Below, in pieces: positions 1 through 33,292 of a DNA stretch of 33,292 nucleotides (positions are counted from its first letter, which is position 1; each line of letters begins with the position of its first letter). The position numbers were made by a program, and so were the translations under genes. The notes beneath the pieces are model-generated. The model was not told the DNA's origin. It ran no database searches and was given only the letters and a program-made list of their open reading frames with translations. The DNA comes from Anaerolineales bacterium (GTDB lineage Bacteria; Chloroflexota; Anaerolineae; Anaerolineales; Villigracilaceae): positions 1-33,292 of the forward strand of contig JABWAU010000066.1 in the NCBI GenBank assembly GCA_013360875.1. Direction: 5' to 3'.

Positions 1-99
1 GAAGTCCGCACGAGAGAAGATCGAGGCGGGCGGGGGCGTCGGATAGGGCGGGTTGGTAGGGGTGATGGTCGGCGTAGCGGTGGGCGGGATGGGGGTGTT
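1..99 (-). other. Thr/Pro-rich reading frame fragment running off the window start
   Basis: Read on the minus strand, this stretch encodes a Thr/Pro-rich run (TPIPPTATPTITPT and onwards) like the linker of the lipoprotein at 15272-16045. A TGA stop at 102-100 lies in frame just upstream, and no start codon separates it from the Pro/Thr run. It therefore cannot be the N-terminus of an ordinary gene. It may be a decayed lipoprotein remnant, a frameshifted gene, or chance composition. Nothing downstream is visible because the window ends here. Confidence 0.25.
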
Positions 100-249
100 T
101 CAGATGATCCTTACACAAAAATAGAATACAGAAAAAGGGATCGAAATTCAATAGGTTGATGGAAATTTTAAGAACAATGTCCGACAAATATCATTGTGAG
201 CCCCTCGCGCCGACATCGTCCCCTTGTGGGATAACTCTCCGCTTTAAGA

Positions 250-255
250 TACAAT
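250..255 (+). promoter_or_regulatory. -10 box immediately upstream of the oxidoreductase start
   Basis: TACAAT ends seven bases before the ATG at 263, so a sigma70-type start site would fall at or next to the A of the ATG. There is no Shine-Dalgarno sequence between them, so a leaderless mRNA is the simplest reading. No convincing -35 box is seen at 16-18 bp. The rest of 100-249 is AT-richer than its surroundings and shows no gene. Confidence 0.4.
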
Positions 256-262
256 CGTCCCC

Positions 263-1381
263 ATGAAAACCGTCCTCTTCCACCAACACGGCGGACCGGA
301 GGTCCTTGAATACGCGGACTTTCCCGCGCCCGAACCGAAACCCGGTGAAGCGTTGATCCGCCTTCACGCCGCGGCGCTCAACCGCGTGGATGTGCTCGTG
401 CGAATCGGCTGGGCTGGCTTGAAGTTGGAACTGCCTCACATCCCCGGTGCGGATGGAGCGGGAGAAGTTGTTGCGCTTGGCGAACTTACAAACGAAGAAT
501 CTTCGCGTTCTTCGCGCCTTCGCGGTTCAATCAACATCGGCGACCGCGTCGTCATCAACGCCAATCTGGGATGTGGGGATTGTGAGTTTTGTCTCGCCGG
601 AAAAGACAACATGTGCCGGAACTGGCATCTGCTCGGCGAGACAGTGCGCGGCACGTATGCGGAATACATCGCCCTGCCTGTAAGGCAACTTTACAAGTTG
701 CCCTACGATTTCGATTATCATCGCGCCGCGGCTTCGGCGCTGGTCTTTCAAACGGCGTGGCATTCGCTGGTCAGGCGTGGGAACCTGCAAAAAGGGGAAA
801 CGGTCCTCGTCGTCGGCGCGGGGGGAGGCGTGAACACTGCCAGCGTGCAGATCGCCAAATGGATGGGCGCGCAGGTCGTGGTCGTGGGAAGCGACGCGAA
901 GAAGTTGGAGAAGGCGGGGGCCCTCGGCGCGGACATCCTGATCGACCGGTCGAAAGAATCGGATTGGTCCAAAGCCGTCTATCTCGCCACGAACAAACGC
1001 GGCGTGGACGTAGTTGTGGATAACGTCGGCACGACGTTCATGCAGAGTTTGCGGGCATTGCGAAAGGGCGGAAGACTGCTCACCGTGGGCAACAGCGGCG
1101 GAGCGAAGTTCGAGTTCGACAACCGGTACATGTTCGCCAAACACCTGAGCATCATCGGCTCGACCATGAGCACGCTCGAGGATTTCAAAGAGGTCATGGA
1201 CATGATCGTCGCGGGGACGTTCCAGCCTGTGATAGACTCGACCTTCCCGCTCAGGGACGCTGCCCTCGCCCAGGAACGGCTGCAGAAAAACGAAAACTTT
1301 GGAAAGATCACTTTGGATATTTCCCCTCTCCCCGCTTCGTTTCCGCTCGGCGCGGGTGGGAGAGGGTTAGAGAGAGGTTGA
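263..1381 (+). CDS. Zinc-containing MDR-family alcohol dehydrogenase / quinone oxidoreductase-like protein
   Basis: This is a 372-residue NAD(P)-dependent oxidoreductase of the medium-chain dehydrogenase/reductase superfamily. The N-terminal GroES-like fold carries the structural-zinc cysteines C104, C107, C110 and C118 (GCGDCEFC, then C after seven residues). The Rossmann fold follows with a glycine-rich loop VVGAGGG at about 183-189. The usual catalytic GHE zinc motif is replaced by GADGAG at 62-67, and no catalytic Cys is seen near residue 40. A structural-zinc-only member is therefore likely, with unknown substrate. Residues 77-89 look like an insertion derived from a palindromic repeat in the loop before IGDRV. 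The last 20 residues (from about SPLPASFPLG) also look repeat-derived and add nothing to the fold. The stop overlaps the next start (TGATG), suggesting translational coupling. The start at 263 is chosen for its position after the -10 box. Confidence 0.85.
   Translation: MKTVLFHQHGGPEVLEYADFPAPEPKPGEALIRLHAAALNRVDVLVRIGWAGLKLELPHIPGADGAGEVVALGELTNEESSRSSRLRGSINIGDRVVINANLGCGDCEFCLAGKDNMCRNWHLLGETVRGTYAEYIALPVRQLYKLPYDFDYHRAAASALVFQTAWHSLVRRGNLQKGETVLVVGAGGGVNTASVQIAKWMGAQVVVVGSDAKKLEKAGALGADILIDRSKESDWSKAVYLATNKRGVDVVVDNVGTTFMQSLRALRKGGRLLTVGNSGGAKFEFDNRYMFAKHLSIIGSTMSTLEDFKEVMDMIVAGTFQPVIDSTFPLRDAALAQERLQKNENFGKITLDISPLPASFPLGAGGRGLERG
491..530 (+). repeat. Short palindromic repeat inserted in frame in the oxidoreductase gene
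   Basis: The segment contains CGAAG-AAT-CTTCG (493-505), followed by TTCGCG/CTTCGCG iterations. This matches the style of the CTTCGTG/GTCCTTCG repeats at 26612-26708. It encodes a Ser/Arg-rich stretch exactly where homologues have a short surface loop before IGDRV. Confidence 0.45.
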
Positions 1382-3435
1382 TGAAACATTCGAACTGGTT
1401 CGAAATATTGCTGGTCGTCGTTGTCATGACGATGAGCCTGTACGCGGCGCTATCCGACGCGCAAAATCTATCCATGAGATGGTTCACGCGGGACGACGCC
1501 TATTATTACTTCAAGGTCGCGCAGAACATCAGCGAGGGACGCGGCTCCACCTTCGACGGGATCAACCTCACGAACGGATACCATCCCCTCTGGCTTTGGG
1601 TCTGCATCCCCATCTTCGCTCTGGCGCGCTTCGACCTGATCCTGCCCCTCCGAATCCTTCTCCTCGTAATGAGCGGACTCTCCGCCGCCACCGCCATTCT
1701 GTTGTATCGCGTGATCGGAAAGGTGTTCGCTCCCGCCATCGGAGCCGTTGCCGCCCTCTACTGGGCGTTCAGCCGGGACATTCTGGCGCGGGTCTACCAG
1801 CAGGGACTGGAAACCGGCATCGCGGCGTTCTTTGTCGCGTTGTTCGTTTATAAATTGTTCGAATTCGAAAAGGCGTGGAGAACCCAACCGGTGACCAAAA
1901 AACAACTGGCGTGGCTGGGCATCCTTGCCGTGCTGGTCATGTTCAGCAGGCTCGACCTGGCGTTTCTGGCTGGCATGGCGGGCATCTGGGTCGTGTTCCG
2001 CAAGCACGCCATGAGATACCTGCTCCCTCTCGACATGGTTTTCATCATCGTCTCGGCATTGCTCGCCCTGATCCACCGCGTCACCTTCAGGGAATATTAC
2101 AACTTCTCGGACGTGGCGGTGACGATGATCGCGCTTGGCATGGTCGTGAAGATTCCCGCTGCGTATCTTCTCGGCCTGTACCAGCGATCCGTCATTTCGG
2201 ATTTCAGCGCTCTCTCGAAACGGATCGGGCTGTTCGGCGTCTCCACCTCCGCGCTCGTGGGCGCGTTGATGATTGCCATCACACCGCTGGCGCATTTCGA
2301 GGGTTTCCCGCGTTCCGCCATTCTGTATGACCTGATCGTAACCATTGTCCTGTTCAGCCTGGCAAGGGCTGGCGCGGCTGGGTTGAGGACAAAACCGCAA
2401 AAAGCCGTGGACCACCCCTCCCCCCTCGAACAGTTCATCTCCGAATGGAAGGTCTGGCTGGCGGAAGGCGGTGTGTATTATGGCATCGTGTTCGGCGCGC
2501 TGGGGCTTTACATGCTCTGGAACAGGATCGTCTTCGGGACATTCTCGCCGGTCAGCGGGCAGATCAAGCGCTGGTGGGGCTCCCTCGATGGAAACGTCTA
2601 CGGCGGCTCCGCGGCGGATGTCCTCACGTTCTTCGGCATTGACTATCAGGGAGGAGGAACCGCGTGGCATCCCATCTCCACGCTTCTCGGCAACTGGGCG
2701 GGGGCATCGGGCGGCACGAACGAGATTCAACGTTACCTGATGCTGCTCGCCCTCTTTGCGCTGGCATCCTACTTCGTCCTCTGGATCAATAAACACAAGG
2801 CGAAAAATGCGATCGTCCAAATGAGCATCATCCCCCTGCTGTGCGCGTCGTGGATGCAGGCGCTCTCCTACCACATCACAGGTTACTCCGCCTTCAAGGA
2901 ATGGTACTGGGTCAGCCAGGCGATCGCCATCGTATTCGCCCTGGGTTTGATCGCCGGAATGCTTTATCAAACCGTCCGCAAATACCGCGCATCGCAGGTC
3001 TTTCTATGGCTGGTCGCCGCGGGCGTGGGACTCGGCATGGGCGCGTCGTTCTGGACCTACGTCCAACGCGTCATGCCCTACGGCAAAACCCCGGCCGACG
3101 CCCCCTACAACGACATCGCCGCGTTCCTCGAGGAACACACCGAACCTGGAAGTATGATCGGGATAACCGGCGGCGGCAACGCGGGCTACTTCATCGCAGA
3201 TCGCACGGTTGTCAATATGGATGGCTTGATCAACAGTTACGAATACTTCCAACTCCTCAAGAACGGGGAAGCCGGCGCGTATCTCGCCGGGATCGGCATG
3301 GATTACATCCTCGCGAACACCTACCTGCTCGAGCAACTTCCCTACAACGGTCAATACGCCCCCTACACCGAATGGATGGACATTCGCTACGGCGGCAAGG
3401 ACCTGGTGCGTTATCATCCCGTTACACAACCATAG
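1381..3435 (+). CDS. Multi-spanning GT-C fold glycosyltransferase-like membrane protein
   Basis: This 684-residue integral membrane protein has one N-terminal helix (about 7-26), then an extracytoplasmic loop with TRDDAYYYF at 36-44. That acidic pair (D38, D39) is the position of the catalytic or metal-binding diacid in GT-C (ArnT/PMT/GT39-like) transferases. The motif NLTNGYHPLW at 62-71 and about ten further hydrophobic segments follow. The C-terminal soluble part (about 560-684) begins with DAPYNDIAAFL and contains GGGNAGYF. By family, it should move a sugar from a polyprenyl-phosphate carrier to an acceptor outside the membrane; donor and acceptor are unknown. A TTG at 1378 could give one extra residue, but ATG 1381 is preferred because it overlaps the upstream stop (TGATG). 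Confidence 0.7.
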   Translation: MKHSNWFEILLVVVVMTMSLYAALSDAQNLSMRWFTRDDAYYYFKVAQNISEGRGSTFDGINLTNGYHPLWLWVCIPIFALARFDLILPLRILLLVMSGLSAATAILLYRVIGKVFAPAIGAVAALYWAFSRDILARVYQQGLETGIAAFFVALFVYKLFEFEKAWRTQPVTKKQLAWLGILAVLVMFSRLDLAFLAGMAGIWVVFRKHAMRYLLPLDMVFIIVSALLALIHRVTFREYYNFSDVAVTMIALGMVVKIPAAYLLGLYQRSVISDFSALSKRIGLFGVSTSALVGALMIAITPLAHFEGFPRSAILYDLIVTIVLFSLARAGAAGLRTKPQKAVDHPSPLEQFISEWKVWLAEGGVYYGIVFGALGLYMLWNRIVFGTFSPVSGQIKRWWGSLDGNVYGGSAADVLTFFGIDYQGGGTAWHPISTLLGNWAGASGGTNEIQRYLMLLALFALASYFVLWINKHKAKNAIVQMSIIPLLCASWMQALSYHITGYSAFKEWYWVSQAIAIVFALGLIAGMLYQTVRKYRASQVFLWLVAAGVGLGMGASFWTYVQRVMPYGKTPADAPYNDIAAFLEEHTEPGSMIGITGGGNAGYFIADRTVVNMDGLINSYEYFQLLKNGEAGAYLAGIGMDYILANTYLLEQLPYNGQYAPYTEWMDIRYGGKDLVRYHPVTQP

Positions 3436-3490
3436 GACGCGGCGCTTCGGACTCACGAGGAGCCTGCCCCTGTTTCAATGGAATTGATCC

Positions 3491-3931
3491 ATGCCCCGGA
3501 AAAGACCCTTCGGTGTAACCCTGCTGATGTGGACGGTGTTAAGCCTGTCAGTGTGGGGCGCGGCGCGCTGCCTGGCAGCCCTGCGCTCGTGGGACGTGTT
3601 GCGCGAGTTCGCATCCAGCCTCAGCCCGCTGTATCTCGCTGCAACGGGAGCAGGCTGGTGCGTCGCGGGAGGCGCCCTCCTGTTCAACATCCTGAGGAGA
3701 AGGACGTGGGCGCGTCCCGCCGTCGTCGCATCCCTCCTGGTCTGGTTGCTGGAGTATTGGGTCGAGCGGATATTCTTCGAGACGCCGCGCATGAACCTGC
3801 CCTTTGCGTTGACCGGTTCGGTCGCGGTCGTTATCATTGTGTGGATACTGGCAATCCTTCCAGGCGTCAAATCCTTTTTCGCGAAAAGTGAGGCACATGA
3901 ACAACCAGTCGAAGAACCAAATTCTGCATGA
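3491..3931 (+). CDS. Small four-helix membrane protein of unknown function
   Basis: The product is 146 residues with hydrophobic segments at about 7-26, 46-66, 74-92 and 104-122. It has a basic N-terminus (MPRKRP) and an acidic C-terminal tail ([14 protein letters not shown]). No family motif is recognised. The gene starts 55 bp after the glycosyltransferase, and its last 35 bp overlap the carboxyltransferase gene in another frame. The ribosome-binding site is weak. The pattern of hydrophobic segments supports a real protein, but a role in either the cell-surface or carboxylase pathway would be a guess. Confidence 0.6.
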
Positions 3932-5444
3932 GAAGCGCGCGCAGTCGCGCCTCGGCGGCGGACCGGAACGCATCGAAACCCAGCACAAAAAGGGACGGCT
4001 GACCGCCCGCGAACGGATTGACCTTTTGCTCGACAAAGGCTCCTTCCGCGAAGTGGACGCCTTCGTCCAGCATCGCACCGCCGATTTCGACCTCCACAAA
4101 CAAAAATACATGAGCGACTCTGTCGTCACCGGCTGGGGAACCATCGAGGGCCGCCTGGTATACGTGTTCTCGCAGGATTTCACCGTGTTCGGCGGTAGCC
4201 TGGGCGAGGTCCATGCGGAGAAGGTTTGCAAGATCATGGACATGGCGATGAAGAACGGCGCGCCGGTCATCGGTCTGAACGATTCGGGCGGCGCGAGAAT
4301 TCAGGAGGGCGTGGTCTCGCTGGCGGGATACGCGGACATTTTTCTCAGGAATACCATGGCTTCCGGCGTCATCCCCCAGATTTCCGCCATCATGGGACCG
4401 TGCGCCGGCGGCGCGGTCTATTCCCCCGCGCTAACCGATTTCATCTTCATGACGCGCAACACCTCGTACATGTTCGTGACCGGTCCCGACGTGGTCAAAG
4501 CCGTGACACACGAGGAGGTGACGCAGGAGGAACTGGGCGGCGCCAGCGTGCATTCGGAAAAATCCGGCGTCTGTCACGTCGCTGCGGACAGCGAAGCGGA
4601 CACGCTGTACCTCATCCGCAAATTGCTTGGTTATTTTCCGCAGAACAATATGGAGGACCCGCCGTTCATGCCGGGCGACGATCCTCTCCGCATGGACGAG
4701 ACGTTGAACAACATCATCCCCGACGATCCCAACAAACCCTACGACATCAAGGATGTGATCCGACCGATCATGGATGGCGGGCAGTTCTTCGAGATCCACG
4801 AGAATTACGCGCAGAACATCGTCGTCGGCTTTGCGCGTCTGGGCGGACATTCCGTCGGGATTGTGGCGAATCAGCCCGCCGTGCTTGCCGGTGTGCTGGA
4901 TATCGACTCGAGCGAGAAAGCCGCGCGCTTCGTGCGTTTCTGCGATTCGTTCAACATCCCGCTGGTTACGTTCGTGGACGTTCCGGGCTTCCTGCCTGGC
5001 ACCGTCCAGGAACACAACGGCATCATTCGTTCGGGAGCGAAACTGCTGTACGCCTATTGCGAAGCGACCGTGCCGAAACTGACCGTGATCACGCGCAAGG
5101 CGTATGGCGGCGCGTACGACGTGATGTCGTCCAAGCACATTCGCGGCGACGTCAATTTCGCCTGGCCCTCCGCCGAGATCGCCGTGATGGGACCCGACGG
5201 CGCGGTCAACATCATCTTCCGCAAGGAACTCGAGAAGGCAAAAGACCCTGCAAAGAGGAAAGCGGAACTGGTCGCGGAATATCGCGAGAAATTCGCCAGC
5301 CCCTACGTCGCTGCGGAACGCGGCTACATTGACGACGTGATCGAACCGAAGGAAACGCGTCCGCGCCTGATCAACGCGCTGGAGATGCTGAGCAACAAGC
5401 GCGACGCCAACCCACCGAAGAAACACGGAAATATACCGTTGTAA
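3897..5444 (+). CDS. pccB: Acyl-CoA carboxylase, carboxyltransferase subunit (propionyl/methylmalonyl-CoA type)
   Basis: This 515-residue protein has the size and full architecture of the beta subunit of propionyl-/acetyl-CoA carboxylases. It moves the carboxyl group from carboxybiotin to acyl-CoA. Two crotonase-like halves are visible. Oxyanion-hole glycines occur in [10 protein letters not shown] (129-138) and [16 protein letters not shown] (167-182) in the N half, and in the C half around [10 protein letters not shown] and [16 protein letters not shown] 3897 (MNNQSKNQ) is preferred to an upstream in-frame start at 3837 because the protein then starts just before the conserved helical N-terminus. 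It overlaps the preceding gene by 35 bp. Biotin carboxylase and biotin carrier genes follow on the same strand, so the three probably form one enzyme. Substrate (acetyl-, propionyl- or other acyl-CoA) cannot be fixed from sequence alone. Confidence 0.9.
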
Positions 5445-5447
5445 ATA

Positions 5448-5535
5448 TGTCGTTGCGAGGAGGCGTTCTTCCCGACGAAGCAATCTTCTGTTAATGGGGG
5501 ATTGCTTCGAGCAATGAACGCTCTCGCAATGACAT
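5448..5535. repeat. Palindromic intergenic repeat between carboxyltransferase and biotin carboxylase genes
   Basis: The outer arms GTCGTTGCGAG (5449-5459) and CTCGCAATGAC (5523-5533) pair with one G-T wobble. The inner arms CGAAGCAATC (5476-5485) and GATTGCTTCG (5500-5509) pair perfectly. The whole gap between the two carboxylase genes is essentially this element. I recall similar sequences as dispersed intergenic repeats in other bacteria, but this needs a search. As RNA it would put a hairpin between the cistrons. Confidence 0.75.
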
Positions 5536-5546
5536 CGTGAGGTGTC

Positions 5547-7055
<1,509 letters not shown>

Positions 7056-7070
7056 TCTTGATACGGCGAT

Positions 7071-7128
7071 GTGGGTCGGGTCTTCCCGCATGATCTTCGC
7101 GGGAGGTATCGAGACCAGCGCCACCCAC
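7071..7128. repeat. Palindromic repeat between biotin carboxylase and biotin carrier genes
   Basis: Outer arms GTGGGT (7071-7076) and ACCCAC (7123-7128) enclose CCCGC (7085-7089) and GCGGG (7099-7103). The pairings are short and the arms imperfect, so this is weaker than the repeat at 5448. It occupies most of the 92-bp gap. Confidence 0.45.
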
Positions 7129-7147
7129 TCGACCAACGGAAGAAAAT

Positions 7148-7645
7148 ATGAAATACATCACAACCGTGGACGACAAGCAATTTCTCGTCGAGATCATTGA
7201 CGAAAAACACGTCAGCGTGGACGGGAGAATGTACGAGGTGGATTTCGAATCCGTGAGCGGACAGCCGGTCTATTCGCTGATCGTGAACGGCAGGTCGCAC
7301 GAGTCCTACATCCAGCCCGGCGACGATGCCTGGCAGGTATTGTTGCGCGGGCGTTTGTACCCGGTCAAGGTCGAGGACGAGCGCGAGAAACGTTTGCGCG
7401 CCGCGGCAGGCGGAGGCGTGGCGGAGACCGGCGAATTCCATCTCAAGGCTCCCATGCCGGGGCTGGTCGTTGCCGTGCCGGTGGCGGAGGGGGAACACGT
7501 CAAAAAGGGACAAGTGTTGGTCATTCTCGAATCCATGAAAATGCAGAATGAACTCAAGTCGCCGCGTGATGGCGTTGTCAATCGCATTCGGGTCAGGGCG
7601 GGCGAGAGCGTGGCACAGAAGCAGGCGTTGCTCAGTGTGCAGTGA
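7148..7645 (+). CDS. accB: Biotin carboxyl carrier protein of acyl-CoA carboxylase
   Basis: This 165-residue protein carries the biotin cofactor between the carboxylase and transferase subunits. Residues 1-75 form a beta-rich N-terminal region (MKYITTVDDKQFLVEI). A short Ala/Gly hinge (85-91) leads to the biotinyl domain at about 95-165. The biotin-accepting lysine is K131 in ESMKM (128-132), preceded by APMPGLV and followed by NELKSPRDG. That layout matches carriers paired with actinobacterial or chloroflexal acyl-CoA carboxylases rather than a fused alpha chain. The 3' end lies in a heptamer repeat (AGTGAGC-like) that contains the stop codon. Confidence 0.9.
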   Translation: MKYITTVDDKQFLVEIIDEKHVSVDGRMYEVDFESVSGQPVYSLIVNGRSHESYIQPGDDAWQVLLRGRLYPVKVEDEREKRLRAAAGGGVAETGEFHLKAPMPGLVVAVPVAEGEHVKKGQVLVILESMKMQNELKSPRDGVVNRIRVRAGESVAQKQALLSVQ

Positions 7646-7660
7646 GCAGTGAGCGGTGAG
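7633..7660 (+). repeat. Heptamer tandem repeat over the biotin carrier stop codon
   Basis: CAGTGTG-CAGTGAG-CAGTGAG-CGGTGAG gives four 7-bp units. The carrier stop TGA (7643-7645) is inside the second unit. Because 7 is not a multiple of 3, the TGA recurs in shifting frames. The same arrangement, with a different unit, occurs at the nitroreductase stop (17703-17757). Confidence 0.6.
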
Positions 7661-7663
7661 AAG

Positions 7664-8317
7664 ATGCAGGAGACGGAGGTCAAGTTCCATGTGCGGAATT
7701 TGGAGAGGATCGAATCGCGTCTTCTGGATTTGGACGCTCATTTGATCCAGCCGCGCATCCTGGAGACGAACATCCGCTTCGACCTACCCGACGGCGGACT
7801 CCGTTCCGAGGGGCGTGTCCTGCGCCTCAGGCAGGATACCGCCGCGCGGCTCACGTACAAGGGCGCCAGTAAAAACGAACAGGGAGTTTTGAGCCGCAGG
7901 GAGGTCGAATTTGTCGTGGAGGATTTCGAAAAGGCAAAACTGTTCCTCGAAGCGCTGGGATATCGGAAGTTGTTCCATTACGAAAAATATCGAACGACGT
8001 ATATTTTGGAATCAGCAGGCTTGCCTGCGGTACCCCAACGGCAAGCCGCTGGATCCCAAATCTGTCACATCATGCTCGACGAACTGCCCTACGGAAACTT
8101 CGTGGAGATCGAAGGCGATTCCATCGAGGCGCTCCGGGACATCGCGCAAAAACTGGACCTGAAGTGGGACGCCGCAATCGCGACAAGTTATCACGCGCTG
8201 TTCGAGCGGTTGCGCGCGAAACACCCGCAACTCGACCCCGCGCAAATATCCTTCGCCGCGTTGAACGGAATGAACGTCACGGCCGGGGAATTATCCGTCC
8301 AGGCGGCGGATGGTTGA
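7664..8317 (+). CDS. cyaB: CYTH-domain protein (class IV adenylate cyclase / triphosphate-tunnel family)
   Basis: This 217-residue protein has the CYTH signature ExExK at the very N-terminus (E3-x-E5-x-K7). Further tunnel-type basic and acidic positions follow: RFDLPDGGLRSEGRVLRLRQD, YKGAS, RREVEF, LGYRKLFHYEKYRTTY, and DELPYGNFVEIEGD. CYTH proteins bind triphosphates; members are CyaB-type adenylate cyclases, thiamine-triphosphatases or tripolyphosphatases, and the activity cannot be told from sequence. ATG 7664 is chosen over GTG 7649 because it starts directly at the motif and the earlier codons are repeat-derived. Residues about 118-130 (AGLPAVPQRQAAG) interrupt the hairpin between TTYILE and IMLDELPYG, and coincide with a palindrome at 8018-8047. 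Confidence 0.8.
   Translation: MQETEVKFHVRNLERIESRLLDLDAHLIQPRILETNIRFDLPDGGLRSEGRVLRLRQDTAARLTYKGASKNEQGVLSRREVEFVVEDFEKAKLFLEALGYRKLFHYEKYRTTYILESAGLPAVPQRQAAGSQICHIMLDELPYGNFVEIEGDSIEALRDIAQKLDLKWDAAIATSYHALFERLRAKHPQLDPAQISFAALNGMNVTAGELSVQAADG
8018..8047. repeat. Palindrome inserted in frame in the CYTH gene
   Basis: GGCTTGCC (8018-8025) and GGCAAGCC (8040-8047) form a perfect 8-bp stem with a 14-nt loop. It encodes residues absent from the normal CYTH hairpin at this point. It keeps the frame. Confidence 0.55.
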
Positions 8318-8328
8318 CACGCAGGGGG

Positions 8329-8334
8329 TATAAT
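8329..8334 (+). promoter_or_regulatory. -10 box for the SH3-like gene and accessory run
   Basis: A consensus TATAAT lies 52 bp before the ATG at 8387, with a good ribosome-binding site (AAGAGGAGAG, about 8370-8379) between. A TTGACA at 8314-8319 is only 9 bp upstream, too close to be its -35 partner. This marks the probable start of a new transcription unit after the CYTH gene. Confidence 0.5.
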
Positions 8335-8386
8335 CCATCCACGACCAACAAGCCGTCTTTGTCATTCCAAAAGAGGAGAGAATACC

Positions 8387-8749
8387 ATGCCGGTCTATGA
8401 AATTTCCAACCCGCTGTCGAGCAACCTGAGTCTGCGAACAGGTCCAAACGTGATCTTTGGGAGGATTGCATCTCTGGCGCCGGGACTCAAGGGAAAGGGC
8501 GATTTTATTATGACCTATCAGAGTCCCCTGGTCGTGGAAGAGATCCAACGCGCCCAGGCAGGGGATCAATGGATGCACGTGACCGAGTTGAACGGCGCGC
8601 CCGCGGACGGATGGATGGCGATCAAACACCTGGGCAGGGCGTATCTGGCGTACACGCAAAGCACCGACGCGGATCTGACCGTGTCTTTCGGCGTGGACCT
8701 GGAGGGCTATCAACCCATCGCGTTGACCGGGATATTGAAACCGAAATGA
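8387..8749 (+). CDS. Small SH3-like domain protein
   Basis: This is a 120-residue protein with no signal peptide or membrane segment. The stretch NLSLRTGPNVIFGRIASLAPG matches the entry strand of bacterial SH3 (SH3b) domains (L-x-V/L-R-x-GP ... G). The closing part EDQW-like GDQWMHVTEL and DGWMAIKHLGRAYL matches the end of the same fold (W-x-x-V ... GW-x-x-x-x-Y-L). SH3b domains usually bind peptidoglycan peptides or other ligands. The related GH25 protein at 13588 carries four such domains. The gene has a strong ribosome-binding site, and its stop overlaps the next ATG (ATGA), so the two are probably translated together. Confidence 0.65.
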   Translation: MPVYEISNPLSSNLSLRTGPNVIFGRIASLAPGLKGKGDFIMTYQSPLVVEEIQRAQAGDQWMHVTELNGAPADGWMAIKHLGRAYLAYTQSTDADLTVSFGVDLEGYQPIALTGILKPK

Positions 8750-9447
8750 AAACCCTGAACGTTTCAGTAAAGATCAAGCCGACCGGGGTGTTCAGGGTGC
8801 GCGGCTACGGCGATCCGCTCATGATCGAACTCATGGGACTCGATACCAACCTGACGGGTCCCAATTTCAACCACGTTGACCTGTGGCATCCCGTCGGCGG
8901 ATGGGGAGCAATCCACAAATTCCAGATCCTCGACCGCCAGGCGATGAATTACCTCATCTCCATCCAGCCCAATGACTTCAACGAATGGGGATTCACCCTC
9001 GCTCAAAAGATGAACTGGCTTGTGGGAGTTACAGACGGAACGACCCCGGACCGTCCCTACTGGACGGAAGGCGCCAAGTGGGACGGAAACTGGCACACAT
9101 TTTCATTCGGCATCATGGTCTTCGGTCATCAACTCGTCAAGGTCGAAACGGACGCCAATGGAAAGCCCAGGGAATGGGTATTCAACACCGCCTTCCCCAA
9201 CGATCCCCGCAAGCGGGATGTCGTGTTCTACAAACCCGTCGGCATGAGGCGGTCGGAGATCGGAAAATTCACGCATCAAACGCATCCGTGGTTCATCCAA
9301 AGAGCGACCGCCGCCAACCACAACCCCAAACCCAACTCCATTGACTACAACCCGCGCGGCATCATGTATCACCCGGTCTGGGACCTGCGCGACTGGCGGA
9401 CGAATTACGGATCAGACCTGTACCTGGCAAAGGATTTTTTGATCTAG
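8746..9447 (+). CDS. Unknown protein coupled to the SH3-like gene
   Basis: This 233-residue protein starts MKTLNVSVKIKPTG, with ATG overlapping the upstream stop (ATGA). No signal peptide, membrane helix or known motif is seen. It is rich in Trp, His and Asn (DLWHPVGGWG, NEWGFTLAQKMNW, WDGNWHTFSFG, HPVWDLRDWRTNYG), suggesting a compact beta-rich fold with aromatic surface patches, perhaps for ligand or carbohydrate contact; this is inference only. It is followed by a 137-bp gap with no recognisable gene before 9585. Confidence 0.6.
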   Translation: MKTLNVSVKIKPTGVFRVRGYGDPLMIELMGLDTNLTGPNFNHVDLWHPVGGWGAIHKFQILDRQAMNYLISIQPNDFNEWGFTLAQKMNWLVGVTDGTTPDRPYWTEGAKWDGNWHTFSFGIMVFGHQLVKVETDANGKPREWVFNTAFPNDPRKRDVVFYKPVGMRRSEIGKFTHQTHPWFIQRATAANHNPKPNSIDYNPRGIMYHPVWDLRDWRTNYGSDLYLAKDFLI

Positions 9448-9584
9448 CGTCTTCGTGGAGAACCAGGGAATGCAGAAATAAGCGGGGGCGTTGGTCAGAC
9501 CGAAGAGCGCAGTCGTATTCTGGAAACCCGATACCGATCAAGATCGTTCGATAGCAACCCCGGACAATCCAAAGGAGAAAAACG

Positions 9585-10721
9585 ATGACATCGAACCGCC
9601 AGCCCGATCTTTCCAATTACGTCAATCCATATTCAACGCCCTATGAAGACCCTTATGACATTCGAACCAGCGAAGCGTCCGACCCGTTTCGCATCCTCTT
9701 TGCAGAGATGGAAAAACTCTTTCATGCCTGCGCCAGAACATCCGCGGAAAAAAGGATCCTCGATGTCGCCATCGTTCTGCCCGGCACCATGCGGGAATTC
9801 GGCAAATCAATGGATGCGCAATATCTATATCCCGTCACCAGCCGCCTGCAAACCATGTGCGATAAACTTGGGTTGGGTTTCGATCTGGATGCCAAGATCT
9901 CCTGGGAATGTGACGACCTTGCGCTTGGGCGGGCAAGCAGCGACCATATAGTCGAAAAACATCACCTGGCGGACCTGGCAAAATATTTTCCGCCTCAAGG
10001 GGACGATGCAAATGATCTGGACGCATGGGTGGATAAATGCAGGACAAGGATGATCGAAACGCAGACCGATCTTTTTCTCAATGCAAAAGAGACGTTAAGC
10101 ACGCGCAACCTCATCGTCGTTGGCGGTCCAAGGGTCAATCAGGTCATGGCAAACCTGTGTCACATTTTCCTGCTCCATTTCAATTGCCTGGGCGAGTTGG
10201 GCATGTACCTCGTCCCGCCTGTGGGGAATTTACCTTTGAAATTACGAAGGGTGTCCAATAACAACAAATGGGATGAGTGGCTGGATAGAACCTGGGAGGA
10301 TCGAAGCATTGGTTGGGTACACATGATGCGCAATCCCTGGGCGACCCGGGAAAAACCGCGATTCCTTATCTATATCGGAGGGTTCTATGCGCAAGGCACC
10401 CCCGCCGCAATGAAGAAACTCTCTGAAATCTTCGACTCTTTCCTGGACCCTTCCATGAACGGAAAACCAAACAGGCAGGCTCTGCTCGAGCAAAATTCCG
10501 ACTTCAGGATTGACGGTCATGCAGATCATCACATACCAGCCCATGTGGTCGAAGCGCAGGTAAAAATACCGCTCAACTGGTTTTTCGAGGCAAAAAGACC
10601 GGGCCTCAATGCAGCAACGCCCCTCTGGTCAATCACGCCCCCGGCATTCGAAGGCAGCATTGCAGGCTTCATTCCCATACTGGAAAAATCTCAACACCGG
10701 GAAACGCAGGCGGCAACATGA
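9585..10721 (+). CDS. Unknown protein with a Rossmann-like GGPxxN region
   Basis: This 378-residue soluble-looking protein has a good ribosome-binding site (AAAGGAG). The N half contains helices and LDVAIVLPGTM. Around residue 174 a hydrophobic strand NLIVVGGPRVNQV leads to helix VMANLCHIFLLHF. Later, MRNPWATREKPRFLIYIGGFYAQGTPAAMKKL resembles the second half of an alpha/beta domain: conserved NP, a hydrophobic strand, then G-x-x-x-x-GT-x-A-A-x-x-x-L. I have a weak recollection of this GGPxxN / GxxxxGT layout in S-layer C-terminal and related domains, but no family is assigned. The stop overlaps the next ATG (ATGA), tying it to the membrane protein downstream. Confidence 0.6.
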   Translation: MTSNRQPDLSNYVNPYSTPYEDPYDIRTSEASDPFRILFAEMEKLFHACARTSAEKRILDVAIVLPGTMREFGKSMDAQYLYPVTSRLQTMCDKLGLGFDLDAKISWECDDLALGRASSDHIVEKHHLADLAKYFPPQGDDANDLDAWVDKCRTRMIETQTDLFLNAKETLSTRNLIVVGGPRVNQVMANLCHIFLLHFNCLGELGMYLVPPVGNLPLKLRRVSNNNKWDEWLDRTWEDRSIGWVHMMRNPWATREKPRFLIYIGGFYAQGTPAAMKKLSEIFDSFLDPSMNGKPNRQALLEQNSDFRIDGHADHHIPAHVVEAQVKIPLNWFFEAKRPGLNAATPLWSITPPAFEGSIAGFIPILEKSQHRETQAAT

Positions 10722-11446
10722 CAACCGACGAGAGTCCCGATTCCATCAGGGTATTGAACAGCATACTGCGGATATTGGTGGAGTCATACGAACAGACAGC
10801 CGCCCACAGTTCTCTTATGATTCGCGACTCGGACCTGCGCGCCGGCGAGAAATACTTTACAAGCCTTAATCCTGAATCGCGGAACGATCCGTTTTACCTG
10901 GAATTGATATGGGGCACCGTGCTTGCCATTGGGTTGCAGGCTGCCATTGACGGCATTCCCCCCGACTGGCTTTCTGATGTGCAAAGATTTTTTGCCGCTC
11001 TGGGCGGTCTGGCTCTTGCCCTTGGCTTCCTGTCGCTGCGATGGTGGTTTATCTGGCGCACGAGGGGCATATATCAAACGATTCTATCGAGGACCTTCCA
11101 GGATATTAGCGACGCATATTCCATCCACAGCGCGCTGAATGTGCGATTGCAACGGGACAAACAATTGAGGGTGGCACTGGAAGCCGTTTTGTTGCCGTTG
11201 AGCGGAAAGTCCTGGGAGGAGATCAGCAGGGCGCGATATTTGCCGGAAGTGCGGGATAACATAGACCGAATCGCGGAGATAGACCGCCAACGCATGCTCG
11301 ATCTAAACGAATACGAGCGGAGGGGGGAGATTACTGGCTTGAATTACTGCAAGCCACTTTGCGAAGCGAATTGCCCGGATTCGTCTGCGCGTACCTCACC
11401 AGCGCCAGAAAAAGTAACGACGTTAAACAACGAAGCCAGAATCTAA
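10718..11446 (+). CDS. Two-helix membrane protein, N-terminal part (frameshifted)
   Basis: The open frame gives 242 residues. It has an N-terminal amphipathic region, two transmembrane helices at about 63-81 and 93-112 (LIWGTVLAIGLQAAI; ALGGLALALGFLSL), a basic stretch after the second helix and a long charged helical region. After NEYERRG the frame degenerates into a Cys/Ser/Pro-rich tail (YCKPLCEANCPDSS). The -1 frame instead continues a convincing helix: DYWLELLQATLRSELPG. The switch coincides with a run of six G at 11322-11327; one extra G would join the two frames. The intact protein would be about 331 residues, ending at 11715. Sequencing error, real mutation or slippage are all possible. 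ATG overlaps the upstream stop. Confidence 0.65.
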   Translation: MTTDESPDSIRVLNSILRILVESYEQTAAHSSLMIRDSDLRAGEKYFTSLNPESRNDPFYLELIWGTVLAIGLQAAIDGIPPDWLSDVQRFFAALGGLALALGFLSLRWWFIWRTRGIYQTILSRTFQDISDAYSIHSALNVRLQRDKQLRVALEAVLLPLSGKSWEEISRARYLPEVRDNIDRIAEIDRQRMLDLNEYERRGEITGLNYCKPLCEANCPDSSARTSPAPEKVTTLNNEARI

Positions 11447-11715
11447 AAAAGTGGCGCGCAGATGCAATTCGCCTGTGCAACGCATTGTACAAAGTGGACA
11501 AACGCTTCGCTGGTAATAAACCCGCCTATCAACAATTACTCAAGAGATTGGACGAAGTCAAGGATTTTAGCAAGATAGGCCTTAACCAATTGTTGATCGC
11601 CTGCGCCGCCGAACCATTTAACTACACGGGACCACGAGCCAAGTTGCCAAACAAATTCTTTTTTCAGTACGATTTCACGGCCCCATCCCCGGACTTGCAA
11701 TCACTTGCAATGTAA
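11359..11715 (+). CDS. C-terminal part of the frameshifted membrane protein
   Basis: This frame has no good start of its own. The TTG at 11359 lies in the middle of a helix that is already open from about 11302 in the same frame. Its helical, basic sequence (ARKSNDVKQRSQNLKKWRAD, ALYKVDKRFAGNKPAYQQLLKRLDEV) fits as the cytoplasmic continuation of the protein at 10718. It ends YDFTAPSPDLQSLAM. I read it as the C-terminus displaced by a one-base indel at the G run, not as a separate gene. Confidence 0.6.
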   Translation: MRSELPGFVCAYLTSARKSNDVKQRSQNLKKWRADAIRLCNALYKVDKRFAGNKPAYQQLLKRLDEVKDFSKIGLNQLLIACAAEPFNYTGPRAKLPNKFFFQYDFTAPSPDLQSLAM

Positions 11716-11765
11716 CCAATGGCGGATTTTGCCTGGTGCCGCGAATTCTTCATCAGAAAACGCCA

Positions 11766-11794
11766 TTGAAAATAGCCTGAAAACAACGTATACT
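11766..11794 (+). promoter_or_regulatory. Sigma70-type promoter for the M4 peptidase gene
   Basis: TTGAAA (11766-11771), a 17-bp spacer and TATACT (11789-11794) give a near-consensus housekeeping promoter. It lies 46 bp before the peptidase ATG and after the preceding stop. This suggests the peptidase and inhibitor can be transcribed apart from the unknown cluster upstream. Confidence 0.6.
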
Positions 11795-11839
11795 GACATT
11801 GTTCATCCGCATCCAACTCGCCAAGGAAAGGATTTCCCC

Positions 11840-12991
11840 ATGACCGCACATTTGCATCCTATTAACTGTATCGTTCCCCCGCACATGCTTGAAAAGATCG
11901 CCACAAACGGAACCGAAGCGCAAAGAAACCTGGCAATCGAAACGCTCAAGGCGTCCGAGCGAATGCGCGGCCAGCGCCGTGCATTAATGGACTTCTCTGC
12001 CGCCGCGTTCCGCGTCGCCGCAGCCGGAGCCGGAAAGGAACGCATCGTCTACGACGCGAAGAACGGCACCTCCCTGCCCGGCACGCCCGTCCGAAAAGAA
12101 GGCGACCCTCCCTCCTCCGACGTGGCGGTCAACGAGGCATACGATGGAAGCGGCGTAACGTACGACCTTTTCAAGGACATCTACGACCGCAACTCCATTG
12201 ACAACAACGGCATGAGAATGGACTCCACCGTCCATTACAGAAAGGGCTACGACAACGCCTTCTGGAACGGTGAGCAGATGGTCTACGGCGATGGAGATGA
12301 AGACCTGCCTCCCGCGGAGCGCCTCTTCAATCGCTTTACCATCGCCATTGACATCATCGGTCACGAACTGACCCACGGCGTCACGCAATTCGAGGCGAAA
12401 CTCGTTTACTCCTTCCAGCCCGGCGCGTTGAACGAATCCATGTCCGACGTGTTCGGCTCGCTCGTCAAGCAACGCCACCTCAACCAGACCGCCGCCGAAG
12501 CGGATTGGATCATCGGCGCGGGCTTGCTGACCGAAAACGTGAACGGCGTCGGCATCCGTTCCATGAAGGAGCCGGGAACCGCCTACAACGACCCGGTATT
12601 GGGCAAGGACCCGCAGCCCGGTCACATGAAGGATTACGTCAACACCGTCAGCGACAACGGCGGCGTGCATATCAATTCCGGGATCCCCAACCGTGCCTTT
12701 TACATCACCGCCACAGAACTGGGCGGTTACGCCTGGGAAAAAGCCGGGCAGATCTGGTACGTCACCCTCAGGGACAAACTTGGGACGAACTCCCAATTCC
12801 AGGATTGCGCCAACCTGACGTACGCCGTCGCCGCTGACCTTTTTGGCGCCGGAAGCCTCGAACAGATGGCGGTGAAAAAAGGCTGGGCGGAGGTCGGCAT
12901 CAACGTGGACGGCACCACTCCACCGCCCGAACCCGGCGGCTGTCTCGAATCGCTCTTGCGTATCATCGGCGCCGCGCCCGCGAAGAAATAG
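11840..12991 (+). CDS. Protealysin-like M4 (thermolysin family) metallopeptidase
   Basis: This 383-residue zinc endopeptidase has catalytic HELTH at 175-179 (zinc ligands H175 and H179, catalytic E176). The third ligand is E199 in NESMSD, and the thermolysin-type active-site His is H277 in DNGGVHINSGIPN. There is no signal peptide. Instead a short propeptide of about 50 residues carries IVPPHML at 11-17, which fits the PPL-type precursor motif of protealysin-like enzymes. That places it in the short-propeptide, non-classically exported branch. The C-terminal tail (TTPPPEPGG, then CLESLLRIIG) is a Pro-rich linker plus a small helix. The start at ATG 11840 is supported by AAGGAAAGG eight to sixteen bases upstream. 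The inhibitor gene follows after 8 bp. Confidence 0.9.
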   Translation: MTAHLHPINCIVPPHMLEKIATNGTEAQRNLAIETLKASERMRGQRRALMDFSAAAFRVAAAGAGKERIVYDAKNGTSLPGTPVRKEGDPPSSDVAVNEAYDGSGVTYDLFKDIYDRNSIDNNGMRMDSTVHYRKGYDNAFWNGEQMVYGDGDEDLPPAERLFNRFTIAIDIIGHELTHGVTQFEAKLVYSFQPGALNESMSDVFGSLVKQRHLNQTAAEADWIIGAGLLTENVNGVGIRSMKEPGTAYNDPVLGKDPQPGHMKDYVNTVSDNGGVHINSGIPNRAFYITATELGGYAWEKAGQIWYVTLRDKLGTNSQFQDCANLTYAVAADLFGAGSLEQMAVKKGWAEVGINVDGTTPPPEPGGCLESLLRIIGAAPAKK

Positions 12992-12999
12992 TGACAACT

Positions 13000-13323
13000 A
13001 TGAAATTCGAAAAGATCAGATTCGAACGCAGCGGCGGGTTTGCCGGAATCCGTCTCGCGACGGAGATTGAAGCGGAGGCTCTTCCCGAAGACCAGAAAAA
13101 GGAAATCGCCGAACTGCTCGACGATATGGATTTCGAGGAACTGCCCGCAAAACTGGCGAACAGGATGCCCCTCCCCGATGAGTTCGTCTATTCCATCGTC
13201 GTTGAATTTGGGGATCAAAAATATGAGGTGATGGCTGGCGAATCGGCGCTGCCCGGCGACGCGCAGCCGCTGATCGAAATACTCGAGGGCATCGCAAAAC
13301 AACGGATGAGAAAAAAGGATTGA
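13000..13323 (+). CDS. Emfourin-like proteinaceous inhibitor of M4 peptidases
   Basis: This 107-residue small protein begins KFEKIRFERSGGFAGIR, the FxRSGGFAG(I/V)R opening I associate with emfourin, the protealysin inhibitor. It continues with an acidic helical middle (LPEDQKKEIAELLDDMDFEEL) and ends in a strand plus helix (ALPGDAQPLIEILEGIAKQR). It sits 8 bp downstream of the protealysin-like peptidase, the arrangement described for protealysin-emfourin operons. It probably holds the peptidase inactive in the cytoplasm. ATG 13000 is preferred; a GTG at 12991 would add three residues. A strong terminator follows directly. Confidence 0.82.
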   Translation: MKFEKIRFERSGGFAGIRLATEIEAEALPEDQKKEIAELLDDMDFEELPAKLANRMPLPDEFVYSIVVEFGDQKYEVMAGESALPGDAQPLIEILEGIAKQRMRKKD

Positions 13324-13334
13324 TCGGCGATCAA

Positions 13335-13366
13335 ACCCGGAGAGCGAACCCGCCTCCGGGTTTTTT
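13335..13366 (+). terminator. Rho-independent terminator after the inhibitor gene
   Basis: ACCCGGA (13335-13341) pairs with TCCGGGT (13355-13361), followed by six T. It ends the peptidase-inhibitor unit 12 bp after the stop. Confidence 0.85.
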
Positions 13367-13374
13367 CAAATATA

Positions 13375-13469
13375 ATCAGTAGATCACGAAAATCCTGCGT
13401 AGGTCTGCGCTCTCTAGCGCAAACCTGTCGTTAGAGAACGCCAAGTACGCGCTTTCGTGAAGTACTGAT
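13375..13469. repeat. Palindromic 95-bp element, copy 1
   Basis: The 17-nt ends, at 13375-13391 and 13453-13469, are inverted copies of each other except for a GA/AG step (G-G and A-A opposed). Both are identical, base for base, to the ends of copy 2 at 33198-33291. Inside are a closing stem GCGT/ACGC, hairpin A (AGGT-C-TGCGCT, loop CTCT, AGCGCA-A-ACCT) and hairpin B (CGTT, loop AGAG, AACG). The element starts 8 bp after the terminator T run. It contains no ORF. It looks like a MITE- or REP-like folded unit; no transposase is nearby. Confidence 0.75.
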
Positions 13470-13587
13470 CGCTACACACCGTCTCGAAGGTTTGGGCTGG
13501 GAACGTGTCGGGTTTGCGGAGGACCTTCGGGAGGCGCACGGCGCAAGACGAGACACACAAAGACACGCAGCGAGGAAGGAGTTCAAC

Positions 13588-15198
13588 TTGAGGAAGATCA
13601 TCGGTCCCGACGTAAGTTTCTATCAGGACGACCCCAACACCCCGAACGGCATTGACTTCAGAAGAATGAACAACGTCGCGGATTTCGTCATCATCCGCGC
13701 CGGTCAAAACCTCTGGTTCGACCGCGATTTCACCAGGAACTGGGCGGCGGCAAAACAGGCGGGCTTGCCGCGCGGTTCCTACTGGTTCTACGATAGCCGC
13801 GCAGACCCCAAGGCGCAAGCCGAACTTTGGGCAAACCTGATACGAGACGACATGGGCGAACTGCCGCTCTTCGCGGATTTCGAAGAAACCTACAAAGGCG
13901 AATTTACAGGCTGGAGACACTGGAGGACCTTTCTCGACCATCTCCGCACGCTCGTCGGGCAAAAAGAGATCGGCATCTACACCGCCTATTTCTACTGGGT
14001 CAACAACGCCCCCAATCCAACCACCCAGCCGAACGAACTCGAATACTTCCACCGCTACCCTCTGTGGATCGCCAACTACGGCGTCGAAACTCCCCTCGTG
14101 CCAAAACCCTGGTCGCCGAACGAATGGTTGTTCTGGCAATTCACCGCCATGGGCGACGGCATCCTCTATGGGGTGGAAAGCGCCGAGATTGACCTGAACT
14201 ACTTCAACGGCGACGCGCAGGCGTTCGCAAACCGCTTCAACGTTCCCGCGCCGCAAGATCCGACCCCGCCACAACCCAGCGGCAAAAAATACGTGGTCAA
14301 CGCCGGGGCATTGTACGTGCGCCAGGGACCCGGCACGAACTACAAAGCCATCGGATACCTGCAACGCAACGACATCGTCGAAGCGTACGACCACAACGAG
14401 GACGGGACATGGCTGTACGTCAAACGCCTGAGCGACGGATTGATGGGCTGGTGCTCGATCACCTACCTGGTCCCCGTCACGCCTCCTCCCACGCCGGAGC
14501 CTGAACCGCCACCCCCGCCTCCTCCGCCTGATCCGGGCGATGGCGCGCGCTATCGCGTCACCGCCAGCGCGCTGTACGTCCGCGAAGGACCCGCCTCCTC
14601 GTTCAGGTCGGTGGGCTTCCTCGTCAGGGACGATATCGTCGTCGAACTGGAATCAAATTCGGATGGGAGTTGGAAGCGTGTCCGTCGCCTGCGCGATGGG
14701 TTGACGGGCTGGTGTTCGGTCAAATATCTGCTGCTCGTCAGCAACCCGCCTCCCGACGGTCCACCCCCCGACGGGACGCGTTACAAAGTGACTGCCGCCA
14801 GCCTGAACGTGCGCGAAGGTCCCGGCTCGAATTTCAAATCCCTGGGCTACGTCAGGCAGAACGAAATCGTGGACGGGATCGAAACGAATGCCGATAATAC
14901 GTGGATTAAGATTCGTAGGACCGATGGGTTGACCGGCTGGGCTTCCGCGCGGTATCTGTCTGAGGTCGCCGCTCCGCCCCCGCCCGACGATGGGACGGGA
15001 ACGAAATACCGGATCACGGCGACCCGCCTGCACGTCCGCGAGGGACCCGGCACGCAATACCGGTCACTGGGATACATCCAACAGAACGAGATCGTCACTG
15101 CCTTCAACGCCAACGCCGATCAAAGTTGGAGGCAGATCCGCCGGAGCGATGGGCTGGTCGGCTGGTCGTCCGCAAGATACATGACCCCGGTGACATGA
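13588..15198 (+). CDS. GH25 muramidase with four C-terminal SH3 domains
   Basis: This 536-residue peptidoglycan hydrolase cleaves MurNAc-GlcNAc bonds by family. The GH25 domain spans about 4-218: GPDVSFYQ (catalytic-site D8), the DxE pair D97 and E99 in FADFEE, and the family ending IDLNYFNG at 201-208. Four SH3b repeats follow at about 233-305, 335-403, 415-475 and 480-536, each with (L/A)xVR(Q/E)GP and a GW(C/A/S)S closing strand, joined by Pro-rich linkers. TTG 13588 is chosen because GAGGAAGGAG ends 6 bp upstream and the protein begins right at the fold; an upstream ATG at 13492 would add 32 low-complexity residues translated from repeat-like DNA. Neither start gives a signal peptide, which is odd for a wall hydrolase. 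An exported, phage-like or lysis-released role is possible. Confidence 0.85.
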   Translation: MRKIIGPDVSFYQDDPNTPNGIDFRRMNNVADFVIIRAGQNLWFDRDFTRNWAAAKQAGLPRGSYWFYDSRADPKAQAELWANLIRDDMGELPLFADFEETYKGEFTGWRHWRTFLDHLRTLVGQKEIGIYTAYFYWVNNAPNPTTQPNELEYFHRYPLWIANYGVETPLVPKPWSPNEWLFWQFTAMGDGILYGVESAEIDLNYFNGDAQAFANRFNVPAPQDPTPPQPSGKKYVVNAGALYVRQGPGTNYKAIGYLQRNDIVEAYDHNEDGTWLYVKRLSDGLMGWCSITYLVPVTPPPTPEPEPPPPPPPPDPGDGARYRVTASALYVREGPASSFRSVGFLVRDDIVVELESNSDGSWKRVRRLRDGLTGWCSVKYLLLVSNPPPDGPPPDGTRYKVTAASLNVREGPGSNFKSLGYVRQNEIVDGIETNADNTWIKIRRTDGLTGWASARYLSEVAAPPPPDDGTGTKYRITATRLHVREGPGTQYRSLGYIQQNEIVTAFNANADQSWRQIRRSDGLVGWSSARYMTPVT

Positions 15199-15209
15199 TT
15201 GACAATGCG

Positions 15210-15242
15210 CATCGTCCCGAAGGCTTAGTCTTCGGGACGATG
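15210..15242. terminator. Bidirectional hairpin between convergent genes
   Basis: A perfect 13-bp stem, CATCGTCCCGAAG (15210-15222) and CTTCGGGACGATG (15230-15242), has a 7-nt loop. It lies 11 bp after the GH25 stop and 29 bp from the lipoprotein stop on the other strand. There is no long T run, so it may be a repeat serving as a terminator or 3' stabiliser. Confidence 0.55.
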
Positions 15243-15271
15243 TTCATGTTTGCGGCAGGGAAGAGCCTCGC

Positions 15272-16045
15272 CTACGGCGGGGGCCAGGGAATGATCGCAG
15301 GTTCGGAAAACCCGTGCTTTTCGACTGTATAAAGTTTCCCGGACGATGGCAAAGCGCACCCTGCCTCGTCCTTGACCTCGTAATTTGTGGTGTATTGATC
15401 GGGATAGGAGAACGTCCACCACAGGTACGCGCCGTTCTGACAGACGAATAATTCCAGCAGGTAGCCGCGGTCGTCATCCGATGTCATGTGGACTTGGTTC
15501 CAGGTGATAAGCACTTCGTTCCCATTTCGTATCGCCGTCACACCCTTCGGCGGACCGTACATGTTGCTCCCGATGGATTGCAGGTTCAGTTCCTTGTAGG
15601 CGATCAACGATATATCCCCCACCACATCCACCACAGACGGGGCGACCCAGCAAAAATAGTTCAACTTATCGAACTTGACGTACAACCAGTTGCTGTAAAT
15701 GAACCTTCCGCGAACGGTGCCTGTATCTCCCGCGTACAAATCCGCCGCGTGGAGGTAGGCAACCGAGGGACCGTAGCGGCAATGCGCCTGCTTGTTCACG
15801 GTCACGGACGGGAAGGCGTAGGTCGGCGTGGGGGTGATGGTGGGAGTGAAGGTGATCGTAGGAGTCAAGGTGATGGTCGGCGTGGGCGTGAGCGTGGGGG
15901 TGAATGTTTCGATGGGAGGCAATGTAAGCGTGACGGCGTGAGTCTCCGCCTGCGTTTCGGTGGCGGAGGCTGGCGTGGCGGCAGACGGAAGATTGCAGGC
16001 AAGGATAAGAATGACGAAAAGAGCGGGCAGGAAATATTTTTTCAT
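15272..16045 (-). CDS. Lipoprotein with Thr/Pro linker, SH3-like and Fn3-like regions
   Basis: This 257-residue protein has an N-terminal lipoprotein signal: MKKYFLPALFVILIL, then lipobox LACN with the lipidated Cys at position 17. A linker of TPT-type repeats (about 45-75) projects the rest from the membrane. Residues about 78-145 resemble an SH3b domain (VNKQAHCRYGPSVAY ... NWLYVKF ... CWVAPS). A beta-sandwich-like segment from about 158 (PKGVTAIRNGNEVLITW) recalls fibronectin type III. It should be an extracytoplasmic binding protein; no ligand can be named. The ATG overlaps the stop of the deacetylase-like gene by ATGA, so both are probably on one transcript. Confidence 0.75.
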   Translation of the reverse strand: MKKYFLPALFVILILACNLPSAATPASATETQAETHAVTLTLPPIETFTPTLTPTPTITLTPTITFTPTITPTPTYAFPSVTVNKQAHCRYGPSVAYLHAADLYAGDTGTVRGRFIYSNWLYVKFDKLNYFCWVAPSVVDVVGDISLIAYKELNLQSIGSNMYGPPKGVTAIRNGNEVLITWNQVHMTSDDDRGYLLELFVCQNGAYLWWTFSYPDQYTTNYEVKDEAGCALPSSGKLYTVEKHGFSEPAIIPWPPP

Positions 16046-17094
16046 TTGAACTCCATAGCATACCGAAACGCAGACAACAACGCCAGGATATTTTTTCCAA
16101 GCGCGTCGTTGGCGTAGCCGCCTTCCATCACAATGACGGTCGGCAGATCGAGCGATGCGATTCGCCCTCCGATCCCGGCGATCCCTTCGGTGGTGACTTT
16201 GACCGTGCCGAGCGGATCGGCGGCGTAAATATCCATCCCGGCGGATACCACAAGCGAGACAGGCTTGAACTCGCGGATCAATTCGATGGCTCGCTCGAGC
16301 GTTCCCAGGTATTCGGCGTCGCCCGTCCCGGCGGGCAAGGGGAAGTTGCGATGGAACCCAAGTCCCCTGCCCTCCCCGCGCTCGTCTGCAAAACCGACGA
16401 AGTGCGGATACTCGAAATCGGGGTCGGCATGGATGGAGATCGTCAACACGTCGTCGCGTTCGTAGAAAATATCCTGGGTGCCGTTGCCTGCATGATAATC
16501 AATATCGAGAACGGCAACACGTCCCTTTGAGGATAACCAATTCGCCGCGACAGCCGCGTTATTGATGAAACAATATCCGCCCGCGTAATCCTTCCCTGCG
16601 TGATGACCAGGCGGGCGACAAAGGGCAAAGGATGAAGATGGCGATTGAGTGATGGAGTGAAAAACATATTCAGCCGCGCTCAACGCGCAATTGACGGAAG
16701 CCAGCGTGGCTGGATACGTCCCTTCGACGATGCAAGCGCTCAAGTCCATGATGTAATAGCCGGCGCGTCCGAGCAACGATTTCGGTCTTTGAGGATGACG
16801 CCTCAGCGCGAAGGTGGCGGGTATCAGCGTGGAAGAATCTTTGGGTTCGGAAGCCAGCCAATCGGTCCAGGCGGAAGCGAGGAAATCCAGATAGTCATCG
16901 TCGTGCACCGCGCGGATCGGGTCGAGTCCGAAATCCGACGGTTCGCAAATCTCCGCCCAACCTGCCCGGCGCAATGCTTCAAGGATGCGATCCATGCGGT
17001 CGGGGTTTTCGAGATACGGCACGCGCAAGCCTCCGTCGAAAACCTCAAAAGGCGGATCGTGACGGCGATGCGTTTCGGAATAAAATACCTTCAT
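16042..17094 (-). CDS. Histone deacetylase / acetylpolyamine amidohydrolase family protein
   Basis: This 350-residue zinc amidohydrolase of the arginase-deacetylase fold removes acetyl groups from lysine- or polyamine-like amines. Motifs are RPPGHHA at 160-166 (catalytic His pair H164 and H165), GYCFINNAAVAA, LDIDYHAGNGTQD with zinc ligands D199 and H201, and a third ligand D288 in SAGMDIY. The catalytic-type tyrosine is Y327 in EGGY. The opening MKVFYSETHRRHDP and the extended N-terminal segment recall bacterial acetylpolyamine amidohydrolases more than AcuC. Substrate is inferred, not shown. The start has ACGGAG upstream, and a TACAAT -10 box lies at 17125-17120 on the minus strand. It is divergent from the nitroreductase. 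Confidence 0.85.
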   Translation of the reverse strand: MKVFYSETHRRHDPPFEVFDGGLRVPYLENPDRMDRILEALRRAGWAEICEPSDFGLDPIRAVHDDDYLDFLASAWTDWLASEPKDSSTLIPATFALRRHPQRPKSLLGRAGYYIMDLSACIVEGTYPATLASVNCALSAAEYVFHSITQSPSSSFALCRPPGHHAGKDYAGGYCFINNAAVAANWLSSKGRVAVLDIDYHAGNGTQDIFYERDDVLTISIHADPDFEYPHFVGFADERGEGRGLGFHRNFPLPAGTGDAEYLGTLERAIELIREFKPVSLVVSAGMDIYAADPLGTVKVTTEGIAGIGGRIASLDLPTVIVMEGGYANDALGKNILALLSAFRYAMEFK

Positions 17095-17115
17095 GGCGCT
17101 CCGTAAGATTTACGC

Positions 17116-17130
17116 CATAATTGTATCAAT
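17116..17130. promoter_or_regulatory. Overlapping divergent promoter region
   Basis: The 50-bp gap between the divergent deacetylase-like and nitroreductase genes holds TACAAT on the minus strand (17125-17120). On the plus strand are CATAAT (17116-17121) and GTATCAAT (17123-17130). The -10 boxes of the two directions overlap, so the genes may compete for polymerase. No clear -35 boxes are seen. Confidence 0.35.
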
Positions 17131-17144
17131 AGAACGGAGGAAAC

Positions 17145-17708
17145 ATGGAACTATTCGAAGCAATTCATGGCAGACAATCACAGGGAAAGGTCAAACCCGA
17201 CGCCGTGCCGCGCGAGACAATCGAAAAACTCTTAAGCGCGGCGGTTCAGGCGCCAAACCATTACAAGGTGCGACCGTGGCGATTCGTCGTGTTGACCGGC
17301 GAGGGACGGAACAGACTCGGCGACGTGATGGCCGCTTCGCAAAGGGACCGTCAGCCTGATCTGCCGCAAGTCGCCTTCGACAAAATCCGAAGCCTTCCGC
17401 TCCGCGCGCCGGTGGTGATCGCAGTGGGCGTGGACAAACCGTCCGAAGAAAAGGTGGTCGAGATCGAGAACGTATGCGCGGCGGCGGCAGCCTGCCAGAA
17501 CATTTTGCTCGCCGCGCAGGCGTTGGGATTGGGCGCAAAGTGGCGCACAGGTGAATGGGCGCGTGACCCGAAGGTAAAGGAGTTTTTGGGCTTTGCGCCG
17601 GACCAGCACCTTATCGCGTTTCTTTATATCGGTTATCCCGAGTTCACGCTCGAACCGCGTGAAAGACCGTCGTTCGAGGATCGGACGGTGTGGGTGGAGG
17701 GGAAGTGA
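17145..17708 (+). CDS. Nitroreductase family protein (small YdjA-like)
   Basis: This 187-residue FMN-dependent oxidoreductase fold has a family start ELFEAIHGRQSQGKVK, with the FMN-phosphate-contacting Arg region. It continues SAAVQAPNHYKVRPWRFVVL, which is typical of small one-domain nitroreductases. Other segments are ENVCAAAAACQNILLAAQALGLGAKWRTG and LGFAPDQHLIAFLYIGYPE. The length matches YdjA-type proteins (about 180-190). Such enzymes reduce nitro or quinone compounds with NAD(P)H, but the natural substrate is unknown. The ribosome-binding site ACGGAGGAAAC is strong. The stop lies in a heptamer repeat. Confidence 0.85.
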   Translation: MELFEAIHGRQSQGKVKPDAVPRETIEKLLSAAVQAPNHYKVRPWRFVVLTGEGRNRLGDVMAASQRDRQPDLPQVAFDKIRSLPLRAPVVIAVGVDKPSEEKVVEIENVCAAAAACQNILLAAQALGLGAKWRTGEWARDPKVKEFLGFAPDQHLIAFLYIGYPEFTLEPRERPSFEDRTVWVEGK

Positions 17709-17757
17709 GAAGTGGAAAGTGGAAAGTAGAAAGTGAGAAGTGGAAAGTGGGAAGCGA
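17703..17757 (+). repeat. Heptamer-type tandem repeat over the nitroreductase stop
   Basis: Degenerate GAAAGTG/GAAGTGA units run from the stop codon region onward, about seven copies. The nitroreductase TGA (17706-17708) is part of the first unit. Confidence 0.6.
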
Positions 17758-17824
17758 AAAGCCTGTCCTCCCGAAAGAGCATCGGGGCGATGTGAGCGAA
17801 GTCGAAGGGTGGAAGGTGGATGAT

Positions 17825-17861
17825 AAAGAGCGATGGGCTTGAATGGCTCATCGCTCTTTTT
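17825..17861 (+). terminator. Rho-independent terminator downstream of the nitroreductase
   Basis: AAAGAGCGATG (17825-17835) pairs with CATCGCTCTTT (17849-17859), and the T-rich tail runs to 17861. The stem is 11 bp with a 13-nt loop. Confidence 0.8.
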
Positions 17862-17872
17862 ATTGCTCAGGT

Positions 17873-17920
17873 GTTTACCTGTGTACCTGTGCACTTGTGT
17901 ACCGGTTTACCTGTCTACCT
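17873..17920. repeat. Six 8-bp tandem repeats
   Basis: Units are GTTTACCT, GTGTACCT, GTGCACTT, GTGTACCG, GTTTACCT, GTCTACCT, consensus GTGTACCT. There is no spacer, so this is not a CRISPR array. The segment lies between the terminator and the palindromic element at 17933. Confidence 0.75.
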
Positions 17921-17932
17921 CTCCTCTCGGAG

Positions 17933-18067
17933 AGTGTTTTGAAATTCAGACCCTAAAGGTTTTTCTGGCGAATCGGATTCAAAATTTGCACAGAAAGCCT
18001 GCTTGAAATGCTTTTTTTGCTTGCAATAGAAACCTTTAGGGTCTCTGTCTTATATTTTCAAAACACT
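17933..18067. repeat. AT-rich palindromic (MITE-like) element with nested inverted repeats
   Basis: Outer arms AGTGTTTTGAAA (17933-17944) and its complement near 18055-18067 enclose AGACCCTAAAGGTTT (17948-17962) and AAACCTTTAGGGTCT (18030-18044). The arms are asymmetrically spaced (3 versus 10 nt). The core is AT-rich and shows no ORF. The element abuts the stop of TIR protein 1 (minus strand) and may terminate its transcript. Confidence 0.7.
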
Positions 18068-18070
18068 TTC

Positions 18071-21000
18071 TCACGGCTCGCTGACCGTCAACGATTCGAA
18101 CGACACCTCCACCGGCAGGGTCTGTGGGGACGAGACGCCGATGCCGATCATGCCGCCTCTGAGGTTGTATTTCGCGTCCACGAGCGTTTTGACCAGTGTA
18201 TCGTTGACGTAGAGCGTGAGTTCGTTCCCGTTGCAAACGGCTCGATAGGTATTGGTCGCCTGCCCCGATTTGATCGCGCCGGAGCCTCCCCCGGCAAGTT
18301 GGACGTATCCCTGCAGGGCGGTGGCGGCCGGGTCATGCGCGCTGATCGAATACAAACCTGCGTTCGAGACCATGAACTCATACCAGTTTTCCCCGTTGTA
18401 ATGACAGACCAGGCTGACGCCGTTGGCATTATTGCCGTAATTCGCGGTCGTCAGTTCCAGTTGAACGCTGGAATAATCGGAGGCATTGTTCACCAGGTAA
18501 AACCTGGGGATCTTTTCCGCGTCCGGCGAGAGTTGAACGAACAGACTGCCGCCATCTGTTCGAGCGTTGACCTGATTTTCGGAGCCGGTCACCATGAAGC
18601 GTTCCCACGACGCGCCCAGGTCCGCATCGAATTCCTCCGTATAAAGGAGTTGGGAAGCGGGAGCCTGCGACGACACGTTACCGGACACTTCGCCGGCTTG
18701 GATTTCCACAGGTTGCTCCGCTTCATCCGTCGCGGCATATTCCAAAATAAGATTCCCATCGGGATCGCGAACGCGCCATACGTGGGCGGGATACGTCTCC
18801 TGCCGGTCGGTTTCTCCTGCGGGAATGGTCAGGTATAGTTGTTCCTTCCCTTCGAAATCCACCCAATACACCTCCACGTCGGTTGCCGTATTGTTCGTAA
18901 AAACAAGGGTGACAACCTCGTTGGCGGGCTGCGCCTCATCCGCTGCTCTGGGTTCGGGAGCGGACACCACGTATCCAAATAACGAAAGACTGCAATCATC
19001 GCGATACAGGTAGCGTTGACACTCCTCCGCCGTCAGAGGTTCGAGTTCGTATTCCTGCGCGATCTGCAACAGGGCATCATAGTCAATCGTGAATTCCTTG
19101 GAAGTCTTGTCGGCGCTGGCGGTCAAAACCTTTTTGTTGTCCGGGCTGAAAGCGACGGAATAGGCGTCCTCGTTATTCCCCTCGTATTTGTAGATCTCCT
19201 TGCCGGTTTCCGCATTCCACACGCGGACCGTGGTGTCCGCGCTCGCCGAAGCGATCAGTGAATCATCCTGGCTGATGTCGAGATCGAAAATCCTGCCGGT
19301 ATGCCCGGTCATGACGTTCATTTCCCTGCCTGTGTCGGCGTCCCATTTCCTGACGGTATTGTCAAACCCGCCGGTATACACATATTTGCCGTCACGACTG
19401 AAGATTGCAGTGATCACCTGATCGGTGTGACCGCGTAGTTCCACCAGCAATTCACCGGATTCGGCATCCATGATCTGGGCAACATTACCGGAGGGAACCA
19501 CGAAGCGTTTTCCATCCGGACTAATCCTTGGGTTGTACCCGCCTGTGTTGATTCCGCGTATGAAATTACCGGTCCGCGAATCCCATACGCTCACAACACC
19601 GCTTCCCTCCGAAAACACAGTACTGCCATCAGGACCAAAAACCGCCGATTCAATGGTGGAATCCTGACCCTCCATCGTCAGAACAGGCGCAGCCTGTCCC
19701 ACGACCCAAATCGAAATCGTGGAATCATGGACGATAACGACCCGATTGCCATCCTGCGGATCAAAGGAGACTGAGCGGCCGGTAAATTGACCAACGACCT
19801 CTCCCGTCGAGGCGTCGTGGATTAATATAACGCCGTTATCGTCAACCGTGGCGATCCATTTACCGTCCGAACTGTAATCGGCGTCCGTGTTGGGGGCGTT
19901 ATGCTGTTTGAACAGCAGGGTCTCGATCCTCAGGTTCGCCGCCCACAATTTTGCGGAGGAATCCCAACTGCCGGTCACCATCCGATCCCCGTCCGCGTTG
20001 AACGCGAGCGAGTTCACTTCTCCATGATGCGCCGACAGGTTGAAACGTTCGGTGCCGTAGACCCAGTCCCAGATCTTGATCCCGGCGGATACCGTGACCA
20101 TACTCAGGTTATCCGGGGCAAAATCCACGTCGTAGATGGTCGCCCGATTCCCGTTCAGCCGCTGGAGTTCGATCCCATTTTCCGCATTCCATACCACCAC
20201 CGTCTTATATCCTCCCGTAAGGACGCGCGTCCCATCCTGGCTGAATGCCACAGACTTTACAGACGTTCCGGATCGAAAACCTTCCGGGCGAAGTTTGAAA
20301 AGCAGGGAACTGGTTTCAACATCCCATACGATGGCGGTGCCGTCGTCGCTTCCGCTGACCAGCCGCGCGCCGCCCGGGCCGAAGTCCAGCGAGTTCACAA
20401 AGTTGGTGTGGCTGGGCAACGACACTTTCAGCGTTCCCGTATCGGCATACCATAATTTGACGAGATTATCGTCACCCGCCGTGGCGATCCACCTGCCGTC
20501 CGGGCTGAAGTCCAGATCGTTGATCCAACCATCGGGATGCCCGGCAATGGCGAACAATTCATCGCCGGTGTTCACGTCCACTACCTTTGCGGTTCCGTTC
20601 GAACTGGAGATGCCCAGTCGCCTTCCATCGGGGCTGAAATCCAACCCGGAAATGGAACTTTCGTCGTTGAACGGATTCAGGGTGTGAACCGTTTCCCGGC
20701 TTTCCACGTCAATGATCCTGACCATCCCATTGTCGTCGCCAAAGGCAGCGTAGGCGCCCGTTGGGTCGTAGGCGGTCTCCCATACGATCACGTCGTCGTT
20801 GAACCAGGTATGCAGAACGTTGGGCGTGTTCAAACTGGAGAACAGGGCTGACTTCGATTCGTCAAGGACAAATCCATCCGCCTCCGTCTCCTGAATGGAT
20901 AGCAAAGCCAGCATCAGGCTCAATTGCGTATCGCTGTTCCTCTGGTTGATGGCTTCCGACGCCAGCGCGAGCGCGTTCGCCACGCGAGCAACCGTTTGAG

Positions 21001-21853
21001 CGATTGCCTCATTCTCCTTCGCGATCTGCTCGTTCGCCACGGCGGTCGCGGCGTTATTATCCGCCCTGATCTGTTCCGCCACTGCGGTATTGGCATTGTT
21101 ATTAGCGCGGACGGTTTCCGCCTCCGCGACCCCCCATTGAATAAACGCAAAAATGGACAGCGCCAGCAAAGCCACGCCCACCACCGCCGCGATGATGCGG
21201 TTTCGTCTGCGGATCGACGCGGCGTATTTTCGAGCGGCTTGCACGTATTCGACGTGCAGGGGCGTCGGGGCCGGCTCCTTGCCTGCCGCGCCCTGACCGA
21301 TGAACGTCTCCGCATCCTGCAAGTCGTTCCCCCGCACGAGATAACTGTCATTGCGCCCCTTGGCATCCCATTCCTTTGCCCGGTTGAACAGGCGCGTGTG
21401 CTGGGCAAGCCAGTCCAGGTCCGTGTTGATCGCCTCGACCAGCGCCGGCAGGGTCTTATCCAGTTCCTGTTCGTCGCGGATGAAGACCCAGTTATGGGAG
21501 GAAATCTTTTCGTGAAGTTTTGATTCCTTGCCCGGCTCGCGGTATAGAATGGGAATGAAGCGTTTGTTACTCTCCACTGCAAGTTCGATCTCTTTCTTGC
21601 AGACCTCGGAAGCGACCGAATCCGGGCTGATCACAAAGATGAAGGCATTCGAAGATTGGATGCCCTTGGTGATCTCAGCCATCCAATCCGCGCTGAGGGG
21701 AATCCCCTCCCAATCCACCCAAATATCCTCGGGGGCAAAGCCCTTTGCCACCAGTCCGTCATACAGCTGCTTGACAAAGACCTTGTCCTTGCGGGAGTAT
21801 GAGATCATCAAACTTGCGGTCTTGCGGGGTGTGGAGGAGTCCTGAGATTCCAT
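18071..21853 (-). CDS. TIR-TM-coiled coil-WD40-VHL-like-LamG-like membrane protein (TIR protein 1)
   Basis: This protein has 1260 residues. TIR domain at 13-145: SLMISYSRKD, WVDWEGIPLSADW, and SPDSVASEVCKKEIE with candidate catalytic E88. A basic segment RRRNR (215-219) precedes a transmembrane helix at about 220-240, predicting TIR inside. An Asn/Ala-rich coiled coil follows (245-300). Fourteen WD40-type blades (about 350-918) could form two seven-bladed propellers, followed by an LTAEECQRYL tail. Residues 978-1045 resemble the pVHL beta domain, keeping W997, Y1007, T1020, H1024 and W1026. Residues 1070-1260 look like a LamG/ConA-like jelly roll. ATG 21853 is preferred to the 22-residue longer start because AAAGGA lies upstream and the extra codons are uncharacteristic. 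TIR domains cleave NAD+ or act as scaffolds; which applies here is unknown. Confidence 0.85.
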   Translation of the reverse strand: MESQDSSTPRKTASLMISYSRKDKVFVKQLYDGLVAKGFAPEDIWVDWEGIPLSADWMAEITKGIQSSNAFIFVISPDSVASEVCKKEIELAVESNKRFIPILYREPGKESKLHEKISSHNWVFIRDEQELDKTLPALVEAINTDLDWLAQHTRLFNRAKEWDAKGRNDSYLVRGNDLQDAETFIGQGAAGKEPAPTPLHVEYVQAARKYAASIRRRNRIIAAVVGVALLALSIFAFIQWGVAEAETVRANNNANTAVAEQIRADNNAATAVANEQIAKENEAIAQTVARVANALALASEAINQRNSDTQLSLMLALLSIQETEADGFVLDESKSALFSSLNTPNVLHTWFNDDVIVWETAYDPTGAYAAFGDDNGMVRIIDVESRETVHTLNPFNDESSISGLDFSPDGRRLGISSSNGTAKVVDVNTGDELFAIAGHPDGWINDLDFSPDGRWIATAGDDNLVKLWYADTGTLKVSLPSHTNFVNSLDFGPGGARLVSGSDDGTAIVWDVETSSLLFKLRPEGFRSGTSVKSVAFSQDGTRVLTGGYKTVVVWNAENGIELQRLNGNRATIYDVDFAPDNLSMVTVSAGIKIWDWVYGTERFNLSAHHGEVNSLAFNADGDRMVTGSWDSSAKLWAANLRIETLLFKQHNAPNTDADYSSDGKWIATVDDNGVILIHDASTGEVVGQFTGRSVSFDPQDGNRVVIVHDSTISIWVVGQAAPVLTMEGQDSTIESAVFGPDGSTVFSEGSGVVSVWDSRTGNFIRGINTGGYNPRISPDGKRFVVPSGNVAQIMDAESGELLVELRGHTDQVITAIFSRDGKYVYTGGFDNTVRKWDADTGREMNVMTGHTGRIFDLDISQDDSLIASASADTTVRVWNAETGKEIYKYEGNNEDAYSVAFSPDNKKVLTASADKTSKEFTIDYDALLQIAQEYELEPLTAEECQRYLYRDDCSLSLFGYVVSAPEPRAADEAQPANEVVTLVFTNNTATDVEVYWVDFEGKEQLYLTIPAGETDRQETYPAHVWRVRDPDGNLILEYAATDEAEQPVEIQAGEVSGNVSSQAPASQLLYTEEFDADLGASWERFMVTGSENQVNARTDGGSLFVQLSPDAEKIPRFYLVNNASDYSSVQLELTTANYGNNANGVSLVCHYNGENWYEFMVSNAGLYSISAHDPAATALQGYVQLAGGGSGAIKSGQATNTYRAVCNGNELTLYVNDTLVKTLVDAKYNLRGGMIGIGVSSPQTLPVEVSFESLTVSEP

Positions 21854-21878
21854 CTCGATGTCCGTCCTTTCGTTAATT

Positions 21879-21893
21879 GGACATACCTTGTCC
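21879..21893. promoter_or_regulatory. Small inverted repeat upstream of TIR protein 1
   Basis: GGACA-TACCT-TGTCC lies 26 bp upstream of the TIR start and close to a possible minus-strand -10 (TAATAC). It could be an operator, but it is short and unrepeated in the window. Confidence 0.25.
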
Positions 21894-21923
21894 TGTATTA
21901 CTAACCCCCCTATGGGCAATGGG

Positions 21924-22814
21924 TTACTGCCGGGTTTCCAGGATTTCCACCATCAAATCGGGACGGTCCGTGATGATGCCATCTACGCCCCACTCGATGT
22001 ATTGCCGCATCAGTTCGGGGTCGTCCACCGTCCACGGTTCGACGCGGATATTTTTGGCGTGCGCCTCGCGGATAAAGCGTTTCGTCATGATCGGGATGTT
22101 CATGGATTCCGCCGGGTCATAAGGCGGCTGGATGGATTGATATTGCGGCGCGACCAGCCCGCTCAGGAAGATTTTGCCGAGCAACACGAAGCGGGTCACT
22201 TCGCCGCGTGAAGCGGAAGTGGCAACCTCCGGGCAGGTCGAGCGGAAGTTCCCCATCGCGTCGTCGTGGAAGGAGGCAACCATCACTTTATCCTGCATAT
22301 CGTATTTGCGGATCAGGTTGCACAGAGGAGCGTCAATCGGGGTCTTCGTCAATTTGATCTCGATCACGTAACGCATCTGCGGAAACTTCTCGAAGGCTTC
22401 ATCGAGGGTCGGAACCGTGATGCCCAGTCCGCGATAGGGAAACGTCTGTCCGCCGTCCTTCGACCAATCGTACGCCGCGTCGAGTTTCTTCAACTCTTCG
22501 AGCGTCATATCTTCGATGCGACCCATGCCGTCGGTTGTATCGTCCACCGTCTCGTCGTGCATCAAAACGATGTGACCGTCCTTCGTGATGTGCGCGTCCA
22601 TCTCAAGGACGTCTGCTCCTGTTTCGACGGCTTTTTCGAAAGCGTACAGCGTGTCGCCGGGCCAGACCCCATCCCCGCCCTGGTGCGCGATCACGAGCGG
22701 GCGCGTCACGTCATCGTAATAAGGGTGGGATGGCGCGCCCGGTGTGAACAGCAAAAACAGCAGAAGGACGGTCAGGGTCAGCGCCAGAAGGGCGCGCACG
22801 GGTTTTCTTTGCAT
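21924..22814 (-). CDS. glpQ: Glycerophosphodiester phosphodiesterase, membrane-anchored or exported
   Basis: This 296-residue TIM-barrel phosphodiesterase hydrolyses glycerophosphodiesters to glycerol-3-phosphate and an alcohol. An N-terminal hydrophobic helix (about 5-25, RALLALTLTVLLLFLLF) acts as anchor or signal. GDPD motifs are LVIAHQGGDGVWPGDTLYAF, where the usual HRG is HQG (the catalytic His kept, the Arg replaced), EMDAHITKDGHIVLMHDETVDDTT with metal and catalytic residues, and the C-terminal WTVDDPELMRQYIEWGVDGIITDRPDL. ATG 22814 is chosen; the longer frame from 22865 would overlap the upstream gene and precede the signal helix with an unlikely sequence. It lies 7 bp after the membrane protein gene, suggesting an operon. 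The Arg-to-Gln change may affect activity. Confidence 0.85.
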   Translation of the reverse strand: MQRKPVRALLALTLTVLLLFLLFTPGAPSHPYYDDVTRPLVIAHQGGDGVWPGDTLYAFEKAVETGADVLEMDAHITKDGHIVLMHDETVDDTTDGMGRIEDMTLEELKKLDAAYDWSKDGGQTFPYRGLGITVPTLDEAFEKFPQMRYVIEIKLTKTPIDAPLCNLIRKYDMQDKVMVASFHDDAMGNFRSTCPEVATSASRGEVTRFVLLGKIFLSGLVAPQYQSIQPPYDPAESMNIPIMTKRFIREAHAKNIRVEPWTVDDPELMRQYIEWGVDGIITDRPDLMVEILETRQ

Positions 22815-22821
22815 GGTTTCA

Positions 22822-23334
22822 TCAAAAAACGAAATACCGCGCAATGGACATGAAGACCAGCGCAAGGAGCAGCGTCACGGAGGCGGTCATCGAAAAGGTG
22901 CCTTGCTTCTTCTGCAACGCCCTCATCTGCGACATCTGTTCATCCGTGGGCTTGCCCTGAAATTGCGCGCCGAGTTGCGCCATGGCTTTTGTCGTCTGCC
23001 CAATCAGAATGCCGAACACAAAGCCGACCAGCGCGAACCCCGCGCCGATCCCAAACCCGATTCCCGCGCCGGAGCGCATCCAGGCGGTGGCTGAAAAGCC
23101 GCTCGAGTCATTCCAATACAGCAGGAAGCCCGCAAGGATGGTCAAGCCGGCCGCGGCGGACATCCGCTGGCTGAACTTCAGATTCCCCATGAGATGACCG
23201 ATGAATTTCTGTCCCGCTTCCGCCGTCGCGCCGATGGCGGGAGCGATGAAAAACGTCATCATCAACGTCCCGCCAACCCAGAAGACGCCGGCGACGATGT
23301 GGACGATACGCAGAAGCCAGATGTAGTAAGTCAT
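22822..23334 (-). CDS. Four-helix integral membrane protein of unknown function
   Basis: This 170-residue protein has hydrophobic segments at about 5-25, 50-68, 83-108 and 147-167. The opening YYIWLLRIVHIVAGVFWVGG carries an early His followed by the FWVGG signature common in small CopD/DUF2269-like membrane proteins, which is a weak hint only. A soluble loop (QFQGKPTDEQMSQMRALQKKQG) separates the last two helices. ATG 23334 follows AAAGGAGAG at good spacing; the longer frame from 23388 adds an unlikely N-terminus. Co-directional with the phosphodiesterase gene 7 bp downstream. Confidence 0.7.
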   Translation of the reverse strand: MTYYIWLLRIVHIVAGVFWVGGTLMMTFFIAPAIGATAEAGQKFIGHLMGNLKFSQRMSAAAGLTILAGFLLYWNDSSGFSATAWMRSGAGIGFGIGAGFALVGFVFGILIGQTTKAMAQLGAQFQGKPTDEQMSQMRALQKKQGTFSMTASVTLLLALVFMSIARYFVF

Positions 23335-23412
23335 TGTTCTCTCCTTTGGTGAATTGGACACGGTGTATGCAACACTTGTAACGCGCAACTGATACGGCGC
23401 GAACTCCCTCGT

Positions 23413-24294
23413 TTACCCGCTCCTCCACAGATAACGATTGATCCGCGCGTCCGTCAACCGAAAACCGATGCGTTGATAGACCCTGACTCCCATTTCAGTG
23501 GAGAAGAGAACGGCGTATTTGTATCCATCACGATCCCTTGCCTCAATCAACGGTTTCAATGTGATCGCTCCGCCGATCCCTTTGCCGCGCGCAGACGGAA
23601 TTGTGGCTACCGCGTACACGCTGGCGACTCCTCCGCCGTTGAAGAGCATATTCGTCGCCACAGGCTCATCCTGCAAATATCCCACAAACATCCGCCAGGG
23701 CGTTTTGCCGATGCCGATCGTGCGAGTCGCATCCACCCACGCCTGACCCGCCCATTCGGGGATCTCATAGGTTTCCACGAACACCTTTTTGAAATCATAA
23801 AGTTCTGCCTCGTTCGCAACCTCCCTGACGACAAAATTCCCAGGGGATTGCGCAAGCGCAGACTCGTTTATTTTGCCCAACTCCGCCACCATGCACGGCG
23901 CGCCGAGTTCGGTCTGCTTGATGCCGGCCGCCAGTTCCTTTTGCTGTTCAGCCATGTCAATCAAGCCATGCGCCTGGAGACGTTGCGGCAGGTCGGTAGG
24001 GGTCGTTTCAGGACCCGTCCACCAGAAAAAGTAGGGAGCGTTCCGTTCCCCGAACCAGGCGATGGTCTCTTCAATTGCCGCGTCCGCTTCGGAATCGGAA
24101 AGACGCGTATTCCACACGCCCTTGAACATTGGGTTGGTGGGAAAGGTGTAATGCCGCGATAGTTTTTCGCTTTCAGCCAATTCCCCATTGGGCAGGTTGT
24201 TCGCCATCGAGCGAAACAGGTCGTGCAGGTTCTCGAACACCGCCAGACCCAGTTGTTCGTCCGTGGCGTCCCCAAGGATGGGATCAGTAGCCAT
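23413..24294 (-). CDS. GNAT-family N-acetyltransferase
   Basis: This 293-residue protein has its catalytic domain in the C-terminal half (about 155-293). The acetyl-CoA pyrophosphate loop is ARGKGIGGAITL (R/Q-x-x-G-x-G/A type) after the strand VASVYAVATIP. The late GNAT strand-helix MGVRVYQRIGFRLTDARINRYLW closes the fold. The N-terminal half (about 1-150) has no known motif and may be a second, degenerate acetyltransferase fold. Acceptor unknown. AAGGAG precedes ATG 24294, and a plausible promoter lies at 24312-24341 on the minus strand. Confidence 0.8.
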   Translation of the reverse strand: MATDPILGDATDEQLGLAVFENLHDLFRSMANNLPNGELAESEKLSRHYTFPTNPMFKGVWNTRLSDSEADAAIEETIAWFGERNAPYFFWWTGPETTPTDLPQRLQAHGLIDMAEQQKELAAGIKQTELGAPCMVAELGKINESALAQSPGNFVVREVANEAELYDFKKVFVETYEIPEWAGQAWVDATRTIGIGKTPWRMFVGYLQDEPVATNMLFNGGGVASVYAVATIPSARGKGIGGAITLKPLIEARDRDGYKYAVLFSTEMGVRVYQRIGFRLTDARINRYLWRSG

Positions 24295-24311
24295 GTGAAT
24301 CTCCTTATCTA

Positions 24312-24341
24312 TTGATAAAACGACAAACCGATTCCCGTCAA
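24312..24341 (-). promoter_or_regulatory. Promoter for the acetyltransferase gene
   Basis: On the minus strand TTGACG (24341-24336), an 18-bp spacer and TATCAA (24317-24312) lie between the HEAT-repeat stop and the acetyltransferase ATG. The -35 box is near consensus and the -10 box moderate. Confidence 0.45.
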
Positions 24342-24343
24342 CG

Positions 24344-25483
24344 CTAAGTGAATTTTGCCGCAGCCTCCTTTGCCAGCAAATGCAATTCCCGGTCCGCGCG
24401 GTTGGCGGCGACCTCCTGCAGGGCAGGCAATGTCCGTTTATCCTTCAACCGTCCCATTGCCTCGATCACGCGCTTCTTTACTTCCCGTTCGGGATCGTTC
24501 AACATCTCCAGCAGGATATCCGCCACGCGCGGATCGCGGATCTCCGGCAGGACGTTCACCGAATGAATGCGGATCCACATTTCGGGATGACTCAACGCTT
24601 CAACCAGGACCTCGAAACTGTCCGCGCCGAAATTGACCAGTGCCTCCGCCGACGCCTTCCCCACATCGTGATGCAGGTCGTACAACGCCATGCCCAGCGG
24701 TTCGATGGCGCGCCGGTCACCGATCCTTCCGAGCAGGATGGCGGCAAACCTGCGGACCGCGCCCTCCTTATCCTGCAACGCTTCGATCAACGGTGCGACC
24801 GCCGCGGCGCCCATCCTCTCGATGGCGCTCAACAGATCGCCCGCCGCAGCCTCGCGTTCGTACCACCAATACGGATCGCGCAGCGCCTCCAATAGGAATG
24901 GTATCGCCGCGGGATGACCGGTCTCTCCCAACGCCTTCGCCGCCGCCTGGCGCACTTCGATCTTTGGATCATCCAGCAGAACCTCGGTGATCTCATCGAA
25001 CGTGGATGGGTCCTTGAAATAACCCAGCCCCAAACATGCCCCCATGCGGACCTCGTCATCGGGGTCCTTCAACGCGGCAATCAACGGTTCGATGGCTTGC
25101 CTGTCGCCGATCCTCCCCAACGCGATGGCGGCGCGGGCGCGGACGGTATAGTATTCGCCTCTCAAAGCGTCGAGCAATACGGGAACGGTTGACTTGTCCC
25201 TGCGAAGACCCAGCACCTCCGCCGCTCTTGCGCGGAGGATGGGATGCGCGGTTGAAAGTAGGTTGATCAATGAGGGGGAGGCGGAGGGGATTCGGGCGAG
25301 TATCTGCTGATAGACCGGGAGCAGGGTCAGGTCACGCGTTTGAAGCGCTTCGAGGAGGATTGGCACGGCGTCCGCGTCGAGGCGGATCAAATCCTGCGCG
25401 GCGCGGTCGCGTTGGGTCGAATCTGAAAGCCCGGCAACAAGCCGTTTTGCTTCTCCTTGTTTGCCGCCGGTCAGCCAGGACAT
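24344..25483 (-). CDS. HEAT-repeat (PBS lyase type) scaffold protein
   Basis: This 379-residue all-helical solenoid is built from about ten HEAT repeats of roughly 31 residues. Recurrent signatures include VRARAAIALGRIGDRQAIEPLIAALKDPDDEVR, spread over successive units, with close variants (VRRFAAILLGRIGDRRAIEPLGMAL; VKKRVIEAMGRLKDKRTLPALQEV). No catalytic residues, signal peptide or membrane segment are present, so a protein-binding or scaffold role is likely; the partner is unknown. It is divergent from the E1alpha gene, with about 170 bp between the starts. Confidence 0.82.
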   Translation of the reverse strand: MSWLTGGKQGEAKRLVAGLSDSTQRDRAAQDLIRLDADAVPILLEALQTRDLTLLPVYQQILARIPSASPSLINLLSTAHPILRARAAEVLGLRRDKSTVPVLLDALRGEYYTVRARAAIALGRIGDRQAIEPLIAALKDPDDEVRMGACLGLGYFKDPSTFDEITEVLLDDPKIEVRQAAAKALGETGHPAAIPFLLEALRDPYWWYEREAAAGDLLSAIERMGAAAVAPLIEALQDKEGAVRRFAAILLGRIGDRRAIEPLGMALYDLHHDVGKASAEALVNFGADSFEVLVEALSHPEMWIRIHSVNVLPEIRDPRVADILLEMLNDPEREVKKRVIEAMGRLKDKRTLPALQEVAANRADRELHLLAKEAAAKFT

Positions 25484-25553
25484 GTCTTTATTTTACACGA
25501 TGTAAGGCGAGATTAATCCCGCCCTGCCGAAAAATCGGACGGAAAATCTCTGA

Positions 25554-25559
25554 TATAAT
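25554..25559 (+). promoter_or_regulatory. -10 box of the E1alpha/E1beta/E2 operon
   Basis: TATAAT (in TGATATAATC) predicts a start near 25566 and an 85-nt leader. No good -35 hexamer is seen at 16-18 bp. Confidence 0.45.
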
Positions 25560-25587
25560 CCTCCGTCGCCGGAGAGAGGAAAGCACA

Positions 25588-25639
25588 ATGTGGCGCTGAG
25601 GGCGCCATGTTATTTTGCCAAAATCCCGCCATTATTTAA
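25588..25639 (+). other. Leader of the E1alpha operon with two mini-ORFs and a hairpin
   Basis: ATG-TGG-CGC-TGA (25588-25599, Met-Trp-Arg-stop) is preceded by an AGAGAGGAAAG ribosome-binding-like stretch. Its codons overlap a hairpin TGGCGC (25591-25596) / GCGCCA (25602-25607). A second frame (25607-25639) would encode MLFCQNPAII. The real ribosome-binding site of E1alpha (TTGGAG) follows. Translation of these mini-ORFs is unproven. Confidence 0.3.
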
Positions 25640-25651
25640 TTTGGAGCAGCA

Positions 25652-26611
25652 ATGAAGAAGGAACAGCAACTTGATTTGTATTACCAGATGGTGCTGATCC
25701 GCCGCGTGGAGGAACGCGGCGCGGAACTGTACCAGGCTGGCAAGATCGGCGGTTTCATGCACCTGTATATCGGGCAGGAAGCCGTCTCGACCGGTTTGAT
25801 CGCGGCGCGCGAACCGCGCGACCGCGTGATCACTGCCTACCGCGATCACGGCGTGGCGCTGAACTGCGGCATCTCCGCCGATGAAGTGCTGGCGGAATTG
25901 CTCGGCAAGGTAACGGGTATGTCGAAAGGCAAGGGCGGTTCGATGCACATGGCAAGCGTGGAGAAGAATATGTGGGGCGGTCACGCCATTGTGGGCGGAC
26001 ACCTTCCCATCGCCGCGGGTCTTGCGCTCGGCGACCAATACGCGGGCAACGACAATGTGACCATCTGCATGTTCGGTGATGGCGCGACGAACATCGGTTA
26101 CTTCCACGAGGCGTTGAACCTGGCAAAGACCTGGGGGCTGCGTGTGTTGTGGGTCTGCGAAAACAACGTTTATGGAATGGGCACTTCGGTCGAACGCGCT
26201 TCGGCGGTGAAGGAAATCCGCCGGAAAGCGGAAGGCTATGGCATGAAGAACAGCCAGGTGGACGGCATGGATGTGATGAAGGTGTACGAAGTCGCGAAGG
26301 ATGCGATTGCGTATGTGCGCGAGAACTCCGACCCCTATTTCCTCGAAGTGGATACGTACCGCTTCCGCGGTCACTCGATGGGCGACCCGGAACGCTACCG
26401 CAAGCAGGAGGAAGTGAAAAAGTGGCAGGAGAACGACCCTATCGGTATTTACAACAAATACCTGCTCGATAAGAAGATCGCAACGAAAAAGGCTCTGGAT
26501 GAGATCGAAGCGCGAGTGGAGGAGGAGGTGAGCAAGGCAGTCGAATTTGCCGAGACCTCCCCCGAACCCGCGCTGGAGGCATTGTTCGAGGATATTTACG
26601 CGGAAAATTAA
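25652..26611 (+). CDS. pdhA: 2-oxoacid (pyruvate/acetoin-type) dehydrogenase E1 component, alpha subunit
   Basis: This 319-residue thiamine-diphosphate subunit decarboxylates the 2-oxoacid (or acetoin) and passes the acyl group to E2 lipoate. The ThDP-binding motif runs from GDG (142-144) to NN (171-172), spaced 27 residues as usual. Other family segments are GGFMHLYIGQEAVSTG, SKGKGGSMHM and the conserved loop TYRFRGHSMGDPERYR. The length equals that of two-subunit E1 alpha chains. E1beta and E2 follow in order, so the substrate is most likely pyruvate, with acetoin an alternative because the proteins are very similar. No E3 gene is nearby. Confidence 0.9.
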   Translation: MKKEQQLDLYYQMVLIRRVEERGAELYQAGKIGGFMHLYIGQEAVSTGLIAAREPRDRVITAYRDHGVALNCGISADEVLAELLGKVTGMSKGKGGSMHMASVEKNMWGGHAIVGGHLPIAAGLALGDQYAGNDNVTICMFGDGATNIGYFHEALNLAKTWGLRVLWVCENNVYGMGTSVERASAVKEIRRKAEGYGMKNSQVDGMDVMKVYEVAKDAIAYVRENSDPYFLEVDTYRFRGHSMGDPERYRKQEEVKKWQENDPIGIYNKYLLDKKIATKKALDEIEARVEEEVSKAVEFAETSPEPALEALFEDIYAEN

Positions 26612-26708
26612 ACACGAAGGACACAAAGTCCACGAAGGAAAATCTATGGAAATGCTATTCGCTAATCATTCGTTCAATCTTGGTGTCCTTCGTGTCCTTT
26701 GTGGTTAA
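26612..26708. repeat. Inverted GAAGGACAC-type repeat between E1alpha and E1beta genes
   Basis: ACACGAAGGACACAAAG (26612-26628) is an inverted match to GTGTCCTTCGTGTCCTTTGTGG (about 26681-26702). The gap is 109 bp, and the element nearly fills it. It resembles other CTTCGTG/GTCC repeats in the window (491-530, 33088-33190). As RNA it would form a large hairpin between two operon genes. Confidence 0.6.
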
Positions 26709-26720
26709 AGGAATTTCAAC

Positions 26721-27692
26721 ATGGCAAAAATCACTATGCGCGAGGCAATCTCGCAAGCCCTCATGGAGGAAATGGACCGCGATCCCGCCGTCTTTATTCT
26801 CGGCGAGGAGGTCGGTGTCTGGGGCGGCACGTATGCCGTGACCAAAGGCTTTTATGACAAGTACGGACCCAAACGGATCAAGGATACGCCCATTGCCGAA
26901 AACGCCATCATCGGCGCGGCGATCGGCGCGGCGCTGGTGGGACAGCGTCCCATCGCCGAGTTGATGACCATCAACTTTGCGTTCTCCGCAATGGATTACG
27001 TCGTCAACCAGGCGCCAAAACTGCGTTACATGTTCGGCGGGCAGTTCAAAGTGCCGATGGTGATCCGCGCCGTCGGCGGCGGCGGACGTCAACTCGGTGC
27101 GACTCACTCGCAGACCCCCGATGCAATCTTCGCACATTTCCCCGGCCTCAAGGTCGTATCGCCCGGGACGCCGGAAGATGCCAAGGGTCTGCTCAAATCA
27201 GCCATTCGGTCGGATGATCCGATTTTATTCATCGAGCATGCCACCATGTATCAGGTGCGCGGCGATGTCCCCGAGGGCGAGTATCTCATCCCCATCGGCA
27301 AATCCAAGATACAGCGTGAAGGCAGTGACGTGACCATCGTCACGTATTGCAAGGGACTTGAGTTGTCCATGAAAGCCGCGGACGAACTTGCAAAAGAAGG
27401 TATCGAAGCCGAGATCGTTGACCTGCGCACGCTCCGTCCGCTCGATATGGAACCCGTGCTTGAATCCTTCAAAAAAACCAACCGCGCCATCGTCGTCGAA
27501 GAAGGCTGGAAGTCGTACGGCGTCGGCAGTGAGATCGTCAGCCGCATTTATGAAGAGGCGTTCGATTACGTAGACGCGCCGATTATCCGCGTGGCGCAAA
27601 AGGAAGTGCCGCTCCCCTACAACCGCACGCTCGAACAAGCCGCGCTTCCACAGGTGGCGGACATCGTCGCCGCGGCAAAGGAGGTGTTGTAA
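26721..27692 (+). CDS. pdhB: 2-oxoacid dehydrogenase E1 component, beta subunit
   Basis: This 323-residue protein is the E1 partner of the alpha subunit. It opens ITMREAISQALMEEMDRDP and has LGEEVGVWGGTYAVTKG. The ThDP-activating glutamate is E60 in PIAENAIIG. It continues through FAFSAMDYVVNQAPKLRYMFGGQ and the C-terminal transketolase-like domain (VTIVTYCKGLELSMKAADEL, VDLRTLRPLDMEPV). The stop overlaps the E2 start (TAATG), so E1beta and E2 are coupled. Ribosome-binding site is modest (AAAGGAATT). Confidence 0.92.
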   Translation: MAKITMREAISQALMEEMDRDPAVFILGEEVGVWGGTYAVTKGFYDKYGPKRIKDTPIAENAIIGAAIGAALVGQRPIAELMTINFAFSAMDYVVNQAPKLRYMFGGQFKVPMVIRAVGGGGRQLGATHSQTPDAIFAHFPGLKVVSPGTPEDAKGLLKSAIRSDDPILFIEHATMYQVRGDVPEGEYLIPIGKSKIQREGSDVTIVTYCKGLELSMKAADELAKEGIEAEIVDLRTLRPLDMEPVLESFKKTNRAIVVEEGWKSYGVGSEIVSRIYEEAFDYVDAPIIRVAQKEVPLPYNRTLEQAALPQVADIVAAAKEVL

Positions 27693-28963
27693 TGGCTGAG
27701 ACCATCAACATGCCCAAACTAGGCTTCGATATGGCGGAGGGTGTGCTCGTCCGCTGGGTGCGTAACGAGGGCGAGAACATCAACAAAGGCGACGTGCTCG
27801 CCGAGATCGAAACCGACAAGGCGACAGTCGAGGTGGAGTCGCCGGCGAGCGGTGTGGTGCTGCAACATATCGTTGATCAGGGGACGATCGTTCCCGTCGG
27901 CGCGCCGATTGCGGTGGTGGGACAGCCGGGGGAAAAAGTGGAGGCTCCTGTTGCTGCGCCGTCGAAAGTCGAAGGCGATGTCCTGAGTTTACCGAAGGAT
28001 CAAAAGTCTGCGGAGGAAGAAAAGTCTGCGCCTCAGACTCAGCCGACGCCTGCTCCCGTTTCTCAGACAGTTCCCACGCCGGAAGCGGGTCCCGTTAAAG
28101 CATCGCCTCTTGCGAGGAAGATCGCGCGCGACCAAAATATTGATCTCGCGCGCGTACAAGGCACAGGTCCCGGCGGACGCGTGGTCAAAAGGGATGTGGA
28201 AGCCGCGCTTTCTTCGGGTTTAACGTCGAAGGTCGAAAGTCGTCCGTCGCCTGTGTACGCATCCCAGATCACGAGTTACGAGGATGAAACCGTCCAACTA
28301 ACCAAACTGCGCCAGGCGATTGCGCGCCGCATGACCGAATCCAAGACCAGCGTCCCGCACTTCTACGTGACCCACGAATACAAAATGGACGCGGTCATGG
28401 CGCTGCGCAAACAGATCAACGAGTTTTTACCCGATAACGAAAAACTCTCGGTCAATGACTTCATCGTCAAGGCTGTGGCATTGACCCTGCGCCAGTTCCC
28501 CAATTTGAACGCGTCCTTCGCCGGTGACAAAGTGATCCGTCACGGTGCGGTGAACGTGGGCGTTGCGGTTGCCGTCGAAAACGGCTTGCTCACCGTCGCG
28601 CACAAAGACACCGACCAAAAGCCCCTGCGACAGATCTCTAACGAAGTCAAAGCCATGGTCGCCCGCGCCCGCGAAGGCAAGGTCAAACCGGATGACATTG
28701 AAGGCTCGACCTTCTCCATCTCCAACCTCGGCATGTACGATGTGGAGAATTTCATCGCCATCGTCAACCCGCCCGAAACCGCGATCTTGGCAGTCGGCTC
28801 TGCAAAGGAAGTGCCTGTTGTAGAAAATGGCGAGGTGAAAGTTGGCTGGAGGATGAAAGCGACCATCTCCGTTGATCACCGCGCCAGCGATGGCGCGGAA
28901 GCGGCGCAGTTCATGCAAAAACTGGCGGAGTTTCTGGAAAATCCAGTGAGGATGTTGGTGTAA
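27692..28963 (+). CDS. pdhC: Dihydrolipoamide acyltransferase (E2) of the 2-oxoacid dehydrogenase complex
   Basis: This 423-residue protein accepts the acyl group on lipoate and transfers it to CoA. The single lipoyl domain (2-78) carries lipoyl-lysine K43 in ETDKATVE. A Pro/Ala-rich linker follows. The peripheral-subunit-binding domain (about 131-167, ASPLARKIARDQNIDLARVQGTGPGGRVVKRDV) is followed by a second linker. The catalytic domain (about 195-423) ends with DHRASDGAEAA, giving the active-site His near 396; the usual DHRVVDG is slightly altered. Parts of both linkers are encoded by DNA resembling GTCGAAAGTCG repeats (27961-28006, 28221-28246). A terminator follows the stop. Confidence 0.92.
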   Translation: MAETINMPKLGFDMAEGVLVRWVRNEGENINKGDVLAEIETDKATVEVESPASGVVLQHIVDQGTIVPVGAPIAVVGQPGEKVEAPVAAPSKVEGDVLSLPKDQKSAEEEKSAPQTQPTPAPVSQTVPTPEAGPVKASPLARKIARDQNIDLARVQGTGPGGRVVKRDVEAALSSGLTSKVESRPSPVYASQITSYEDETVQLTKLRQAIARRMTESKTSVPHFYVTHEYKMDAVMALRKQINEFLPDNEKLSVNDFIVKAVALTLRQFPNLNASFAGDKVIRHGAVNVGVAVAVENGLLTVAHKDTDQKPLRQISNEVKAMVARAREGKVKPDDIEGSTFSISNLGMYDVENFIAIVNPPETAILAVGSAKEVPVVENGEVKVGWRMKATISVDHRASDGAEAAQFMQKLAEFLENPVRMLV

Positions 28964-28968
28964 ATTTC

Positions 28969-29000
28969 ACGGGTCGCGCATGATGCGCGACCCGTTTTTT
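28969..29000 (+). terminator. Strong rho-independent terminator of the dehydrogenase operon
   Basis: ACGGGTCGCGCA (28969-28980) and TGCGCGACCCGT (28984-28995) pair perfectly with a TGA loop, then six T. Confidence 0.9.
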
Positions 29001-29312
29001 ATGTTACACTGTCTACGTGACCATCCGCCTCTCAACTGCTTCACGTGCAATGCCCGCTGGCCCAGTAAAATGAAAACCGGAACGCTCTGCCTGTTGATCG
29101 AAACGAATCACGGTCCCGTTCTCGTGGATACAGGCTTGGGCTTGCTGGATTATTCCCATCCGACCGCGATCACGAGGTTGTTCCGCATCTTCACGGTCAT
29201 GCCTTTTGACCCGGCTGAATCGGCGATACGCCGCCTGGAAACGCTGGGGTACGAGCCTGGGGACGTGCAACACATCGTCTTCTCTCACATGCACTTCGAT
29301 CATTGCGGCGGT
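29001..29312 (+). pseudogene. Truncated MBL-fold metallohydrolase
   Basis: From ATG 29001 the frame encodes the N-terminal half of a metallo-beta-lactamase-fold hydrolase. It includes CLLIETNHGPVLVDTGLG, a helical insert (PTAITRLFRIFTVMPFDP) and the zinc motif HMHFDH (SHMHFDHCGG). Family likeness stops right there, at a perfect hairpin beginning at 29307. The frame stays open to 29603 but encodes low-likelihood sequence and overlaps the next gene out of frame. The rest of the enzyme, including later metal ligands and about 150 residues, is absent. I read this as a gene truncated at a palindromic repeat. Its 5' end follows the upstream terminator directly and has no clear ribosome-binding site. 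Confidence 0.65.
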
Positions 29313-29337
29313 CATACCCCTTTGGGGGATGACCGCC
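29307..29337. repeat. Perfect hairpin at the MBL pseudogene breakpoint
   Basis: GGCGGTCAT (29307-29315) pairs with ATGACCGCC (29329-29337). Inside the loop, CCCC and GGGG (29317-29327) can also pair around TTT. Confidence 0.7.
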
Positions 29338-29349
29338 TCTCCAAAGGGA

Positions 29350-29392
29350 TGACATATGTCACGTATTCGCATCGAAAAAAAATACCTATAAT
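29350..29392 (+). promoter_or_regulatory. Promoter and palindromic operator candidate for the TerB-like gene
   Basis: TATAAT (29387-29392) lies 67 bp before ATG 29459. A perfect 12-bp palindrome TGACATATGTCA (29350-29361) sits just upstream of the -35 position, where an activator or repressor could bind. The -35 hexamer itself is poor. A 5'-leader hairpin GGGATTC (29401-29407) / GAATCCC (29415-29421) lies just after the expected start site. Confidence 0.45.
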
Positions 29393-29458
29393 GGGAACAT
29401 GGGATTCTGGTTCTGAATCCCCCATCATCCTGGCGAGTTACGCCAAACGGAGGCAAAC

Positions 29459-29944
29459 ATGGCAGAAGAAAAGAAACCGCTCAAGCCTGAGAACGTCGAA
29501 TTCGGCTTTCAGTACCTGTACGTTTTACGGGAACTGCAACTCAAAGCCAGCGACAAAACGAGGCTGGACAGCGTGGCTGACGCCGCCACGCGCATGTTCC
29601 TGATCGGCTGGGGGTTGTCCCCGGACGAGGTGGATGAATCCAATCGGGTATTCTGGAGCAGGCTTGAGAAGAACGAATTGGGAAGCCTTCAGACCGCCCT
29701 CCAGAACCTGAAATCCCGCGTCGGGCGCAATGCCTCCGATGTAAATCACTTCATCGTTGAAACCTGCACCGTGGCGGCCATGGATCTAAACCTTTCCGAA
29801 GGCGAGGTGGGTTTTCTCAACGTCCTGAAGGACCTCTTTGATCTGCGTCAGTCGGACGTGATGGAACTGCTCGAACGAGGTTACAACACCGCGGTCGGAC
29901 TGCACTTCTTCGGAAGCGAGTACGCCAAGGCAAACAAAGCATAA
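29459..29944 (+). CDS. TerB-like helical protein
   Basis: This 161-residue all-helical protein has no signal peptide or membrane segment. The last part, ETCTVAAMDLNLSEGEVGFLNVLKDLFDLRQSDVMELL, matches the TerB/tellurite-resistance-like pattern (A-x-x-D-x-x-L-S-x-x-E, then helix, then L-x-L). The first half has no assigned family. TerB-like domains occur in stress and conflict-related systems, often near membranes, but the function here is unknown. ATG 29459 is supported by GGAGG six bases upstream. It converges on TIR protein 2 with 27 bp between the stops, and no functional link is shown. Confidence 0.6.
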   Translation: MAEEKKPLKPENVEFGFQYLYVLRELQLKASDKTRLDSVADAATRMFLIGWGLSPDEVDESNRVFWSRLEKNELGSLQTALQNLKSRVGRNASDVNHFIVETCTVAAMDLNLSEGEVGFLNVLKDLFDLRQSDVMELLERGYNTAVGLHFFGSEYAKANKA

Positions 29945-29971
29945 CGACGGAATAATCGAAGATCGCATCTC

Positions 29972-32953
29972 TCACGGCACAGGCAGTCCTTCGCACAGCG
30001 TCCTGTACTCCTCATTGCCGAAGAAATTGCTCCACTGCGCCTGCGAGAAGTTCGTCGTGAGGCGGGCGCACGCGGCGTTGACCAGTTCATTCGCGTCAAC
30101 GTCCTCGATGCGCGGGACGACCCAGAATTGAATCGCCTTCAACGACGCGGTCGCCATGACGTTCCCATCCGCCGAATAGGAGACGCCGCTCACATTGCCT
30201 GCGTGCGGGATGCGCGCAGCCTCCCTGACGGTGAGGGGATTGATGAGGAACACATCGTTACGCGCGCCTGCCGCCAGCGTGCGCCCGTTCGGGTTAAACG
30301 CCAGCGAATGGATAGAATCCTTGCGGATGGAACCCACCCGGCTGAATCCCCCGTTCTCGAATTTCCAAACTTCGATCAAGCCGGCAGAATTGGCGGACGC
30401 CAGCAGGGAGCCGTCCACGTTGAAGGCGAGGAGGGCGTGATCGCCGGGGGCTTGAATCTCCGTGACCTCCTCCCCGTCCGGCGCGAGGATCGCGATCCTG
30501 TCCGTTGCGCCTAATGCAATGTGAGAGGGGCTGGCTGCCACAGAGGTAACGCCCGATCCTGCCTTCGCGAGGTCGGCGGTCTTTCTCAAGGAGGCAAGAC
30601 TCCACATCTCTACAGACCCATTGGCGCTGCACGCGATCAAATACACGCTGTCGGGCGTGAAGGCGATCTGGGTTCCCAAACCCGTTTGGAAGAGGGTCTT
30701 CGGTTGTCTGGTTTGAAGGTTGTACACGAGGACCTGTCCGTTGACGGTGGAGACGCCCAGCCATACGGAATCGGGACTGAATACCACATCGCTCACATTG
30801 CCGTTCAAAGTCAGGTTCGGCGTGCCCAGCGAACGCGCTGTCAGCGTGGGTGACTGCCCGGGTCTCAGCAGCCAGACCCGGTTGGAGTCCGAAGCGGCGA
30901 TCCAGTCACCGGAAGGGCTGAACTGGACGTCGCCAGCCAAACCGTCGAACTGAACGTAACTTTCAGGCGCGGGCATCACGGAGATATCCCAAAGGCTGAT
31001 CTCGCCGGTCTTGTCGCCCGTCACGAGATTTCCGCTATCGCCGCTGAAGCCCAGCGCGAGGCCCTCCCCTTCGAGCGGAATCTGAAACATCTCCGCGCCG
31101 GTGGAGGCGTTCCATACGCGCACGGTTCGATCCGCGCCTGTGGTGGCAAGCCATTGACCGTTTGCGCTCACCTTGACTTCGTTCACGTAACCCTCCTGCG
31201 ACATCCGCAGTCGTTCCCCGCCGTCGGGCGTATCCCAAAGACGGATGCGCCGGTCGTTGGAAACGGTGGCAAACCACGAACTATCCGGGGCGACGGCGAT
31301 GTCCGTCACCCAATCCTCGTGCAGGAGTCGATAGACTTCCTGTCCGTTGGATGTGCGCGCCGCGACGGCATAGCCATCCGCGCCGCCGGTGATCAGATAA
31401 CGGCTGTCGGGGCTGAAGGCAAGCGCAAGCACTTCGCCCCTATGCCGCCCGCTGGAGACGATGGTTCCGTCAACCAGATTCCAGAGCGTCACGGTTCCGG
31501 TGACGGAGCCGGATGCGATGTATCTGCCGTTCGGACTGAACGAGGCGATCTTGAGGCGGTCGAACGCCTGCAGGTCATATTTCCGTTTGCCGGTTTGCGC
31601 GTCCAGCAGGGTGATGCGCCCATCGTCACGCGTGATCGCAACCTGGTCGCCGTTCCTGCGGATGTCCACGTCGCGGACGATTCCCCCGGCGTCGTAGGTG
31701 TACAAGGTCTCTCCATCCTCCACGCGGATGAATTGGACAAGTCCCGATTCATCTCCTGTGACGATCAGTTTTCCATCGGGACTGAACGCCGCGTCATTCA
31801 CGGAGCCGGGGCTGGGCGCGCAAAAAAGCATTTCCCCATCCGACGCCTTCCACACGCACGCGTTCCCGTCGGTCCCCGTGACGACGAACAGGTTGCCTTG
31901 TGCGTCGAAGTTCAGCGAGTTGATGGCGCCCTCGCGCCGCGTCTGTTTCACCGGAATGGGCAGAAGGCTGATATTCCTCCGCAGGATTTCCTCCGATTCA
32001 TCGGAGGGCGCGGTCGCCCACGAAGCGATGGCGAGAAGCGTGCTTGTGTACAACTCTCCCGGTTGTGCCTGGTAGATCTGCGCCCGTGCCGCGCTCTGTT
32101 GCGCCAGCGCGAACCTCGCCCGTTCTTCCGCAATGGCTCGTTGATCCTCAGCCTCCTGTTGCGCCCGTCTTGCCTCCCTTTCGTTGCGACGCGCGAGGTC
32201 CGCGTTCGCTTCGGCGATATCCCTCTGCTGGTTGGCAAGGATCGCGTTACGGGTCGCCAGCTCGGCGTTCTCCGCGGCGAGGCTGCGCTGGTAATTGGCA
32301 AAGAACGTCAATCCCGCCAGCGCCGCAATGATGACGATCGTCGCTGCCAACAGGATGTTCCTCTGCTTTTCCCTTTGAACGCTGTAGCGCAGGAACATCT
32401 CCTGCAAGGAAGTCGGTTTGGGTTCCCTGCCCATCGCCGCCTCGACAGCCTTTCGCACACGGCGCAGTTCACTCCCGCGCAGGAGGAGGCTGGGGTCTTT
32501 TCCCCGGTGCCATTTGAGCGCGTCCGCCTGGATGCGGTTGTGTTCCGCCACCCATTCGAAATCCAATTCGAGCGCGTCCCTGAACTTTGCCAGCGCCGCC
32601 TGAAAATCATCCCCCCTGCGCATGAAGATCCAATTGAGCTTTCGGATGACCGGGTGGGTATCCGCGGGCGGAACTTCGCGCAGAACGATGGGAATGATGC
32701 GTTTGTTGTTCAGGTCCGCGCGCTCGATCTCCGCCTTGCACACATTGGATTTGACCGAGTCCGGGCTGACGAGGAAGATGAAGGCGTCCGACCCTTCGAT
32801 GCCGCGGAAAACCTGCTCCAGCCAGTCTGTCGCGGGAGGGATGTCCTCCCAATCCACCCACACGTCGTAGCCCATCTCCGCGAAGGCGTTGATGAGTTTC
32901 CGCGCGGGTTTCGAATCTTTCCTCGAATATGATACGAATATTTTTGCCGACAT
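29972..32953 (-). CDS. TIR-TM-coiled coil-WD40 membrane protein (TIR protein 2)
   Basis: This 993-residue protein carries a TIR domain at 3-135: KIFVSYSRKD, WVDWEDIPPATDW, and SPDSVKSNVCKAEIE with candidate catalytic E75. A linker region (HNRIQADALKWHRGKDPSLLLRGSEL) is shared in style with TIR protein 1. Basic residues (REKQR) precede a transmembrane helix at about 199-219, predicting TIR inside. A long Glu/Ala/Arg-rich coiled coil follows (222-295), then about 14-15 WD40-type blades (335-955), and a Cys-containing tail (ACARLTTNFSQAQWSNFF ... CEGLPVP). It lacks the VHL-like and LamG-like domains. ATG 32953 is preferred over a start 8 residues upstream because it begins at the domain and has AAGG upstream. 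NADase activity is possible but unproven. Confidence 0.87.
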   Translation of the reverse strand: MSAKIFVSYSRKDSKPARKLINAFAEMGYDVWVDWEDIPPATDWLEQVFRGIEGSDAFIFLVSPDSVKSNVCKAEIERADLNNKRIIPIVLREVPPADTHPVIRKLNWIFMRRGDDFQAALAKFRDALELDFEWVAEHNRIQADALKWHRGKDPSLLLRGSELRRVRKAVEAAMGREPKPTSLQEMFLRYSVQREKQRNILLAATIVIIAALAGLTFFANYQRSLAAENAELATRNAILANQQRDIAEANADLARRNEREARRAQQEAEDQRAIAEERARFALAQQSAARAQIYQAQPGELYTSTLLAIASWATAPSDESEEILRRNISLLPIPVKQTRREGAINSLNFDAQGNLFVVTGTDGNACVWKASDGEMLFCAPSPGSVNDAAFSPDGKLIVTGDESGLVQFIRVEDGETLYTYDAGGIVRDVDIRRNGDQVAITRDDGRITLLDAQTGKRKYDLQAFDRLKIASFSPNGRYIASGSVTGTVTLWNLVDGTIVSSGRHRGEVLALAFSPDSRYLITGGADGYAVAARTSNGQEVYRLLHEDWVTDIAVAPDSSWFATVSNDRRIRLWDTPDGGERLRMSQEGYVNEVKVSANGQWLATTGADRTVRVWNASTGAEMFQIPLEGEGLALGFSGDSGNLVTGDKTGEISLWDISVMPAPESYVQFDGLAGDVQFSPSGDWIAASDSNRVWLLRPGQSPTLTARSLGTPNLTLNGNVSDVVFSPDSVWLGVSTVNGQVLVYNLQTRQPKTLFQTGLGTQIAFTPDSVYLIACSANGSVEMWSLASLRKTADLAKAGSGVTSVAASPSHIALGATDRIAILAPDGEEVTEIQAPGDHALLAFNVDGSLLASANSAGLIEVWKFENGGFSRVGSIRKDSIHSLAFNPNGRTLAAGARNDVFLINPLTVREAARIPHAGNVSGVSYSADGNVMATASLKAIQFWVVPRIEDVDANELVNAACARLTTNFSQAQWSNFFGNEEYRTLCEGLPVP

Positions 32954-33087
32954 GCGCGCCTGCCTTCTAAGATGCAAAGCCCGTTCGTGCCAACCCTTTT
33001 ACTTATCCGCTATTGTATCAGCCCGGCGGAAATTGGAGAACTCCCTCGGTCTTTCGGCGCATGGCTTTCTCCTTATCGGGATTCACG

Positions 33088-33190
33088 AACTTCTGGACAC
33101 GGAATTCACGGAGTGAACGGACTTTTTCCGTTTTTTCACGGAGGCATCCGTGTCATCCGCGTGATCCGTGTACAAAAGGATTTTTTGTCA
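33088..33190. repeat. Degenerate CACGGA / CCGTGT repeat segment
   Basis: Recurring CACGGA and CCGTG(T) words (CACGGAATTCACGGAG, then ATCCGTGTCATCCGCGTGATCCGTGT) form an inverted, repeat-rich stretch upstream of TIR protein 2. The rest of 32954-33087 shows no ORF worth calling; a weak minus-strand TACAAT near 33020 could serve TIR protein 2. Confidence 0.45.
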
Positions 33191-33197
33191 AGTGATA

Positions 33198-33291
33198 ATC
33201 AGTAGATCACGAAAGCGCGTATTAGGCGGTCTCTACCGCCGTATTTGCGCCAGAGGGCGCAAATTACGCGCTGTTTTCGTGAAGTACTGAT
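33198..33291. repeat. Palindromic 94-bp element, copy 2
   Basis: The ends (33198-33214 and 33275-33291) are identical to those of copy 1 at 13375-13469. Inside, GCGCGTA (33215-33221) pairs with TACGCGC (33265-33271) and encloses hairpin A (GGCGGT, loop CTCT, ACCGCC) and hairpin B (TTTGCGCC, loop AGAG, GGCGCAAA). Stem bases differ from copy 1 but stay paired, while the loops are the same. The window ends one base later. Confidence 0.75.
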
Positions 33292-33292
33292 A

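Follow-up and report, generated by a model that had tools for sequence, protein, structure and literature searches.

A VHL beta-domain-like module with a retained hydroxyproline-pocket pattern in bacterial TIR-WD40 proteins of predicted receptor layout

As a reader of hydroxyproline the tumour suppressor pVHL is a textbook case, and targeted protein degradation makes wide use of it as a handle; how its pocket originated outside animals has, to our knowledge, not been settled. Among bacterial TIR systems, Thoeris ThsB and Cat1 act as intracellular sensors of phage or CRISPR signals. According to the accessible part of PMC9528729, the hydroxyproline site of pVHL consists of W88, Y98, H110, S111, H115 and W117; the hydroxyl of the hydroxyproline is hydrogen-bonded by S111 and H115, its carbonyl is held by Y98, and its amide is hydrogen-bonded to the backbone carbonyl of H110. 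A first, sequence-only reading of the DNA analysed here had supposed that VHL-like domains of bacteria may already be catalogued. They are, in PF01847, and one such protein, the predicted secreted EMK97_00595 of Litorilituus sediminis, is described in the available text of PMC9002001.

Our window, the whole stretch of 33,292 nucleotides from an Anaerolineales bacterium, contains one long open reading frame (ORF) that joins, in this order, a TIR domain, one predicted transmembrane helix, two WD40 propellers, a VHL beta-domain-like module and a jelly-roll-like domain (Table 1). The frame is counted from a TTG codon; the likely start is Met 23 (MESQ...), at about 21853, and the same Met is present in the relative L002. 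Since the sequence-only reading counted from this internal Met, ORF positions equal its positions plus 22, and the four strings that it quoted were found in the protein at ORF residues 1002, 1015, 1027 and 1041.

Table 1. Features of the TIR-WD40-VHL protein in the window. Residues are numbered on the ORF; numbers of the sequence-only reading are in brackets.
Feature	Position	Strand	Basis or remark
Whole ORF	18071..21919	minus	1282 aa counted from TTG
TIR domain (PF13676)	21458..21808	minus	77.6 bits against a cut-off of 28; predicted cytoplasmic
Single predicted transmembrane helix, residues 242-262	21134..21196	minus	hydropathy
WD40 region, two modelled beta-propellers	19088..20785	minus	PF00400 in 9 stretches; predicted outside the cell
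VHL beta-domain-like module	18701..18916	minus	PF01847, PDB sequence match, fold match; ends from profile match
W1019 (W997), pVHL W88	18863..18865	minus	phmmer alignment
Y1029 (Y1007), pVHL Y98	18833..18835	minus	phmmer alignment
T1042 (T1020), pVHL S111	18794..18796	minus	phmmer alignment
H1046 (H1024), pVHL H115	18782..18784	minus	phmmer alignment
W1048 (W1026), pVHL W117	18776..18778	minus	phmmer alignment
C-terminal domain, perhaps jelly roll	18074..18658	minus	PF06439, 20.3 bits, below the cut-off of 26.8

The predicted helix has a mean hydropathy of 2.43 over its 21 residues, the next best non-overlapping stretch reaching 1.46, and the basic flank RKYAASIRRRNR stands before it. From this one predicted helix and the charge bias we infer, by the positive-inside rule, that the TIR domain lies inside the cell and the remainder outside. 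The module had been read as part of an outward-facing protein with TIR and WD40 domains; it does belong to a protein in which TIR and WD40 domains flank a predicted transmembrane helix, and this layout would place it outside the cell. Such a location agrees with most of the other VHL-like proteins whose N-terminus was read, which by eye have a signal, lipoprotein or membrane segment at their start. Glu110 of the TIR domain aligns with the Glu of the CWDE stretch in the TIR protein Cat1, which we take to be the catalytic residue of TIR NADases. The propellers occupy about residues 379-660 and 677-944 (strands 50-331 and 348-615 of the AlphaFold2 model m65ea73fbafae), with pLDDT below 50 between them and in a few blocks.

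The C-terminal domain may have a jelly-roll fold of the 3-keto-disaccharide hydrolase or LamG-like kind. Its earlier label, 'LamG-like', survives as an approximation, the match to PF06439 (3-keto-disaccharide hydrolase) falling short of the cut-off, and a search of PDB sequences gave no match at E up to 1. A query of 309 residues (974-1282) found matches in 57 of 61 family genomes, nearly all of those listed falling in the C-terminal part. This domain is commoner than the VHL module, and its relatives often lie in ORFs of about 270 residues.

The VHL module and the pVHL beta domain are truly homologous. PF01847 matches at residues ~1002-1056 with 32.9 bits (cut-off 21, E 6.8e-8), so that the Pfam search proposed in the sequence-only reading comes out in favour of the likeness seen by eye; pVHL is in addition the best match among PDB sequences and the top match by fold. 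In a Pfam scan of the full protein, PF01847 is not among the best 25 of the 58 matching families. When the whole genome was searched in six frames, PF01847 matched in one place, 18752-18919 on the minus strand (E 2.7e-7), and 0 of 14 control genomes gave a match. The module coordinates derive from a profile whose alignment includes the module. The phmmer match to pVHL (E 2.2e-5) covers 55 residues without a gap, and 18 of these 55 aligned positions are identical. The pVHL alpha domain with the elongin C box was absent after the module in Pfam scans of residues 990-1090 and 1088-1282 (E up to 10, with HMMER filters that drop most weak matches), so an elongin-type E3 role is not expected. Relatives of an 80-residue query were sought in viral contigs and phage records and none was found, and a phage or viral origin was rejected on that ground; in plasmids three distant relatives turned up, each matching no more than 80% of the query.

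To obtain a structural view, residues 990-1085 were modelled with AlphaFold2 from an alignment of two sequences, those of the window protein and L002. The model has seven strands and a modest mean pLDDT of 68.5, with blocks of 70-85 over model residues 11-70. Foldseek returned pVHL as the best match (E 1.3e-5), and the best rows in VIA were likewise VHL, with Z up to 10.0 and rmsd of 3.7-4.8 over 84-87 aligned residues (e.g. rmsd 4.0 over 85); in each search the 50 best rows listed are all VHL complexes by title. The Foldseek match to 4awj, a complex with capped hydroxyproline, gave 2.2 A over 81 columns. Because the predictor was trained on pVHL, sequence and fold searches are not independent lines of evidence, and the model supports the homology without being independent proof of it. 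Superposition of a model on pVHL had also been proposed, and as far as the fold goes the predicted module agrees with pVHL in both searches. In a longer AlphaFold2 model (residues 330-1282) the propellers are good and the VHL and C-terminal parts contain blocks with pLDDT below 40; it is uninformative for the VHL module and was left unused there.

The four identical pocket residues and the Ser-to-Thr exchange first matched by eye hold in the gapless phmmer alignment to pVHL. W88, Y98, H115 and W117 have identical counterparts, S111 is conservatively replaced by Thr, and F76, F91 and Y112 of pVHL are likewise retained. Conservation is somewhat higher in the pocket than elsewhere in the domain (hypergeometric p = 0.035 for at least 4 of 5 pocket identities, given 18 of 55 overall). 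With four identities and a Thr at position 111, the ring cage and the hydroxyl-recognising pair would be present in the module. Among the residues of the flank-reading groove, I109, R107 and P99 of pVHL are altered to Q, D and L; parts of the grooves for the HIF-peptide flanks differ while the ring cage is, as judged from the alignment, retained. L002 has the same five pocket residues, and dN/dS against it is 0.26 for the module and 0.21 for the whole gene.

The reading that we prefer, and to which we give about an even chance, is that an outer-surface module binds an external ring-bearing ligand, perhaps proline or hydroxyproline, on a single-pass TIR receptor whose TIR domain is thereby switched on; the topology, the ligand class and the coupling to TIR are what we infer here. 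Directly established are which domains the protein has and their order, the VHL homology, the pocket residues and the recurrent combination. The receptor would carry its TIR domain inside, with the propellers, the VHL beta-domain and the jelly-roll-like domain outside. An external peptide presenting a proline- or hydroxyproline-like ring would enter the VHL cage, and this binding, in concert with the propellers, would bring receptors together or change their orientation. Clustering would then switch on NAD+ cleavage or signalling by TIR. As for hydroxyproline in particular, the pocket chemistry speaks for it as the ligand, on evidence that is thin overall.

The layout recurs beyond the window protein. 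Scans with PF01847 at E up to 0.01 gave matches in 5 of 298 genomes class-wide (3 over the cut-off) and in 6 of 400 phylum-wide (2 over the cut-off), three of these genomes being common to the class-wide set. Three loci below the cut-off and without a visible VHL pattern (L005, L008 and L009) were excluded from all counts; L006 was retained though below the cut-off (19.4 bits), two VHL patterns being visible in its proteins. A purpose-made profile detected VHL-like domains in 7 of 201 genomes of the order and in 1 of 177 of another class; among the 152 genomes of the family 17 matched, the profile there being built from 18 bacterial domains. Proteins with TIR, transmembrane helix, WD40 and VHL occur in four of the 152 family genomes: the source genome, G1000, G947 and G1054. 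L002, on a contig of Chloroflexi bacterium CFX6, has the same architecture as the window protein, and the carrier of G1000 (L048) is of the same type as L002. The carrier of G947 (L045) has one VHL domain, at its extreme end, and that of G1054 (L068, G1054:C215:1-4800) has three tandem VHL copies on a TIR-TM-WD40 protein. Pocket residues are lost in two of these copies, and the last has W, T, H and W with Phe for Y98.

Matches to the TIR-TM part, counted irrespective of WD40 repeats, are present at E up to 1e-30 in 67 of the 152 family genomes. Several of these relatives have open frames of about 1320-1380 aa, against the usual 1000 aa, and the longer ones may carry other exchangeable C-terminal modules. 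The source genome has nine TIR_2 matches, and a second TIR-TM-WD40 protein, without the VHL or the C-terminal domain, lies in the window itself (29972-32977, minus strand). A TIR-TM tree of 20 rows was built after a motif filter. Of the 28 relatives L078-L105, 14 passed it, as did the second TIR protein of the window and, of three further TIR loci tried from the source genome, one; rows entered whatever their WD40 content, and 'VHL-less' in this tree means no match in the family VHL-profile survey. The VHL carriers form two fully supported pairs, the window protein with L002 and L045 with L068, and 0% of 200 bootstrap trees account for the four carriers by one change. The starred branches of the tree, taken alone, are compatible with a single origin of the combination. 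The suggestion that the joining of VHL to TIR and WD40 was new stands in the sense that none is reported in the literature searched, and falls as regards uniqueness to this protein, which was rejected since the combination recurs in 4 of 152 family genomes, on two branches.

VHL-like domains were found on other kinds of protein as well. Five lipoproteins (L015, L016, L017, L018 and L020) join one to a region with an HExxH motif, seen by eye; when three HExxH lipoproteins were run against Pfam, two were sub-threshold to metallopeptidase families and one had no match. Further cases are a tandem VHL-like protein with a signal segment (L003), more lipoproteins (L046 and L070-L073) and small proteins on cyanobacterial and alphaproteobacterial plasmids. 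The window also encodes, by eye, a lysozyme-like protein with four SH3b-looking repeats (13492-15198, plus strand) and a thermolysin-like protease with HELTH (11705-12991, plus strand).

Conservation was tabulated over 20, then 32, then 38 bacterial domains, the third table adding six family hits omitted from the second; the queries or profiles that retrieved the domains all contained the pocket columns, which biases conservation upward. The best-kept column is N78 (36 of 38), which lies outside the hydroxyproline site. W117 is kept in 32 of the 38 and W88 in 29. Position 111 is Ser or Thr in 29 and lost in nine; in seven of the 38 homologues, including the VHL module of the TIR receptor L045, it is Ala. 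H115 is kept in 25 and ranks 11 of 54 columns, down from 2 of 55 with the first 20 domains, before the weaker family hits joined; Y98 is Tyr in 15, or 22 counting Phe, and ranks 30 of 54. The full set of W, Y, S/T, H and W is found in 8 of the 38 domains. W88 and H115 occur together in 25 domains and are jointly lost in nine; W88 alone remains in four and H115 alone in none. This co-loss gives a Fisher value of 1e-4 on 32 domains, where relatedness inflates the counts and independent events are not counted; seven of the nine double-loss domains (L022, L065, L074, L058, L057, L061 and L062) look like one orthologous group. L022 is a second VHL-like domain of the source genome (G000:C127:1177-1392, plus strand), in a linker-rich protein, with Leu for W88 and Gln for H115. 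Similar proteins in sister genomes show this state again, or one close to it, and L022 offers a natural pocket-less control.

These columns bear on the most serious rival, that the module is a structural spacer or adhesion-type beta domain whose pocket residues are kept for the fold, with no ring ligand, which we regard as unlikely though by no means negligible. Part of the column conservation is structural: the best-kept columns include N78 and also W117, a member of the pVHL aromatic core according to PMC3688787. A spacer would also fit the poor keeping of Y98 and the joining of VHL-like domains to very different proteins, as is often the case with spacer domains. The behaviour of W88 and H115 argues against it. 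Since 9 of 38 still-recognisable domains have lost both residues, and double-loss domains such as L022 still match the profile, the pair is not required for the domain, yet both are kept in 25 of the 38. Moreover, we know of no core role for H115 in pVHL. The pattern suggests a pocket that may be kept or discarded as one functional unit, dispensable for the fold.

In a narrower rival reading, hydroxyproline itself is the ligand: the module would bind it in foreign proteins (collagens, for example, or the hydroxyproline-rich glycoproteins of plants and algae) and report it to TIR; we think this improbable. A hydroxyl residue at 111 and a His at 115 are the partners of the hydroxyproline hydroxyl in pVHL (PMC9528729, accessible part), the predicted outside location would suit such a role, and VHL-like domains on lipoproteins with HExxH (by eye, sub-threshold in Pfam) would fit the targeting of such proteins. 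Against this, Ala stands at 111 in the seven homologues noted above, one of them on a TIR receptor, the HIF-flank groove residues differ, and PF05544 (proline racemase / hydroxyproline epimerase), which matches in 83 of 152 family genomes, has no match in the four TIR-WD40-VHL genomes. Hydroxyproline catabolism was consequently rejected as support for hydroxyproline reading, the carrier genomes having no PF05544 match. The hydroxyproline could also be self-made. For the oxygenase PF13640, the one oxygenase family searched, there was no match in the source genome and in 0 of 152 family genomes, with matches in 2 of 14 control genomes; self-made hydroxyproline by the PF13640 route is unlikely and was rejected. 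Absence of PF13640 and PF05544 is against hydroxyproline or neutral for it, because an exogenous ligand needs neither. A broader proposal would have bacteria read prolyl hydroxylation at their surface, the VHL module seeing foreign or eukaryotic hydroxyproline and firing a TIR alarm, with the hydroxyproline pocket as an old extracellular device later taken over for HIF; we consider it speculative and rather doubtful.

Chance resemblance of a short beta-rich stretch, which the length of the module (about 60-75 residues) and the moderate HMMER E-values might have favoured, has practically no probability left, being refuted by the agreement of Pfam, the PDB sequence search, the genome-wide search with its matchless controls and the fold searches.

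The preferred reading, of a ring-binding module on a TIR receptor, can be set beside the known systems. The likeness to Thoeris ThsB and Cat1 is weak and limited to the TIR stretch, and the window protein, unlike these, has a predicted outer part. No full-length Thoeris match was found (PADLOC matched the TIR stretch only, at 24.6 bits, and NCBIfam ThcB4 gave 17.3 bits against a cut-off of 220), and by eye no Thoeris- or CRISPR-type partner was seen among the neighbouring ORFs. VHL joined to a bacterial TIR or WD40 domain is not reported in the literature searched (titles and starts of abstracts, from partial hit lists, with no bioRxiv preprints and few subscription-journal papers), and 'VHL' and 'Hippel' are absent from the searched portions of the bacterial conflict-system papers PMC7159879, PMC8195603 and PMC10907252. 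The second TIR protein of the window has TIR, predicted helix and WD40 in the same order and is without the VHL and C-terminal domains. EMK97_00595 and the plasmid proteins of Calothrix and Nostoc (L010 and L012) contain the same domain, in the latter two with a W, Y, T, H, W set identical to that of the window module, but they are small and without TIR, WD40 or the receptor layout. With the human pVHL beta domain (PF01847; PDB 1LM8, 4AWJ) the module shares the sequence family, the predicted fold and four of five hydroxyproline-pocket side chains; it differs in having no alpha-domain match, a predicted outside location and altered flank grooves. Overall, bacterial VHL domains were known, and what appears new is a recurring TIR-WD40 receptor context with a testable pocket, unreported in the literature searched. 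Bacterial homologues that have the pocket as a set, one of them on a TIR receptor, make it testable whether ring recognition predates oxygen sensing. Furthermore, these pocket-bearing homologues suggest which kind of ligand some TIR-WD40 proteins of bacteria might sense.
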